A stretch of 64,000 nt of DNA from an uncultured Verrucomicrobia subdivision 3 bacterium. GTDB lineage: Bacteria; Verrucomicrobiota; Verrucomicrobiia; Limisphaerales; UBA11358. Shown here one piece after another: positions 1 through 64,000 of this stretch (position 1 is its first letter; each line of letters opens with the position of its first letter). The position numbers and the translations under genes were made by a program. The stretch covers positions 62,001-126,000 of the forward strand of contig CAIQWB010000139.1 in NCBI GenBank assembly GCA_903875465.1, written 5' to 3'. A model generated the notes under the pieces. It made no database searches and was not told the DNA's origin. It worked only from the letters and a program-made list of their open reading frames with translations.

Positions 1-2649
1 CCCTTGGCCGCCCCTGCGGCGGGCGGCCCCGATTATCCCGAGGCAAACGTATCCAGTGCTGCCAGCGCGACCCACGAGACCACCGGTCCCGTGCGGGACC
101 TGCCCCAACAATTCGCCGCCGCCGAAGCCCGCCGCTCGTCCCTTGCCGGACGCGTGAGCGTGGCCACCCCGGATCCCTTTATCGATGCCGCCGCCGCCGC
201 CCTCTGCATTGCCGGGGATGCCGTCTGGGATGAAAAACTGCAATCCTATATGCACGGTGCGGTTGCCTGGCGCACCCGGTTGCTTGGCTGGCGCGGCGCC
301 TACACCGGCGATGCCCTCGGCTGGCACGACCGTACCGCCGCCCACTTCGCCGGGTTTGCCCGCCAACAAAATACCCAGTCCATTCCCGCCGCCCTCCCGC
401 CGGCGGACGAGGCGGCCAATCTCGCCCGCAGCGAAACCGCCTTGCATTCCAATGGCGACCTGACCAAAGCCCACTATGACATGAATCTGGTGGGCGTGGA
501 CGCCTGCTTCCGCCATCTGCTGTGGACGGGCGATCTCACCTATGCCCGCCAGCAATGGCCGGTGATTGAACGCCACCTGGCCTGGGAACGCCGCCTCTTC
601 CGCCGTGAATTTGGCGCGGAAAAATTGCCCTTGTACGAGGCGTATTGCTGCATCTGGGCCAGCGACAATCTTCAATATAATGGCGGCGGGGCGACACATG
701 CCACCGCCTATAATTACTGGCATAACCAAATGGCCGCCCGGCTGGCTCATTTACTGGGCGGGGACGCCTCGCCTTACGAAACGGAGGCCGCGCTCATCGC
801 CCGGGGCATGCACCAAAACCTCTGGCTCGCCGACCTCGGCTGGTATGCGGAATTCAAGGATTACCTTGGCCGGCAACTGCCGCATCCCAGCGCCGGCCTG
901 TGGACCTTTTATCACACCGTCGATTCTTCGGCCGCCACCCCTTTCGAGGCCTGGCAGATGACGCGCTATGTGGATACGCAGATCGCGCATATCCCCATCC
1001 ATGGTCCCAACGTGCCGGCGGAAGGTCTCTTCACCCTGCCGGAAACCAGTTGGATGCCCTACCAATGGTCGGTCAATAATGTCGTCATGGCGGAGGTCGC
1101 CCACACCTCGCTGGGGTATTGGGAATCGGCCCGTTCCGACGTGGCCTTCCAGACCTTTAAGGGGGCTTTGCTCGACAGCATGTACATGGGACTCTGCCCC
1201 GGCAACCTCGGCTGCATGACGGCCTTCGATGTTGCCCGCGGCGAAGCCCAGCGGGATTTTGCCGACGCCTGCGGTTCGGTCTCCCGGGCCCTAGTCGAGG
1301 GGCTGTTTGGCCTGCATCCCGATGCCTTGCAGGGAGCATTGCGCATCACCCCCGGCTGGCCCGCCGGCTGGGATCGCGCCCGCATTCAACACCCCGATGT
1401 TACCCTCGCCTTTCAGCGCACCGGACTGACCGAAACGTATGATATCAAACCCAAATTCTCCCGCCCGTTGACCTTGCTCCTGCAAGTCCCTGCGCTCCGC
1501 GACCGCGTGGAGAGCCTCACCGTCAACGGTCAATCCGCCGATTGGTCACCCTGGCCCGAGGCCATTGGCCAGCCGCGCATCCTCGTGACCGGCCCGGCCG
1601 GGGTGCCCGTTCAAGTCGTCATCAAATGGTCCGGGGCGCCGCCCGCCCTGGCCAGTCCGGCGTTCATCATTCCGCAAGGCGGCGAATTTACGAACCGTTT
1701 TGAGCCGGCCCGATTACTCACCGTCGCCGATCCGCAGGGTGCCGTGACGCACTTAACCACCGTCCGTTTCGGTCTCCAAGGTCTGGCCACCGGGACCGTG
1801 GGCCAGCGTACCGTGTTCGCCCGCGTGAGTCAGGGGGACCAGCTCTGGTGGCAGCCGGTGAGCCTGGACATCCGCCCAGCCACGCCCGCGCCGGCCGCTT
1901 TCGACTGGCACGCTCCCGTGGCCCCGTCCGCCGAATTTACCACCATCAATCTGGCCCCGGTATTCAATGACCAGGTCAGCCAGATCTTTCGCCAGGAATA
2001 TCGTTCGCCCCGTTCGCCCTTCTGTTCGCTGGCGCTGCCCAAGCAAGGCCTCGGCGGCTGGTGCGACATCAAAACGGAATTTATCGTCGATGACTCCGGC
2101 CTGCGGGCGGAGGCCGCGCGCCACGGCGGACGCTTCCAGTTGCCCAACGGCATCCCTTTAGCCACCCCCGGGGAAACGGCGGTCAAAAACATCGCTTTCA
2201 CCGCCCAATGGGATAATTACCCCCGCCAGGTCAGCATCCCACTCACCGGCCGGGCCCGGCACGCCTTCCTGCTCCTCGCCGGTTCCGCCCTGCCCATGCA
2301 AAGCCAGTTCGATAATGGCGAGGTCATGGTCACCTACGCCGATGGTTCGACGGCGCGGCTGGTGCTGCGCAATCCCACCAACTGGTGGCCCATCGAACAG
2401 GATTATCTGATCGATGACTACGCCTTCCGCCGGCCGGAAGCCCTGCCGCCGCGGGTGGACCTGGCCACCGGCCGGGTGCGCCTGCTGGACCTGGCGGCGT
2501 TCAAAGGCCATGGCGGGCGGGTGCCCGGGGGGGCTGCCACCGTCCTCGAATTGTCCCTGGACCCGGCCAAACCGCTGAAATCACTGACTTTGCACACCCT
2601 GGCCAACGAGGTGGTCATTGGCCTCATGGCGGTGACCTTGCAACGATAA
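1..2649 (+). CDS. DUF4450-type six-hairpin glycosidase-like protein, 5'-truncated
   Basis: The reading frame is open to the left edge, and the first possible start (TTG at base 4) has no ribosome site, so the true start probably lies outside the window. The N-terminal half has the look of an (alpha/alpha)6-barrel glycoside hydrolase: Trp/Asp-rich segments such as GWRGAYTGDALGWHD and a YNYWHNQMAARLAHLLG helix. This resembles DUF4450 proteins of Bacteroidota and Verrucomicrobiota polysaccharide loci. The C-terminal third is beta-rich and may be carbohydrate-binding. The substrate is unknown; a role in plant or algal polysaccharide breakdown is inferred from family and context. The family assignment is from memory of similar sequences, and I cannot name catalytic residues. 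Confidence 0.6.
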   Translation, partial: PLAAPAAGGPDYPEANVSSAASATHETTGPVRDLPQQFAAAEARRSSLAGRVSVATPDPFIDAAAAALCIAGDAVWDEKLQSYMHGAVAWRTRLLGWRGAYTGDALGWHDRTAAHFAGFARQQNTQSIPAALPPADEAANLARSETALHSNGDLTKAHYDMNLVGVDACFRHLLWTGDLTYARQQWPVIERHLAWERRLFRREFGAEKLPLYEAYCCIWASDNLQYNGGGATHATAYNYWHNQMAARLAHLLGGDASPYETEAALIARGMHQNLWLADLGWYAEFKDYLGRQLPHPSAGLWTFYHTVDSSAATPFEAWQMTRYVDTQIAHIPIHGPNVPAEGLFTLPETSWMPYQWSVNNVVMAEVAHTSLGYWESARSDVAFQTFKGALLDSMYMGLCPGNLGCMTAFDVARGEAQRDFADACGSVSRALVEGLFGLHPDALQGALRITPGWPAGWDRARIQHPDVTLAFQRTGLTETYDIKPKFSRPLTLLLQVPALRDRVESLTVNGQSADWSPWPEAIGQPRILVTGPAGVPVQVVIKWSGAPPALASPAFIIPQGGEFTNRFEPARLLTVADPQGAVTHLTTVRFGLQGLATGTVGQRTVFARVSQGDQLWWQPVSLDIRPATPAPAAFDWHAPVAPSAEFTTINLAPVFNDQVSQIFRQEYRSPRSPFCSLALPKQGLGGWCDIKTEFIVDDSGLRAEAARHGGRFQLPNGIPLATPGETAVKNIAFTAQWDNYPRQVSIPLTGRARHAFLLLAGSALPMQSQFDNGEVMVTYADGSTARLVLRNPTNWWPIEQDYLIDDYAFRRPEALPPRVDLATGRVRLLDLAAFKGHGGRVPGGAATVLELSLDPAKPLKSLTLHTLANEVVIGLMAVTLQR

Positions 2650-2655
2650 TTCGGC

Positions 2656-3324
2656 TCAAAATTGCGGTGGCACGTCCTTCGGCCGCTCGGTCGCTTTGAC
2701 CACCCCTTCGCCCACGAATTCCACATGGTCATAGCCCGCTTCGTGTAACAATGCGGCCAGTTGCCACTGCGCCCGTTCACTGGCATCCCGCAAAATTCCG
2801 GTGCTCAGGGCCGCGCTGCGCACGTCCGCCACGGCCTGGCGTCGGGCGGTCTGTTCCAAATCCTTGTCGAACGCCCGCAGAAAGCCCAGCTTCCAATCAA
2901 TCACCTGCGTTTTTTGCTCGTCCAGATAACAGTCGGTGATATGCGCCGCTGGGAGGCGGACTGTGATGTTTTTGCCGGACACCTGCACGTCTCGCGCGCC
3001 AATCTCCTGCAAATTGATCCCGGCTTTCACAATGCCATGCGCCAGCAACATGACCCGGTTGTCGCCCTGGACATACTCGCCCAGGGTGGTTTGCGGCGGC
3101 GCGTCCAGAATCACGACTTTTTCCAGCACATATTTCACGGTCACCAGATCCGCCAGCGTTTGCACCCGTTGCACCACCGTGGCGGTGCCGAGGAGTTGCA
3201 GGCCCGCCGGCCGTTTCAGCCAGTGCGTTCCGACCACCCCGAGCAGCAAACCCGCGCCAAAAAGGGCCAGCAGCGCCAGCGCCCAGAATAAATTGCCAAT
3301 CCGTTGCATGCCCCAGTCTACCAT
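2656..3324 (-). CDS. DUF4230 family membrane-anchored protein
   Basis: A 222-residue protein with one N-terminal transmembrane helix (IGNLFWALALLALFGAGLLL) and an extracytoplasmic domain with the DUF4230 pattern: a VQRVQTLADLVTVKYVLEKV strand pair followed by GIVKAGINLQEI. DUF4230 proteins are widespread, single-pass and of unknown function. The start is MVDWG; a Met five codons downstream is an equally good choice, and an ORF extension further upstream would run into a hairpin repeat and is unlikely. It converges tail-to-tail with the DUF4450 gene, separated by only 6 bases, and is divergent from the DUF3857 gene. Confidence 0.7.
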   Translation of the reverse strand: MVDWGMQRIGNLFWALALLALFGAGLLLGVVGTHWLKRPAGLQLLGTATVVQRVQTLADLVTVKYVLEKVVILDAPPQTTLGEYVQGDNRVMLLAHGIVKAGINLQEIGARDVQVSGKNITVRLPAAHITDCYLDEQKTQVIDWKLGFLRAFDKDLEQTARRQAVADVRSAALSTGILRDASERAQWQLAALLHEAGYDHVEFVGEGVVKATERPKDVPPQF

Positions 3325-3375
3325 CGGCCCGCCGGTTGAAAAGCTTCTTGCCGGTGGATGGCCGATCTCCAGCAA

Positions 3376-3415
3376 GCCGGCTGCCAGCCGGCGATACAGC
3401 CGATTGGCAATCGGC
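3376..3415. repeat. REP-like doublet: two consecutive 7-bp-stem hairpins
   Basis: Two perfect hairpins stand six bases apart. The first (3376-3392) pairs GCCGGCT with AGCCGGC around a GCC loop; the second (3399-3415) pairs GCCGATT with AATCGGC around GGC. Stems and loops have equal lengths, so they look like two diverged copies of one unit, as in bacterial REP doublets (BIMEs). No second copy of the doublet is visible in this window, so repetitive status across the genome is inferred. There is no T-tract, which argues against a simple terminator. Confidence 0.65.
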
Positions 3416-3585
3416 GCTACCTGGCCGGGATGGGAGGGCGTTGGAGCCGAGGCGGAGGATGGAGCGGGTTTAGGCCACCGGGCCGGAATCCGCACAGCTT
3501 GGGCCAGCGGCGCAGGCAAACCGTCGGATGTCTTTTTTCGGGCGGAAGGACCGCACCAGCGCTTATGCGGCCGGTCACGAACCTT

Positions 3586-3614
3586 TTGACCTGTCCCGGG
3601 GAAGCATTTATAGT
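3586..3614 (+). promoter_or_regulatory. Sigma-70-like promoter of the DUF3857 gene, start-codon proximal
   Basis: TTGACC and TATAGT are separated by exactly 17 bases. Each matches the consensus hexamer at five of six positions. The -10 box ends 8 bases before the ATG, so the predicted transcription start falls within 0-3 bases of the start codon and the mRNA would be leaderless or nearly so. No Shine-Dalgarno is present, which fits. Confidence 0.6.
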
Positions 3615-3622
3615 GGCACCGC

Positions 3623-6600
3623 ATGAATCATTTAAGGATTTGCTTTTTTCGCTACAGTTTGGCCCTGGTGCTGGCCGTCGTTGCCCATCCGGGGCGGGCG
3701 GCGGATGCGGAGCGTTACACCGGCACGAATTGGGCTTTGCTCGACCCCAAAACCGTCATGGCCGCTGCCGCGGGCATTACGACGGCCCAGTATCCGGATT
3801 GTGACGATGCCACCGTGGATTGCCGCTCCATGCGGGTTTACCATGCCGATGGCACCGGGGAATCCCAGGATGATAATTACACCAAGATTCTCACGGAAAA
3901 GGGCAAGCGCGGCGACCGCATGATCAGCCTGGGCTTCCAATTGCCCTACAACACGGTGGACGTGGTCCGGCTGGAGGTCATCAAGCCAGACGGCACGATT
4001 CAGCCGGTGGATGTGGCAGCGAATTCCAAGGAGACGATTGATGAGAGCCAGATGGCCATGAACATCTATGATCCCAACAGCAAAATTCTCCAAGTCAGCA
4101 TTCCGGCGGTGGAAATTGGGGATGTGGTGCATTCAGTGATCCGGCAGACCACGCAGCGTTCCATCATTCCCGGACAGTATGCCGAGGTGAATGTGCTGGA
4201 GAGTGAATCGTACCTGCGCCACACGTCTTATGAGGTTCATGCGCCGGTGGACCGGCCGTTGCGGCGCATCGCGCTGCGGGATCCCGTCACCGGCACCGCC
4301 ACCGCCAGCATTCAGACGAACGCCGACCAGACCATTACGTATCACTGGGAATTGAACAATGTGCCGCGCATGTTCGACGAGCCCGGGATGCCGCCGCATG
4401 AAAATGTGCTGCAACGCACCATGGTCAGCACGCTGCCGGACTGGCCGACCGTTTCCAAGTGGTACTGGGATTTGAGCGCCCCGCATCTGGCGGCGGTCAC
4501 CCCGGAAATGAAAACCTTGGTGACCCAGTTGACGGCCGGTGCCACGAATGATTTGAACAAGGTGCAGGACTTGTTTTTCTACGTTTCCAAAAAAATCCGG
4601 TACATGGGCCTGACCCCGGAGAAAGACCGTCCCGGTTTCGAACCGCACGATGTTTCCCTGACCTTTGATAAAAAATATGGGGTGTGCCGCGACAAGGCGG
4701 CGCTGCTGGTTTCCCTGCTGCGCACCGCCGGCTTGCCGGCCTACCCGGTGCTGATCAATGTGGGCACCAAGCGGGACGGCGAGGTGCCGGATTCCTTCTT
4801 CAACCATGCGATCGTCTCGGTGGAATTAACCAATGGCGTCTATACCTTGATGGATCCCACCGACGAGAACACCCGGGAACTGCTGCCGGCCTCCGATTGC
4901 AACCAGAGCTATCTGGTGTGCCGGCCCGAAGGGGAAACCTTGCAGACGAGCCCCATCATCCCGGCTGCCCAAAACCAAATGCACGTGGCCACTTCCGGCG
5001 CCCTGGACAATGCCGGCACGCTGACCGCCACCACCGAGCTGCTCTTTGAGGGGGTCAATGACAATGAATACCGCGGTGCCTTCGCCAAAATGAAGCCCGA
5101 TGACCGCCGCCGCTTTTTCGAGGGCAACCTCAAACACGCGATGCCGGGGGCCAAACTCACCGGCCTGACCCTGCTGCCCGAGGACATGCTGGACATGAAA
5201 TCCCCGGTGCGCGCCACCATTCACTACACGGTTCCCGGCATGACGGCCACGGGCAGCGGCAAGGCCGTGGTCAGCCTCCCGTGGGTCGGCAAATCGTTTG
5301 GGATTGTGAATTTCATCCTCGCGGGCACCGGCCTGGACCAGCGCAAATACCCATTGAAAACCGAGATCGCCTGCGGGTTGGATGAATCGATTTCCCTCAA
5401 ACTGGCGGATGGTTACGTGGGGGCCCTCTCCATGCCGGCCAGCACGCCGGTGGACGATGCCGGGTTGAACTACCAGCGCCATGTGTCCTTTCAGGACCAG
5501 TCGCTGATCTGTTCCCGGACGCTCAATTTGAAGGCCGTGGAATTCTCCCCGGACGAATATGTGTTGCTGAAAAAGACGCTCAAATTAATGCAGTATGATG
5601 ACCGCAAATCCCCGGTGCTTACCGTGGCCACTTCCGTGGCCGCGCCGGTGGAGACGCCCCCGGCACCGCCCGCTGCGCCGGTGACTTCCAATGCCCGGAT
5701 TTTGAACAGTCAGAAGGAATTGCTGGTCACCGATGCCCACACGGCCACCTACCACATCAAATATTCCAAGAAAATTTTGAGCTACAATGGCAAGGTCCGC
5801 GAGGCGGAGGTCAAAGTCCCGTTCAACCCCGCCATTGAGTCGGCCCGGGTCGTGCAGGCCATGGTCACCTCCAAAACCGGCGTGCGCCAGGAAATTTCCA
5901 CCAACGAAATCAACCTCATGGACCAGGGCTGGAATGCCTCGGCCAACCGGTATACCGGCGGGAAAATCCTGGTGGCCAACCTGCCCGGCGTGGACATTGG
6001 TTCGACCATCGAGGTGGAACTGGAAATCAGCATGCACAACAAACCCTATCTGACCGGTTTCGAAGCGTTTGAACTACCCGATGCGCTGGATAAAAAATCC
6101 TTTCAAGTGACCGCGCCGGTCGCGGTGCCGGTGCAGACCTTGTTGAGTGGCCCCACCGGCCGTTTGGCCGCCAGCGCCCAGACTAACGGGGACACGCAAC
6201 AATTTCAATGGTCGGCGGAAAAGATCAACGCCTTACCCGCCGAAACGCAGTTGCCGCCGGAATGGACCTACGCGACGGGCATCGGGTTCTGCATCGGCGA
6301 TGCCAATGCGTATTATCAGGACTTGCTCACAACCCTGCTGAACCGGTCCAGCCATAATGTCAAAGCCCGCGCCTTTGTGGCCCAACTCGCCGGCACGTCC
6401 ACCAACCGCCTGGCCACCGTGCGCGCCGTCCGGGATTACATTGCCAAGTCCATTCGGAATGCCGGCCCCAGCTTCACCGAGCTGCCCCTGGCGGAATTGT
6501 CGGACGCGGACACCACGTTCACCGAAGGTTATGGCCACATGGCAGATCGCGCCATCTTGTTCCATGCGTTCCTTACGGCGGCTGGCTTCCAGCCGGAATT

Positions 6601-7465
6601 TGTGCTGGCCTCCGGGCTGCCGCCCATCACGGATATTACGCGCGTGACTACCGCGCTGCCCTTGCCGCAAAACTTCGCCGCATTGCTCGTCCGGGTGGTG
6701 GTGGAGGGCGAGACTTACTATTTGAATGACACAGATGAATACGCCCGGCTGGGGGCCACGCCGTTCAATGGCAAGCTCGGCATTGACCTGGCCACCCGCC
6801 AATTCATCACGGTGCAGGCCGCGCGGAATTGCCAGGACAAAGCCGACGTTGCCTATCACCTGAGCCTGGGGGATGACGGGCAGGCCCGCGTGCAAATCAC
6901 CCGCTCGTATTACGGTGGTGAATATGGTGCCAGGCACCGGTACTTCGCCGAACTGCCGCCGGAGGAACGCAAACGCTATTTCCAGGAAGCCGTCTCTGCC
7001 GTGGCTCAAGGCGCCCGCCCGGTGGGGGATTTGGTCACCCGTTTTGACACCTATCCCGGCCAGGAAGAGTTCACGGTGGCGATTGATAATTACACCGTGG
7101 TGGATGGCAAAAACATGTATTTTAACCTGCCTTTTGTTCCCGGCATGTACGCCCCGGGCGCGGATCAGCGCACCCTGCCGCTCTTTATCAACAGTGCCAT
7201 GGATAACACCATTCATACCGAAATTGAGCTGGCCCCCAAATTCCAACAGCTGGTGATCAGTCCCTTGCCGGGTGAATTGAAGCTGCCGGACGGCAGTGAA
7301 ATTGCCTGGATCACCGAAACCAATCCGGCGGGGAAACTGGTCATCAACCACGAGTTCAAAACCACTCCTTCCGTGGTCAGCCCCCAGGACTATCCGGCCA
7401 TGCTCAAGCTGGAGTCCACCTTGAGCAAGAAATCCTCCCGCGTCTTCCTGCTCCAAAGCGAGTAA
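3623..7465 (+). CDS. Exported protein with two DUF3857/transglutaminase-like modules, the second catalytically dead
   Basis: A 1280-residue protein with an N-terminal signal peptide (cleavage near HPGRAADA). It holds two consecutive copies of a DUF3857 + transglutaminase-like + C-terminal DUF3858-type module, joined by a Pro/Ala-rich linker at about residue 675-690. In module 1 the papain-like triad is visible: C355 (YGVCRDKAALL), H395 (FNHAIVSVEL) and D411 (LMDPTDE). In module 2 the aligned segment is YGHMADRAILF, so Met973 replaces Cys; PQNFAALLVR puts Phe at the His position, while the Asp (LNDTDE) is kept. Family members are thought to act in the periplasm; substrate and reaction are unproven. 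Module 2 is probably structural or binding only. It has its own promoter and is transcribed alone. Confidence 0.85.
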   Translation: MNHLRICFFRYSLALVLAVVAHPGRAADAERYTGTNWALLDPKTVMAAAAGITTAQYPDCDDATVDCRSMRVYHADGTGESQDDNYTKILTEKGKRGDRMISLGFQLPYNTVDVVRLEVIKPDGTIQPVDVAANSKETIDESQMAMNIYDPNSKILQVSIPAVEIGDVVHSVIRQTTQRSIIPGQYAEVNVLESESYLRHTSYEVHAPVDRPLRRIALRDPVTGTATASIQTNADQTITYHWELNNVPRMFDEPGMPPHENVLQRTMVSTLPDWPTVSKWYWDLSAPHLAAVTPEMKTLVTQLTAGATNDLNKVQDLFFYVSKKIRYMGLTPEKDRPGFEPHDVSLTFDKKYGVCRDKAALLVSLLRTAGLPAYPVLINVGTKRDGEVPDSFFNHAIVSVELTNGVYTLMDPTDENTRELLPASDCNQSYLVCRPEGETLQTSPIIPAAQNQMHVATSGALDNAGTLTATTELLFEGVNDNEYRGAFAKMKPDDRRRFFEGNLKHAMPGAKLTGLTLLPEDMLDMKSPVRATIHYTVPGMTATGSGKAVVSLPWVGKSFGIVNFILAGTGLDQRKYPLKTEIACGLDESISLKLADGYVGALSMPASTPVDDAGLNYQRHVSFQDQSLICSRTLNLKAVEFSPDEYVLLKKTLKLMQYDDRKSPVLTVATSVAAPVETPPAPPAAPVTSNARILNSQKELLVTDAHTATYHIKYSKKILSYNGKVREAEVKVPFNPAIESARVVQAMVTSKTGVRQEISTNEINLMDQGWNASANRYTGGKILVANLPGVDIGSTIEVELEISMHNKPYLTGFEAFELPDALDKKSFQVTAPVAVPVQTLLSGPTGRLAASAQTNGDTQQFQWSAEKINALPAETQLPPEWTYATGIGFCIGDANAYYQDLLTTLLNRSSHNVKARAFVAQLAGTSTNRLATVRAVRDYIAKSIRNAGPSFTELPLAELSDADTTFTEGYGHMADRAILFHAFLTAAGFQPEFVLASGLPPITDITRVTTALPLPQNFAALLVRVVVEGETYYLNDTDEYARLGATPFNGKLGIDLATRQFITVQAARNCQDKADVAYHLSLGDDGQARVQITRSYYGGEYGARHRYFAELPPEERKRYFQEAVSAVAQGARPVGDLVTRFDTYPGQEEFTVAIDNYTVVDGKNMYFNLPFVPGMYAPGADQRTLPLFINSAMDNTIHTEIELAPKFQQLVISPLPGELKLPDGSEIAWITETNPAGKLVINHEFKTTPSVVSPQDYPAMLKLESTLSKKSSRVFLLQSE

Positions 7466-7498
7466 GTGCGAGCGTTGGGGCGGGGGCGTGAGGGTGCT

Positions 7499-9799
7499 TT
7501 ATTTGGACAATTCCTGGAGCAGTTGCCGGGCGGCGGGCTGGCCGGGGTCGATGGCCAGACTGCGTTTCAAGGCCGCCACGGCGGTCGCGATCTGTCCCTG
7601 CCGGGCCATGATGGTGGCGGCGGCGTAAGGAATGCGGGGATCGGCCGGGTCCAGGGTTTCGGCGTGGGCGAGGGATTCCAGCGCCTCACTGGCCTGACCC
7701 AGCTGGTTTTGCACCAAGCCCAGGTTGTACCACCCGAGCACATGGCGGGCGTCCAGGCGCACGGCGGCCTGGAGTTGCGTGAGCGTGTTGGTCTGGTTGC
7801 CAATGCCTGCATAAGCCAGGCCGAGCTGGTAATGAGCCTCGGCGTCCAACGGCGCAAGTTGCACGGCTTGTTCGAGGGTGGCCACGGCTTCCGGATTCCG
7901 GTTCAACTGGCTCAACACCACGGCGAGGTTTTCATGCAGCGGTGCGGAATAGGGGTCCCAACTCACGGCGGTTTGAAAATACCCGACGGCGGCCGGGAGG
8001 TCGTTGCGTGCATAGGCATAGTTGCCCTGGTTCAACCGGCCGACGGGTTCATCGGCATTCAAGGCGAGGTAATGCTTTAATTCGCCGCCGGCCCGGGATT
8101 GCTCATCCACGGTCGCGCGCAAGGTCCAGGCAGCAGCCACGCGGACATTGCGGGCGGGATCGGCCAGGGCATGGGCCAGGGCAGCGGTCACGCCGGGCAC
8201 GGCGGCGTTCAGGGCGGTCTCCAAGGACCGGGCGGCGGCACTGCGGACCAGGGCGTTGGTATCCTGCAAGCCTTGGACGAGAACGGAGGTGACGGTGGGT
8301 TGGGCCGCCCAGGGCATCAACAGATCCAAGGCGACGGACCGCCAGTAAGGCGAATCTTCGCGGGACAACCAGCCGAGCAGGGGGGACGGCGAGGCCAGTT
8401 CGCCCCGCTGCATTTGGGCGATGACTTGCGCGCGGCTCCGGGCGGGGCGCTCCATTTTGGCACCATACCAGGTCGCACAATTGGTCAGGGCCCAGTCGGC
8501 GTCTTTGTCCGTGTGGCAGCGGTTGCAGGCGTTCGGAATGCCAAATTGCCTGGTCAGCAGCGGATCGGGGCTGGTGAAGCCGTGGTCGTGCCGCCAGTGC
8601 CGCTGCATATACGGTGTCTGCGGCATGTGGCAATTCACACATTCGCCACCGGTTTCCTTGACGGTGCTGGAATGGTAGCCGGTCAAGGCGACGTTCACCG
8701 GCTGGCCATGGGTGTCAAAATCGTGCACCAAATGATGGCTGTGGGTTGCAGGGTTGATGGCGGGCGCGTTTTGGCTGCCGACGGCATGGCAGCGCAGGCA
8801 GAGCCAGTTGCCGGGCAGGCGGGTTTTATAGGAATGGGGATTATGACAGTCGAGACAATAGACGCCGCGCAGGTGCATGCGGCTGCTGAGAAAGGAGCCG
8901 TATTCGTAATCCTCCCCGCGAATCTGGCCATCGGCGTAATAGCGTTCGCTGGCATCCACTTTCAGCAGTTCGCAATGGTCGGTAAAGGTGTCGCCGGGCT
9001 GGAAATCGCCGGTGAGATCACTGCGCAGGGCGTGGCAAACGCCGCAGGTATCCACGACCTGGGCGCGGGAAGGTTTCGTGAGCGTGGGATCCGGCTGGCC
9101 GGATTTCCCGTATTTGGCCTGCCAGGCATTGTGGGCGGCGAGCGGGCCATGGCAGGCCTCGCAGCCCACGGAAGGCTCGGCCATGGTGGTATGAAAAGTG
9201 TCGGTGGGCGCATCGTAATTTTTGCGCAGCCGGGTGTTGTGGCAGGTGGCGCACATGGAGTTCCAATTCATGCCGCGCCCGGTCCAGTGGCCCCACTCGC
9301 CAGGCTGCCGGTCTTCAGCGCCGTAGGAATTAAACCATTCCCTGGCCTGCGGGTCGAACGAGGCCTCCAGGGTTTGGAACCGGCCGCCAGGAAACGGCAC
9401 GAGGTATTGGAGCAGCGGGTCTTCGCCAATCACGCGGGCGATGGGATGGGCCTCCGGTTGATGCGAGAGCCCCAGGGCCGTGACCACGGCGGTGCCGTTG
9501 GTCCAACTGGCCACCGAGGTCTGGCGGCCATGATGAAATGATTGGGGCGGGTCGAAGGCGGCCCGGTCCCGGCTGGGCTGGACGGGGCGTTCAGCGAGGG
9601 CGTGATGGGAATTTTGCCAGAGCGTGTACTCCTCGGCATGGCAACCCTGGCAACTCGCCGAACCGCCGTACTGGGCGTACACTGGGTGTTCGTCCGGCAG
9701 TAGCGGGGCAGGAGGGGCGGAGGGATTAGCGGCATGGACGAGCCCGAGGGCGGCCAGCCAGGCCGCCCCAATGGTTGCCGAGGCCAGCCAGGTTCGCAT
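7499..9799 (-). CDS. Octahaem cytochrome c with HEAT and TPR repeats
   Basis: A 766-residue exported protein; the start MRTWLASATIG gives a clear signal peptide ending near LVHAANPS. The N-terminal half contains eight CXXCH haem-binding motifs: SCQGCH, MCATCH, GCEACH, TCGVCH, YCLDCH, LCLRCH, ECVNCH and ACNRCH. The fold is probably of the cytochrome c554 / octahaem reductase type. A HEAT-like stretch (VRSAAARSLE, VRVAAAWTLR) follows, then about five TPR units (NYAYARNDLPAAVGYFQ, AHYQLGLAYAGIGN). This multihaem-plus-TPR architecture is common and uncharacterised in Planctomycetota and Verrucomicrobiota. It is last of a three-gene leftward operon (sulfatase, Ig protein, this gene). The electron donor and acceptor are unknown. 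Confidence 0.85.
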   Translation of the reverse strand: MRTWLASATIGAAWLAALGLVHAANPSAPPAPLLPDEHPVYAQYGGSASCQGCHAEEYTLWQNSHHALAERPVQPSRDRAAFDPPQSFHHGRQTSVASWTNGTAVVTALGLSHQPEAHPIARVIGEDPLLQYLVPFPGGRFQTLEASFDPQAREWFNSYGAEDRQPGEWGHWTGRGMNWNSMCATCHNTRLRKNYDAPTDTFHTTMAEPSVGCEACHGPLAAHNAWQAKYGKSGQPDPTLTKPSRAQVVDTCGVCHALRSDLTGDFQPGDTFTDHCELLKVDASERYYADGQIRGEDYEYGSFLSSRMHLRGVYCLDCHNPHSYKTRLPGNWLCLRCHAVGSQNAPAINPATHSHHLVHDFDTHGQPVNVALTGYHSSTVKETGGECVNCHMPQTPYMQRHWRHDHGFTSPDPLLTRQFGIPNACNRCHTDKDADWALTNCATWYGAKMERPARSRAQVIAQMQRGELASPSPLLGWLSREDSPYWRSVALDLLMPWAAQPTVTSVLVQGLQDTNALVRSAAARSLETALNAAVPGVTAALAHALADPARNVRVAAAWTLRATVDEQSRAGGELKHYLALNADEPVGRLNQGNYAYARNDLPAAVGYFQTAVSWDPYSAPLHENLAVVLSQLNRNPEAVATLEQAVQLAPLDAEAHYQLGLAYAGIGNQTNTLTQLQAAVRLDARHVLGWYNLGLVQNQLGQASEALESLAHAETLDPADPRIPYAAATIMARQGQIATAVAALKRSLAIDPGQPAARQLLQELSK

Positions 9800-9840
9800 G
9801 CTGCGAAGCTTCGCAGGGGCACCGGGGGAATTCAAGATTA

Positions 9841-10233
9841 TCAGTCCTCGCCTTCCACTACAATGAGAGTGACCGGCGTCGTGTTGGTTTGGCCGGCGGG
9901 GTTGGAGGCAAAGAGCGCGTAGCGTCCCGAATCGCCAGGCTGGGCGTTGCCAATTCGAAAGGTGGCATTGGTCGCCCCGGGAATGGCGATGAAGCCCCGG
10001 CCATGGTCGACTTTCCATTGGCGGAGGAGCGGCGGGGAGCCGCCGACTTCGGCCGTGAGCGTTACGATGCGGGTGACAATGTTGGTGCCCGGGGAATCAT
10101 TGACGGTGTCCCGGATGACCGAGGGTGGCCGGTTGGCGCCGGGGCTGGCCAGGCCGAGCTTGTTGGCCGCCCAAATGACGAGGCACACCAGGGCCAGGCG
10201 CTGAAAACCAGGATGAAGCTGGGGACCATTCAT
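9841..10233 (-). CDS. Small secreted Ig-like domain protein
   Basis: 130 residues: a signal peptide (RLALVCLVIWAANKLGLASPG), then a single immunoglobulin-like domain. The family signature is plain: PPLLRQWKVDHG, GATNATFRIGNAQPGDSGRYALFASNPAGQTN. Such Ig domains are usually repeated modules of large surface proteins in Verrucomicrobiota; a stand-alone copy is unusual and could be a remnant or a small accessory binding protein. It sits between the sulfatase (67-base gap) and the cytochrome gene (41-base gap), on the same strand, so co-transcription is likely. Confidence 0.7.
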   Translation of the reverse strand: MNGPQLHPGFQRLALVCLVIWAANKLGLASPGANRPPSVIRDTVNDSPGTNIVTRIVTLTAEVGGSPPLLRQWKVDHGRGFIAIPGATNATFRIGNAQPGDSGRYALFASNPAGQTNTTPVTLIVVEGED

Positions 10234-10300
10234 GGAACTGGAAATTTATTTCCCGCGCCCGGCGGAACGGATCCGCCGGACACGGGAACTCCCTGGCGGC

Positions 10301-12094
10301 TTACGGTATGTAAGGTGTGACTTGGTAGAAGTAATGATCGGCACTCGCGCTGGCATCAGTCAGCACGGTGTTGGTGATCACCAGGGTGTTATTGGTGCCC
10401 GGCGGGATGGTCGTGGTGGTCACGGGCACCCAGGCGAGCGGATTGTTCAGATCCGGCGAGCGCCAGAGGGTGAGGGTATAAGCCAGGCTTTTCTGATCAG
10501 CATACTGGGTGCTGCCCGCAGGCGCGATGAAGGCCGGGGTGTTCGCATTGGTGCTGATCTGGGTGTAGCGGGTGTTCACCAGAAACTGGCCGTTGGTGAA
10601 GACCACATCGGCGACGGAAGGGGAGGGAATCAGGGTGCGCCGGTACTGGGTGTTTTCAAAGGTCACCGAGCGGCCGAGGTTCAGGCGGAGCGCGTAGTAG
10701 TTGGATTGCGCCACCGGAGTGAGCGGGGCGTTGAGCAGATTGGTGAATTCGTAGGGGTCGCTGCTCAAATCATACAGCCGCTCGTTGGAAACATCATTGG
10801 TGTGGGCATAGAAATGGAGCAACTTAAACTGGCCGTTGCGCAGGGTGATGCCGTCGGTGGCGGCGCTTTGATTGAACTGCTCCTCAATCACAAAGGGGGT
10901 GGGGCGGATGACATCCGCCTGCAAGGCGGGCAGCAGGCTCACGGAATCAAGCACCACATTGCCAGGCGTGGTGGCAGCGACATTAATGCCGGCCAGTTCC
11001 GCAATGGTGGCGAACAAATCCGGCTCATTCACCAGGGTGTCGTTGGCGCGACCCGGGCTGCCCACGTCCGGTCCGGCGAGGATGAGCGGCGTGCGCGAAC
11101 CGCCCTCGAAGATGGTGAATTTCGCATGCCCATTGCCCGTGGTGGTTTCCGGCACCGTCCGGTCCAGGAAGGGCGGCTGCTGGACGTTGATTGGCGTGCC
11201 GTTGTCGCCAATGAAGATAATATCGGTATTCGTCCGGTCAATCGCGTTGAGCACCACGCCAATTGCGGTGTCCAGGGATTGAATCAAGGCCTCGTAATAC
11301 GGCCGGGTGTTGGTGTTCACATCGGCGGCGGTGCCGCTGAGGGCCAGATATTTGGGTGAGAACAGCAGGTTGGTCGGGGGCAGGTGAAACGGGGAGTGTG
11401 GGGCATTGAAGGCCAGCCAGACAAACCAGTGATTGGTTCCCTGGCCGGAAATGAAGTTCGTGGCGTCATGCACCTGGTCCAGTGTGGAATAGTTTGTCGT
11501 GTTGAAGGAAACGCCATTCGACCATTTGGTCCAATTAAAATAACTGGCCACGCCCGGACTATAAAACCCGGCATAATTCGTCCAGCCGCCGGTCAGGCGG
11601 GGCGAGTCCGTGTCCGTGACATTAGTGGTGGTGCCGCCCAGATGCCATTTGCCAAAGGAGGCCAGGCTGTATTGCGGCGCATTGGTGGCAAAGGCACGGG
11701 GCAGGGTGTATTCATTGCTGCTCAGCACCGGGGTGCTGGGGCTCGGGCTGGGATTGATGGCCACCCCGACGCCGGTGCGGAACGAATCGCGACCGGTAAT
11801 GATGGCGGCCCGGGATTGCGAACAGGAGGGACGGGCGTAGAAGTGCGTGAAGGTCACGCCGCTCCGGGCCAGCGCGTTGAGGTTCGGGGTGGGGGGAATG
11901 GAGGCGGCAGCGTTGGTATTGTAAATGGACAGGTTGTCAATACCGAGGTCATCAGCGATGATCAGGAGGATATTGTGGGGATGAGCCACCGGTTGCGCCC
12001 CAGCGGCAAAGACGAGGGCGAACAGGGCCAGCAATACCGTCAGGCCGCCTTGGATAACAGGCGTATATGGTCGAATGATTGTAGTTGTCTTCAT
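10301..12094 (-). CDS. Secreted S1-type sulfatase with an altered formylglycine motif
   Basis: 597 residues from MKTTTIIRP, with a signal peptide ending near FAAGAQPVAH. The alkaline-phosphatase-like fold is evident: metal site NILLIIADDLG, active-site loop RPSCSQSRAAIITGR, the IFIGDNGTPI segment and FGKWHLGGT. The expected S1 motif is C-X-P/A-X-R; here C91-S-Q93-S-R95 carries Gln where Pro or Ala is normal, although Cys, Arg and the TGR extension are kept. It should hydrolyse sulfate esters on polysaccharides after Cys-to-formylglycine conversion. No sulfatase-modifying enzyme is in the window. The C-terminus has a beta-rich tail (TLTLWRSPDLNN) typical of secreted verrucomicrobial proteins. 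First gene of the operon with the Ig and cytochrome genes. Confidence 0.88.
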   Translation of the reverse strand: MKTTTIIRPYTPVIQGGLTVLLALFALVFAAGAQPVAHPHNILLIIADDLGIDNLSIYNTNAAASIPPTPNLNALARSGVTFTHFYARPSCSQSRAAIITGRDSFRTGVGVAINPSPSPSTPVLSSNEYTLPRAFATNAPQYSLASFGKWHLGGTTTNVTDTDSPRLTGGWTNYAGFYSPGVASYFNWTKWSNGVSFNTTNYSTLDQVHDATNFISGQGTNHWFVWLAFNAPHSPFHLPPTNLLFSPKYLALSGTAADVNTNTRPYYEALIQSLDTAIGVVLNAIDRTNTDIIFIGDNGTPINVQQPPFLDRTVPETTTGNGHAKFTIFEGGSRTPLILAGPDVGSPGRANDTLVNEPDLFATIAELAGINVAATTPGNVVLDSVSLLPALQADVIRPTPFVIEEQFNQSAATDGITLRNGQFKLLHFYAHTNDVSNERLYDLSSDPYEFTNLLNAPLTPVAQSNYYALRLNLGRSVTFENTQYRRTLIPSPSVADVVFTNGQFLVNTRYTQISTNANTPAFIAPAGSTQYADQKSLAYTLTLWRSPDLNNPLAWVPVTTTTIPPGTNNTLVITNTVLTDASASADHYFYQVTPYIP

Positions 12095-12302
12095 GGTTTC
12101 AGCTAACAAGTTACTCACGGTTGGTTTGGTTTGGTTGTCCTGCGGCCACGTCGTGGATGGTCCGGTGAATATCCGGCCATGACGCCTGGCGGCAGGCGGA
12201 TTAACCTCCCTGGGAAAGGGTCGGAAAAATGGATCGCGGGCGGCCGACCCGCACACGGTATTCCGGGCCGGCGAGCCGATGCCCCGGTCAGCGGGGCAAA
12301 AT

Positions 12303-12488
12303 TCAGGCAAAAAATTCGGTTTCCCCGCCAGCAAACCAATTTAACCGGCGCAGTTGTTCGCGGATCTTGCGCCGTTCATGGCGGTGTTCGATGGATTTTG
12401 GGGGATGGAGCAGGCGGGTGCCCGCGGGGCGCGATGCGTTGGCATCGGCGGCGTTGCGTTCGGTACGGTCATGCAGAGTTGTTTTCAT
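12303..12488 (-). CDS. Possible small basic protein, function unknown
   Basis: A 61-codon frame starting MKTTLHDRTERNAADANAS and ending GGETEFFA. It is rich in charged residues (HRHERRKIREQLRRLNW), with codon choice like the neighbouring genes (GCC, CGC, GAA, ACC favoured) and no membrane segment. A GGAGGT sequence occurs 21 bases upstream of the ATG, too far for normal initiation. It lies head-to-tail upstream of the sulfatase and just downstream of the AT-rich block. I recognise no family. It may be spurious. Confidence 0.35.
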   Translation of the reverse strand: MKTTLHDRTERNAADANASRPAGTRLLHPPKSIEHRHERRKIREQLRRLNWFAGGETEFFA

Positions 12489-12547
12489 AAGCAGATACTT
12501 TTTATGAGAACCTCCAGTGGACCGGTCAGCTCGTCGAGTTTAAATTA

Positions 12548-12564
12548 ACGATCAAAAAGATCGT
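12548..12564. promoter_or_regulatory. Perfect 6-bp inverted repeat in the AT-rich block
   Basis: ACGATC and GATCGT flank AAAAA, giving a 17-base dyad. A second dyad, ACGAC-N7-GTCGT, lies near 12635-12651 beside a TATAAT-like sequence. Both are plausible operator sites for the sulfatase or the small upstream frame. No regulator gene is adjacent, so this is inference from symmetry alone. Confidence 0.3.
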
Positions 12565-12812
12565 AAATAAAAAATTATTTAATTTTTAAAAAATCTATAA
12601 AAATTCAGTATTTTAGATTTAAAGCCGATATATACGACTTAATATGTCGTTATAATATACTCATCATTGGAGATGTCAACAGGTAAATTTAAAATGCTGA
12701 AAAGGCCAGCCAACGCGCCTGCTCGCACCTGCCAAAACCCGTTGGTTAAGCAGTTGAAGCGGTGCAGTCCGATTGACCGCCCGCGCAGGTTCCGGTTTCA
12801 AAACAGGGCGAA

Positions 12813-13166
12813 TTAACGGGCGGGCGAGCGGCTCAGGCGCACGGAGACCACCCGGGCTTGCGGGATTGGGAATTTTTTCACCTCGATGGTCACTGCGGCG
12901 GGCTGGAATTCGGCAAGCACCACCTCGGCCAGATCGGACGCCAGCTTTTCGATCAGTTTCCAACTACGGCCCTCGCCAAATTTCAAGAGCCGCTGGCTCA
13001 CGGTGAAGTAATCCACCGTGTCGGCTATGCTATCGCTGCGGGCGGCGGCGGTGAAATCGGCGGTCATTTCAATGGTCAGCAGCAATCGCTGGGGCTGGGC
13101 GCGCTCCTCGTCCGGCACGCCCACGCGGTAAAATACTTCGAGATCGGTGACTGTGATGGTGGCCAT
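12813..13166 (-). CDS. folB: Dihydroneopterin aldolase
   Basis: 117 residues, the usual FolB length. It matches the tunnelling-fold family: N-terminal ITVTDLEVFYRVGVPDEERAQPQ, VDYFTVSQRLLKFGEGRSWKLIEKLASDLAE, and the late strand VTIEVKKFPIPQARVVSVRL. It converts 7,8-dihydroneopterin to 6-hydroxymethyl-dihydropterin in cytoplasmic folate synthesis. Its start lies 11 bases after the stop of the HAD-Nudix fusion gene, so the two are almost certainly one transcript. That neighbour may make its substrate from dihydroneopterin triphosphate. Confidence 0.88.
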   Translation of the reverse strand: MATITVTDLEVFYRVGVPDEERAQPQRLLLTIEMTADFTAAARSDSIADTVDYFTVSQRLLKFGEGRSWKLIEKLASDLAEVVLAEFQPAAVTIEVKKFPIPQARVVSVRLSRSPAR

Positions 13167-13177
13167 GGCAGTGGGGA

Positions 13178-14257
13178 TTAAGGATGGCTGGGTAAATTTT
13201 TCAGCACGGCCAGCAGCAGGATGCGCGTGGGCGTGTTCAGTTCCAGGTCCAGGGCGGCGACTGGCGTCAGCCAGCGAAATTCGCGCGCCTCTTCGTTTAA
13301 TTTAACCTGCGGCTGGCCGACGCAAAGGCAGGTGTAATTTAGCAACACGAAATGGGCGTCCCGGTAAAATTCCGGCGAATGAATACAGTCTTGTACCAGC
13401 ACAAACTGAATGCGTTCAATGGCCAGTGCGGTTTCCTCCAGGATTTCCCGGCGCAAGGCGGCCTCGGAGGTTTCGCCCCATTTGATTTTCCCGCCCGGGA
13501 TGCCCCATAGGCCGGACCATTTGTCGGTACGAATCATCAGCACTTCACCGGCCTGGTTGAAAATCAGCGCCCCCACGGTGGCGAGCGGCGGATGCGTGGC
13601 TTCAAATTTATCCGGACTTGGATGCAACTCCAAGCCATTGGCCTCCAGGGTGCGCCGCAATTCGCCCAGATGCTCCACGATCAAATCCGGCCCGGCCTGG
13701 CGTAATTGGGCCAGCGTATTATATCCCGTCAACACGGCCACGGAATGCACGCCGCCGTGCTTGGCCGTCTCAATATCATGCTCCATGTCGCCGATAAACA
13801 AGGTCTCGGCGGGGTCCAGGTGGTTGACGGTGAGGATTTCGTGAATTTTATGACGTTTGTCGCCCACCCCGACGTAGGGCACATCAATAAACTGGTCGAA
13901 CCCCGTGACCAGGCAGTGCGCCGCATAGTGGGTGGGATGAGCCGCGCTCAGGAGGAAGGTGCGGATTTTGTGCTGGCGGCAAAACTCCAGGAATTCGCGC
14001 GCATAAGGCAGTTCCACCACGGAACTCTGGGCGCGCACGAACTCGCCATGAAACCATTCTTCCAGTTGCGCCATCGACACTTCCGGCAGGTGACGGTCGT
14101 AAAATTTTTTGAAGGGCAACGTAAACTCTGCGCGAAATTGTTCCAGGCTCATGGGCGGCTTGCCCGCCTGGGTGAGCACGTAATTGGAGGCCTGCAAGAC
14201 CGCCGGCAAGTCATCCACCAGAGTCCCTGACCAGTCAAAAATGATATTGCGAATCAC
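13178..14257 (-). CDS. HAD hydrolase - Nudix hydrolase fusion protein
   Basis: 359 residues read from a GTG start (VIRNIIFDWSGTLVDD); longer upstream extension would run into the 222-bp repeat. Residues 1-205 form a HAD hydrolase: nucleophile D8 in DWSGT, motif II near LLSAAHPTH, a Lys in VGVGDKRHK and motif IV GDMEHD. The usual second Asp of DxD is Ser10, as in the DWAGT loop of phosphonatases, so phosphatase activity is not assured. Residues 225-355 form a Nudix domain with box G256-X5-E262-X7-R270-E-I-L-E274-E275; the box's last Gly is Ala277. The gene directly precedes folB, which suggests stepwise removal of phosphates from dihydroneopterin triphosphate. Alternatives are nucleotide or sugar-nucleotide clean-up. 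Confidence 0.85.
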   Translation of the reverse strand: MIRNIIFDWSGTLVDDLPAVLQASNYVLTQAGKPPMSLEQFRAEFTLPFKKFYDRHLPEVSMAQLEEWFHGEFVRAQSSVVELPYAREFLEFCRQHKIRTFLLSAAHPTHYAAHCLVTGFDQFIDVPYVGVGDKRHKIHEILTVNHLDPAETLFIGDMEHDIETAKHGGVHSVAVLTGYNTLAQLRQAGPDLIVEHLGELRRTLEANGLELHPSPDKFEATHPPLATVGALIFNQAGEVLMIRTDKWSGLWGIPGGKIKWGETSEAALRREILEETALAIERIQFVLVQDCIHSPEFYRDAHFVLLNYTCLCVGQPQVKLNEEAREFRWLTPVAALDLELNTPTRILLLAVLKNLPSHP

Positions 14258-14714
14258 AGGGGACAGTTTACTCCATCTCCGGGCGGGGGGCGACGTTATT
14301 TCTTGGCGAGGTTCGCCTGTATATGAGACTGTTTTAAAATTCCAACCGAGCCCCCGTCGGGTCTTTTGCCGCGGACCGGCGTTGGCTCGGTCCACTGGCT
14401 TATTAAGCCTCTGCCAGTCAGTTGTCCCGAATCGACGTGCGCTGCGCGCAGGCAGTCAGCCCGCTGCGGGGATGCGCGGACCGCGCCGCCCTGGTCAGCG
14501 CCAAAATCCCTCGCCGCTGGCCCGCTTTGAATTTTAAAACAGTCTCTAAGGTGTGGATGGCTGGCCGCCACTCCGTAATCCTTTCACTTGTAAAAACTCC
14601 AGGATGAGCGAAGCTGACAGCGTGGCGCACACTAGCAACCCATCAACCAATGACTTTGAACCTTCCCGTTCCATGGTAGCGGGCCTTTGCGCACCACATT
14701 TCCCCTTGTTCAAA
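14258..14714. other. 457-base intergenic region containing a terminal-inverted-repeat element
   Basis: The centre is occupied by a 222-base element bounded by perfect inverted repeats (listed separately). Short open frames inside it in several directions are by-products of its GC-rich palindromic sequence. The last 170 bases lead to the peroxiredoxin gene without a recognisable promoter. Confidence 0.55.
14325..14546. mobile_element. MITE-like 222-bp element with 18-bp perfect terminal inverted repeats
   Basis: The ends are GAGACTGTTTTAAAATTC (14325-14342) and its exact reverse complement (14529-14546). The interior has further dyads, for example ACCGAGCC pairing with GGCTCGGT inside the left half, so the whole can fold. 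It encodes no transposase. No clear target-site duplication is seen: flanks are ...TATAT and TAAGG.... No other copy is present in this window. It is best described as a non-autonomous, MITE-like element; mobility is inferred from structure only. Confidence 0.6.
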
Positions 14715-15227
14715 ATGAAAATAAAAGTTCTGATTGCGCTGCTACTTATGTTTACCTGGACTGGATTTGCCGACATGCCCAAAACGGGCGACACCGCCCC
14801 CCTCTTCACGGGAACGGATCAGGAGGGGAAGGCCTTCAACCTCGCGGATCACGTGGGCAAGAAGGTGATTTTGCTCTATTTTTACCCCAAGGATTTTACG
14901 GGCGGCTGCACCAAGGAAGCCTGTGGTTTTCGCGACCGCACCGGGGAGCTGGCTTCGAGTAATGTGGCGGTCATCGGGGTCAGCCACGACACCGTGGCGG
15001 AGCACAAGAAATTCGCTGACGAGTACAAATTGAATTTTACCCTGGTGGCCGATCCTGAGGGTAAAATCATCGCCTTGTATGACGTTAAAATGCCGCTCCT
15101 GAGCATGTCCAAGCGCGTCAGTTTCCTGATCGGCACGGATGGCAAAATCATCCATGTCACCAATGCCTTGAATCCGACCGCCCATTTCACGGAGATGAAG
15201 GCGGCGATTGAGGGATTGAAAAAGTAA
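14715..15227 (+). CDS. Exported peroxiredoxin of the Bcp/PrxQ type
   Basis: 170 residues from MKIKVLIALLLMFTWTGFADM, a signal peptide that places the enzyme in the periplasm. A thioredoxin-fold AhpC/TSA domain follows with KVILLYFYPKDFTGGCTKEACGF; the peroxidatic Cys is in GGCTKE and a second Cys five residues later gives the PrxQ CX4C pair. VIGVSHDTVAEHKKFADEY and RVSFLIGTDGKI complete the family pattern. It reduces peroxides using thiol donors. A longer upstream reading frame exists but would bury the signal peptide, so I reject it. The DsbD-like protein in this window could supply reducing equivalents across the membrane (inference). Confidence 0.85.
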   Translation: MKIKVLIALLLMFTWTGFADMPKTGDTAPLFTGTDQEGKAFNLADHVGKKVILLYFYPKDFTGGCTKEACGFRDRTGELASSNVAVIGVSHDTVAEHKKFADEYKLNFTLVADPEGKIIALYDVKMPLLSMSKRVSFLIGTDGKIIHVTNALNPTAHFTEMKAAIEGLKK

Positions 15228-15300
15228 ATCCGGGGTGGCAGGGAATACCCTTCAGCCGGGCCATTATTAAACGTGGTCAGATTTTTCTTTGTCTCGCGGC

Positions 15301-15885
15301 ATGGCTGGTCAAAAATGGCGTGTGCTGATTGCCTTCCACAAACCGTTTAATGTGCTCTCGCAGTTCACGCCGGATGGTTCGCCCAACCGGCCGCTCGCCG
15401 AATTTGGCTTTCCCAAAAATTTTTATCCCATTGGCCGCTTGGATGCCGATTCCGAGGGCTTGCTGTTGCTGAGCGACGAGGCGGCCTTGAACCAGCGACT
15501 GTTGCATCCGCGCAACGCCCATGAGCGCGAATATTGGGTCCAAGTGGAGCGCATTCCCACTTCCGAGTCACTTTGCACCCTGGCGGCCGGCGTGGTGATC
15601 CAAGGCCGGCCGACGCTGGGCTGCCGCGCGTGGTTGCTCGATCCGCAACCGGAAGTCCCTCCGCGCGTGCCGCCCATCCGCGTGCGTAAGACCGTGCCAG
15701 ACTGCTGGCTGGGTTTGGAACTGGTGGAGGGCAAGAACCGTCAGGTGCGGCGCATGACGGCGGCGATTGGCCACCCCACCTTGCGCTTGTTGCGCGTGCG
15801 CATCGGGCAATTTCGCCTGACCAGCCTGGCCCCCGGTGCGTGGCGGGAATTAGCCGAGCCGGAACGCCGGCTGGTTTTGGGTTAA
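15301..15885 (+). CDS. rluE: 23S rRNA pseudouridine synthase, RluE type
   Basis: 194 residues. The RsuA/RluB/E/F signature is present: AFHKPFNVLSQFTPDG, the catalytic GRLDADSEGLLLLSDE (Asp of GRLD), YWVQVERIPT, PPIRVRKTVPDCWLGLEL and EGKNRQVRRMTAAIGHPTLRLLR. It lacks an S4 domain, as does RluE, which modifies U2457 of 23S rRNA in E. coli. The ATG start is used here; an in-frame TTG four codons upstream is possible. No Shine-Dalgarno is visible. Confidence 0.85.
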   Translation: MAGQKWRVLIAFHKPFNVLSQFTPDGSPNRPLAEFGFPKNFYPIGRLDADSEGLLLLSDEAALNQRLLHPRNAHEREYWVQVERIPTSESLCTLAAGVVIQGRPTLGCRAWLLDPQPEVPPRVPPIRVRKTVPDCWLGLELVEGKNRQVRRMTAAIGHPTLRLLRVRIGQFRLTSLAPGAWRELAEPERRLVLG

Positions 15886-15928
15886 GCCGGGACGCATCCT
15901 GACAATGCCCCCCGTTGGCAAACTGGCC

Positions 15929-16027
15929 GGAGCGCGGCGTTTACGCCGCATCAACGTCCGACTGGACGCAGGCCAAGCGAGTCGGTTATGGCGGTCGTAA
16001 GTGGATGCGACCTGAAGGTCGCGCTCC
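15929..16027. repeat. 99-bp composite palindromic repeat
   Basis: The ends are GGAGCGCG and CGCGCTCC, an 8-bp terminal inverted repeat. Just inside each end sits its own perfect hairpin: GCGGCG-TTTA-CGCCGC on the left and GCGACC-TGAA-GGTCGC on the right, with about 50 bases between. This resembles a REP/RAYT-type dispersed repeat. It lies between rluE and nadA and ends 50 bases before the nadA -35 box. There is one copy here; abundance elsewhere is inferred. Confidence 0.6.
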
Positions 16028-16076
16028 GGGGCAGGGTCAAGCTACGCCCGTTAAGCCGCCGCCAAGCGCGGCTGGA

Positions 16077-16105
16077 TTGACGCACGGGCGTTTGGCCGGT
16101 AACTT
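16077..16105 (+). promoter_or_regulatory. Putative nadA promoter, start-codon proximal
   Basis: TTGACG, a 17-base spacer and TAACTT; the -35 is strong and the -10 weak (T, A and final T match). Only six bases separate the -10 from the ATG, so the transcript would be leaderless. No Shine-Dalgarno precedes nadA. Confidence 0.4.
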
Positions 16106-16111
16106 TATCCC

Positions 16112-17116
16112 ATGATTGACCTTGCTGAAATCCAGCCGCGCGCCGGCATGGCCCCGGCGCAAGCGGCTCCGCTGACCCAGGAAATCCTGGCCTTGAAGCA
16201 GAAATTGAACGCCGTGATTCTGGCGCACAATTACCAGCGCCCGGAAATTCAGGACGTGGCTGATTTCGTGGGTGATTCGCTTGGCCTGGCCCAGCAGGCC
16301 GCCACCACTTCGGCGGATGTCATTGTCTTTTGCGGCGTGCATTTCATGGCTGAAACCGCGAAAATCCTGAATCCCAACAAGATTGTCGTGCTCCCCGACC
16401 TGGAGGCCGGATGCTCTCTGGAAGCCAGTTGCCCGGCCGATCAGCTCGCGGCGTTGCAGGCCACCAATCCGAATTTCTGGACCATCGCCTATATTAATTG
16501 CAGCGCGGCGGTGAAGGCCCTGAGCGATGTTATTGTCACCAGCGGCAATGCCGAGCGCATTGTCAATGCCGCCCCGAAGGACAAGGATCTGCTATTTGTC
16601 CCGGACGAAAACCTGGGCCAGTGGGTCATGGAAAAAACCGGCCGGCCCATGCAATTATGGCAAGGCAACTGTTATGCCCACGTGGAATTCCGGCGCAACC
16701 ACATTCTGGAAGTGCGCGAACGTTTTCCCGCCGCCAAAATCGTGGTGCACCCGGAGAGCCTCCGCGAAGTGCGCGAACTCGCGGATGTGGTTTGCTCCAC
16801 CGAGAAAATGATCACTTTTTGCCAGCGCGATACCGCGAAACAATTCGTGATCGTCACCGAGTCCGGCATCATCCACCGCCTGCAAAAAGCCTGTCCGGAC
16901 AAGGAATTCCTCTGCGCGCCAGTCTTCGACGCCCTGCGCCTGCCCACCGATGGCTGCCGTTGCAGCGAGTGCAAATTCATGAAGCTGAACACCCTGCCCA
17001 AGGTGCTGGCCTGCATGCAAAACCTCGCCCCGCGCATTGAGCTGCCGGAGGCCATCTTGCAGCGCGCGAAATTGCCCATTGAGCGGATGCTCGAGATTTC
17101 AGCGCGGCCCAATTAA
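16112..17116 (+). CDS. nadA: Quinolinate synthase A
   Basis: 334 residues. NadA family features are clear: ILAHNYQRPEIQDVADFVGDSLGLAQ, VHFMAETAKILNP, the DLEAGCSLEASCPAD segment, and TDGCRCSECKFMKLNTL near the C-terminus. Conserved cysteines in these segments bind the [4Fe-4S] cluster. It condenses iminoaspartate with dihydroxyacetone phosphate to quinolinate in cytoplasmic NAD synthesis. nadB and nadC are not in the window. The gene stands alone between the 99-bp repeat and a strong terminator. Confidence 0.96.
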   Translation: MIDLAEIQPRAGMAPAQAAPLTQEILALKQKLNAVILAHNYQRPEIQDVADFVGDSLGLAQQAATTSADVIVFCGVHFMAETAKILNPNKIVVLPDLEAGCSLEASCPADQLAALQATNPNFWTIAYINCSAAVKALSDVIVTSGNAERIVNAAPKDKDLLFVPDENLGQWVMEKTGRPMQLWQGNCYAHVEFRRNHILEVRERFPAAKIVVHPESLREVRELADVVCSTEKMITFCQRDTAKQFVIVTESGIIHRLQKACPDKEFLCAPVFDALRLPTDGCRCSECKFMKLNTLPKVLACMQNLAPRIELPEAILQRAKLPIERMLEISARPN

Positions 17117-17142
17117 TCAGCCAATCTTTTAACGACAAAAAG

Positions 17143-17173
17143 CCCAGCCGCAGGCGGCTGGGTTTTGCTTTTT
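17143..17173. terminator. Rho-independent terminator after nadA, probably bidirectional
   Basis: A 9-bp GC-rich stem (CCCAGCCGC / GCGGCTGGG) with a nominal two-base loop is followed by TTTTGCTTTTT and preceded by AAAAAG, so it can serve nadA and the convergent aldo/keto reductase gene. Confidence 0.88.
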
Positions 17174-17188
17174 ATAATTCTGTGGCGG

Positions 17189-18421
17189 TTAGCCCAGCAA
17201 ATTATGCACTTCCTTGAGCTTCGCCACGATGTTGATGTCCGCGCGACAGGCCGGTATGCAGTCACCACAGGCAATGCAGGCCGAACCATCCTTGGTCAGC
17301 GTTTTGTATTCCGCTTTCGCCCGTGATAATTCGTGGTAATCCAATGCGTAACGCTCATACCGCAGGATGTCGGCGATCGCAATGTGCTCCGGGCAATGCG
17401 AGACGCAGTCCGCACACAGCAGGCAGGTCATGCCTTGGTTGAAACCCGCGAGTAATTTTAAGGTTTCCTGATCATTCCGCCCCAGCGTGTGCTCCTGAGC
17501 CGCCTTGAAGTTTTCTTGCAACTGATCAAAGTTTTTCGTGGCAATCACCGCCGCCGTGAGACTTGGATTGGCCATGAGCCACTTCACCATGGCCGCGCCG
17601 GGCGAACTGCCGGCATATTTCGGCTCGGCCAGCAGTGTCTGCATTTTCTTGTCCGTCGCCGCCCGGCCCACCCCGCCCATGGTCTTCATCGCAATCACGC
17701 CAAAATCCTTCGCCTTGGCCAGGGCGATTACATCGGAAATTTCTTTCCGATCGCCATAGGTATAGAAAAATTGCGCGGCTTCAAACGGTGAATGGTCCAT
17801 TAAATAGGCCACAATATCGAAGGCCATGTCGCCGTTGATATCCTTGTAATGATGCTGGGAAATCGCCAGGTGCTTGACCAATCCTTCTTTTTTCAGGCGA
17901 TCGTAGGCGCGAATGACCCCCAAGTTGGTCCTGGCTTCCGCCACCGAATGGTAGCCGAAATGAAATTTAAACACGTCGTAATAGCCCACTCCGGAGCGGG
18001 CCACGGCGTTTTTGACAAATTGATAATGCTGCTCCTCGTCAATGTGCCCGGTCTTGTTGTCGCCGCCCACCCGGTCCACCACCACCTCCAGATGATAGGC
18101 TTCGCGCGGCTGGCTTTTGATGGCGTCAGGCATGGTCGCCGCCGTCCAGCGATGTGCCTTGTGCCAATAGTTCACCCCGGCTTCCACCGCCAGGGGAATC
18201 ACATCCGCACTCCAATCTGTGGCCCCAACCAGCGTGCTGATCTCCAGGCCGGTCCGCCCGTAGCGCCGCCGGGGTAGTTTAAGCGGGGCCGGCTTGGCCT
18301 CGTCCGCCACCGCTGACAGCGCACCCAGGCCGCCCAAGGCCAGTCCCGTGGCTCCGGTGGCCCCCACCTTGAGGAAGTTGCGGCGGTTGAATCCCTGACT
18401 GTTCATCGGCTGGTCATTCAT
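17189..18421 (-). CDS. Tat-exported aldo/keto reductase with C-terminal ferredoxin domain
   Basis: About 410 residues. NRRNFLKVGATGATGLALGG is a twin-arginine signal. The AKR barrel follows (RRYGRTGLEISTLVGATDW, FKFHFGYHS, a CxxC-free core), though motifs are divergent. The C-terminus carries a ferredoxin-type pair: CLLCADCVSHCP and CIACGDCIPACR, enough for two [4Fe-4S] clusters. Function is probably periplasmic oxidoreduction of an unknown carbonyl substrate. The start is uncertain: the promoter -10 lies only three bases before this ATG, so Met6 at 18406 may be the real start. Confidence 0.82.
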   Translation of the reverse strand: MNDQPMNSQGFNRRNFLKVGATGATGLALGGLGALSAVADEAKPAPLKLPRRRYGRTGLEISTLVGATDWSADVIPLAVEAGVNYWHKAHRWTAATMPDAIKSQPREAYHLEVVVDRVGGDNKTGHIDEEQHYQFVKNAVARSGVGYYDVFKFHFGYHSVAEARTNLGVIRAYDRLKKEGLVKHLAISQHHYKDINGDMAFDIVAYLMDHSPFEAAQFFYTYGDRKEISDVIALAKAKDFGVIAMKTMGGVGRAATDKKMQTLLAEPKYAGSSPGAAMVKWLMANPSLTAAVIATKNFDQLQENFKAAQEHTLGRNDQETLKLLAGFNQGMTCLLCADCVSHCPEHIAIADILRYERYALDYHELSRAKAEYKTLTKDGSACIACGDCIPACRADINIVAKLKEVHNLLG

Positions 18422-18424
18422 AGT

Positions 18425-18453
18425 ATTATGCGCGGGTTGAACGAGGCTAACAA
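18425..18453 (-). promoter_or_regulatory. Promoter of the aldo/keto reductase-ferredoxin gene
   Basis: TTGTTA - 17 bases - CATAAT (five of six match to the -10 consensus). The -10 ends three bases before the annotated ATG and 18 before the next in-frame ATG. A leaderless mRNA or initiation at the second ATG is implied. Confidence 0.5.
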
Positions 18454-18569
18454 TTGGGTGAATTAACGGCACGAATCAGCCACAGCCCGATCCGCTTGTC
18501 AAATATTTTAGACGCTGCATCGCTTTCCCTGAACCAGAACCAGCGGCGAGCCGGGGGCTCAGTTAATGG

Positions 18570-21245
18570 CTAGTGTCCGCCAGACGTTGGGTTCCCCGCA
18601 TGGCCGGCCGGTTCTTTGGTCTTTGGTGCCTGCCCGGGCCCGCCGGCGTTGCGGGCTTCCGACTTTTTCTGGAATGCCTCAAAATCCTTTTGCAGACTCC
18701 GATTCGCCTTTTGCAACTCCAGCAACTCGCCACGCAAGGCCTTGTAATCGTCCACGGGTTTGCGATCCGCCCGGAGGGTGGTGAGCGCCTGTTGCGCGGC
18801 GTCGTGCAAGGGACCGTCATGCGTGCCCTCGGCAAACGTGGCCAGCACCGCCACGGCTTTCGGGTCGCCCAACGTTCCCAGGGCGGCCAGCGCCTCCCTT
18901 TGGACCGTTTCGCGTTTGTCATTCACCTGGGCGACCAAATATTCCCGCACGCTGCCGCGCTTTGCTTCATTGCGGGCCAAATACGCGAGGGTGCTAAGTC
19001 CTTGCGCAAACGTCCGCGTGGGCAGTTCCGCCTGCCGCCGCTGCAACGCTTCCTGGAGGGGTGCGATATAGGCCGGATCATCCTGCCCGCGCATCGCGGT
19101 GATCGCTGCGGCCGCCAGTTGCTGGCGATACGAGTCCGAATTTAAATACTTGATGAGCAGGTCGTGAATCTCGGGTTGGCCGTAGGGGGCCAGGCCGCGA
19201 AGCGCCTCGCTTTGAATACCGGGATTTTTCTCATTCGCCAGCACTTTTAGCAAACTGGCACCCGCCGAATCCTGAAAAAAGCCGCCCAAGGCCATCACCA
19301 CCGCCCGCCGCACCCGGGCATCGATTTGTTTGCCAGAATCCTCCAAGGCCGCCAGCGCCTCATCGGTGTGGATGGTCCGCAACGCGCGCGCGGCTTCCAA
19401 CCGGACACCGTAAAAGGGATCCGTATTGAGCGTGGCCTTGAGGCTCGCCACCGTCTCCGCGTCATGATTGTCGGCCAGCGCCTGCACGGCCAGGAGGCGT
19501 CCGATCAGGTCTGTTTTATCGACCAGTTGCTGGCGCAGCAGGTCATCCGGCACCCGGAAATCCACCTTGGCCAACAACGTGTACTCCGGGTCCAGACGCA
19601 CACTGGCGGGGCGGGAAGCCAGCGGAAAATAAAAGTCCCCCGCCGCCTCCTTGATCTCCACGACCTGGTCATTGGTGCCAAAATCCCCCTTGAAGCGGAT
19701 GGTTAACGGAACGTCAAACAGCCGCACGTTGTCGCCCACGGTCTGGGTCTGCCGCACTGATATTTTGGCCAGCCGGGACGTCTCGTCCCACGAATAGCTG
19801 GCGGACAGCTCGGGATAATGCGCGTGGTACACCCATTGGTCGAAAAACTGGTCGTAGGACCGTCCCGACAGTTCCTCAATCACCGCCCGCAAATCTTCCG
19901 TGGTCACATTGCCGTACCGATGCCGGTCCAGATAGGTTTTGATACACTGGCGGTACAGGTCAGCGCCGAGTTGCGCGCGCAGCATGTGCAAGACCCACCC
20001 GCCTTTGGGATAGGCCAGGTAGTTAAACATTTCAAAGGGAATGCCGTAATTCCGCCGCACGATGGGATTGCTGTCATTCGGTTGCGCCAGAATATTGCGG
20101 GCATTGCCATAAAGGTCATAAAGCTCCGCATCATGGCCGTTTTTCCAGCCGTTATACAGGACTTGATAATACGTGGCGAAACCTTCATTGAGCCAGACAT
20201 GGCTCCAATCCTTGCACGTCACCAGGTCGCCAAACCATTGGTGCGCCATTTCGTGCGCCACCAAACTCTCGCTGTCATGCAGGTTTTCCGTGGCCGCCGT
20301 GAACAACGTGGCATCCGTCAACGTGGTGGCGCTCGTGTTCTCCATGCCCCCGGCCACAAAGTCATTCACGCAAATCTGGTCGTATTTGGCCCAGGGAAAC
20401 GGCACGCCGATTTCCTGCTCTAAAAATCCCATGATTTCATCAGTCACACCAAACGAGTTGACGGCTTCCTTAAATTCCGACGGCGGCGTCAGAAAGGCCA
20501 GCGGCACGTCTTTGTGTTTGCCGTCCAACTCCTTAAAATAGCCCGCCGTCAGCGTGATCAAATAATTGGCGTGCGGCTGTTCCTGCGACCAGTGAAATGC
20601 CGTGAGCCCCGTTTTGGCCTCGGTAATCTGGGACACCAGGCGGCCGTTGGACACCGCCGTCATACCCGGCGGCACTAGGCAGGTGACCTCGGAGGTGAAT
20701 TTTTCATTGGGTGAGTCAAAGCATGGATACCAGTGACGGGCCTCGACTTCCTCCCCTTGGGAAAAGCAATGCGTGTCGCCGGCCTTGTACCCCATCTCAG
20801 GCGTGCGGAAATACAAACCCAACTCCGGCTGGGCATGGTAAACCACGCTCACACTCGCCTCATGACCGGCGGGAATTGGTTGGGCGAAGGTGATGACCAG
20901 ATGGTCCTTGGTGACCTGCCAGGCTTGAATTTTTTCGGTGGCGGTCACCGACTCCACTTTGAGATCCACGGCATCCAGTTTTAACTCCCGCGCGGGCGTG
21001 ATGTTCGGCTTAAACTTCAGCGTGGCTGTTCCCGCCACGGTGCGCTGTTTAAAATCCGGCGTCACCACCAGGGCCAGATGCAGCACCGTCACCTCGCGGT
21101 CCGGTGCGTAATGCAGCCCATTCCCGGCTTCCGGTGCCTGCCAGAAGTCCGCAGACTTGAAACAATCGAGATTGCCGGTGTCGGCAGCAACGGCCCTTTG
21201 GCAAAGGAATCCCAGCAGGACACAATGGAGGCTTAGTTTTTTCAT
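18570..21245 (-). CDS. M1 family metallo-aminopeptidase with HEAT-repeat tail
   Basis: 891 residues from MKKLSLHCVLLGFLC, a signal peptide. M1 features: exopeptidase motif GGMEN (299-303), zinc site H331-E332-x2-H335 with E354 in NEGFATY, and the N-terminal beta-sandwich. Residues about 620-830 are HEAT-like repeats (VRLEAARALRTI, VRRAVVMALGG, VQREALAALGTLGDPKA), and a short coiled coil (LELQKANRSLQKDFEAFQKK) precedes a low-complexity end. It should remove N-terminal residues from peptides in the periplasm. The Met three codons earlier overlaps a TAAAAT -10-like box 7 bases before MKK, which favours the MKK start. Confidence 0.9.
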   Translation of the reverse strand: MKKLSLHCVLLGFLCQRAVAADTGNLDCFKSADFWQAPEAGNGLHYAPDREVTVLHLALVVTPDFKQRTVAGTATLKFKPNITPARELKLDAVDLKVESVTATEKIQAWQVTKDHLVITFAQPIPAGHEASVSVVYHAQPELGLYFRTPEMGYKAGDTHCFSQGEEVEARHWYPCFDSPNEKFTSEVTCLVPPGMTAVSNGRLVSQITEAKTGLTAFHWSQEQPHANYLITLTAGYFKELDGKHKDVPLAFLTPPSEFKEAVNSFGVTDEIMGFLEQEIGVPFPWAKYDQICVNDFVAGGMENTSATTLTDATLFTAATENLHDSESLVAHEMAHQWFGDLVTCKDWSHVWLNEGFATYYQVLYNGWKNGHDAELYDLYGNARNILAQPNDSNPIVRRNYGIPFEMFNYLAYPKGGWVLHMLRAQLGADLYRQCIKTYLDRHRYGNVTTEDLRAVIEELSGRSYDQFFDQWVYHAHYPELSASYSWDETSRLAKISVRQTQTVGDNVRLFDVPLTIRFKGDFGTNDQVVEIKEAAGDFYFPLASRPASVRLDPEYTLLAKVDFRVPDDLLRQQLVDKTDLIGRLLAVQALADNHDAETVASLKATLNTDPFYGVRLEAARALRTIHTDEALAALEDSGKQIDARVRRAVVMALGGFFQDSAGASLLKVLANEKNPGIQSEALRGLAPYGQPEIHDLLIKYLNSDSYRQQLAAAAITAMRGQDDPAYIAPLQEALQRRQAELPTRTFAQGLSTLAYLARNEAKRGSVREYLVAQVNDKRETVQREALAALGTLGDPKAVAVLATFAEGTHDGPLHDAAQQALTTLRADRKPVDDYKALRGELLELQKANRSLQKDFEAFQKKSEARNAGGPGQAPKTKEPAGHAGNPTSGGH

Positions 21246-21489
21246 GCGGTACATTTTAAATATCAAGTCGGTGGCGGCTGAGTTCCTAAGCTCAACCAAT
21301 GATGTTTGATACCAGTAAACCCGGCGGCCAGGCAAGCCCATATCCGGTTCAATAGTACGCCCCAACCGCTGAAGGACTTGCCACCGGGGGTGAAGCCTGC
21401 GGCGGGGTTGGCTATTTATTTTTATCTGGCGGCCCAACCCCGTGCCGAAATAATTTCAAATAAACCGCCGGTTGTGGCATCTAATCCCT

Positions 21490-23637
21490 GTGCGTCGCTT
21501 TATTTTTGTTTTGTTGACCTGCATTGGCCTCGGTTTTTCCAGCGCCCGGGCCGCCCATACCCAGGTGAGCCTCTTGCTGGCGGCGGAAACGGCCCGGCCC
21601 GGGGACACAGTGCTGGCGGGGCTGGATTTGAAAATGGACCCGGAGTGGCATACCTACTGGCAAAACCCCGGGGAATCGGGCATCCCCACCGAAATCAAAT
21701 GGAACCTGCCGCCCGGCGTCACCGCCGGGGAGATCCAATGGCCATTGCCCCATAAATTACCGCCCGCTGAGGTGACTACGTATGGTTATCTGGATGAGGT
21801 TGTTCTCGTGGTGCCGCTCAAACTCGCACCGGATTTGAAACCCGTTCAGGCGCTGGCCTTGTCCGCCTCGGTTTCGTGGCTGGAGTGCAAGGAACAATGC
21901 CTGCCCGGCAAAGGTTCGGTGTCAGCTTCCCTGAAGATTGGATCCGCGACCACGGTTTCCGCCGATGCCACGCGGATCGCCGAATGGCAGCGGCAGGTTC
22001 CAGGACCAATCGATCCGGCCAAGTGGTCGCTCCAAGCCCATTGGGAAGCCGCCGCCTCGGGCGACAGCCGGTCGATCCTCATCACCGGGCAGTACCTTGG
22101 ACGCCAAACCGATGCCATAAAGGTGGAGTCGGTCGATTTATTCCCAAAGGCCAGCGATGCTTATGAAATCCAGCCGGCCAGTGAGTTGCTGCCGGGGAAC
22201 CCGCCGGGTTTTGTCCTCCGTAAAGTGGTGAAAAAGTATTCAGGCGACTGGCCGCAGATCATCGCGGGCGTGTTGGTGCTCGATGGTAGCCAGGGCTATG
22301 CGATCCAACTTGGCGTGGCCGATACTGCTGCCACCGTTCCGGCGACCGCCACGACCGCCCCAGCCCCGGCCCTGCCGGCCCAATCCCTGGGGCTCATGAT
22401 GCTCTACGCCTTCATCGGCGGCTTGATTTTGAACATCATGCCCTGTGTGCTGCCGGTGATTGCCCTGAAGATTCTGGGCTTCGTCGGTGAGTCCCGCAGC
22501 GAGCCGCGGCGCGTCCGCTGGCTGGGACTGGTCTATGCGCTCGGTGTCCTGGCCTCCTTTTTGGTGCTGGCCAGTCTGGTCATCGGCCTCAAGGCAGCGG
22601 GGCGGCAGGCGGGGTGGGGGATCCAGTTCGGGAACCCCATTTTCCTCGTGAGCCTCACCACCCTGGTGCTGCTGGTTGCGCTCAACCTCTTTGGTTTATT
22701 CGAAGTGAATGTGGGTGGGCGGGCACTGGACTCGGCCAGCCAATTGACCCAGCGCAACGGTTTTTCCGGTGCCTTTTTCAATGGGGTGCTGGCCACGGTG
22801 CTGGCCACGCCCTGCACGGCCCCCTATTTAAGTTACGCCCTGGGCTTTGCCTTTGCCCAAAGTGGGGGCGTTATTGTGCTGATTTTTTTAATGGTGGGCC
22901 TGGGGCTGGCGGCGCCCTACGTGGCCTTGAGCTGGAACCCCGCCTGGCTCAAATATTTGCCCAAGCCCGGGGCCTGGATGGAACGTTTCAAAATCGCCAT
23001 GGGCTTTCCCATGCTGTTGACCATGATCTGGCTTTATAATCTGGCTGCCGGTGCGTATGGCAGCCGCGTGCTCTGGCTGGGGATCTTCCTGGTCGTCGTG
23101 GCTTTTGCCGCGTGGATTTATGGCGAATTCGTCCAGCGCGGGCGCACGCATAAAACCCTCGCGATGATCGTCGTGGCCGCTTTGGTCATCGGCAGTTATG
23201 CGAATGCTTTGGAAGGCCAGTTGCACTGGCGGGAAGCGGTTCCCAGCACGGGCAATGCGGCCTTGCTGAAAGAAGGGGCGGATGGCATTGACTGGGGCAA
23301 GTGGACGACCGAGGCCGTCGCCGCCGCCCAGACCGCCGGCCATCCGGTGTTAGTAGATTTTACCGCCGACTGGTGCCTCACCTGTCAGGTGAACAAAAAA
23401 ACCAGCCTGGAAATTCCCACCGTGCGCGCCCGGCTCACGGAGTTGGGCACCGTGGCCTTGCTCGCCGATTACACGCATGCCCCGGATAACATCACCACCG
23501 AACTGTCCCGCCATGGTCGCGCAGGCGTGCCGCTGGTTTTGGTTTACCCAAAAACAGCCGGCGCGGCTCCGCTGGTGCTGCCCGAGGTGTTGACGCCCGG
23601 ATTGGTGCTCGACGCCCTGGAGCGGGCCAGCCATTAA
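21490..23637 (+). CDS. DsbD-like thiol:disulfide interchange protein
   Basis: About 715 residues from a GTG (MRRFIFVLL signal peptide); a TTG six codons earlier is possible. It has an N-terminal DsbD-alpha-like domain with a Cys pair in SWLECKEQCLP, then an eight-helix membrane domain with C319 (NIMPCVLPV) and C442 (ATPCTAPYL), and a C-terminal thioredoxin domain with WCLTC (C629, C632). This layout passes electrons from cytoplasmic thioredoxin to periplasmic thiol acceptors. Likely clients here are c-type cytochrome maturation and the exported peroxiredoxin (inference). Confidence 0.9.
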   Translation: MRRFIFVLLTCIGLGFSSARAAHTQVSLLLAAETARPGDTVLAGLDLKMDPEWHTYWQNPGESGIPTEIKWNLPPGVTAGEIQWPLPHKLPPAEVTTYGYLDEVVLVVPLKLAPDLKPVQALALSASVSWLECKEQCLPGKGSVSASLKIGSATTVSADATRIAEWQRQVPGPIDPAKWSLQAHWEAAASGDSRSILITGQYLGRQTDAIKVESVDLFPKASDAYEIQPASELLPGNPPGFVLRKVVKKYSGDWPQIIAGVLVLDGSQGYAIQLGVADTAATVPATATTAPAPALPAQSLGLMMLYAFIGGLILNIMPCVLPVIALKILGFVGESRSEPRRVRWLGLVYALGVLASFLVLASLVIGLKAAGRQAGWGIQFGNPIFLVSLTTLVLLVALNLFGLFEVNVGGRALDSASQLTQRNGFSGAFFNGVLATVLATPCTAPYLSYALGFAFAQSGGVIVLIFLMVGLGLAAPYVALSWNPAWLKYLPKPGAWMERFKIAMGFPMLLTMIWLYNLAAGAYGSRVLWLGIFLVVVAFAAWIYGEFVQRGRTHKTLAMIVVAALVIGSYANALEGQLHWREAVPSTGNAALLKEGADGIDWGKWTTEAVAAAQTAGHPVLVDFTADWCLTCQVNKKTSLEIPTVRARLTELGTVALLADYTHAPDNITTELSRHGRAGVPLVLVYPKTAGAAPLVLPEVLTPGLVLDALERASH

Positions 23638-23662
23638 AAGTGAAACATCCTGAGCCGAAAAC

Positions 23663-23691
23663 TTGACGTAGGCCTGGCAAACTCCTATAGT
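23663..23691 (+). promoter_or_regulatory. Sigma-70-like promoter of tRNA-His
   Basis: TTGACG - 17 bases - TATAGT, ending 11 bases before the tRNA 5' end. It is nearly identical to the promoter of the DUF3857 gene and sets the local promoter consensus. Confidence 0.75.
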
Positions 23692-23702
23692 ATCCGCCGG
23701 TC

Positions 23703-23778
23703 GGTGGTCGTAGCTCAATGGTAGAGTCCAAGCTTGTGGAGCTTGTTGTTGCGGGTTCGAATCCCGTCGGCCACCCCA
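23703..23778 (+). tRNA. tRNA-His (GTG anticodon)
   Basis: A complete cloverleaf. The acceptor GTGGTCG pairs with CGGCCAC; the D stem is GCTC/GAGT; the anticodon stem CAAGC/GCTTG encloses TTGTGGA with anticodon GTG; the T arm is GCGGG-TTCGAAT-CCCGT. Histidine identity is confirmed by the extra encoded G at -1 opposite discriminator C73. The 3' CCA is encoded in the DNA. Confidence 0.97.
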
Positions 23779-23790
23779 TCTCTCCGCCGT

Positions 23791-24861
23791 TCAGATCGAA
23801 TAATCGTCGGAAAACACCCGCACATTTCGCAACTGCACGAAAACCTCCTCACCGGGCTTGGGCTGTAATTGCTGGAATTCCTCCTTGCTCAACTGCACCG
23901 TGAAGCCTTCACCGCTGTCCTGGCGGACGAGGTCGAGATTGGCCACGGGACCGGCGGCATTGCTGCGGACCACTTTGGCCGGCAGACTTGCCGAGCCGTT
24001 GGCCTCACGCATCACCCGAATATCATGCGGCCGGACAAACGCGACCGCCGGGGCGGTGGCTTCTTTTTGGTCGCGCACCACAAATTCGGTCCCGCCAATG
24101 GCCACGGAACCTTCCAAGGCCCGGCCATGGAACAAATTGACGTTGCCTAGAAAATCGTACACGAACGGAGAGGCGGGATGGTCGTAAATTTCCTCCGGCG
24201 TGCCGATTTGTTCCACCCGGCCGGCGCGGAGAATCGCCACGCGATCGGAGACTTCCAGGGCCTCTTCTTGATCGTGGGTGACGAACAGAGTCGTGATGTG
24301 AATTTCATCGTGCAACTGGCGCAGCCAGCGGCGTAATTCCTTGCGGACCTTGGCATCCAGCGCGCCAAAAGGCTCATCGAGCAGCAACACTTTGGGCTCC
24401 ACGGCGAGCGCGCGGGCCAGGGCGACCCGCTGGCGCTGGCCACCGGAGAGCTGGGAGGGGAAGCGCCCGGCCATGGGTTCCAGTTGGATCAGCTTGAGCA
24501 ATTTGTCCACCCGCCCCCGAATCTCGGCTTCCGGTGGCCGGGTGGCGCGCGGCCGCACGCGCAGGCCAAAGGCGATGTTTTCAAACACCGACATGTGCCG
24601 GAACAGCGCGTAATGCTGGAACGCAAAGCCAGCCTTGCGCTGGCTGGCGGGGATCATGGTCACATCCTCGCCATAATATAATATCTGCGCGCCGGGATCA
24701 GGGAATTCCAGGCCGGCGATGATGCGGAGCAGGGTGGTCTTGCCGGAGCCGGAGGGGCCGAGCAGCGCCACCAGTTCGCCGGACTCCACCTTCAGGCTGA
24801 CGTTGTCCAGCGCAGTAAAGTGGCTGAACTTTTTCGTGACATTTTTGACTTCAACACTCAT
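23791..24861 (-). CDS. cysA: Sulfate/thiosulfate ABC transporter ATP-binding protein
   Basis: 356 residues. Walker [10 protein letters not shown], signature [15 protein letters not shown], Walker [12 protein letters not shown] and the switch His in FVTHDQ are all present, followed by a C-terminal TOBE-type regulatory domain ([23 protein letters not shown]) as in CysA. It powers uptake of sulfate through CysT and CysW. It is last in a leftward operon, 7 bases after cysW. Confidence 0.93.
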
Positions 24862-24868
24862 GCGAAAA

Positions 24869-25795
24869 TTATTCTGCCGCCGCCTGCAGCGCCGCGTTCT
24901 TTTTATATTCGGCCCAGGTTTTTAGCACCAGGGTGACCAGCGCCAGCAGGGCCAGCAGGGAGGCCACGGCAAAGGCGGCGGTAAAATTATAAGCATCGTA
25001 GAGCGATTCGATATGCAAGGGGACGGTGTTGGTTTGTCCCTGGATGTGCCCGCTGACCACCGAAACCGCGCCGAATTCCCCCATGGCCCGGGCGTTGCAG
25101 AGGATAATGCCATACAGCAGTCCCCATTTGATGTTGGGGATGGTCACCTGCCAGAAGGTCTGCCAGCCACTCGCTCCCAGCACCCGGGCGGCCTCCTCCT
25201 CCGTGCGTCCCTGGGCCTGCATCAGCGGAATTAATTCGCGGGCAATGAAGGGAAACGTGACAAAAATGGTGGCCAGCACAATGCCCGGCGTGGCGTAGAT
25301 GATTTTTATGTCATGGTCATTCAGCCAGCTCTGGAACCCGGGAAACCAGGGGTGGTCCGCGTTTTCGTACTGTCCCAGCCAGCCTTGCGCGCCAAATACC
25401 AGCACATAGATCAAACCCGATACCACCGGCGAAATGGAAAACGGCAGGTCGATGAGGGTGATCAGCAAGGTTTTGCCTGGAAAATTGAACTTGGCAATCG
25501 ACCACGCCGCCGCCACCCCAAACACGCAATTCAGCGGCACGGCAAAGGCAGTTGTTATCAGCGTAAGCTTGATGGCGCTCAGCGCCATGGGGTCGGTAAC
25601 GGCACTGAAATAGTATCCCAGCCCCTTGCCCAACGCTTGAATGAACACGGAAAGCAGCGGCAGGATCAAAAATAATCCCAAAAACACGCAGGTGATGCCA
25701 ATCAACAAGCGACGGACCCACGGCGGTTCCATCGTCGCCCGGCGGGGCGCGGCGAAGGGCAGGGTGGGGGTGGACTGGGAGTGGGTGGCGTTCAC
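24869..25795 (-). CDS. cysW: Sulfate ABC transporter permease subunit CysW
   Basis: About 308 residues, six transmembrane helices with the binding-protein-dependent permease EAA loop ([31 protein letters not shown]) that contacts CysA. The GTG start chosen overlaps the cysT stop as GTGA, giving translational coupling; a longer start ten codons upstream inside cysT is less likely. [22 protein letters not shown] is typical of CysW. Confidence 0.92.
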
Positions 25796-26634
25796 AGATG
25801 TTCGTGATGGCGGCTGCTCCACCATTGCAACAGATTGATCACTAACAACAATCCGAAGGAAATCACCAGCAACACCACCGCGAGGGCGGTGGCCTTCGCA
25901 TAGCTAAACATGTCTAGTTCCCCCATGATGAGCACCGGGGTGATCACAGTTTTCAAAGGGATATTGCCGGCGATGAAAATCACCGAGCCATATTCGCCCA
26001 ATGCCCGGGCAAAGGCCATGGCAATGCCGGTCAGCAGCGCCGGAGTAAGCATCGGGAAAATGACCCGCCAAAAGATTTGCCAGCGGTTTGCCCCCAAGCT
26101 CGCCGCTGCCTCTTCCACTTCCGTGTCCAAATCCTCCAAAACCGGCTGGATGGTGCGCACGATAAACGGCAGGCCGATGAAGGTGAGCGCCACAAAAACG
26201 CCCAGTTGGGTGTTGGCCACCTTGATCCCGCCGCGGCTCAGCAGGTGGCCAATCCAGCCATTCTCCGCATACAACCGCGCCAGGGTGATGCCAGCCACGG
26301 CCGTGGGCAGGGCAAAGGGTAAATCCACCAAGGCATCCAGCAGGCGTTTACCAAAAAAATCGTACCGCACCAGCACCCACGCCACGATTAACCCAAACAC
26401 GGCATTCACCAGGGCGGCCCCAAACGAAGCACCAAAGGTCAGCCGGTACGAAGCCATGGCCACGGGCGAGGTGGCCACCTCATGGAATTGCGCCCAGGTC
26501 AGCGTGCTGGTTTTGGTGAAGATGGCGGAGAGGGGAATGAGCACGATCAGGCACAGGTAAAAGATCGTGAACCCGAGCGTCAGTTTGAAGCCCGGTAACA
26601 CAGTGCGTTGGCGCGAAAATAGCATGGAATTCAT
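25792..26634 (-). CDS. cysT: Sulfate ABC transporter permease subunit CysT
   Basis: About 280 residues from [16 protein letters not shown]. Six membrane helices and the EAA loop [31 protein letters not shown] are visible, with [14 protein letters not shown], a CysT hallmark. It forms the channel with CysW. No periplasmic sulfate-binding protein (sbp/cysP) gene is adjacent: the next gene upstream is a glycoside hydrolase. Confidence 0.92.
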
Positions 26635-26693
26635 TTGCCTGCCCGGCGCTGGAAGACCGCCCGGCAAACCTAATAACTACCAAATGAGTAGAT

Positions 26694-26722
26694 ATTATAA
26701 ATATTGTTAAAATCCAAGTAAA
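26694..26722 (-). promoter_or_regulatory. Promoter of the cysTWA operon
   Basis: A perfect TATAAT -10 lies 17 bases from TTTACT, in an AT-rich gap upstream of cysT. The predicted start leaves a leader of about 50 bases, unlike the start-proximal promoters elsewhere in the window. Confidence 0.65.
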
Positions 26723-26735
26723 ATTTCCGGGTAAT

Positions 26736-28790
26736 TTATCGTGGGGCGGAGGGCTTCAAGGTCCAAACACAGGCATCCTGCAAGGGAGCGCCCGCCGCTT
26801 CCGCCCGGGCGGTCACTTGATTGGCGCCGGGTTTTAACTGGACGTTGTCCCAGTAATACATGCCATTGGTAGCCCCACTTTTTTTGCCCAGTGACACGCC
26901 GTTGATCAGGGCCTCAACTTCCGAGGCGTTGGAATAGATTTTCACATGGGTCAAAACGTTGGTCCGTTCCGTAAACCGGCGGCTGGTAATGTAAACGAAG
27001 GGGTCCGTCGACCAGTTGGCTTTGTAAAAATAAAACGCGTCCTTTTTGGTCTGGCGGTCATAGGTCACCAGGCCCTTGTCGTTGCGTCCGGGAATGCCCC
27101 CCTCGTGCCGGCTGTGCACGGCGAAATCAAACATCACCCAGGCGAAGGTACCCCAGACATAGGGTTGGGATTTTAATTGGGCCCAGGCCAGCTCGTGGAC
27201 AATGTTCTGCCATTCTTCGGGATGCCATTGGCCGGAGGCTTGGGGCTGGACTGGATTGTCCTCATGCTGGGCGGGGTTGGCGCCCGCGCCGTATTCGCTC
27301 ACGCAAAATCCGCCGGAACGGCTGGTGTAGCGATCCTTTATCAGGGTGGGAATGAAATCCTCTTTCGTGCCCCAGCCCGGATACCAGCCCGGATAAATGT
27401 TCCAGCCCAACAGGTCCGGAATGCGGTTCATCTGCGGGTAGAATTCCGTGCAGGTTGCCGCGATGACCGGGCGCGTGGGGTCTTCGCCGTGCGCCACGGC
27501 CTTCAAGTTTTGCAACAGCCGGTGCGGGTCGGGTGTGCCATCGCGAATTTCGTTAAAAAGGCTCCAGACGAAGATGGAGGGGTGATTGACGTTCTGGCGG
27601 ATCAAATCCAGCAATTGCCCGCGGGAGGTGGTTTCAAATGCCTCTGAGGTTCGGATTTTGTCCACCTGGGGAATCTCCGCCCAGACCAGAATGCCCGCGC
27701 GGTCGCACAGGGTATACCAATAATCCGGGTGCTGGTAATGCGCGCAACGAATCACGGTCACGCCCAGTTCCTTGACTATACCCATGTCCTCATCCAAATC
27801 GGCCGGGGAAATCGCCCAACCCTTGCCCATGCGGTCCTGGTGCTTGTCGACCCCGTGCAGGTGATAGGGTTTGCCATTCAGGAAAAACCCTTTTTCCGGA
27901 TCCACCGCATAATAGCGGAGGCCCAGGGCGTTGGTCACGGCATCCACCACGACTCCATTTTTGCGCACTTCCACCACCGCCTGGTAGAGATACGGGTCCA
28001 GCCGGCCATTCCATAAATGCGGATGCGGCAGGGTTACCCGGAGGAATTCCGGGGCCGTGGTAGTACGGGCGGCCATGAAATGGTTGTCGCTGCTTTCCGC
28101 CACCGGATTGCCCATGGCATCCAGCACCCGGGCGACGATGGTGAGCTGGTTGGTGTGCTTGTCCGCATTGCAAATCTGCGCCGTGACATCCAGGACTGCC
28201 TGCTCGGCCGACACCGCCGTCTGCAGCCAGGCCACCCCAAAGGACCCATGGTCCGTCAAGGCCAGGTGGGCGTTGCCGGTCACCAGCAGATGCACCGGGC
28301 GGTACAGTCCGCCATACACCGAAAAGTCGCCGCTCAACGGGGCCACGTCCGGATCCTGGGCATTGCTCACCCGCACTGCCAGCAGATTGGTCCCGGTGGG
28401 AGACAAGGAACTGGTGATTTCGTAACAAAACGCCCCAAACCCTCCGCGGTGTTCCCCCTGCAACTCTCCATTCAGGTAAACCTGCGATACCGTGCTGGCG
28501 GCTTCGAAGCGGAGAAAATAATGTTTTCCGGCCACCGGCGCGCCCAGATTGAGCTCCCGCCGATACCAGCCCGGACCCCGATAATACTCCTTGCCGGCCA
28601 TGGCGGCCTCCACCCCCCAGCAATGGGGCAGGGAGATGGCCTGCCAATGGGATGCCACCAGGCCGGGTCGCTCGCCCTGCGGCACGTCACCGGATTGGAA
28701 AAGCCAGCCGTCGGTAAGGGGGGTCTCTTCCCGCGCCTGCAATTGGGCGGTAGCAAACAGGGCCAGAACCAGGGTGATGACAATGCGCAT
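26736..28790 (-). CDS. Glycoside hydrolase family 2 enzyme, secreted
   Basis: 684 residues from MRIVITLVLALFATAQLQA, a signal peptide. The order is sugar-binding domain (HYFLRFEAASTVSQVYLNGE, GGLYRPVHLL), Ig-like domain, then the TIM barrel. The acid/base is E414 in WSLFNEIRDG and the nucleophile E499 in FCVSEYGAG, the standard GH2 pair. A short C-terminal domain carries SNASEVEALINGVSLGKK. Substrate (beta-galactoside, mannoside or glucuronide) cannot be told from sequence. Ninety bases downstream of the oppositely placed aminotransferase stop; no clear operon partner. Confidence 0.9.
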   Translation of the reverse strand: MRIVITLVLALFATAQLQAREETPLTDGWLFQSGDVPQGERPGLVASHWQAISLPHCWGVEAAMAGKEYYRGPGWYRRELNLGAPVAGKHYFLRFEAASTVSQVYLNGELQGEHRGGFGAFCYEITSSLSPTGTNLLAVRVSNAQDPDVAPLSGDFSVYGGLYRPVHLLVTGNAHLALTDHGSFGVAWLQTAVSAEQAVLDVTAQICNADKHTNQLTIVARVLDAMGNPVAESSDNHFMAARTTTAPEFLRVTLPHPHLWNGRLDPYLYQAVVEVRKNGVVVDAVTNALGLRYYAVDPEKGFFLNGKPYHLHGVDKHQDRMGKGWAISPADLDEDMGIVKELGVTVIRCAHYQHPDYWYTLCDRAGILVWAEIPQVDKIRTSEAFETTSRGQLLDLIRQNVNHPSIFVWSLFNEIRDGTPDPHRLLQNLKAVAHGEDPTRPVIAATCTEFYPQMNRIPDLLGWNIYPGWYPGWGTKEDFIPTLIKDRYTSRSGGFCVSEYGAGANPAQHEDNPVQPQASGQWHPEEWQNIVHELAWAQLKSQPYVWGTFAWVMFDFAVHSRHEGGIPGRNDKGLVTYDRQTKKDAFYFYKANWSTDPFVYITSRRFTERTNVLTHVKIYSNASEVEALINGVSLGKKSGATNGMYYWDNVQLKPGANQVTARAEAAGAPLQDACVWTLKPSAPR

Positions 28791-28879
28791 GTTTAAATCA
28801 TGCCGAAAATTGGGGCGCTCGCGCAAGTCTGGAGGCAGTCGACCGGCGGTACCCCGTTGTGCTCTGGCTGGCTGGCTGG

Positions 28880-30067
28880 TTATACGGAAGCGGGCCGGTG
28901 TTTGGCCAGCCACTCCCGGTCGGCCAGTTTGAGCAAGCGTGCTCCCGCTGCCCGCAGGGTTTGCTCCTGTTTGGCAAAATGAAAACGAATAAACCGGTGT
29001 TCCGGTTCGCGAAAAAAACTGGACCCCGGCACCCCCGCCACGCCCACTTCGCGCACCAACCATTCGGCCGCCGCCGCGTCCGTCGCAAACCCCAGCGGCG
29101 AAATATCCACCATTACGTAATAGGCCCCTTGCGGTTCTGTGAAGCGCAGGCCGGTCTGCCGCAGGAAATCGAGAAATACGGTGCGCTTGTGGGTGTAGAG
29201 TTCCTGCAACCCGGCATAGTAACTGTCCGGCAGTTCCAGCCCCGCCACGGCCGCCTCCTGCAACGGCGCCGCCGCCCCGACCGTGAGAAAATCATGCACC
29301 TTCCGGGCCTGGGCAATAATCGCCGGTGCGGCGTGGACATAACCCAGCCGCCAGCCCGTGATGGAATACGTTTTGGAGAGGGAATTACAAGTGATGGTCC
29401 GGTCAAAGGCCCCGGGCAGGCTGGCACAATAGACGTGTTCGTGCGGCGCATAAACAATGTGTTCATACGGTTCATCGGTGATCACGAAGACATCGTGTTG
29501 CTCGGCCAGGGCCAGAATTTCCAATAACTCCGCGCGGGTGAACACTTTGCCCGTGGGATTGGACGGGTTGCACACGATGATGGCCTTGGGCTTTTGCGCA
29601 AAGGCCCGGGCCAGTTCCGCCCGGTCAAAACCAAAATCCGGTGCCTGCAACGGCACGTAAATGGGGATGGCCCCGCAGAGAATCGCATCCGCCGCATAAT
29701 TTTCGTAAAACGGCGAAAACACGATCACCCGGTCCCCGGGATTGCACGCTGTCATCATCGCCACCATCATGGCCTCCGTGCTGCCACAGGTGACCACCAG
29801 GTGCTGGTCGGGATCCACCGGCAGTCCGGTAAAGCGGGTGATTTTGCGCGCCAGCGCCGCCCGGAATCGTGGAGCACCCCAAGTAACGGCATATTGATGA
29901 AACGGTCCGCGCGTGGCCCGTTCCAGGGCCTGCAACAATGGTTCGGGCGGATCAAAATCGGGGAAACCTTGGGCCAGATTGATGGCCTCATGACGGGTGG
30001 CAAGCCGCGTCATCCCGCGAATGACGGATTCTGAAAAACTGCCGAGTCTGGTGGCCGTTAAGGGCAT
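28880..30067 (-). CDS. PLP-dependent class I/II aminotransferase
   Basis: 395 residues, fold-type I. Features: INLAQGFPDFDPPEPLL, CGSTEAMMVAMM, NPSNPTGKV, TDEPYEHIVY, the PLP lysine in NSLSKTYSITGWRLGY, and the C-terminal RFHFAKQE with the carboxylate-binding Arg. It is closest to the methionine/kynurenine aminotransferase subgroup (YbdL/KAT-like), which transaminates methionine, aromatic amino acids or kynurenine with 2-oxo acids in the cytoplasm. No pathway neighbours specify the substrate. Confidence 0.9.
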   Translation of the reverse strand: MPLTATRLGSFSESVIRGMTRLATRHEAINLAQGFPDFDPPEPLLQALERATRGPFHQYAVTWGAPRFRAALARKITRFTGLPVDPDQHLVVTCGSTEAMMVAMMTACNPGDRVIVFSPFYENYAADAILCGAIPIYVPLQAPDFGFDRAELARAFAQKPKAIIVCNPSNPTGKVFTRAELLEILALAEQHDVFVITDEPYEHIVYAPHEHVYCASLPGAFDRTITCNSLSKTYSITGWRLGYVHAAPAIIAQARKVHDFLTVGAAAPLQEAAVAGLELPDSYYAGLQELYTHKRTVFLDFLRQTGLRFTEPQGAYYVMVDISPLGFATDAAAAEWLVREVGVAGVPGSSFFREPEHRFIRFHFAKQEQTLRAAGARLLKLADREWLAKHRPASV

Positions 30068-30171
30068 AAGCTTAATGTTTAAAGGCGGTTATTTTCGGTG
30101 GAAAATCACGGTTTGTCGACCCGGAATTCACGCCTGGTTGCAGGTAATACATTCCAACCGAACCCGGCGGT

Positions 30172-30687
30172 TCATCGAATAAAATGCAGCCCGGCGTAAA
30201 CCTTCGGATCAATCAAGCGCCCGCCGCCGGCCTGGGCCACCAGCCAGTCGGTCACTTCGGTCAACGGAATTTCGTGGACGGTGATTTCCTCATTGGCCAC
30301 GCCGCCGCCCGTTCCGGTGCGCTGCAATTCGGTGGCGCGAAACAAGGTCACCCGTTCGGAAGTGATGCCGCTGCATGATGCCCCGGTCGTCAGTACCTCC
30401 AGGTGGCCTGCGGCATAGCCCGTCTCCTCCCAAAGTTCCCGTCCGGCGGCGGCCGCGGCTGATTCCTCGGGATCCCCCGGCTCATCCCCGATGAGGCCCG
30501 CCGGCAATTCAATGGTGCGGGCCTGCACCGGAACCCGGTACTGTTCCACCATTAATAATTTCTGTTCCGGCGTCACCGCCACAATGATCGCAGCATGGTT
30601 TGCCCGCACCCGTTCCACATATTCCCAACGCCCCAATTTCACCAGTTGGAGAAACTTTCCCGTGCCAATGGTTTCGACTTGGTTCAT
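30172..30687 (-). CDS. Nudix hydrolase, ADP-ribose pyrophosphatase-like
   Basis: 171 residues from MNQVETIGTGKFLQLVK. Nudix box: A-G-L-I-G-D-E-P-G-D then AAAAAGRELWEETGYAAG, an ADPRase-type box with the REUXEEXG core intact. The IIVAVTPEQKLLMVEQYR and PVQARTIELPAG strands match NudF-like enzymes that hydrolyse ADP-ribose or nucleoside-diphosphate sugars. The start is uncertain; an upstream Met ten-plus codons away is possible. Confidence 0.85.
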   Translation of the reverse strand: MNQVETIGTGKFLQLVKLGRWEYVERVRANHAAIIVAVTPEQKLLMVEQYRVPVQARTIELPAGLIGDEPGDPEESAAAAAGRELWEETGYAAGHLEVLTTGASCSGITSERVTLFRATELQRTGTGGGVANEEITVHEIPLTEVTDWLVAQAGGGRLIDPKVYAGLHFIR

Positions 30688-30751
30688 GCGCCGGATGCTA
30701 ACCCATCCCATCATGGACACAATCCAGCATTCCCCTGGCAACCGTGGCGAC

Positions 30752-31333
30752 TCAGGCAAATTCCAAAATGGTTTCGGCCGGATGATATTGGTCCTGCGCG
30801 GAAAATTTACGGGCTAAAAAGGTTTCCAAATGACTGGTCAGCCATTCTGGTTCCCCGGCGGCGGGTTCCTCCATCCAGTGCCAGATAAAATCCCGGTTCG
30901 TTTGCCGGGCACTGTTCATGCAGTGTTTGACGGTCCAGTCCAGTTCCTCTGCCCGGTTGGTTTCATCCCCAAACAAACCGATTAACAAGCCCGGGGTTAG
31001 GGGGTTGGCCATACGGGGGGTGAGTGAATCCAGCCAGTGGATTAATTCCAATTCACGGTGCTTTAAGGAACTCACTGCCACCAGCAGGATATCCGCCCGA
31101 TTGGCTTCGCCCGTAATCATCTGGCGGACGGCCTGCGCTGTGAGGAGGGAATCTAATTTCCACTGTTCGCTCGAACAAATCCACTGGGCCCCTGCCAGCT
31201 TTGCCATGAGACTGGCGGCCCAGCGCGCGCGGAGACCGGCGGCAAAATCAACATGCAGGGAAAACACCCGGAATTGTCCGGCCGGCAGTACGCCCGGTTC
31301 GATGAGCTTGATTGGATCCATGGTGGAAAGCAT
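30752..31333 (-). CDS. Conserved-looking cytoplasmic protein, function unknown
   Basis: 193 residues with no signal peptide, membrane helix or motif I recognise. Central hydrophobic strands (ADILLVAVSSLKHRELELIHWLDSL, PLTPGLLIGLFGD) alternate with charged helices, suggesting an alpha/beta fold such as a receiver- or Rossmann-like domain. It follows ptsH on the same strand after 111 bases that contain a strong hairpin, so it may share the operon at reduced level. I assign no function. Confidence 0.7.
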   Translation of the reverse strand: MLSTMDPIKLIEPGVLPAGQFRVFSLHVDFAAGLRARWAASLMAKLAGAQWICSSEQWKLDSLLTAQAVRQMITGEANRADILLVAVSSLKHRELELIHWLDSLTPRMANPLTPGLLIGLFGDETNRAEELDWTVKHCMNSARQTNRDFIWHWMEEPAAGEPEWLTSHLETFLARKFSAQDQYHPAETILEFA

Positions 31334-31384
31334 CTGGTGCCTAGATGCTCCTCCACTTGGGTTGCGGAAGGATGGCGGTTGGGT

Positions 31385-31405
31385 GGCATTTGCGTGACAA
31401 ATGCC
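31385..31405. repeat. Perfect 8-bp hairpin between ptsH and the unknown gene
   Basis: GGCATTTG and CAAATGCC flank the loop CGTGA. There is no adjacent T-tract on either strand, so it is not a classic terminator; mRNA processing, stabilisation or a repressor site are alternatives. Confidence 0.4.
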
Positions 31406-31444
31406 CAGCCCGAACCGGATGAGGTAATTCCGCTCGTGCGTGCG

Positions 31445-31738
31445 TTAATCCTCGTCAAACTTGCGTTTGACCAGGGCTTCGATTTCGGTGAGGGCCTGCA
31501 CGGCGTCCGTGCCGGTGGCATGAACGGTAAATTTGCTGCCGGGGCCGGCCGCCAGCATCATCAGGCCGATGATGCTCTTGCCGTTAATGGTTTCCCCGTC
31601 TTTTTCCACGAAAATATCGGCGACGAACTGGTTGGCAATTTTGACAAAGCGGGCGGCCGGCCGGGCGTGGATGCCCTGCTTGTTCAAGACCGTCAGCTCT
31701 TTACTCAAGCCCTGGCCATCTTTTTTCATCGCACTCAT
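31445..31738 (-). CDS. ptsH: HPr phosphocarrier protein
   Basis: 97 residues from MSAMKKDGQG. H24 in GIHARPAARFVK is the phosphorylatable histidine and S55 in NGKSIIGLMMLAA is the regulatory serine targeted by HPr kinase, which is encoded immediately upstream. A longer upstream frame overlaps the hprK tail and lacks homology. No EI, EIIA or sugar permease is present, so it is probably regulatory (HPr-Ser-P), resembling PTS-Ntr or Crh-like roles rather than sugar uptake. Confidence 0.92.
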   Translation of the reverse strand: MSAMKKDGQGLSKELTVLNKQGIHARPAARFVKIANQFVADIFVEKDGETINGKSIIGLMMLAAGPGSKFTVHATGTDAVQALTEIEALVKRKFDED

Positions 31739-31796
31739 TTGTTTCCAAATCGTAAAGTAGTTCAACCCACCACCACGTCGCAAACTATTTTGCACA

Positions 31797-32747
31797 TTAT
31801 GGCAGGGTTTGAGGGGCCATTTCGGCAATCAACCGTTTGTTCAGTTCCTGGGCGGCGTTGTAACCCGACTTGTTCAACTTGGTCTGAAAAGCCGCCACCT
31901 CAATCAGCCGCGCCAAATCCCGGCCCGGACGCACCGGAATGGTGATATGCGGAATGTCCATCCCCAAAATCGTGACGAATTCCTGTTCCATCCCCAACCG
32001 GTCCACATCCTTCACCTCACTCCAGAGTTTGAGTGCGATGACCAAATCCAAAGTCTTCTCTTTGCGAATGCTCTTGATGCCGAACATGGCCGCCACATTG
32101 ATAATCCCAATCCCCCTTACCTCCATGTGGTTGCGGGTCAACTCCGAGCTGGTGCACAGGATTTCCCGGTTGTCCACCAGCATGGCTTTCACCACGTCAT
32201 CCGCCACCAGGCTGTAACCCCGTTCGATCAGGGCCAGCACGGCTTCACTTTTGCCGATGCCACTTTCCCCGCGAATAATGACCCCCACGCCGAGGATGTC
32301 CACCATGCTGCCCAACTCCGTGGAGCGCGGGGCGAACATGGTCTCGAGCGCCAGGGTGGCGAGGTTGATGAACTTCATGGTCACCAGGGGGGTTTGAAAA
32401 ATCGGCACGCCGGACTGCTCGGCCGCCGCCAAAAATTCCTTGTCCGGCTTCAGCCCCCGGCTGAAGACGATGCACGGAATTTTGTAGGCAAAGAGATAAG
32501 CATAACGCGCCTGGCGCTCCTCCGGCCGGAGGGAACGGAGATAAAACACCTCGGCATGGCCCATCACCTGCACCCGCTTGTAAGCGAAGTAACGGGTGAA
32601 ACCGCTGAGTGCCAGTCCGGGCCGGTTGACGGTGGGTTCGCGGATGATGCGTTTCCCATTGAGTTCCCCGCCCCCCAGGCGCCGCATTTGCAAAGCCTCG
32701 GTGTGTTCTTTGAAGAATTGTTCAACCGTGACAGCCTGTCGTTCCAT
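31797..32747 (-). CDS. hprK: HPr kinase/phosphorylase
   Basis: 316 residues. The C-terminal kinase domain has P-loop GVIIRGESGIGKSEAVLAL (K166), LVADDVV, and the HprK signature EVRGIGIINVAAMFG, followed by the C-terminal IPVRPGRDLARLIEVAA segment. The N-terminal DRTGG-type domain is present. It phosphorylates and dephosphorylates HPr on serine in response to nucleotide and phosphate levels. It is sandwiched between lptB and ptsH; in Proteobacteria hprK also lies near kdsC-lptCAB, but with rpoN, hpf and ptsN in between. Confidence 0.94.
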   Translation of the reverse strand: MERQAVTVEQFFKEHTEALQMRRLGGGELNGKRIIREPTVNRPGLALSGFTRYFAYKRVQVMGHAEVFYLRSLRPEERQARYAYLFAYKIPCIVFSRGLKPDKEFLAAAEQSGVPIFQTPLVTMKFINLATLALETMFAPRSTELGSMVDILGVGVIIRGESGIGKSEAVLALIERGYSLVADDVVKAMLVDNREILCTSSELTRNHMEVRGIGIINVAAMFGIKSIRKEKTLDLVIALKLWSEVKDVDRLGMEQEFVTILGMDIPHITIPVRPGRDLARLIEVAAFQTKLNKSGYNAAQELNKRLIAEMAPQTLP

Positions 32748-32750
32748 AAA

Positions 32751-33500
32751 TTACAAATTAAATTCCGGGCCCAAATAGATTTCCCGGGCCTTCGCATCAT
32801 TGGCCAGAAATTCCGCGCTGCCGGCCACGAGCACCTGGCCCTTGTAAATAATATACCCGCGGTCGATGATTTTCAGCATTTCGCGAACGTCATGATCCGT
32901 GATCAAAATCCCCAGCCCGCGATCCCGCAGCCGGCGCACAATTTTCCCCACCTCGTACTTGGCAATGGGATCAATGCCAGCAAAGGGCTCGTCCAGCAAG
33001 AGCATCTTGGGGCTGGTCACCAGCGCCCGCGTGATTTCCAGACGCCGTTTTTCCCCGCCGCTCAGCTGGTAAGCTTTGCTTTTGGCCAGCGGGGTCAGGT
33101 CGAGTTCCTCCAGCAGGTACTTCAAACGCACCGCCCGCTCCGCCCGGGTGAGCTGGCAGGTTTCGAGAATCGCCAAAATGTTCTCCTCCACCGTCAGTTT
33201 GCGAAACACCGAGGGTTCCTGGGTCAGATAACCAATCCCCAGCCGCGCCCGCTGGTGCATCGCCAGCCCGGTGATCTCCTGGTCTAGATAGGTGACCTGG
33301 CCGGCATTGGGTTTCACCACCCCCACGATCATGTTAAAGGTGGTCGTTTTACCGGCGCCATTGGGACCCAGCAGACCCACGATTTCGCCCGCCCCCACGC
33401 GCACGGAAACGCCATTAACCACGCGGCGGCCGCTGTATTCCCGCACCAATTGGTCCGTGGCGAGTTGCGCGGCGGCGGGCGGGTTGGGAGGAGTGGCCAT
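32751..33500 (-). CDS. lptB: LPS export ABC transporter ATP-binding protein
   Basis: 249 residues. Walker A GLLGPNGAGKTTTFNMIVG, Q-loop LTQEPSVFRKLTVEENI, signature LSGGEKRRLEITRAL, Walker B MLLLDEPFAGIDPIA and the switch His in ITDHDVREML all match LptB. It drives extraction of lipopolysaccharide from the inner membrane with LptF/LptG, which are not in this window. Two bases separate it from lptA. Confidence 0.95.
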   Translation of the reverse strand: MATPPNPPAAAQLATDQLVREYSGRRVVNGVSVRVGAGEIVGLLGPNGAGKTTTFNMIVGVVKPNAGQVTYLDQEITGLAMHQRARLGIGYLTQEPSVFRKLTVEENILAILETCQLTRAERAVRLKYLLEELDLTPLAKSKAYQLSGGEKRRLEITRALVTSPKMLLLDEPFAGIDPIAKYEVGKIVRRLRDRGLGILITDHDVREMLKIIDRGYIIYKGQVLVAGSAEFLANDAKAREIYLGPEFNL

Positions 33501-33502
33501 GA

Positions 33503-34051
33503 TCAGGGGTGGGGGGGCACGTGGTTGGTGCGGCTGGTGGCCGTGTTGGTGCTGTTTAAATTAATAAAATCGTGGCTGAACGTCGTCGTCCAGTTGGTGG
33601 AACTCAACTCCTGTTTCACCAGATCCCAAACCAGCGGCTCGCCCGCCAGGTTGATTTTATCCGTCCACAATTTTGCGTGCCCGCTCAACGTGATGGTGGC
33701 ATTGGTGACCGCGCCAGCCTCGTGATAATTATAAACCGCCCGGTCGCTGGTGGCGTGGTTGGTCAGGCCTTTGTCATCGATGAAGGTCATCACCACATTG
33801 GTCGCCGCCACCACCTGCCGGTCGGGATTATTATTGTGCGGCAAATCCGCCGCCAGCCACGCACTGGTCAGATGCATCCGCGGATCCTCCACGGTCACAT
33901 GGCCATGGTAAATCGTCCGGTAATGCGCCATGTCAAAAGTTCCCCCGTGGTCCGAGTGAATGCTGAGTTTCGGCGGCTCATTGGTCGCCGCTGCCGCGAG
34001 CCGCCCCCCAGCTACCAGCCCGGCGACCAGTAACAGATAAAAGTAGTTCAT
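33503..34051 (-). CDS. lptA: LptA/OstA-like periplasmic LPS transport protein
   Basis: 182 residues: signal peptide MNYFYLLLVAGLVAGGRLAAA, then an OstA-type beta-jellyroll (YRTIYHGHVTVEDPRMHLTSAWL, ITLSGHAKLWTDKINLAGEPLVWD). LptA bridges the periplasm between LptC and LptD. Sequence similarity is modest but position between lptC and lptB is decisive. Its ATG overlaps the lptC stop by four bases. Confidence 0.85.
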   Translation of the reverse strand: MNYFYLLLVAGLVAGGRLAAAATNEPPKLSIHSDHGGTFDMAHYRTIYHGHVTVEDPRMHLTSAWLAADLPHNNNPDRQVVAATNVVMTFIDDKGLTNHATSDRAVYNYHEAGAVTNATITLSGHAKLWTDKINLAGEPLVWDLVKQELSSTNWTTTFSHDFINLNSTNTATSRTNHVPPHP

Positions 34052-34524
34052 GGTATGATGGTCAAATTGGTGCCGGTCAAAATATCCGTTTCCACTTGGT
34101 TGGTCAGGATGAGAAACTCATCTTCCTGACGCCATTCAAAACCCACCCCGGTCAGTCGAAACTGGCCATCGGCCTGGCGTACTTCCATCCGTCCGGCGGA
34201 ATTGGCGGTCCCTTTGATTTGGTCATAAAGGCATTCGGGAGCCTCCACCACGTACTTCGGCCGGCCATTGGTCTCAAAAATTTCCAGTTTCAATTGCTGG
34301 ATCAGCACCCGCCCGTCTGCCTGCGGCACCGCCTGGGCTCCCGCCAGGCGGGACTTGATTTGCATCTGGTAGGGTGGATCATAATACTCCACCGAGGAAA
34401 AATCACTCGCGTTTTTCACCGGCATGTCCGCCCCGCGCATCCAGGTTGCCCCCCCCCCGGGCAGCAGCGCCAGGGCCAGGATCATGCCGGGCAGTCCGGC
34501 CGCCAGTGCCCGTGCGCCGCTCAC
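34048..34524 (-). CDS. lptC: LptC-like LPS export protein
   Basis: About 158 residues read from a GTG that overlaps the kdsC stop as GTGA (VSGARALAAGLPGMILALALL membrane anchor); an ATG ten codons upstream inside kdsC is the alternative. The periplasmic part has QIKSRLAGAQAVPQADGRVLIQQLKLEIFE and VEAPECLYDQIKGTANSAGRMEV, an LptC/OstA-type pattern. It would receive LPS from LptBFG and hand it to LptA. Confidence 0.8.
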   Translation of the reverse strand: MSGARALAAGLPGMILALALLPGGGATWMRGADMPVKNASDFSSVEYYDPPYQMQIKSRLAGAQAVPQADGRVLIQQLKLEIFETNGRPKYVVEAPECLYDQIKGTANSAGRMEVRQADGQFRLTGVGFEWRQEDEFLILTNQVETDILTGTNLTIIP

Positions 34525-35069
34525 GCCGTATATTGTTTTACAAACGTTTCCCATTTGCCCTGTGTGCGTAAAATCAGTTCGATCGTCTCGCGAATCGCCC
34601 CATGGCCGCCCGGTTGCCGGGTGGTGTAATGGGCCATGGCCCGTGCCTCGGGCACCCCATCCGCCACCGCCACCGCCAGGCCGGCCCGCTGCAGCGGACC
34701 CAAATCAATGATATCATCTCCGACAAAGCAAACGTCCTGCCAATTCAATCTTTGTTCGGCCAGCAGCACCTCAATGGCCGCCGCCTTGCCCGTTTTGTCG
34801 GTTTGCTGCACCAAAAAATCTATTTTCAGTTCCGTGGCCCGCAACTTGGTCGCGTCCGAGGGCCGCGCCGATACCCAGCCAATTTTCCCGCCCGCGCGCC
34901 GCCACAGGACCATGCCCAGGCCGTCCCGGATATTGAAGCGCTTGAACTCGCGCTTGCCGCCCACGTAAATGGACCCGTCCGTCAGCACGCCGTCCACATC
35001 ACAGAGAAAGAGTTTTACCCGCGCCAGCCGTTTGCTTAGCGCCGCACTTAATTTTTTGGTAGGTTTCAT
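34521..35069 (-). CDS. kdsC: 3-deoxy-D-manno-octulosonate 8-phosphate phosphatase
   Basis: 182 residues, the KdsC length. HAD motif I is CDVDGVLTDG (D24, D26), followed by FNIRDGLGM, VSARPSDATKLRA, and FVGDDIIDLGPLQRAGLAVAVADG. It removes phosphate from Kdo-8-P in the CMP-Kdo pathway. The start overlaps the kdsA stop by four bases. Confidence 0.95.
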   Translation of the reverse strand: MKPTKKLSAALSKRLARVKLFLCDVDGVLTDGSIYVGGKREFKRFNIRDGLGMVLWRRAGGKIGWVSARPSDATKLRATELKIDFLVQQTDKTGKAAAIEVLLAEQRLNWQDVCFVGDDIIDLGPLQRAGLAVAVADGVPEARAMAHYTTRQPGGHGAIRETIELILRTQGKWETFVKQYTA

Positions 35070-35881
35070 TGCACCGCCTCGTAAACTTTTAACAAACGCC
35101 AGAGTAAGGCCGGCATTTCCGCCAGCGGGATCATGTTGGGGCCATCGCTCAACGCCTGGTCGGGCTGGGGATGGGTTTCAATGAATAACCCATCGGCCCC
35201 GGCCGCCAGGGCGGAGCGGGCCAGTACGGGCGCAAACTCCCGCTGGCCGCTGGACTGGTCGCCACCGCCCCCGGGAAGTTGCACCGAATGGGTGGCGTCA
35301 AAAATCACGGGAAACCGGAAGCTCTTCATGATGGGAATCGAGCGCATGTCGGCCACCAAGTTGTTGTACCCAAAGGTCGTGCCGCGCTCGGTGAGTAGAA
35401 TTTTTTTGGCTCCGGCCGTCCGGGCCTTCTCCGCTACCTGGCCCATTTCCTTGGGGGAGAGAAACTGGCCTTTCTTCAGATTCACAATCTTGCCGGTCGC
35501 CACGGCGGCGGCGATCAAATCCGTCTGCCGGCAGAGAAAGGCGGGTATCTGGAGCACATCCACCACCGCCGCGGCCGCCCGCGCCTGTTCCTCGGTATGC
35601 ACATCCGTGAGCACCGGGACCTCAAATTCCGCCCGGATTTTGGCCAGTACCGCCAGGCCGGCGGCCAGGCCGGGGCCCCGGAAGGATTTGCCCGAGGTCC
35701 GGTTCGCCTTGTCGAAACTGGCTTTGAACACGTAAAAAATGCCCAACTGGGCACACGTCTTTTGCATCGCCGCCGCAACCTGGCGGCAGAGCTTCTCGTT
35801 TTCGATGGCGCAGGGCCCGGCAATCAGGCTCAGGCGGCGGGACGTATTAAATTGTTTCCAAATCGCGGCGTCGTTGAACAC
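35066..35881 (-). CDS. kdsA: 3-deoxy-8-phosphooctulonate synthase
   Basis: 271 residues from a GTG (VFNDAAIWKQFN), close to the family length; a 36-codon extension to an upstream ATG would overlap the promoter. Signatures: LIAGPCAIEN, FKASFDKANRTSGKSFRGPG, VLTDVHTEEQA, QIPAFLCRQTDL, LKKGQFLSPKEM, RGTTFGYNNLV and FIETHPQPDQALSDGPN. It joins phosphoenolpyruvate and arabinose-5-phosphate to Kdo-8-P. First gene of kdsA-kdsC-lptC-lptA-lptB-hprK-ptsH. Confidence 0.92.
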   Translation of the reverse strand: MFNDAAIWKQFNTSRRLSLIAGPCAIENEKLCRQVAAAMQKTCAQLGIFYVFKASFDKANRTSGKSFRGPGLAAGLAVLAKIRAEFEVPVLTDVHTEEQARAAAAVVDVLQIPAFLCRQTDLIAAAVATGKIVNLKKGQFLSPKEMGQVAEKARTAGAKKILLTERGTTFGYNNLVADMRSIPIMKSFRFPVIFDATHSVQLPGGGGDQSSGQREFAPVLARSALAAGADGLFIETHPQPDQALSDGPNMIPLAEMPALLWRLLKVYEAVQ

Positions 35882-35887
35882 CCGCCA

Positions 35888-35916
35888 TATATACCCCGCT
35901 GGCAGCCGAAAGTAAA
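35888..35916 (-). promoter_or_regulatory. Promoter of the kdsA-lpt-hprK operon, start-codon proximal
   Basis: TTTACT - 17 bases - TATATA, ending six bases before the GTG of kdsA. This supports the GTG start and predicts a leaderless message. Confidence 0.5.
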
Positions 35917-36073
35917 CCACCGAGCCCGCCGGCCCCTGGACTGGGCGCAGCTCCCTAACCCGCAGTGTGCCAATCCCGGTCCTCCGCAAGCGGCCAGCCG
36001 ATACGACCCTGCTTATTTCCAGCCGGATTGCCGGGCGCCCCGCTGGACGCCTGTGGCGCGGTCCGTTCTTTAA

Positions 36074-39000
36074 TTAATTGTTGGCATCGCTCTTTTGCAA
36101 TCCGTTTTGCACAGTCATGAGAACTTTGCGCAGGGATTCCATGCGCAAGGGTTTGGGGAGGAAATCATCCATCTCCGCCTCGGTGCAGGCCTCCCGGTCG
36201 CTGTTCATCACGTTGGCGGTGAGGGCACAAATATACGGGCGCGTGTTAGTGGGGTTGAAGCGGCCCAACCGGCGCACTTCCCGGGCGGCCGTGAAGCCGT
36301 CCATGACGGGCATGTGCAGGTCCATCAAGATGAGGTCGTATTGCTTGTGTTTCAGCAGGTCCGCACATTCGCGGCCATTGCCCACGGAATCCGCACTACA
36401 GCCGAGCACCCCCAGCATGCGCAAGGTGAGCACGCGGTTCACTTCAATATCTTCCACCAGAAGGATGCGCAGGGGCCGGCTCTGACCGTTCGTGATGGGT
36501 TGGGTTTGCACGGTCATTTGGGGGACCAGGTTGTCCACCACCTGGGCGTGTGGGTTAACGGTTTTGACCGGTAAAGTAAAGGTGACCGTGGAACCCTCAC
36601 CCACTCGGCTTTCCATCCAGATCCGGCCTTCCATGAGTTCGACGATGTTTTTGGAAATGGCGAGACCCAACCCAGTGCCACCCCATTTGCGGGTGGTGGA
36701 GGTATCCACCTGGCTGAAGGCTTTAAAGAGGGAGGGTATTTTATCCGCCGGAATTCCAATGCCGGTGTCGGTCACACTGATGCGGAGCAGAAACGCATCA
36801 TTGCCTTTGGTGGGCTCAGGATCGCGACTGGCGTGGACGGTAACCGAGCCGCGCGAGGTAAATTTGACGCCGTTGCTCACAAGATTGACAATGATCTGCC
36901 GCAGCCGGGCCGCGTCACCCAGAATGAAACGGGGAACATCCGGGTCGATCAGGCAGTTTAGTTTCAGGGTTTTTTCCGGTCCCGGAGTGCACACGGCGAT
37001 GGCGTCTTGGATACAGTTTTCCAGTTCCATCGGTTGCAGATTCAGGGAGAGTTTGCCGGATTGAATGCGGGAGAAATCGAGAATGTCATTGATGATGACC
37101 AGCAGCGACTCACCGCTGGTGGAAATGGTGTTGACATATTCCCGTTGCTCTTCCGTCATGGGGGTTTCCGCGAGCATGCTGGCAAAGCCGAGCACCCCAT
37201 TCATCGGCGTGCGGATTTCGTGGCTCATGACGGCCAGGAAATCGCTCTTGGCGCGGTCGGCGGCTTCGGCCGCTTCCTTGGCCTGGCGCAATTGCACCTC
37301 GGCAAGCTCCCGTTCCACGAGCAGGGCGGCCAGTTCATTGACCCGTTGCTCCAGTTTTTGGTTGGCCGTGGTCAGGTCCTGGCGCGCCTCGCTCAAGCCC
37401 TCCCGGGCGCCCACCAACCCTTCCGCACTCCGGGCAATTTCCAGTTGCAGCTTGTTAAAGCTGCCGGCCATTTCGCCCAGTTCGTCGCGGGAATTAATGG
37501 TGACAGGCTGGTAATCCACCCGGGCATGGGCGGATTTAAGATCCCCGTGTCCCAGAGCTTGCATCGCGCGGGAAAAGTCGGCCAGAGTACCACTGGCCAG
37601 ACGGTCGGCGGCACTCGCCACCTGGACCGCCGAATGAGCAATCATCCCCGGAAGCACCAGCCCGACAGTGATGGTGAGGATGGCCACCGCCACGAAGATA
37701 TCGGCGAGCAACGTGAGCAAGGCGGAGTCATGCGAAGGGATGGTATTGAACGCCAGTAAATAGCCTGCGCCATCCAACAGCAACACCAGTAGCATGGCTC
37801 CGGTGAGTTTGATGTGCAGGGTGCGGGCGATGCCAGGCAGGCCCATTTTCCGGCGGTCCGTGAATTTCCGCCAGGCATAGAGAACGGAACCGGAATACGC
37901 AAAAGCCAGCCCGATGAGGACGGTGGTCAGGCCGAATTGTTGGAAACCAAAAATGGCCGAGATGCCCCAGACGGCCGCCGCGCCGACGCCCAGCACGATG
38001 GTGCCTCGGGGGGCGCGGTAAGGCCGCGGGTGGTTCGGTTCATTGCGGCGCAACAGCCAGACCGCCACATTCGGCATGCCGATCCCGATCAAATAGGTGA
38101 AGTTGGCGGAGGCCACCAGCCAGATGGGGTCGCCAATCCACATAAACCAAATGGAAAATCCAGCGGTTAGCAGGGTGGCCACCCACGGGGCGTCGGTTTT
38201 GGAGCGCCAGGCCAGAAATTCCGGTAATAAACCGTCTTCGGCCAACTGGGACAAAGTGCGGGACGCGCCGGCCAGCGGTTGGAGAGTGCCATGGAACATG
38301 TTAAAGGTCATGAATCCCAGGGCGGCCGCCTTGGCGGCACTGCCAAACACCGGGGCAAACGTCGGACCCAGCACCTGGATCAAATCCTTGCCCAATGCTT
38401 CCGGCCCCAGAGCCCCGAGCCAGATAAGGGGTAGGAAGACGAAGAAGACCGAGGCCATCAGCCCGCTGGCCAGCACCGCCCGGGGAACATTCTTTTCCGG
38501 ATTCAGGGTTTCGCCAACGTGACAGGTCGCGGCTTCAAAGGCCGGGGCCGCAAAGCCCACTAAATACAGGCCCGCCATGGCGCTCGACAGCGCGCCAAAC
38601 CAGCCCGGGAAAGGCAGGGTGAGGTGGAAATTAGTGGCTTGGTGCCAGTCCACTTTGCCGGCCAGCACCGGGGCCAGGCAGGAAATAAAGGCTAGAGTGG
38701 CCGAAGTGATGCCGAACGGCAGGGCAAAACGCCCGGCCCACTTAACCCCGGCAAGATTCACGTAGGTAAAGAGGCAGACGATGCCCAGGGCAATCCACTT
38801 GACGTTGATGCTCAAGCCAAGCCAGTCGTGGATCGCGGCGGCCGAGAGCAAGGCGGTCAAGCCACAGGTGGGCACCCAGCCCCACCAATAGCACACCCCG
38901 GTTAAGTTGGCGAGCACCGGGCTGTAGGGTTTGAAGGCCTCGGCACAGGTGGCGGCGATCCCGCCCACCCGTTTGGGGTACATGAGAATCAATTCCACCC

Positions 39001-39214
39001 AACCCGGCGCGGCGGCCCAGCTGAGCAGCAAACCGAGGATCAACAAGGGGACCGCAGCACTGCCCTGGCCGGGAATCGGGTCCTGCCCAATGAACAAGGC
39101 GGCGATGAGAAACAAGCTTTGATTGCTGCCCCCCATGGCCATGGCCGTGGTGGTGAGCCAGCCGAGGGTGCGGGGATGTTCGCGGGCAGGCGGACTGGAG
39201 ACAAAACTATTCAT
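36074..39214 (-). CDS. APC amino-acid-permease / hybrid histidine kinase / receiver fusion
   Basis: 1046 residues. Residues ~15-450 are a full 12-helix APC-superfamily permease: TTTAMAMGGSNQSLFLIAAL, GFAAPAFEAATCHVGETLNPEKNVPRA, then MPNVAVWLLRRNEP. Two more helices (466-488, 503-525) lead to a HAMP-like region (528-600) and a coiled coil. HisKA holds H665 ([11 protein letters not shown]), then the ATPase has VSNGVKF, DTGIGIP and GGTGLGLA. The C-terminal receiver has ED (921-922), phospho-acceptor D965 (LILMDLHMP) and K1021. Transporter-kinase fusions are known with other carriers (SLC5-like CbrA). Sensing of a transported amino acid or amine is inferred. It lies 24 bases behind the DHH gene, probably co-transcribed. 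Confidence 0.92.
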   Translation of the reverse strand: MNSFVSSPPAREHPRTLGWLTTTAMAMGGSNQSLFLIAALFIGQDPIPGQGSAAVPLLILGLLLSWAAAPGWVELILMYPKRVGGIAATCAEAFKPYSPVLANLTGVCYWWGWVPTCGLTALLSAAAIHDWLGLSINVKWIALGIVCLFTYVNLAGVKWAGRFALPFGITSATLAFISCLAPVLAGKVDWHQATNFHLTLPFPGWFGALSSAMAGLYLVGFAAPAFEAATCHVGETLNPEKNVPRAVLASGLMASVFFVFLPLIWLGALGPEALGKDLIQVLGPTFAPVFGSAAKAAALGFMTFNMFHGTLQPLAGASRTLSQLAEDGLLPEFLAWRSKTDAPWVATLLTAGFSIWFMWIGDPIWLVASANFTYLIGIGMPNVAVWLLRRNEPNHPRPYRAPRGTIVLGVGAAAVWGISAIFGFQQFGLTTVLIGLAFAYSGSVLYAWRKFTDRRKMGLPGIARTLHIKLTGAMLLVLLLDGAGYLLAFNTIPSHDSALLTLLADIFVAVAILTITVGLVLPGMIAHSAVQVASAADRLASGTLADFSRAMQALGHGDLKSAHARVDYQPVTINSRDELGEMAGSFNKLQLEIARSAEGLVGAREGLSEARQDLTTANQKLEQRVNELAALLVERELAEVQLRQAKEAAEAADRAKSDFLAVMSHEIRTPMNGVLGFASMLAETPMTEEQREYVNTISTSGESLLVIINDILDFSRIQSGKLSLNLQPMELENCIQDAIAVCTPGPEKTLKLNCLIDPDVPRFILGDAARLRQIIVNLVSNGVKFTSRGSVTVHASRDPEPTKGNDAFLLRISVTDTGIGIPADKIPSLFKAFSQVDTSTTRKWGGTGLGLAISKNIVELMEGRIWMESRVGEGSTVTFTLPVKTVNPHAQVVDNLVPQMTVQTQPITNGQSRPLRILLVEDIEVNRVLTLRMLGVLGCSADSVGNGRECADLLKHKQYDLILMDLHMPVMDGFTAAREVRRLGRFNPTNTRPYICALTANVMNSDREACTEAEMDDFLPKPLRMESLRKVLMTVQNGLQKSDANN

Positions 39215-39238
39215 GGCATGCTGGGGGTTGGTTTAGGG

Positions 39239-40183
39239 TTATTTTTGTTCGGCTTCGAGCACGGCAAACAGGCTTTCCAAGCTGTTAAGCCGTGATTGGT
39301 GGGTTTCCTTTTTGATGTTCAAGGTCTGGCGCAGGTATTCAATGCCGTCATTAACATTGCGAACGGATTTGGGGAGCATCGCTCCCGCGGCGTTGGGATG
39401 ACCCCCTCCTTGAAATTTTTCCGCCACTTTGATGGCCTCGCCATTCCGGCTGCGGAAACTGGCAAAGACCGAATTCACCCGCCGGAACAGGGTTACCAGG
39501 ACGGGAAATTTGGTGGCCCGTTCCTCAAGCAGCTGATGCACCACCAGGTTGTTATTCCCGACCACCGTGTCCACATAACCCACCTGGGGACTGATTTCCT
39601 TGATGTTGCCCTTGCTCCATTCGAAGCCCAGTGGATTCTCCACGCGGCGCTTCACCGCCATGACTTCGAGCAGCCGGTGATCAAGGATATTCTCAATCTG
39701 GCCGCCTAACAGGGCGTGCAAATTCCAGAATTGGTAGTTTTTGACGAGGTTTGCGTAATCCCCGGCGAGTTCAAAATCGGGATCCTCCTCCAAAAAGAGA
39801 TCCGCAACGTTATTCAAATGGACCAGCCGGTCCAGGGCGGGTGATTGCAGGCCATGTTCCTGGCACAGGGCATAGCAAAGGGAGCCCGCCGAGCGGTTGG
39901 CATCATGGATCAGCCGGGCCTTTTTAGGAGTGCCTTCGGTGACATGGTGATCAATGATCACCCAATCCTCGCGATCCAGGCGCGGTTCGAAGGTGAAATC
40001 GGCCACCCAGGCGGAACGCTCCCGTAACTCGCGTTGTTTCCAGAAATTGTAATGGTAGGCTTCCAACGGGGTTTCAGTGCCAAATAGTTTGAAGGCAAGT
40101 CTTTGCAGCAGGCAACCGGAAAGCAGACCATCCAAGTCACTTTCGTGCGTTAGAATCACATCCGGCTTTGGCAACGGCGTCAT
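39239..40183 (-). CDS. DHH/DHHA1 family phosphoesterase
   Basis: 314 residues. Motif I THESDLDGLLSG, the DHH motif VIIDHHVTEG, and the C-terminal DHHA1 motif FQGGGHPNAAGAML supply metal ligands and substrate-binding Gly residues. The family includes nanoRNases, pAp phosphatases, cyclic-dinucleotide phosphodiesterases and RecJ-like exonucleases; the SDLDG form of motif I is nearer RecJ-type than NrnA-type. Its substrate is unknown. It precedes the permease-kinase gene by 24 bases on the same strand. Confidence 0.88.
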   Translation of the reverse strand: MTPLPKPDVILTHESDLDGLLSGCLLQRLAFKLFGTETPLEAYHYNFWKQRELRERSAWVADFTFEPRLDREDWVIIDHHVTEGTPKKARLIHDANRSAGSLCYALCQEHGLQSPALDRLVHLNNVADLFLEEDPDFELAGDYANLVKNYQFWNLHALLGGQIENILDHRLLEVMAVKRRVENPLGFEWSKGNIKEISPQVGYVDTVVGNNNLVVHQLLEERATKFPVLVTLFRRVNSVFASFRSRNGEAIKVAEKFQGGGHPNAAGAMLPKSVRNVNDGIEYLRQTLNIKKETHQSRLNSLESLFAVLEAEQK

Positions 40184-40191
40184 ACGGGAGT

Positions 40192-40220
40192 GTTATATCA
40201 AATGGACCGGCCGATGGCCA
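40192..40220 (-). promoter_or_regulatory. Possible promoter of the DHH-permease/kinase operon
   Basis: TATAAC (five of six) ends eight bases before the ATG, with a weak TGGCCA 17 bases further upstream. The -35 is poor, so confidence is limited. Confidence 0.35.
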
Positions 40221-40382
40221 GATGGGAAATTGGCATTTTTTCTCGCCCGCCCCGCCAGACCGCGATAAAATCGCGGCGTGGCTAAGGAATTCACCTGCTC
40301 CAGAGAAAGCACCACTGCCGGCTCGGTTTGGTGGGCGCGCCCAAGTTGGCTGGCCGGTGCCTTGGGATTGCTTTCCCGGCCG

Positions 40383-41855
40383 ATGAAACGATCTGGCTTG
40401 AGAAGTGTTTTTCTGGTCGTGCTATGCCTCCTGGGCGGTGTTGGGGCATCCTCGGGCAAGGTGCTCCGGATCGTTTCCTACAACCTCGATTGCGCGGATC
40501 AAAACAGTGATAATAACCTCAACGCCAGCACTCACAGCCTGCCGACGGTCGTGGCGGCCATTGGTCTGCATCACATCGGTACCAATGCCCAGCCAGTGGA
40601 TGTGCTGAGTGTCGAAGAATTGACGACTTCCACCCTCACCGATTTTGTCACCCAACTGAACGCCATTTATGGAGCGGGAACATACACTTATGATCCGACC
40701 CCAGATGCGAACACTGGTGGTGGCCCGGATGGCTTGATTTATAATACCCTGACCGTCCAGGTGGTGTCCGCACGGGCACTGAAAACCGGCCAGACCGTGC
40801 TCTTGCAGGCCAACGGCACCTATGTCGCGGCGCATTCGCCTGGCAACGGAGTGAATGGGGTCACGCGCGCCCCGATGGTTTACCAGCTCCGGCCGGTTGG
40901 TTTTGGGGCGGCTTATGACTTTTACCTGTATGTCAGCCATGCGCGGAGTACCAGTGATAACTCGGTGGGCGATGCGCGTTATGCCGAGGCCCAGGCGGTG
41001 CGCAGCGACGCGAAATATAAATTACCCGCTGGAGCGCATATCATTTATGCCGGTGATTGGAATTTGTTTAATGGCAGCGGCGAGAATGCTTACAAATGCC
41101 TCACCGGTCAAATCACCTCCGATGGTCTTAATTGGTCGGACAACAGCGCGTTATGGGCCAATACCAATCAAACCCAGGGCTTCGATCCGATGTCCAAGGC
41201 CAAACCCGTGGGCACCGTAACCTGGAGTAACGTGGCGGGCGACAATGCCACCTATCTTTACAATGACTCCACGACTTCGCTGACTTCCCGCATCGATATT
41301 CAATTGATGAATGGCCCCATGTTCGCGGTTTATAACAGCCAGGGAGGAGTGCAGTTGGCCCCGGATAATGCCGATCCCTACGACAGCGCGGATTATCCTT
41401 CCGCCCAATACCCTTATGCCTTTGAAACCTTCGGTAACAATGGGTCGTTACCACGCGGCAGCCCCGCCAGCAGCACCAGCAATCACGCGCTCGATGATCT
41501 GCTCCATGCGACGCCCAGCGCCACCGCTGTGTATGCCGATATTCAATTAACCGGCAGTGGCAGCAACTTCACCGGGAGTGACCATTACCCCATCGTGGGT
41601 GATTACCGCATTGTTCCCATCCCGCCGGCCAAACCATGGCTGATGGCCTTGGGGTTTGACGCGAAGGGGACTTTCCAATTGAAGTTATCCGGGGCGACCA
41701 ATACTGGTTTTGGTCTGATGGTTTCCTCGAATATGTTCAATTGGTCCAAGCTGGGTGCCGGCTTCACTGATACCAATGGCTGGCTGTATTGGCAGGATAC
41801 CAACACCGCTGGCTTAACCAACCGCTTTTATCGTGCCTACTGGCCGCTGCCCTGA
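40383..41855 (+). CDS. Secreted endonuclease/exonuclease/phosphatase-fold protein
   Basis: 490 residues from MKRSGLRSVFLVVLCLLGGVG, a signal peptide; a longer upstream frame would hide it. DNase I-like fold motifs: LRIVSYNLDC, VDVLSVEELT (catalytic Glu), YAGDWNLFNGSG (GDxN) and FTGSDHYPIVGDYR (SDHxP). A C-terminal beta-rich domain (KLSGATNTGFGLMVSSNMFNWSKLGAG) resembles tails on other secreted verrucomicrobial proteins. It probably cleaves extracellular nucleic acid or another phosphodiester. Confidence 0.85.
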   Translation: MKRSGLRSVFLVVLCLLGGVGASSGKVLRIVSYNLDCADQNSDNNLNASTHSLPTVVAAIGLHHIGTNAQPVDVLSVEELTTSTLTDFVTQLNAIYGAGTYTYDPTPDANTGGGPDGLIYNTLTVQVVSARALKTGQTVLLQANGTYVAAHSPGNGVNGVTRAPMVYQLRPVGFGAAYDFYLYVSHARSTSDNSVGDARYAEAQAVRSDAKYKLPAGAHIIYAGDWNLFNGSGENAYKCLTGQITSDGLNWSDNSALWANTNQTQGFDPMSKAKPVGTVTWSNVAGDNATYLYNDSTTSLTSRIDIQLMNGPMFAVYNSQGGVQLAPDNADPYDSADYPSAQYPYAFETFGNNGSLPRGSPASSTSNHALDDLLHATPSATAVYADIQLTGSGSNFTGSDHYPIVGDYRIVPIPPAKPWLMALGFDAKGTFQLKLSGATNTGFGLMVSSNMFNWSKLGAGFTDTNGWLYWQDTNTAGLTNRFYRAYWPLP

Positions 41856-41977
41856 ACCGATTGGTTGCTGGCATGGCCGTACCGGATCTTGATTATCAAT
41901 CGCCCGGCCGCCGATTTCCCTCGCGGTTCCCATTCTGGCTCACCATATTAGACCGCCAACACAAAGTACCCAAACCA

Positions 41978-44900
41978 ATGCCGATGAAATTCAAGAAGAC
42001 CATTTGCGGTTGCCTCTCACTGTTGCTGCTGCTGGCCGGTGCCGCCCGGGCGCAGGATGTTGGGCGCGTGACGCCGGCGGCCTTGCCCTTGCCCTTGCCC
42101 ACGAGCCAACCGCTCCCACCCGCGGAGCTGCGGGCGCATAATCCTTGGAACTTGCCGATGACGGGGGTGTGGAAATTTGCCCTGACCCACGGCCGGACCA
42201 AGGCCGGGGAATTTCTTCCCGCCCCGGCGGAGAAGCTGGGGCTGAGCGCCTCCAGCAACGAGGACCAGCACCCCCCGGAGGATGCCTTTGACGGCACTAA
42301 TGATACGCGTTGGTGTGCCGGTGACGACAGTGTCCCGCAATGGTTGCAGGCGGATTTGGGCAGTGAGCAGTCCGTGGCCAATATTACTCTGGCCTGGGAA
42401 AAGTCTGGCTTGAAATACCAGTGCCGGTTGGAAGGCAAAAAGGCCGGTGGAAAATGGTTTGCCCTCCTGGATGCCAGCGCCGCCCCGGGTCTTGGCGATG
42501 GTTCCTATAAATTTCCCCCGGCAGCAGTGCGCTTTGTGCGGTTAACCATCGTGGATCATCCCGAAGGAGCCTGGGCCTCGGTCCGCGAATTTCAAATTCA
42601 CGTTATTCAGGGCGGACAAGCTGTGCTCTGGCAGCCGCCCGTAAACCAACCGGCTGCCGGTCCGGCCGCCATCTCATCCGCGTTTGCAGGGTTGAATTTT
42701 GATGATTCCGCCTGGGACAAGCTGCCCGTACCCTCCAACTGGGAAATGTATGGTTATTCTGTGCCCACTTACGGCGCCGTGGATTATACGGTTGGCCAGT
42801 ATCGCCGCTGGGTCAAGGTGCCCGCCACCTGGGCAGGCCGGAAAATCTACTGGCATTTCGATGGCGCCTTGGATGGGGCCGAGGTCTTTATCAATGGTCA
42901 AAAAGCGGGGTATCACGAAAGCGGTTATACCGCCTGGAACATTGACCTGACCGGTCTGGTGAAACCCGGCGAGCGCAACCTGTTCGCCGTGCGCGTTTCC
43001 AAATCCACCTCCTCTTCCGACTGCGAAACGGGCGATTTCCAATGCATGGGGGGAATCTACCGGGACACTTCCTTGATTGCCGTTCCCGCCACGCATGTGG
43101 CGGACCTCACCGTGCAAACGCCGCTCGATGCCGGGTACCGCAATGCCACCCTCAAGGTGGCCGCGCTGCTCGCGGGCAAACCCGGCGAGTCAGTGGCCCT
43201 CACGGGGCATTTGTTTTCGGCAAAAACCAAAGCCGACACCTGGGTAACGCTGTCCGGACAGGGAGTGCTGGCTGACAACGGCCTGGCCACGATCAACCTG
43301 ACCGCACCGGTTACCGGTCCCGCGCTTTGGTCGGCGGAAAAGCCCAATCTTTATTACGTGGTGCTGCACCTGGCCAGCGGCGGCCAGCCAGTTGAAACGG
43401 TGGAGCAACGGTTCGGTTTCAAACAGATCGATTTTACCAACAACCGGGTGCTGTGGAACGGCCAGCCCATTAAATGCACCGGCACTTGCCGGCATGATTA
43501 TTGGGCCGACAAAGGGTTCGCGCTGGACGAAGCCAACTGGCAGACGGATATGGCGCTGATGAAAGCCGCCAACATCAACGCCGTTCGCACGAGCCATTAT
43601 AATCATGCCCAGCGATTTCTGGAGCTCTGCGAGGAAAAGGGCATGTATATTCTCGATGAGGTGCCCTATTGCTGGATTAACGACCAAGTCAAAGATCCCG
43701 CTTATGCTCCCTATCTCCTGCAACGCGCCGCGGAGACGCTGGCCCGTGACCAAAATCGTCCCTGTGTGCTGGCCTGGAGTCTGGGCAACGAAAACCCCAT
43801 GGGCGTGGATTCCCAGCAGGTCATGGATTTTGTGAGAGCCACCGATCCCACCCGCCCGGCCTTTGTTTCTTGCACCGAGCCGCGTGACGTCAAGGGCCAG
43901 CTCTGGAAGGACGATCATTACCCCAGCCCGGGCACGGTGGATGATATTATTAAAAAGGGCATGCCCGCCAATTTCTCCGAACATCCGCACATCTTCTGGC
44001 AGCCAGAAACGCAAAATTATGATCCGGGCCAGCATGATTTGTGGTCGGAGGCACTCGGTGGCATTTGGGGCAAAATTTGGACCGCCCCAACCATTCTGGG
44101 CTCGTTCATTTGGGAATGGCAGTGTCAGGGAATTGCCGACAAGAATGCTCCCGCGCCGCATCCAGGTCCTTGGGGCCCGGATAACCTCCGCCAGGAAAAC
44201 GACAAGGGTATCGTCACCGCCTTGCGGGTGCCCAAGCCCGAATGGTGGAGCGTGAAGCAAGTCTACAGTCCCGTTCAGGTCAACTCCCGCCCGCTGACCC
44301 CATTGGGCGAAGGTTTCCTCGTGCCCATCACCAATCACTACTCGTTTACTGATTTGAATGAACTGGCCTGCCAATGGGCGGTTTACCAGGGAAAAACGGT
44401 ATTGCAGCACGGCCTGCAGCATGTCACTTGCGGTCCGTTGCAATCCGTCACCGCCGCTTTTCCGGCACCCCCTGGTGCCACGAAATTGCGGTTGGAATTT
44501 CAGCACGCCGACGGCTCTTCCGTCGTCGCCGTAAACCTGGCGGTGGTGGGTGCGCCCGAACCCGCCGCCCCCGCCGCCCTCAGCGTGGGCGATGCCTTGT
44601 CCAGTCACGCGGGTAACGACTCAATCGTGGTGTCCAACAACCAGCAGCAAATCTCCTTCAACCAGCACACCGGCAGCGTGCAATCCTGGCGCGTTCACGG
44701 CCAGGAACTTCTGGTGGGCGGCCCGGTTTTAAACCTCGGCGAAGGCAAGCGTGCCTCGGAAAAAGGATTTTATCGCGCATCGCAACCGCCAGTAACCGCC
44801 AACGCCGCGGTCTCGGTAACCCCGGCCAATGCTGCGGGAACCATCCGCGTCACGGTCACCGCGAAGGTTTTGAAGTCCACCGCTGGCGAGTCCCTGGGGG

Positions 44901-45382
44901 TGCTTACGACCACCTATGACATCCTGGCCAATGCGCAAATCAATGTGAACTGGGATTTGGCCTGGAGCGCGCACAACACAGATCTCTGGGAAGTCGGTCT
45001 CAAACTTGCCATGCCCGCCACCATGACCCAAATGCGGTGGTATCGCGATGCCTATTTCACGGATTATCCCGCCGGATTGATCGGCGAACCGTTGGGCCGT
45101 TGCCAGGCGGGGGACGTGCAGTTCCGCGCGGCCCAGCGCAACCTCCACTGGCTCACTCTCGCAGACCATCGCGGCCATGGCCTGGTCTTGCTGCCCGTAG
45201 CGGGTACCCAACTGGTGGGTCGTGCGAATGCCACCCCGGATGGCGGCACGCAACTATTTGCCAGCTCCGAAGTGTCCGGCCCGCGGGATTTTAGCGGCAG
45301 TTGGGTGGCGAACCATGACATCAAAGCCCGCCCGGGCAAGTCATTGACCGGCGCGTTTACCCTGCGGGCGTTTGGGCCTTAA
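41978..45382 (+). CDS. LacZ-type glycoside hydrolase family 2 with inserted discoidin-like domain
   Basis: About 1134 residues with a signal peptide (KKTICGCLSLLLLLAGAARAQ). A F5/8 type C-like module (LSASSNEDQHPPEDAFDGTNDTRW to ASVREFQIHV) interrupts the N-terminal region just before the sugar-binding domain (LPVPSNWEMYGYS, FINGQKAGYHESGYT). The TIM barrel has acid/base E605 in WSLGNENPMG and FIWEWQCQG, and a LacZ-type small-chain domain ends the protein (FNQHTGSVQSWRVHGQELLVGG). The usual nucleophile segment (C-E-Y in LacZ) reads IFWQPETQNY, so the nucleophile is not obvious. The product is probably an extracellular beta-galactosidase-like enzyme, specificity unknown. Confidence 0.9.
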   Translation: MPMKFKKTICGCLSLLLLLAGAARAQDVGRVTPAALPLPLPTSQPLPPAELRAHNPWNLPMTGVWKFALTHGRTKAGEFLPAPAEKLGLSASSNEDQHPPEDAFDGTNDTRWCAGDDSVPQWLQADLGSEQSVANITLAWEKSGLKYQCRLEGKKAGGKWFALLDASAAPGLGDGSYKFPPAAVRFVRLTIVDHPEGAWASVREFQIHVIQGGQAVLWQPPVNQPAAGPAAISSAFAGLNFDDSAWDKLPVPSNWEMYGYSVPTYGAVDYTVGQYRRWVKVPATWAGRKIYWHFDGALDGAEVFINGQKAGYHESGYTAWNIDLTGLVKPGERNLFAVRVSKSTSSSDCETGDFQCMGGIYRDTSLIAVPATHVADLTVQTPLDAGYRNATLKVAALLAGKPGESVALTGHLFSAKTKADTWVTLSGQGVLADNGLATINLTAPVTGPALWSAEKPNLYYVVLHLASGGQPVETVEQRFGFKQIDFTNNRVLWNGQPIKCTGTCRHDYWADKGFALDEANWQTDMALMKAANINAVRTSHYNHAQRFLELCEEKGMYILDEVPYCWINDQVKDPAYAPYLLQRAAETLARDQNRPCVLAWSLGNENPMGVDSQQVMDFVRATDPTRPAFVSCTEPRDVKGQLWKDDHYPSPGTVDDIIKKGMPANFSEHPHIFWQPETQNYDPGQHDLWSEALGGIWGKIWTAPTILGSFIWEWQCQGIADKNAPAPHPGPWGPDNLRQENDKGIVTALRVPKPEWWSVKQVYSPVQVNSRPLTPLGEGFLVPITNHYSFTDLNELACQWAVYQGKTVLQHGLQHVTCGPLQSVTAAFPAPPGATKLRLEFQHADGSSVVAVNLAVVGAPEPAAPAALSVGDALSSHAGNDSIVVSNNQQQISFNQHTGSVQSWRVHGQELLVGGPVLNLGEGKRASEKGFYRASQPPVTANAAVSVTPANAAGTIRVTVTAKVLKSTAGESLGVLTTTYDILANAQINVNWDLAWSAHNTDLWEVGLKLAMPATMTQMRWYRDAYFTDYPAGLIGEPLGRCQAGDVQFRAAQRNLHWLTLADHRGHGLVLLPVAGTQLVGRANATPDGGTQLFASSEVSGPRDFSGSWVANHDIKARPGKSLTGAFTLRAFGP

Positions 45383-45439
45383 GTTAGCTGGCTGATCCGG
45401 CCGTGCCCCCGGGCGAGATTTAATCGGTGCCAAAAAAAA

Positions 45440-45468
45440 TTGAAATCGGGCGGTTGCTTGGCCATTAT
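45440..45468 (+). promoter_or_regulatory. Possible aspS promoter
   Basis: TTGAAA - 17 bases - CATTAT in the short gap after the GH2 gene; the predicted leader is about 37 bases. Confidence 0.45.
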
Positions 45469-45511
45469 GTTCACTCGCTTTGGGATTCCCTCCGGGGAAT
45501 TCCCCCATTAA

Positions 45512-47311
45512 ATGAAACGCACACATCATTGCAACGAATTGCGCCCGGCACACATCGGGCAAACGGTTACCCTGTCGGGCTGGGTTCATTCCCGCCGCGA
45601 TCTCGGGGGCCTCATTTTTATTGATATCCGCGACCGCGAGGGCCGCACCCAGACGGTGTTTGATCCCTCGGATCTGCCGGCCGCCCTTTTTGAACAGGCC
45701 GCCGCTCTCCGGAGCGAATGCGTCGTCAGCATCACCGGGGCAGTCCGGCAACGTCCGGCCGGCACCAACAACCCCAAGATTCCCACCGGCGAGGTGGAGG
45801 TGGCCGTGACCGGGCTCGAAGTGCTGAACATGGCCGAAGTGCTGCCGTTCCCCGTTGACGATCCGGAAATCGCCAGCAAAGTGAACGAGGAATTGCGCCT
45901 GCAATACCGTTACCTCGATTTGCGCCGGCCGGAAATGGCCCGCAATTTGAAAGTGCGCAGCAAAGTGGCCATCGCCACCCGCAGTTACATGGATGAGCAG
46001 GGCTTCCTGGAAGTGGAAACCCCCACGCTCTTCAAATCCACGCCCGAGGGCGCGCGCGAATTCCTGGTTCCCAACCGCCGCGAACCCGGCACCTTTTACG
46101 CCCTGCCGCAGTCGCCGCAGCAGTTTAAACAGATTCTCATGGTCGCTGGGGTGGAACGTTATTTCCAACTCGCCCGCTGCTATCGCGACGAGGATCTGCG
46201 CGCCGACCGCCAGCCGGAATTCACCCAGGTGGACATCGAAATGTCCTTCATCGAACGCGAGGACATTTATGCCCTGATCGAAGGGCTCCTCAAGCGCGTG
46301 TGGAAAACGGCGCTGAACCTGGATATTCCCACGCCCTTTAAGCGGATCAGTTTTGAGGAGGCGTTGAACCGCTATGGCATTGACAAGCCGGACACCCGTT
46401 TCGGCATGGAGTTGGTCGATTTTACCGCCGAATTCCGCACCAGCACCTTCAAAGTGTTCAGCGGCGCCATTGCCGCCGGGGGCGTTGTAAAAGCCCTCAA
46501 TGCCAAGGGCCTGGCCGGCGCCACCCAGGGCCAGCTCGAGACCATGACCGAGTACGCGAAAAGCTTCGGTGCGAAAGGGCTGGCCTATATCAAGGTTGAA
46601 AACGGCGAATGGAAATCACCCATTGTGAAATTCTTCAGTGCCGCCGAGAAGGAAGCCTTGATTGCCAAACTGGCCATCGAAGAAGGTGATCTCATCCTGT
46701 TTGCCGCCGATCAATGGCTCACCGCCTGCGAGATTCTCGGCAAGATTCGGCTGTATTGTGCTGATGTTTTGAAGACCCAGGGCAAACTGGTTATCCCGGC
46801 CGATCAATTTAACTTCCTGTGGGTCATTGAATTTCCGCTGCTCGGTTTCGATCGCGAGCAGAATCGCTGGTATTCCAGCCATCATCCCTTTACCGCACCC
46901 GTAACCGAGGATATCCCGTTGCTCAAGACGGACCCGAAGAAGGTGCGCGGCCAGCATTACGACGTGGTCGTGAACGGCGTTGAGTTGGGCGGCGGTTCCA
47001 TCCGGATTCACCAGCCCGACGTCCAGAAAACGGTGTTTGAGGAAGTCCTGCAAATTCCGCCGGAAGAGACCAAGCTGCGATTCGGTTACATGCTGGATGC
47101 CTTCCGCTACGGCGCGCCGCCCCATGGCGGCATTGCCCTGGGCTTCGACCGGTTGATTGCCATTCTCTGCGGCACCCCGAGCATTCGCGACGTCATTGCC
47201 TTCCCGAAGACCGCCAAGGGAACGGATTTGATGACGGATTCACCGGCAACGGTTTCCGCCAAGCAATTGCGCGATTTGCATATTGAGTTGAAAGTTCCTA
47301 AAAAGGACTGA
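45512..47311 (+). CDS. aspS: Aspartyl-tRNA synthetase
   Basis: 599 residues, the bacterial length. It has an N-terminal OB anticodon-binding domain (VTLSGWVHSRRDLGGLIFIDIRDREG), class II motif 1-2 regions (YRYLDLRRPEM, ARCYRDEDLRADRQPEFTQ), a GAD insertion, and motif 3 (GGIALGFDRLIAIL). It charges tRNA-Asp. Whether it also charges tRNA-Asn cannot be decided here. Seven bases separate it from the hydrolase gene downstream. Confidence 0.97.
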   Translation: MKRTHHCNELRPAHIGQTVTLSGWVHSRRDLGGLIFIDIRDREGRTQTVFDPSDLPAALFEQAAALRSECVVSITGAVRQRPAGTNNPKIPTGEVEVAVTGLEVLNMAEVLPFPVDDPEIASKVNEELRLQYRYLDLRRPEMARNLKVRSKVAIATRSYMDEQGFLEVETPTLFKSTPEGAREFLVPNRREPGTFYALPQSPQQFKQILMVAGVERYFQLARCYRDEDLRADRQPEFTQVDIEMSFIEREDIYALIEGLLKRVWKTALNLDIPTPFKRISFEEALNRYGIDKPDTRFGMELVDFTAEFRTSTFKVFSGAIAAGGVVKALNAKGLAGATQGQLETMTEYAKSFGAKGLAYIKVENGEWKSPIVKFFSAAEKEALIAKLAIEEGDLILFAADQWLTACEILGKIRLYCADVLKTQGKLVIPADQFNFLWVIEFPLLGFDREQNRWYSSHHPFTAPVTEDIPLLKTDPKKVRGQHYDVVVNGVELGGGSIRIHQPDVQKTVFEEVLQIPPEETKLRFGYMLDAFRYGAPPHGGIALGFDRLIAILCGTPSIRDVIAFPKTAKGTDLMTDSPATVSAKQLRDLHIELKVPKKD

Positions 47312-47318
47312 TCGCCCA

Positions 47319-48188
47319 ATGGAAGACTCGCCATTTGTGAGCCAAACCAAGTCCAGCTTTTGGTCCCTTCAGCCGCGCCCGTGGCTGAAGGGATTTTTGC
47401 TTCTCGGCTTGGGCAGTTATTTTCTCCTGGTACTCCTGGTGGCGGTGTTTCAACGTCAGTTGTTATATGTTCCCACCGTCATCACCCTCGACCAGGCCCG
47501 CCAAATTGCTGCCGAACGCGGCTTGTTGCCTTGGTACAATGTTCACGGTGATTTGATCGGCTGGCGGCGGCCGGCCTCGGCACCCACGGTTGGCAGTGTG
47601 ATGATTGTGCATGGGAATGGCGGCACCGCGCTCCGCCTGTCGGATTTGGCTGCCTCCCTGCAAAAAGCTCTCAATCTCGATGCCTATTTGCTCGAATATC
47701 CCGGGTACGGTCAGCGGGGAGGCATTCCCTCAGAAACCAGTTTGCTGGCGGCCGCGGAGGAAGCCTGGGAAACGCTGCCCACCAACCGGCCCGCCTACAT
47801 TATCAGTGAATCCCTCGGCACCGGAGTGGCCGCGCATCTGGCGCAAAAATATCCCTTGCAAGTGGCTGGTTTGTTAATGTTTGTGCCTTATGACCGCCTG
47901 GCCTCCGTGGCCCAAAACCATTATCCGTTTCTCCCCGCCTACTGGTTGTTGCGCGACCGGTTTGCCCCGGTGGACTGGCTGGCCGATTATCATGGGCCGG
48001 TCAAAATTGTTTTGGCTGGGGCCGACCGCGTCATTCCGGTGGCGCGTGGTCAGGCGCTCTATGCGGGATATCAAGGGCCAAAATCTCTGCAAATTATCCC
48101 CGGGGCCGGGCATGGCGATACGCTGCAGCAATCACCCCAATGGTGGCGCGAAGTCCTGGATTTCTGGTCGCCTGGCAAATTTAAGTGA
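47319..48188 (+). CDS. Membrane-anchored alpha/beta hydrolase
   Basis: 289 residues. One N-terminal helix (GFLLLGLGSYFLLVLLVAVF) anchors an alpha/beta-hydrolase domain of the YfhR/ABHD13-like type: oxyanion strand VMIVHGNGG, GYGQRGG, nucleophile Ser in ISESLGTG, acid Asp in LAGADRVIPV and His in IPGAGHGDT. It probably acts as an esterase or peptidase on the outer face of the inner membrane. It is likely co-transcribed with aspS. Confidence 0.88.
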   Translation: MEDSPFVSQTKSSFWSLQPRPWLKGFLLLGLGSYFLLVLLVAVFQRQLLYVPTVITLDQARQIAAERGLLPWYNVHGDLIGWRRPASAPTVGSVMIVHGNGGTALRLSDLAASLQKALNLDAYLLEYPGYGQRGGIPSETSLLAAAEEAWETLPTNRPAYIISESLGTGVAAHLAQKYPLQVAGLLMFVPYDRLASVAQNHYPFLPAYWLLRDRFAPVDWLADYHGPVKIVLAGADRVIPVARGQALYAGYQGPKSLQIIPGAGHGDTLQQSPQWWREVLDFWSPGKFK

Positions 48189-48346
48189 ACTGGCCGGAAG
48201 GGACCATCCGTGGCTCCTTGAGGTGCGCGGAGGTTGTCGGTTCAAGGACCAACCAGTGGCACGGAAAGCTGGTTGAGGGCAAGAGGCGCACTCTTAATGA
48301 ATTTATCTGATTGCCCACCAACGAAGAGTCAAAATTTATTGTTTCA

Positions 48347-48366
48347 TTTGACTGCGCACAGTCAAA
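48347..48366. promoter_or_regulatory. Perfect 8-bp inverted repeat, possible operator
   Basis: TTTGACTG and CAGTCAAA flank CGCA. A related GTCAAA half-site lies 17 bases upstream (48328-48333). The symmetry suggests a dimeric regulator. Confidence 0.45.
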
Positions 48367-48459
48367 AACATGAAAACGGCGGAAACACCCAGACAGCTAG
48401 CGTAAATGAATGTACTCATGCTTAATATTTAACACTTTACGGCCATTTGTCATTGGAAA

Positions 48460-48492
48460 GTTACAAATATGTTACGAATATGTTACGGTTTT
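48460..48492 (+). promoter_or_regulatory. Three phased 11-bp direct repeats, OmpR/PhoB-type site candidate
   Basis: GTTACAAATAT, GTTACGAATAT and GTTACGGTTTT stand head to tail, each one helical turn. OmpR/PhoB-family regulators bind such phased direct repeats, and GTTAC is close to the OmpR half-site. They lie 92 bases upstream of the aldo/keto reductase start. Confidence 0.5.
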
Positions 48493-48584
48493 ATGACTTT
48501 TGTTCTTGGTGATCCTGTGTTAGCTGCATTTTCGGGGTGAATATTTTGATTTTTTCCTTGGATTCGTTGCCTTAAACTTTGGGA

Positions 48585-49580
48585 ATGATGTACGCGCCTC
48601 TTGCCTCTCGTTATGACGATCCGAAATTTTATCGGCGGTGCGGCCGGTCGGGTCTTCGGCTCCCCCTGATTTCACTGGGTCTATGGCACAATTTTGGAGG
48701 CACTGATTCCTATGAAAATGCCCGGGCCATTGCTTTGCGGGCGTTTGATCTCGGGGTGACCCATTTTGATCTGGCCAATAATTACGGTCCGCCCGATGGC
48801 TCCGCCGAAATTACTTTTGGCCGCATCTTGCGGGAGGATCTCGGCCCCTGGCGGGATGAAATGATTATTTCCACGAAGGCGGGCTACTATATGTGGCCCG
48901 GTCCTTATGGCGAATGGGGCTCGCGCAAATATATCCTGTCCTCGCTGGACCAGTCGCTAAAACGCATGGGCCTGCCCTACGTGGATATTTTTTATCATCA
49001 CCGGCCCGACCCAGACACCCCCTTGGAGGAGTCCATGGGCGCACTGGCGCACGCGGTGCAGAGCGGCAAGGCATTGTATGCGGGCATTTCCAATTACCCG
49101 GCGGCGGCGACCCTGCGGGCGGCGCAGATCTTGCGGGAAATGGGCACGCCCTGCCTGATCCATCAGCCGCGCTATAGCATGCTGGACCGTTGGGTGGAAC
49201 CGGAACTGCTCCCCGCTTTGGCGGCAGAAGGTATCGGCGGCATTGTCTTTTCACCCCTCGCCAAGGGGTTGCTCACCGACCGTTATTTCAAGGGGGTGCC
49301 GGCGGATTCGCGGGCCGGGCATGATCCGCGATTTTTGCGGCCGGAACATATTACTGATGCCCTGCTGGTCACCACCCGGCGCTTGCATGATCTGGCCCTC
49401 GCGCGGGGACAGACACTGGCCCAAATGGCCCTGGCCTGGGTGCTCCGGCAACCGGCGGTGACGAGCGCACTCATTGGGGCCAGCAAGGTCAGCCAGTTGG
49501 AGGATTGCGTGGGCGCCACGCGGAACCCGGAATTTTCCGCTGAGGAATTGGCACGGATTGAAGAGATTCTGGCCGGGTAG
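48585..49580 (+). CDS. Aldo/keto reductase, YghZ-like
   Basis: 331 residues. The AKR barrel is complete: GLRLPLISLGLWHNFG, DLANNYGPPDGSAEITFG (catalytic Asp and Tyr), STKAGYYMWPGPYGEWGS (catalytic Lys), YVDIFYHHRPDPDTPLEES (His), and the NADPH-binding ALIGASKVSQLEDCV. It matches YghZ (L-glyceraldehyde 3-phosphate reductase), which detoxifies the L-enantiomer; other carbonyl substrates are possible. Two adjacent ATG codons are available for the start. Confidence 0.92.
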   Translation: MMYAPLASRYDDPKFYRRCGRSGLRLPLISLGLWHNFGGTDSYENARAIALRAFDLGVTHFDLANNYGPPDGSAEITFGRILREDLGPWRDEMIISTKAGYYMWPGPYGEWGSRKYILSSLDQSLKRMGLPYVDIFYHHRPDPDTPLEESMGALAHAVQSGKALYAGISNYPAAATLRAAQILREMGTPCLIHQPRYSMLDRWVEPELLPALAAEGIGGIVFSPLAKGLLTDRYFKGVPADSRAGHDPRFLRPEHITDALLVTTRRLHDLALARGQTLAQMALAWVLRQPAVTSALIGASKVSQLEDCVGATRNPEFSAEELARIEEILAG

Positions 49581-49882
49581 GGGACGGCAGCGTTTCAAGG
49601 GGCTTGCTGTGTGAGTTGACTCCGATGGCTTCGCATTGCCGGACGGTAAGTCGCATCAAATTCAAGAATAATCCCGTCAAGCCCCCCCAGGGGGGCGACC
49701 AAATTCTCCTGACGCATTGGCTGTTTCCCGGCCGGCAACTGGAAATCCCTGCCATCCGTAGCGTTCCAATCTGCCCCGGGCTGACGGGAGGTGTGGGCCT
49801 GATAATCTAAAATATAATTATCGCTTAATGCTTGTGTTTTTTAGGCAAACTTCTTAACTGCATGGGCTAACGAAGCATTTGC
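49581..49882. other. 302-base intergenic region
   Basis: A GC hairpin (GCCCCCC/GGGGGGC, 49681-49696) without a T-tract lies midway. An AT-rich stretch with a TATAAT near 49810 may be part of a promoter for the downstream operon, but I find no -35 at a sensible distance. No ORF is convincing. Confidence 0.4.
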
Positions 49883-50578
49883 ATGGTTAACCCCGCCACC
49901 CATCAAAAAAGCCTGGATTTAACCGAGGTTTTATCTACCCCTTCGGGTGGACTTTCCGGGGCGAAACGTTCCCCCGGTATCTGGCTGGGCTTGATCCTTT
50001 GGCTGGCCCTGGTCGCCGGTGCTCTGGCTTGGATGAGTTATCACACCCACCGGCCCGGCCCCACCACCGCAGCCCCGGCTTACTGGCCCCAAAACAGCAA
50101 AATTGCCCGGGATCGAAAGGTGCCCACTCTGCTCATGTTTGCCCATCCCCGTTGTCCCTGTACCCGGGCCACCCTCGGTGAACTGGCGGTATTCATGGCC
50201 CAGGCGCAAGGAAAGGTGCAGGCGGAAGTCTGGTTCTTGAAGCCAGTCCCCGCTCCGTATGCTTGGACCAATACGGACCTCTGGCAAACCGCCGCCGCCA
50301 TCCCCGGGGTTTCCGTGCACGAAGATCGGGATGGGCGGGAAGCGCGGTTGTTTGGCGCGGAAACGTCCGGGGAAGCCTTGTTGTATCAAACCGACGGCCG
50401 CTTGCAGTTTCAAGGCGGCATTACCGAGTCCCGCGGGCATGCGGGCGATAATGATGGTCGCGCGGCCCTTGCCGCCTTGGTCGCCGGGGAGCCGCTCTCG
50501 ATGGTGCGCACCCCGGTGTTTGGATGCCCCCTGTTTGCCACTAATTGCCGGGTCGAAGGAGACGTGGGGAAACCATGA
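49883..50578 (+). CDS. Membrane-anchored thioredoxin-fold protein, RedB-like
   Basis: 231 residues: a cytoplasmic N-terminus, one membrane helix (GIWLGLILWLALVAGALAWM), and a thioredoxin-like domain (PTLLMFAHPRCPCTRATLGELAVFM). The redox motif is CPC rather than CXXC. A late GCPLF Cys may pair with it. It resembles proteins annotated RedB, whose role is unsettled. Its stop overlaps the start of the histidine kinase gene (ATGA), so it is translationally coupled to a sensor; a part in redox sensing is inferred. Confidence 0.7.
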   Translation: MVNPATHQKSLDLTEVLSTPSGGLSGAKRSPGIWLGLILWLALVAGALAWMSYHTHRPGPTTAAPAYWPQNSKIARDRKVPTLLMFAHPRCPCTRATLGELAVFMAQAQGKVQAEVWFLKPVPAPYAWTNTDLWQTAAAIPGVSVHEDRDGREARLFGAETSGEALLYQTDGRLQFQGGITESRGHAGDNDGRAALAALVAGEPLSMVRTPVFGCPLFATNCRVEGDVGKP

Positions 50579-52533
50579 GGACCACCGCCACCGTCCTGGC
50601 TGATGAAACGTCCCGCCGCACGCGGGAACTGTTTCAGCAGGCCCAGACCAATATCCATCTGCGGACCGATCAGTTGTTCGCCCGGTTGATGGTCTTTCAG
50701 TGGCTGGCCGGGATGGTGGCCGCCATTTGGATTTCGCCGCTGACCTGGATTGGGGCCACCAGCGAGATCCACTGGCATGTTTACGCCGCGACTTTGCTGG
50801 GCGGATTAATCACTGGTTTCCCCATTTTTCTTATTTGGCGGCATCCGGGGGCCGCGCTGACCCGGCAGGTGGTGGCGGTGGCCCAAATGGTTTTTTCTGC
50901 CTTGCTCATTCACCTCACCGGCGGGCGTATCGAAACCCATTTTCACATCTTTGGCTCGCTGGCGTTTCTCGCGTTCTATCGCGACTGGCGTGTGCTCGTA
51001 ACGGCCACCCTGGTGGTGGTCATCGACCACGTTTTGCGGGGCACCTACTGGCCGCTGTCGGTTTTTGGGGTGCTCACCGCCAGTCCCTGGCGCTGGCTGG
51101 AACATGCTGGCTGGGTGGTCTTCGAGGATACTTTTTTATTCATCGCCATCCATCAAAGCCTGCGGGAAATGCGCGGCCTGGCGGAGCGCCAGGCCTCCTT
51201 GGAATCACTGAATACCAGTATCGAGCAAAAGGTCACCGAGCGCACGGCCGAATTAACCCGGGAAATCGCTGTGCGCCGGCAGGCGGAACTGGCCCTGGTG
51301 GAATCCCAGGCTTTGTACCATTCCCTGGTGGAACAATTGCCGATTAAGGTATATCGCATGGACGCCGCCGGCCGGTTTGTCTATGTGAACAGCGGCTTTT
51401 GCACCATGAAAGGCCTGCCGGCGGAACAAATCCTGGGCCAGGGCATCCACGAACTGGACCCGCCGGCCCTGGCCGCGCAAAATGAACGGGATCATGAATT
51501 TATCATGCGCACCGGGGAGACCCTGGAGCGGGAGGACTCGCTGCCTTCCCCGGACGGAACGCTCACCCAACATTTTCAAGTGGTCAAACTGCCTGTGCGC
51601 AGTGCTGATCAGCGGATTATTGGTTCTCAAGGGGTGCACTTTGACATCACCCAGCGCAAGCTGGCTCAAGCCCGGCTGGATGAGTTGAACCGGGAGTTGG
51701 TGGACACTTCGCGCCGGGCGGGCATGGCCGAGGTGGCGACCAGCGTGCTGCATAACGTGGGCAATGTGCTCAACAGCGTGAATGTCTCCAGTTCCCTGAT
51801 TGCCGAAAAAATCCGGCAGTCCAAAATCGGTAATGTGGCCCGGGCCATGGCCCTTTTCCAAGTGCACGCGGCTGACTTGGGAAATTTTCTGGCGCATGAC
51901 CCCAAGGGCCGGCAGCTCCCCGGCTACCTGGTGAATTTGACCAGTCATCTGGAGCAGGAACAGGCCGAGCAGCGCACGGAGGTGGAAACCCTCATCAAGA
52001 ACCTGAACCACATCAAGGAAATCGTGGCGATGCAGCAGGGGTATGCGCGCATTTCCGGGGTGCTGGAACTGATGCCAGTCAACGAACTCGTGGAGGATGC
52101 CATTCGCCTGAATACGGTGGCCATGGATCGTCACCACATCAAGATTGTCTGCGAGTTGGGTGCGGCGCAGCCCGCGTTGCTGGACAGGCACAAGGTGCTG
52201 CAAGTCCTCGTCAATTTGATTCGCAACGCCAAACATGCTTGTGAGGAGGCCGGCCGGCCGGACCGCCAAATCCGGGTGCGGGTGGTGGATTCGGAATCCC
52301 GTGTGGCCATTTCCGTAAGCGATAATGGCGTGGGAATCCCGCCGGAAAATTTGACCCGGATTTTCAATCACGGGTTCACCACGCGGGCAGAAGGCCATGG
52401 TTTCGGCTTGCATAGCAGCGCCCTGGCGGCGCGGGAGATGGGCGGCCGGCTGTTCGCTTTGAGCGAGGGACCCGGGCAGGGGGCAGTTTTTACGCTTGAA
52501 ATTCCCCGGCCACCAACCAAGGTTAACCCATGA
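50575..52533 (+). CDS. Membrane PAS sensor histidine kinase with variant H-box
   Basis: 652 residues from the ATG overlapping the previous stop, preceded by GGGGA. Six or so membrane helices (40-195) include [23 protein letters not shown], where H122 and H124 could bind a metal or haem. A coiled coil and a PAS domain (~244-360) follow. The phospho-acceptor box is [14 protein letters not shown] (H393), not the HELRTP form. ATP-binding motifs are [17 protein letters not shown] and GHGFGLH. It presumably phosphorylates the downstream hybrid protein. Its stop overlaps the next start by four bases. Confidence 0.9.
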
Positions 52534-54347
52534 CTTTGGATCCCCATCAAAACCATCGCATCCTGGTGATTGACGACAATCAGTCCATTCAGGAAGATTT
52601 CCGCAAGATCCTGACCCGCTCCAAGCTGGTCAATCACGATTTGGCTGCGGCTGAGGCCGCGCTCTTTGGTGAAGTACTGCCCGACCTGGTGCTGCCTGAG
52701 TTTCAGCTGGATTTCGCTTTCCAGGGGCAGGAGGGCTTGCAGTTAATCGAACGCAGTCTGGTTGAGCACCGGCCCTATGCGCTGGCCTTTGTGGATGTCC
52801 GCATGCCGCCCGGATGGGATGGCATTGAAACCACTGCCAAAATTTGGCAGGCCTACCCGGATTTGCAGGTGGTTATTTGCACGGCGTATTCCGATTACTC
52901 CTGGGAGGAAATGCTCAAAATCCTGGGCTATTCGGACCGGCTGATCATTCTAAAAAAACCATTCGACAACATTGAAGTGGTGCAGCTGGCCATCTCCATG
53001 ACCGAAAAATGGCGGCTCTACCAGCAGGCCAAACTTCGGCTGGATGACCTCGAAAACATGGTCCAGCAACGCACCTTGAAATTGGCGGCTGCCAACCAGG
53101 AGCTCATCACCGCCAACCAGCTGCTGGAACTGGCCCGGGAAAAAACCCAGCGCATGGCCGAGAGCGCCCTGGTGGCGAGCAAAGCCAAAGGGGAGTTTCT
53201 GGCCAATATGAGCCACGAAATTCGCACGCCCATGAATGGTGTCGTCGGCATGGTTGGGCTGCTGCTGGACACCCCGCTGTCCCCGCTGCAGCGTGAATTT
53301 GCGCAAACCATTAAAACCAGTGCTGACAATCTGTTGGGCATCATTAATGACATTCTCGACTTTTCCAAGATTGAGGCCGGCAAGCTCACTTGCGAGCACG
53401 TGGAATTTGACTTGCGGGAAACCATCAAAAACGTGGTGGACCTCATGCAGCCCCGGGCGGTTGAAAAGGGAATTCTTTTTCATCTGCGCGTGCCGCCGGA
53501 CAGTGTTTCCTCCGTGGTCGGCGATCCCACCCGCCTGCGGCAAATTCTCCTGAACCTGCTGGGCAATGCCATTAAATTCACCCGCCAGGGCGAGGTGGGC
53601 CTCGAGGTGGCTCAACTGGCGGAAACGGCGACTACCGCAAAACTGCGCTTTACCGTGCGGGACACCGGCATAGGAATTTCCGAACAAGTGCGCGGGAAAT
53701 TATTCCAGTCCTTTACCCAGGCGGATGCCTCCACCACCCGCCGGTTTGGGGGCACGGGGTTGGGCCTGGCCATCACTCGGCGGTTGGTGGAATTGTTGGG
53801 CGGTTCCATCGAAGTGGATAGCGCCGAAGGGCAGGGGTCCACTTTCTGGTTCGAACTGCAATTCGGCAAACCAAAAACGGTGGGCACGCTTAAATTAGCC
53901 GAAACCGCCGCCCGCGGCTTACCCGCCCAATTATCCATCACCGCCAGCCTCAAGCCCCGTATCTTGCTGGCGGAGGACAATCGCATCAATCAGGTCGTCA
54001 GTACGTTGCAATTGAAAAAGTTCGGCTATTTGGAAGTCGCGGTGGTGCATAACGGGCGGCTGGCCGTCGCCGCCTGGGAACGCGAACATTTCAGGATTAT
54101 TTTCATGGACTGTCAGATGCCTGAGATGGACGGCTATGAAGCCACGCGCACCATTCGGGAATTGGAGCAGGCCGGCCATCATCCCCGGACTTACATTGTC
54201 GCTCTCACGGCCAATGCCATGCTGGGGGATCGCGATGATTGCCTGGCCGCCGGCATGGATGATTACCTGTCCAAACCAGTGGCGGAAACCGACTTGCAAG
54301 CGGTGCTTGACCGGATGATCCGCCGCCGCCCGGCGATTGAGGCCTGA
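52530..54347 (+). CDS. Receiver - histidine kinase - receiver hybrid protein
   Basis: 605 residues, soluble. REC1 (10-150) has DD15-16, D89 (FVDVRMP) and K142, with an unusual insertion near residues 35-65. A coiled coil (165-215) leads to HisKA with H229 ([11 protein letters not shown]), ATPase motifs GNAIKF, DTGIGIS and GGTGLGLA, and REC2 with ED (482-483), D527 (FMDCQMP) and K582. No DNA-binding output domain is seen, so another regulator or Hpt protein must finish the relay. It is the third gene of the coupled redB-like/kinase/hybrid operon. Confidence 0.93.
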
Positions 54348-54494
54348 ATTCCGTCCGGGTAGAATTCCCGCCGCTTACTTCGGATGCTGACCCTCACCTG
54401 CGCCCGCCGCCCGCCACCACAAAATTGAATGGCATCCAGCGTGGCCTTGCCACAACATTCAGGCGGCATTTTTGCCAGCGATTCAATTGCATAT

Positions 54495-55505
54495 ATGAAA
54501 TGTTTTGTCACGGGTGCGTCGGGGTTTGTGGGGGCCAATCTGGTGCATGAACTCGTCGCCCGCGGCCACGAGGTGCGGGCCTTGCTGCGTCCGGGCGCGG
54601 ATGAACGCGGGTTGGCGGGGGCCCCTTTTCAGCGAGTGCCAGGTGATGTGCTGGATGGGCCCTTGCTCGAGCGGGAAATGCGCGGCTGCGACTGGTGTTT
54701 TCACGTGGCTGCCAGTTATCATTTGTGGCTCGCGGATTATGCCCCGATGTATCAGGCCAACGTGGAGGGCACCCGCCACGTCCTCACCGCCGCGGCGCGG
54801 GCCGGGTGTTCCAAGATGGTTTATACCAGTACGGTGGGATGCATTGGGTTGCCCCATGCGGATGCCGCCGGTCAGATCATCCCCACTGATGAGGCCACGC
54901 CGGTGGCGGAGTCGCAGATGAGCAATCATTACAAGTTGTCCAAATGGCGGGCGGAACGGGTGGCCTTGGAACTGGCCGGGCAGGGGCTGCCGATTGTGAT
55001 TGTCAATCCCAGCACCCCCATCGGCCCGCGCGATGTGAAACCCACCCCGACCGGCAAGGTGATTGTGGATTTTCTGAACCGCCAGATGCCCGGGTTTCTG
55101 GACACCGGCCTCAACTGGGTGCATGTGCAGGACGTTGCGATTGGGCATATTCTGGCGGCCGAGCGGGGCCGGGTGGGTGAGCGTTATATCTTGGGGAATG
55201 CCGACGGTAATTGGACCATGCAAGCCACCCTGGGCGCGCTGGCGGAAATCACCGGGATTCCGGCGCCTGCCATGCAGGTGCCCTATTGGGTGGCCCTCCT
55301 GGCCGCCCAAGTAAGTGAACGCATTTCCGGAATTACCGGGAAACCGCCCAAGGCACCTTTGGCCGGCGTGCGCATGGCCAAATATAAAATGTGGTTTAAC
55401 CCGGCCAAAGCCATCCGTGAACTGGGTTTGCCACAAACTCCACCCCGGATGGCCTTGGTGGATGCGGTCAATTGGTTCTATGAGCAGGGCTACGCCAGGC
55501 GCTAG
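54495..55505 (+). CDS. NAD-dependent epimerase/reductase, HpnA-like
   Basis: 336 residues, extended SDR. The start MKCFVTGASGFVGANLV gives the nucleotide-binding GxxGxxG. YTSTVGCIGLP and the catalytic YKLSKWRAE (YxxxK) follow, then NPSTPIGPRDVKPTPTGK, typical of the hopanoid-associated sugar epimerase HpnA and dihydroflavonol-reductase-like enzymes. No other hopanoid genes are in the window, so the specific role is uncertain. Confidence 0.85.
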   Translation: MKCFVTGASGFVGANLVHELVARGHEVRALLRPGADERGLAGAPFQRVPGDVLDGPLLEREMRGCDWCFHVAASYHLWLADYAPMYQANVEGTRHVLTAAARAGCSKMVYTSTVGCIGLPHADAAGQIIPTDEATPVAESQMSNHYKLSKWRAERVALELAGQGLPIVIVNPSTPIGPRDVKPTPTGKVIVDFLNRQMPGFLDTGLNWVHVQDVAIGHILAAERGRVGERYILGNADGNWTMQATLGALAEITGIPAPAMQVPYWVALLAAQVSERISGITGKPPKAPLAGVRMAKYKMWFNPAKAIRELGLPQTPPRMALVDAVNWFYEQGYARR

Positions 55506-55545
55506 TCCTGTGACCGCGCGGGGGCAAGCGTGCCGCTGGCTCGCC

Positions 55546-55800
55546 CTAGTGAATCTCCGGGTTGCTGGCCGCGAAGGCGTAGAGCGAGTACACAGACAAC
55601 CAACCCAAATAGTAGCCGGTTTTTTGCACCAAATTCATGTCGGCGGTGGCCGGGGTGGTGCTTTGGGCTTGATAGATGCCCGGCATGGTCGTGGGCTTTT
55701 CGGCAAAGGCCGGGTCGCGACCAGTGGTGGTGCATCCGCTGGGCAGGCATCCAAGTCCCGCCAGAACCAAGCTCATGCCGCACGCGCGCCAGGGTTTCAT
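55546..55800 (-). CDS. Small lipoprotein, function unknown
   Basis: 84 residues with a classic lipoprotein signal: MKPWRACGMSLVLAGLG then lipobox LPSGC (acylated Cys). The mature part is short, polar (TTTGRDPAFAEKPTTMPGIYQ) and ends in a weakly hydrophobic YYLGWLSVYSLYAFAAS helix. A perfect TTGACA lies 40 bases upstream with only a weak -10 at 19 bases. It is convergent with the epimerase gene and divergent from the TPR gene. Confidence 0.7.
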   Translation of the reverse strand: MKPWRACGMSLVLAGLGCLPSGCTTTGRDPAFAEKPTTMPGIYQAQSTTPATADMNLVQKTGYYLGWLSVYSLYAFAASNPEIH

Positions 55801-55932
55801 CTCGTTAATTCAGTGATAAATGCCATTCGCATCCGGGAATGTCAAGCGGGCCCGTTGGTCCCGGTAAAGCCTCGGGGGCAAGAATGAGGATTGAATGCGG
55901 GACCGGGGTAATGCATTTTACTGTCTGATATA

Positions 55933-57312
55933 TTGGTAACTTTGAATTCGATCACTAAATTAGGCTTGAGTCTGGCGGTGGGATTCTCCCTGACATGCAC
56001 TGTCTGGGGCGATTTGGCCATGGAAACCCATCAGCGTGCCCTCACCAAAAAGGATCAGGGCGACTTGAATGGGGCGATCGCCGACGAGAATCGCGCTTTG
56101 GAGCTTCAGCCGGGTTTTACCGAGGCCTACTTCACCCGCGGGTTGCTGCTCCAAATGCTCGGGCATTCCGCCGAAGCCATTGAAAATTTCAGTCAAGCCG
56201 TCCGCCTCAAGCCGGATTACGCAGCCGCTTACTATTTTCGTGGGAATTCCCGCCATGCCGAGGGGGATTTGCTGGGAGCTTTGGTGGATTATAACCTGGC
56301 CATCTTGAACCAGCCGGATTACGCCGAGGCCTATGCCGCCCGCGCCCAGACGAAGCGTCAGCGGGGCGATTTGGATGGTTCCATTGCCGATGATGCGAAG
56401 GTGCTCCAATACCAGCCCAAGGATGCCGGGGCGTATGCGAACCGGGCCGTGGCCCGGCTTTCGCGGGGCGATGCCGCGGGAGCCCTGGATGATGACACCC
56501 AGTCGCTCAGTCTCAAGCCTGAGCAGGCGGCGGTGTATTCCCACCGTGCCCTGGCACGCAAAGCCAAAGGTGATTTAGCCGGCGCGATCCTTGACTTCAA
56601 TCAAGCCCTCGAGCTGCAACTGGATTATGTCCCCGCCTTCACCGGGCGGGCGGTGGTGAAAAGTTTGCAAGGGGATCTGGCCGGCGCGTTGGTGGATGAC
56701 ACCAAGGCTCTCAGCTTCCAGCCGGATAATGCCAATGCCTGCTATCATCGCGGGGCAACTCGGCAATTGCTCGGTGACCGTCAAGGCGCAATTGAGGATT
56801 TTAACCGGGTGGTGGAACTCAACCCCAATTTTGCTTATGCCTATCGCAACCGGGGGGTGCTGCGTTATGATGCGCATGAATATGTGGGCGCGGCGGAGGA
56901 TTTTCGCAAAGCCCTGGCTCTGGATGATTCCTTGATCTACCTGCGGTTCCGCATTTGGATGGTCCGTTCCCACCTGGGCCAGCCTGACCAGGCCACCACG
57001 GAACTGTCCACCTGGCTGGCCACCCGCCCCCACACCAGCGCCCCCGACTGGCCTGATTTGGTCGCGGGCTTTCTGACAGGACAGATTCCCGAATCGGATT
57101 TTTTAGTGGCTGCCCAAAGAACCCCTGCTGCCCAGGCTTCTGGGCGTTGGTGTGAAGCCTGCTATTACGCTGGCTCGCGGCACCTCATCGCCGGGGATAC
57201 GGCCGCGGCGGCTGATTTCTTCCAAAAAGCCCTCGCCACCGGCAAAAAGGATTACCAGGAATACAACAGTGCGGCGGCGGAGTTAACTTTTCTCCCGGCG
57301 GCGAAACATTAA
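55933..57312 (+). CDS. Exported tetratricopeptide-repeat protein
   Basis: 459 residues from a TTG (an in-frame TTG three codons later is possible). A signal peptide (LGLSLAVGFSLTCTVWGDLAM) precedes about nine TPR units of near-identical form (GDLNGAIADENRALELQPGFTEAY, GDLAGAILDFNQALELQLDYVPAF). TPR arrays bind other proteins; the partner is unknown. The high regularity of the units suggests recent internal duplication. No promoter is clear. Confidence 0.85.
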   Translation: MVTLNSITKLGLSLAVGFSLTCTVWGDLAMETHQRALTKKDQGDLNGAIADENRALELQPGFTEAYFTRGLLLQMLGHSAEAIENFSQAVRLKPDYAAAYYFRGNSRHAEGDLLGALVDYNLAILNQPDYAEAYAARAQTKRQRGDLDGSIADDAKVLQYQPKDAGAYANRAVARLSRGDAAGALDDDTQSLSLKPEQAAVYSHRALARKAKGDLAGAILDFNQALELQLDYVPAFTGRAVVKSLQGDLAGALVDDTKALSFQPDNANACYHRGATRQLLGDRQGAIEDFNRVVELNPNFAYAYRNRGVLRYDAHEYVGAAEDFRKALALDDSLIYLRFRIWMVRSHLGQPDQATTELSTWLATRPHTSAPDWPDLVAGFLTGQIPESDFLVAAQRTPAAQASGRWCEACYYAGSRHLIAGDTAAAADFFQKALATGKKDYQEYNSAAAELTFLPAAKH

Positions 57313-57420
57313 ACTGGCCCGCTGACCGACGAATTTGTTTCTTGGCCAACCCGCCCCAAACTCGTCGTCGTCGCTGTTCTTCAAAGCTCACTCAAATTCA
57401 GCATAAGCCAAGCCTGTGCG

Positions 57421-57437
57421 TAATATTCGCAATATTA
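57421..57437. promoter_or_regulatory. Perfect dyad upstream of the cytochrome genes
   Basis: TAATATT-CGC-AATATTA, seven bases each side. A second dyad, TTGCT-AAT-AGCAA, lies at 57473-57485. Both are 80-145 bases before the cytochrome c start and may be regulator sites. Confidence 0.4.
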
Positions 57438-57564
57438 GGCGGGACGAAATTGCGTTTGTGCACTAAATAGTATTGCTAATAGCAAATGCGGCGGAGTGGT
57501 CCCGGCAAAACAAAACGGTTCGCTCCCCTCGCAAATGCAGCAAATATTAACCACAGGCTGTACT

Positions 57565-57894
57565 ATGAAAAAATTACTGATTGCGGGAATCGTGGGCCTT
57601 ATGGCCGTTACCGTGTCGGTGCGCGCGGGAGACCCCAAGTCCCAGTATGAGCAATCCTGCGCCAAGTGCCATGGGGCTGACGGCAAGGGTGACACCAAAA
57701 TGGGCAAGAAGCTGGGCGCCCGGGATTATACCGATGCCAAAGTTCAAGCCGACATGAAAGAGGATGCCGCCTTTAAGGCCATCAAGGAAGGGCTGAAGGA
57801 CGCCGACGGCAAGAGCCTGATGAAGGCCGCCGCTGATATCTCCGACGACGATATCAAGGCCCTGGTCACCTACATGCGGACTTTCAAACAATAA
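57565..57894 (+). CDS. Periplasmic monohaem cytochrome c
   Basis: 109 residues from MKKLLIAGIVGLMAVTVSVRAG, a signal peptide. One haem site CAKCH; the Met ligand is probably in KMGKKLG or the SLMKAAADIS region. The size and pattern (GADGKGDTKMGKKLGARDY) match class I small cytochromes c. It probably shuttles electrons to or from the membrane nine-haem cytochrome encoded next, 158 bases downstream on the same strand. Confidence 0.9.
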   Translation: MKKLLIAGIVGLMAVTVSVRAGDPKSQYEQSCAKCHGADGKGDTKMGKKLGARDYTDAKVQADMKEDAAFKAIKEGLKDADGKSLMKAAADISDDDIKALVTYMRTFKQ

Positions 57895-58052
57895 TTTTGG
57901 TTGCAGTTGGGTTCCGGGTGGCTTGGTTTTGGGTCCAAGTCACCCGGTTTTTTTCCTGCGGGCATTCTCTCGTTTCCCGCGTAAATGGAGTCTCCGGCGG
58001 TGGCATTCCCGCCCCGGAGCCGAATGGATGCGCGGTTAATCTCAAAATATTT

Positions 58053-59825
58053 ATGACCGGCAACTCTTTCCTTTTCCCCCGGCAGCCCTTTCGCCCATTG
58101 GCAGTTCAAACCATCCGGAGGGCAGCGGGGCCAGCCCTGCTGGCATGGGGCACTTTATTATGGCTGCTTTTGGGACTGCCCGCCCTGGCCCAGGCCGGCA
58201 AACCGGTTTCCAATTCTGACTGCCTGGATTGCCATTCCGACAGAACCCTGGTGATCACCAATGCCGCTGGCCGGCCAATATCCTTGTTCGTGGATGCCGC
58301 GTGGCTGGCGGCCTCGGCGCACGGCACCAATACCTGTGTGAGCTGTCATGCGGATCTGGGTGTGAAACATCCGGATGACAACCGCCCGGCCCTGCCCGTC
58401 GATTGCACCCGCTGCCATGCGCGAGCCGTCCAGAGTTATCATGCCAGTGTCCACGGCCTGGCCCTGCTGGCCGGTCACGCGGATGCCGCCACGTGTCAGG
58501 ACTGCCATGGCACCCACGATATACTGCCGGCCACCGCACCCGCGTCTCCCTTGTATTTTACCCACCAAACGGCGACGTGCGGCGCCTGTCATGACCATGA
58601 GGCGGCCGATGTCGCGGCCAGTGTGCATGGCCGTGCGACCTCTGCGGGCTTTCGCGACGCCCCCACCTGCACCGACTGCCATGATGAGCACAAAATTCAT
58701 TCGCTCAAGCGCAGTTCGCCCATGGCTTCGGGCGCAGTGTGCGCCCAATGCCACGCCTCCGAGCGGATTAACACCAAATTCAATCTCCCGGCAGATCGCG
58801 TCGCCACCTTTTTCAATAGTTACCACGGATTGGCGGCTCAATATGGTTCCACTGTGGCGGCCGACTGCGCCAGTTGCCATGGTTACCACAAAATTCTGCC
58901 ATCGAATGACACTAATTCCTCGATCAATCGAAGTCATTTGGTCGCAACCTGTGGCCAATGCCATCGGGGCGCCAATGAAAATTTTAGCTTCGGCAAAATT
59001 CATGTGGATGGCACCACGACCAATGGCGGCGACGGTCTGGGCGGTACGGTCAACGGTTGGGTGCGGCAAATTTACCTGGTTTTGATCTTCGCCACCATTG
59101 GTGGCATGCTCGTCCACAATTTGCTGATGTTCGGCCGGAAAGTCGCCCGCCGGTTGCAAAGCGGCTCCCGGCCGGTCTTGCGCATGAATGCCCCTCAGCG
59201 CTGGCAGCATGCGATCCTGGCTGCCAGTTTCATCATTTTGGCCGTGACTGGGTTTGCCTTGAAATATCCCGACTCTTGGGTGGGGCACCTCCTGGGCTCC
59301 AGCGAACCCTTCCGCCGCTGGGCTCATCGCCTCAGCGGATTGGTTCTGCTGGCGGTGGGATTGGTGCATTTGGTTTATATCTTATGCAGCCCGGCCGGCC
59401 GCCGGTTGGTCGCCGATTTGCTGCCCGTCCGGCAGGACGGATGCGATATCATGGCAGCGGCTGGTTACCTGTGCGGCTGGCGGAAGGAAAAGCCCCGGTT
59501 CGGCCGGTTTGGTTACGCCGAAAAATTGGAATATTGGGCGGTGATCTGGGGCACCTTCATCATGGGCGTAACCGGGTTGATGATCTGGTGGAAATTGGAT
59601 GTGACTGAGTTTTTGCCGCGTTGGGTGGTGGATGTGGCGTTAACCATCCATTATTACGAGGCGGTCCTGGCCTGCCTGGCCATTGTGGTATGGCACTTCT
59701 ACCACGTGATTTTCGATCCCGATGTTTATCCGGTGAACCCCGCCTGCTGGGACGGTCGCGTTTCCGAACACTGGCAGCACGAGGAACATCCCCTTGAAAA
59801 ATGCCCTGAAACCGGACAGCCCTGA
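58053..59825 (+). CDS. Nine-haem cytochrome c / cytochrome b fusion, CbcL-like
   Basis: 590 residues from MTGNSFLFPRQ with a signal peptide ending near ALAQAGK. Nine CXXCH motifs follow: DCLDCH, TCVSCH, DCTRCH, TCQDCH, TCGACH, TCTDCH, VCAQCH, DCASCH and TCGQCH. The C-terminal ~220 residues are a four- to five-helix cytochrome b domain of the HydC/FdnI type with His ligands in WAHRLSG, LVHLVYI, IHYYEA and WHFYHVIF. This matches Geobacter CbcL, which oxidises menaquinol and passes electrons to periplasmic cytochromes during metal reduction. Here direction and partner are inferred. The ATG used lies inside a longer open frame that has no homology. Confidence 0.88.
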   Translation: MTGNSFLFPRQPFRPLAVQTIRRAAGPALLAWGTLLWLLLGLPALAQAGKPVSNSDCLDCHSDRTLVITNAAGRPISLFVDAAWLAASAHGTNTCVSCHADLGVKHPDDNRPALPVDCTRCHARAVQSYHASVHGLALLAGHADAATCQDCHGTHDILPATAPASPLYFTHQTATCGACHDHEAADVAASVHGRATSAGFRDAPTCTDCHDEHKIHSLKRSSPMASGAVCAQCHASERINTKFNLPADRVATFFNSYHGLAAQYGSTVAADCASCHGYHKILPSNDTNSSINRSHLVATCGQCHRGANENFSFGKIHVDGTTTNGGDGLGGTVNGWVRQIYLVLIFATIGGMLVHNLLMFGRKVARRLQSGSRPVLRMNAPQRWQHAILAASFIILAVTGFALKYPDSWVGHLLGSSEPFRRWAHRLSGLVLLAVGLVHLVYILCSPAGRRLVADLLPVRQDGCDIMAAAGYLCGWRKEKPRFGRFGYAEKLEYWAVIWGTFIMGVTGLMIWWKLDVTEFLPRWVVDVALTIHYYEAVLACLAIVVWHFYHVIFDPDVYPVNPACWDGRVSEHWQHEEHPLEKCPETGQP

Positions 59826-59946
59826 TCCCAAGTCACAGAGTCACCGCGACCACCGCCTGTGCTGGGGCCGCGTCCACGGACGAAATTTACTTTGTTACCA
59901 GTAAATTCAGGCCTGGCATCCGCTTTTAAGCGAACTTTTCAATCAC

Positions 59947-59966
59947 GCTGTGCAAAAATGCACAGC
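59947..59966. repeat. Perfect 8-bp inverted repeat
   Basis: GCTGTGCA-AAAA-TGCACAGC, 120 bases after the cytochrome gene. No T-tract follows, so it is a possible protein-binding site or weak transcription-end hairpin rather than a standard terminator. Confidence 0.35.
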
Positions 59967-60294
59967 AATTCCAGACACTCTGACTGCTAAATCATTCAAC
60001 ATCCCGCATTTCATGGGGAATTAGGTGGTTTTATCCTCTGGGCAAGGTTGGCATGTGTTATGCTTTATCTAATTCGGTTGTTGTTGTTAGGGTTGTGGTT
60101 GGGTTGCTGAGCAAAGGCAAATTGAATCGTGGGGATTGGATTTGTGTTTGTTCAGAGTTGGGGGGACAACGGGATTTGTCCCAAAAATTATACATGGCAC
60201 GCGCCTGACCGGTCGCCGGCAGAAGAGACTGCGAAAGAAGCTTGAAGGAGGTGGGGTGGGGGATGTCGGAGATTTGGTTCAGGCGCGTGCGTGT

Positions 60295-60564
60295 TTAATG
60301 AAACAAAATGAATTTTGTCGATTTAGTTGAGTAGTGGCGACTCGGTGACTGCGAGCCTCTGTATTTGCTGTACTTTTTAAATGCATCACCAAGTTTAGCC
60401 GGTTTGGTCAGAACTGCCAGGTTACCCGCCGTTTGGATTCTCAATTCTTCCTGCAAATACAAGGCTTCTTCTTCGCCAGGTATCTGGCCAGCAGGATGAA
60501 TCTTCGTATCGCTATGGGCGTGCTTGCGGAGATTCTGTTCGAGGACTGAACCAGTGTTCCTGCC
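60295..60564 (-). pseudogene. Possible gene remnant without a start codon
   Basis: Ninety codons are open between two stops, ending ...STKFILFH. The middle reads like protein (LRKHAHSDTKIHPAGQIPG, AVLTKPAKLGDAFKKYSKY), but no ATG, GTG, CTG or TTG occurs in the first third of the frame. I recognise no family. Either a 5'-truncated gene fragment or chance. Confidence 0.25.
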
Positions 60565-60578
60565 TCAGCCCGGCGCGG

Positions 60579-61712
60579 TCAGCTTTTGAAAAACCGGGCT
60601 GCCAGCGCATTTGCCGCCAGACCAAATCCCACCAAGACCGCCAGCGGCACCGCCACGGCACTTAAATCCGCCCCGAAACTGATGAGCTGGTGAAGTGCTT
60701 GCAAGGCCCAACCCGTGGGCAGGCAAAGCGACAACGTTTTCATCAGGGGCGGGCCGATTTCCAACGGCCACCAGCACCCCCCAATTGCGGCCATCAACAG
60801 GCTCGCCATCACACATAGTCCGCTCACGCGATCCGGGGCGGCAATGATTGACCCCACCAGCACGCCGAACGAGCCCGCCACCCAGGCAAACACCAGCAGG
60901 ACCAGCGCCACCGCCGGTAAATTGGCCCCCAGGCTGACATGAAAAATGAATTTCCCCACCGTCAGGAAAAACACGATTTGCACCGCCCCCAGCAGCATCA
61001 GACCGTATATTTTGCCCGCCACAATCTCGCCGCGCCTCACCGGCATCACCATGAGCCGGCGAATCACGCCATTGCGTCGCTCGGCCGCCACGGTGGAACC
61101 GCCAAAAATAAGCAGATTCATCATCAAGAACATCACGAGATTGCCCGGTAGCGAGAAGTAGAATCCCGAGGGCACCGGCTTGCGCCCGGCGAAGCGCGTG
61201 TGCAGGCTCACCGGATTGGTTTCCGCCAGGATCGCGTGCAGTTTGCTTTCCGTAAAGATTCCCGGCGAATTCGTATCCGTGCCCGCCTCCAGCAGGTGGC
61301 TGTTCATCGCCACCAACGCCCGCACCAGGCGAATCTGAATCAACGCCGCGTCCGACTCCGCCGAACCGTCACGCTTCCGGAATTTCACCTTGCTCTGCTT
61401 CAGCGCCAAAATGTTCTCCGAAAAATCCGCCGGGATTTGAATCACCCGGGCCGCGGATTCCCGGTTGGTGGGATCCAGCAGCCCCATGTTCTGGGCGCTT
61501 AATTCGCTCAACAGCATTCGGCCCAGAAAATTCGTGTCCGCATTCTCGATGAGCACGGGCGGTTTGCGGTTGTAAGGGTCACCCGGTCCGCTATTGGCCG
61601 CACCCATGATATACATGAAGCCAAACGGCACCAAAAACAACCAGATGAAGGCGCTCGGATGTTTTAAAAACAGCCGCAGGTCGGTATGGCCGATGTCCAG
61701 GATTCGTTTCAT
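60579..61712 (-). CDS. ABC-2 type exporter permease, downstream subunit
   Basis: 377 residues with one N-terminal helix, a long periplasmic loop (residues 45-180) and five C-terminal helices (NLVMFLMMNLLIFGG, VMASLLMAAIGGCWWP). The SSTVAAERRNGVIRRLMVMP segment is typical of the ABC-2/YhhJ class. It probably pairs with the adjacent permease as a heterodimer. The start overlaps the upstream permease stop by four bases. Confidence 0.88.
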   Translation of the reverse strand: MKRILDIGHTDLRLFLKHPSAFIWLFLVPFGFMYIMGAANSGPGDPYNRKPPVLIENADTNFLGRMLLSELSAQNMGLLDPTNRESAARVIQIPADFSENILALKQSKVKFRKRDGSAESDAALIQIRLVRALVAMNSHLLEAGTDTNSPGIFTESKLHAILAETNPVSLHTRFAGRKPVPSGFYFSLPGNLVMFLMMNLLIFGGSTVAAERRNGVIRRLMVMPVRRGEIVAGKIYGLMLLGAVQIVFFLTVGKFIFHVSLGANLPAVALVLLVFAWVAGSFGVLVGSIIAAPDRVSGLCVMASLLMAAIGGCWWPLEIGPPLMKTLSLCLPTGWALQALHQLISFGADLSAVAVPLAVLVGFGLAANALAARFFKS

Positions 61713-62983
61713 GCGCGCAAACCACTGTTAAACCGCCGGCGAAACAACCAGATGGCCACGCCGGCCAGCCCCACGCTCACCGCCGCCAGTTGGAGCACCA
61801 CCCCGGTCCACGCCAGTGTCGTCTCACCGCCCTGCAAATTCCGGGCGGTCTCGGCAAACCAATGGCTCGGCAGCCAGGGCATGACGTAATGACGGATGAA
61901 CCCAGGCAGTTGCTGGGGCGGAAACGCGCAGCCGCCCAGCAAGCCCAGGCCCATGCCCGACAAGTTGGTCAGCACCGCCGCCCGGCGCTCATCCGGCAGC
62001 AGGGCCACCAGCACCGCAAACCAGGTGGCAATAAAGCCGGCGTAACCCATGGTGAGTGCCATCAGGGCCAGTGGATGTTCCCAGTGAATTTGAAACACCA
62101 GGCCGCCCCCGCCGAGCATGATGGCCGCGCACACGAGCACCACCACCATCACATAAATGATTTTGGCCAGCAAAAATGGCAGCGTGGCCGTTTGCAAGGT
62201 TTGGTAGCGGGGAAAAGTTCGCAGACTCAATTCCCGGTGCAGATCCGCCATCGCATTCCCGGCGATGAAGAGCAGGAACATCGCCGCCAGCCCCACCAGC
62301 AGGTAGCCAAAGATGCCCGCCATGGAGTTGGTGCCCGTGCCCGTGCTACCCGCCGCCACCTGGTTCGTGGCGGCCGCTTCGGTTTCATAGACCACCAGCG
62401 GCGGATTTAAATACGTTTTGGCCGCCTTCAATTTTTCCCCGGTGTGCTTGACCAGCGTGGCGAGCTGGTCGTAATCCACCTCATTCGTCAGCGCTGCCTG
62501 CCATACGGGAAATTCCGAATTGAAATTCCGCGAAATGCCGTTCAGGCCCGTGACCAGTGCCCCGAGTAATTCCTCCAGCACCGCCGGATGAATCGACTCC
62601 GCCGGATTTTTAATCAATTCCAGGCTCACCGGCGCGCTGGCCTGCAGATAATGACTCGTAAAATTGGTCGGAATAATCAGGACCGCGCTGAGGTGGTTCG
62701 CATTGATTTCCCGGAGCGCCTCTGCCCGGCTCATGAAAACCGGGTCCAGGTATTTGCTGCCCTGTTCCTGCCCGCCCATGCCGCGCAGAAATTTGCTCAG
62801 GAAGGACTGGTCCTCATCCACCACGGCAAAATGAATCCGCCCCAGCGAGCCGCTGTCCGCATGGCCGCCAAAAACCATGCCGATCAGCGCCGTCATCACC
62901 AGCGGCACCAGCAGATTAATCATCCAGGGCAGCGGATTTCGCCGCGCCCGGCGCAGGTCTTTGGCTAGGAGAATCCCGATCAT
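61709..62983 (-). CDS. ABC-2 type exporter permease, upstream subunit
   Basis: 424 residues from MIGILLAKDLRRARRN, one base after the ATPase stop. It has the same topology as its neighbour: an N-terminal helix, a large outer loop with VDEDQSFLSKFLRGMGGQEQG, then five helices with FLLFIAGNAMADLHRELSLRTFPRYQT. It resembles the YbhS/YhhJ class that exports drugs, antibiotics or small molecules; the substrate is unknown. Confidence 0.88.
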   Translation of the reverse strand: MIGILLAKDLRRARRNPLPWMINLLVPLVMTALIGMVFGGHADSGSLGRIHFAVVDEDQSFLSKFLRGMGGQEQGSKYLDPVFMSRAEALREINANHLSAVLIIPTNFTSHYLQASAPVSLELIKNPAESIHPAVLEELLGALVTGLNGISRNFNSEFPVWQAALTNEVDYDQLATLVKHTGEKLKAAKTYLNPPLVVYETEAAATNQVAAGSTGTGTNSMAGIFGYLLVGLAAMFLLFIAGNAMADLHRELSLRTFPRYQTLQTATLPFLLAKIIYVMVVVLVCAAIMLGGGGLVFQIHWEHPLALMALTMGYAGFIATWFAVLVALLPDERRAAVLTNLSGMGLGLLGGCAFPPQQLPGFIRHYVMPWLPSHWFAETARNLQGGETTLAWTGVVLQLAAVSVGLAGVAIWLFRRRFNSGLRA

Positions 62984-62984
62984 T

Positions 62985-63917
62985 TTATTCCCGGAGTTCC
63001 CGGCCCGTGAGTTGCAGAAACACGTCATTCAGGCTCGGTCGCTTGAGCGTGACATTCTCCACCCGCACCGGCAGGCTCAGCAACTCCCGCAAGCAGTCCG
63101 AAGGGTCCCGTGTGCCGATGGCGGACACCACCAGTTGCCGGTCCGATTTTTGAATGATGCGGAATCGCTCGCGAAAACCCGGCCACGCATCCGGCGCCGT
63201 ATTCTCAAAATTGGCCTCCATGACAAATACCCGGTCGCCGCCCAGGCGCTCTTGCAATTCCGGTAGCGTGCCCTCCGCCAGCAATCGTCCATGGTCAATA
63301 ATACCAATGCGCTGGCACAAATTCTCCGCCTCCTCCAGATAGTGCGTGGTGTAAAGAATCCCCGTCCCCGTGGCCCGCAGTTGCCCGATGAATTCCAGAA
63401 TATTTTGCCGCGCTTGCGGATCTATCCCCACGGTCGGCTCATCCAGCAGGATTAATTGCGGCCGGTGGAGCAGGGCGCACCCCAGGTTAATGCGCCGTTT
63501 CATCCCGCCGGAATACGTTTTCACCGGGTCATTCCCCCGGTCGGTCAGGGTCAGCGCGGCCAGTAGTTCCCGGGTGCGCTCCCGGGCGTCGTTCCGGCTC
63601 AGGCCCGCGATGCGCCCCCAGAATTCCAGATTCTCCCGGCCGCTTAATTCCTCATAAATCGCCAGTTCCTGCGGCACCACGCCCATGATGCGCTTCGCTT
63701 TTTGCGGATCCGCCGCGAAGGAATGGCCCGCCACCAGCACCTCGCCCGCGTCTGGTTGCAGCAGGCCGGAGATCATGGAAATGGAAGTCGTTTTGCCCGC
63801 GCCATTGGGGCCCAGCAGACCGTAGATTTCCCCGGGCTGCACCTCCAAGCTAACGCCATCCACGGCGCGACTTGCGCCGAATGATTTGGAAAGCCGATCT
63901 ACCTTGAGCAGACTCAT
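62985..63917 (-). CDS. ABC-2 exporter ATP-binding protein
   Basis: 310 residues from MSLLKVDRLSKSFG. Walker A LLGPNGAGKTTSISM, Q-loop VVPQELAIYEELS, signature YSGGMKRRINLGCALL, Walker B LILLDEPTVGIDPQ and switch LYTTHYLEEAE are complete. The C-terminal DUF4162-type tail (VFVMEANFENT) is usual for CcmA/YbhF-like exporters. It powers the two downstream permeases. The start fits a promoter six bases upstream. Confidence 0.93.
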   Translation of the reverse strand: MSLLKVDRLSKSFGASRAVDGVSLEVQPGEIYGLLGPNGAGKTTSISMISGLLQPDAGEVLVAGHSFAADPQKAKRIMGVVPQELAIYEELSGRENLEFWGRIAGLSRNDARERTRELLAALTLTDRGNDPVKTYSGGMKRRINLGCALLHRPQLILLDEPTVGIDPQARQNILEFIGQLRATGTGILYTTHYLEEAENLCQRIGIIDHGRLLAEGTLPELQERLGGDRVFVMEANFENTAPDAWPGFRERFRIIQKSDRQLVVSAIGTRDPSDCLRELLSLPVRVENVTLKRPSLNDVFLQLTGRELRE

Positions 63918-63923
63918 GACCGG

Positions 63924-63952
63924 ATTGTTGGCTGCACCGCCCCCGATGACAA
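63924..63952 (-). promoter_or_regulatory. Promoter of the ABC-2 exporter operon, start-codon proximal
   Basis: TTGTCA (five of six) - 17 bases - AACAAT (four of six), ending six bases before the ATG. It supports the MSLLKV start and predicts a leaderless mRNA. Confidence 0.5.
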
Positions 63953-64000
63953 GTCGCAAGTGATGGGAATGCCATTCTTATTCGCCACCCTTGCCACCCC

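Follow-up and report, generated by a model that had tools for sequence, protein, structure and literature searches.

Dihydroneopterin triphosphate, an early intermediate of folate synthesis, loses pyrophosphate through Nudix enzymes (NudB in E. coli, FolQ in L. lactis and NUDX1 in Arabidopsis), and the aldolase FolB later releases a two-carbon product. In a comparative-genomics study the removal of the last phosphate from dihydroneopterin monophosphate was attributed to a non-specific phosphatase or left unassigned (PMC1971073), and in the open-access literature we found neither a dedicated dihydroneopterin monophosphate phosphatase nor a HAD-FolB protein. Clustered and multidomain folate genes such as L. 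lactis folKEPQC bring consecutive pterin-branch enzymes together in one operon or polypeptide, and no phosphatase partner is described for them (PMC1971073). Phosphatases of the HAD superfamily normally use the second Asp of motif I to activate water (PMC8069645). PcrP/PA2803 represents a phosphonatase-like HAD subfamily that lacks catalysis and has lost most catalytic residues (PMC12632274).

Here we describe a locus in a 64,000-nucleotide stretch of DNA (the window) from an uncultured verrucomicrobial genome. It resembles the folKEPQC-type clusters in joining what appear to be consecutive pterin-branch enzymes, but differs from them in that its module contains a HAD domain. The folds involved are known singly; what is new is a lineage-specific, fused module, proposed to supply FolB, with an atypical HAD active site.

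The HAD-Nudix gene and its surroundings

The features of the locus are the following.

13178..14257, minus strand: HAD-Nudix fusion gene, 359 aa, GTG start, TAA stop (translation, Pfam, full-length relatives)
13637..14257, minus strand: HAD domain, residues 1-207, core and small helical cap (Pfam HAD_2; AlphaFold model)
14222..14236, minus strand: HAD motif I, D8-W9-S10-G11-T12, with Ser in place of the second Asp (alignment)
13775..13792, minus strand: HAD motif IV, G156-D-M-E-H-D161 (alignment of 70 members)
13208..13594, minus strand: Nudix domain, about residues 222-350 (Pfam NUDIX; domain model)
13424..13492, minus strand: Nudix box, residues 256-278 (alignment of 60 members)
13167..13177, minus strand: 11-nt spacer between the fusion stop and the folB start (sequence)
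12813..13166, minus strand: folB, dihydroneopterin aldolase, 117 aa (Pfam PF02152 at 4e-26; NCBIfam TIGR00525 above cut-off)

Translation, Pfam and the spacer agree with the preliminary description of this DNA, which had read a 359-residue HAD and Nudix protein encoded 11 bases before folB on the same strand. Pfam recognizes HAD_2 at 7e-16 and NUDIX at 2.5e-22 in the fusion; exactly 11 bases separate the TAA stop of the fusion (13180-13178) from the folB ATG. A longer, 405-aa frame was set aside in favor of the GTG start because relatives share the start residue of the 359-aa frame. Full-length relatives of the fusion have 43-89% identity, and the closest named one is 89% identical over the fusion. 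The nearest named relatives place the window's organism in Verrucomicrobia subdivision 3 (Limisphaerales). The folB product passes the NCBIfam folB equivalog TIGR00525 (76.2 bits, cut-off 72.15) and is the sole FolB detected in the window's genome. FolE was not detected in this genome, which contains FolE2 (GTP cyclohydrolase IB; C122:27668-28417, locus L224), FolK and FolP. Given these three enzymes, dihydroneopterin triphosphate should be both made and used.

A MITE-like element (window 14325-14546) lies directly upstream of the fusion gene. Its 35-nt inverted arms are 83% complementary (GAGACTGTTTTAAAATTC...), and many partial copies with 96-98% identity occur elsewhere in the genome, on other contigs. 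Downstream of folB, also on the minus strand, are a sulfatase gene (10301-12334) and a gene (7499-10018) whose multiheme cytochrome-like product contains TPR and HEAT repeats; the gap between folB and the sulfatase gene is very A+T-rich around 12540-12680.

Active sites of the HAD and Nudix domains

An alignment of 70 HAD members shows Asp8, Thr12, Ser/Thr104, Lys134, Asp157 and Asp161 to be kept in all of them. Motif I has D, W, G and T in 70/70 members and at its third position Ser in 69 and Cys in 1, so that the DWSGT loop lacking the second Asp, to which the preliminary description had drawn attention, is a fixed trait of the family. In motif IV, Asp157, Met158, His160 and Asp161 are invariant (70/70). 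The four motifs and the fold identify the domain as a member of the HAD superfamily phosphatases; the second motif I Asp that marks the canonical DxD enzymes is missing from every member aligned. The AlphaFold model of the domain (pLDDT 90) has its best solved match in 3sd7 (Z 24.1, 2.0 Å over 203 residues) and, as modelled, the domain is a C1-cap HAD, most like the Gph-type phosphatases.

With Gph-type C1-cap proteins (2ah5, 3sd7 and 2hsz) the window's HAD shares the fold (Z 22-24/203 residues), the motif II Ser, the motif III Lys and the motif IV Asp pair. It is unlike them in that its family has Ser or Cys in place of the second Asp and, without exception, a His preceding the final motif IV Asp, and it scores far below the cut-offs of the phosphoglycolate phosphatase (PGP) models. 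These are the nearest curated HAD models, with weak scores, and the best hit to the corresponding NCBIfam equivalogs stays under the cut-off (55.9 against 225 bits). The phosphonatase PhnX has a similar DW-x-GT-like motif I without the second Asp and a similar fold (Z 19.5 with 2iof), but the window's HAD lacks the conserved cap Lys and is linked to folB rather than to phosphonate genes. PhnX was ruled out by the missing Lys, which would form the Schiff base, and by a score (27 bits) far below the cut-off of 220; Lys134 in motif III is the sole HAD-domain position with Lys in at least 40 of the 70 members. The likeness to phosphonatases proposed earlier therefore extends to the missing second Asp and not to the cap Lys. 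Its residues set the domain apart from canonical DxD phosphatases as well as from phosphonatases. The fixed replacement of the Asp, the retention of the other catalytic residues and the invariant His look like an altered active site, not like decay.

The Nudix box reads G256-x5-E262-x7-R270-E271-x-x-E274-E275 and is intact, as first reported, with all catalytic positions kept; the late Gly is Ala277, at a position that varies among relatives. Of the 60 members aligned over this region, 59-60 retain Glu271, Glu274 and Glu275, and the domain model (pLDDT 90) has a Nudix fold (Z about 18). By box and fold, the domain is a Nudix hydrolase. Nudix specificity cannot be read from sequence, and the fold matches to MutT1, Ap6A hydrolase, NudI, NudC and NUDX1 all fall within about 1.5 Z of one another and do not discriminate between substrates. 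The family model NF006961 does not support an assignment as NudB (25.7 bits, cut-off 103), and the domain is no nearer to NudB than to NudI, MutT or RppH. With E. coli NudB, L. lactis FolQ and Arabidopsis NUDX1 it shares the Nudix fold, the box and a proposed role in the same step before FolB; unlike these stand-alone enzymes it is fused to a HAD, and its similarity to NudB and NUDX1 is matched by that to NudI and MutT.

The window's genome encodes eight Nudix domains in all, seven besides that of the fusion. A second Nudix-domain gene lies within the window itself (30253-30597, minus strand). Relatives carry no recognizable separate nudB, which the preliminary description would have counted against the fusion: none of 236 genomes of the class has a NudB above the NCBI model cut-off, a narrow one that just 1 of 14 control genomes passes. 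We also searched 25 genomes that have the HAD without the Nudix domain, together with two further genomes, both carrying the fused form, for a stand-alone close copy of the fused Nudix domain. The 25 HAD-only genomes contain only remote paralogs (best 31-44% identity), and another protein must thus perform the pyrophosphate step in them.

Pairing of the HAD subfamily with FolB

Our class sample comprises 236 Verrucomicrobiia genomes, and the 152 that carry the HAD subfamily were scored for the position of FolB. Most are metagenome assemblies, in which contig ends and frameshifts may conceal a Nudix domain or FolB. The HAD proteins form a coherent subfamily with an invariant DW[S/C]GT...K...GDMxHD signature, confined among the genomes searched to the class Verrucomicrobiia; the rest of the phylum yielded remote HADs only (E ≥ 2e-18, versus ≤ 6e-42 within the class).

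In 94 of the 152 genomes folB is the next gene on the same strand, at most 500 nt downstream of the HAD, and in 4 more it lies within 1 kb. HAD and FolB share a single ORF in 24 genomes; in the other 30 the HAD is apart from folB or its position could not be determined. Adjacency (within 1 kb) or fusion is hence seen in 122/152 genomes and in 37 of 45 family-level groups, and FolB is directly downstream in 75 of the 80 nearest named genome records, so that the arrangement is not peculiar to the window's genome, a limit that the preliminary description had allowed for. When we compared 120 loci, the FolB neighbor was kept at 102, and the next commonest neighbors, a pseudouridine synthase and a gene mostly on the opposite strand, at 27-28. 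This low retention of other neighbors serves as a control for inherited gene order, and the pairing of HAD with FolB goes far beyond chance. FolB is the only strongly conserved neighbor at these 120 loci. A search for conserved adjacency to folB, folE and folP had been suggested; adjacency to folB is confirmed, and no other fol gene is a conserved neighbor at the loci examined. A folP homologue is found near the fusion in a single relative (L218; 3201-4031, minus strand), about 2 kb upstream and on the opposite strand.

The Nudix domain is optional, being present in 84 and absent in 68 of the 152 HAD genomes, and one and the same HAD occurs in three arrangements: HAD-Nudix with FolB, HAD with FolB, and HAD-FolB. 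The one-ORF HAD-FolB form without Nudix is found in three genera of two families (g33 and g113 of family f23, and family f47), and both domains were confirmed by Pfam in one protein per fusion group. Within f23, HAD-Nudix lies next to FolB in some sister genera; in others the form is HAD-FolB. On an approximate HAD-domain tree (FastTree), Nudix presence changes at least 15 times and FolB fusion at least 3 times. Partners have thus been exchanged repeatedly: the Nudix domain comes and goes, and the link between HAD and FolB persists. The HAD-FolB fusions tie the HAD to FolB.

FolB is missing from 20 listed genomes, and the HAD is missing too in 16 of them, including two g33 members whose sister genomes have the fusion. 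The four exceptions, with HAD and no FolB, are three incomplete assemblies (80-87% complete) and one of 96%. This co-absence is supporting evidence only, as it partly reflects shared ancestry. HAD and FolB are separate in some complete genomes of family f27. In two genomes of this family the DWSGT HAD stands alone elsewhere in the genome: in G057 FolB is fused to an N-terminal cpYpsA/SLOG domain (Pfam PF12694; L252), and G014 has a FolB-fusion protein with a similar N terminus (L253). The DWSGT HAD of G014 (L070) adjoins a gene that, by sequence reading, is LOG-like.

Proposed role in folate synthesis

From its domains and context, we consider it rather more probable than otherwise that the fusion is a folate-pathway enzyme preparing the substrate of FolB. 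FolE2 would convert GTP to dihydroneopterin triphosphate, the Nudix domain would cut off pyrophosphate, the HAD domain would take the last phosphate from the resulting dihydroneopterin monophosphate, and FolB would cleave the dihydroneopterin so produced. The sequence of these steps, and whatever physical association or channelling links the modules, are our inference. In the HAD site, Asp8 would be the nucleophile, and some other group would stand in for the absent second Asp as acid/base; His160, the substrate itself or a Mg-activated water are speculative candidates. Genomic context makes dihydroneopterin monophosphate the likely substrate of the HAD, and dihydroneopterin triphosphate a quite plausible, slightly less secure one for the Nudix domain in those genomes that have it. 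The HAD assignment is the firmer of the two. Counting against the proposal are the absent acid/base Asp of motif I, the separate HAD and FolB of some f27 genomes, and nearest curated HAD models that are phosphoglycolate phosphatases, if at weak scores. Of the original proposal that the fusion supplies both dephosphorylation steps ahead of FolB, the HAD half gains from the adjacency and the HAD-FolB fusions; the Nudix half is less certain, since 68 of the 152 genomes do without the domain and its similarity to NudB does not exceed that to NudI, MutT or RppH.

A second reading makes the HAD alone the folate enzyme, acting as a dihydroneopterin monophosphate phosphatase; the monophosphate would come from some other enzyme, and the Nudix domain would clean up a different nucleotide. 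FolB's constant partner is the HAD, Nudix or no Nudix, the Nudix domain is at least as similar to NudI, MutT and further nucleotide hydrolases as it is to NudB, and seven other Nudix proteins are at hand in the genome. The Nudix catalytic residues are nevertheless kept class-wide, the domain is fused specifically to the FolB-linked HAD, and no NudB-like gene exceeds the (narrow) cut-off in the 236 genomes; we regard this reading as unlikely, with a minor share of the probability. Loss of the second motif I Asp, and the precedent of the non-catalytic PcrP/PA2803 subfamily (PMC12632274), could instead mean that the HAD has no catalytic activity and serves as a scaffold or regulatory domain to recruit FolB, leaving the Nudix domain as the only enzyme. 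This is improbable, since all other catalytic residues are, unlike in PcrP, present in 70/70 members, which fits an active phosphoryl-transfer site, and since the HAD occurs without any Nudix domain in 68 genomes.

That the HAD dephosphorylates glycolaldehyde phosphate or 2-phosphoglycolate, either because FolB takes a phosphorylated pterin as substrate or because the glycolaldehyde it releases becomes phosphorylated, would accord with the phosphoglycolate phosphatases as closest curated models and with the two carbons of the FolB product. Scores far under the cut-offs (about 56 versus 225 bits) and the upstream Nudix fusion, which suggests the triphosphate side of the pathway, leave it little chance. 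Finally, vertical descent within one class could preserve gene order with no functional link, the genes before folB being general nucleotide house-cleaning enzymes; FolB is kept at 102 of 120 loci and other neighbors at only 27-28, and HAD-FolB fusions exist in two families, which renders this very improbable.

Returning to the fusion as supplier of FolB, a more far-reaching version, which we offer as possible rather than probable, is that this HAD subfamily acts as a phosphatase dedicated to dihydroneopterin monophosphate, dispensing with the acid/base Asp of motif I, and that the alternative Nudix, HAD and FolB fusions hand pterins directly to FolB. Because it accompanies FolB in 37 of 45 family-level groups and can be fused to it, the HAD subfamily offers a specific protein for assay. 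If the proposal is correct, it would be a HAD phosphatase active without the usual acid/base Asp, and it would help to fill the missing-gene entries for the dihydroneopterin triphosphate pyrophosphatase and the phosphatase in folate pathway annotation.
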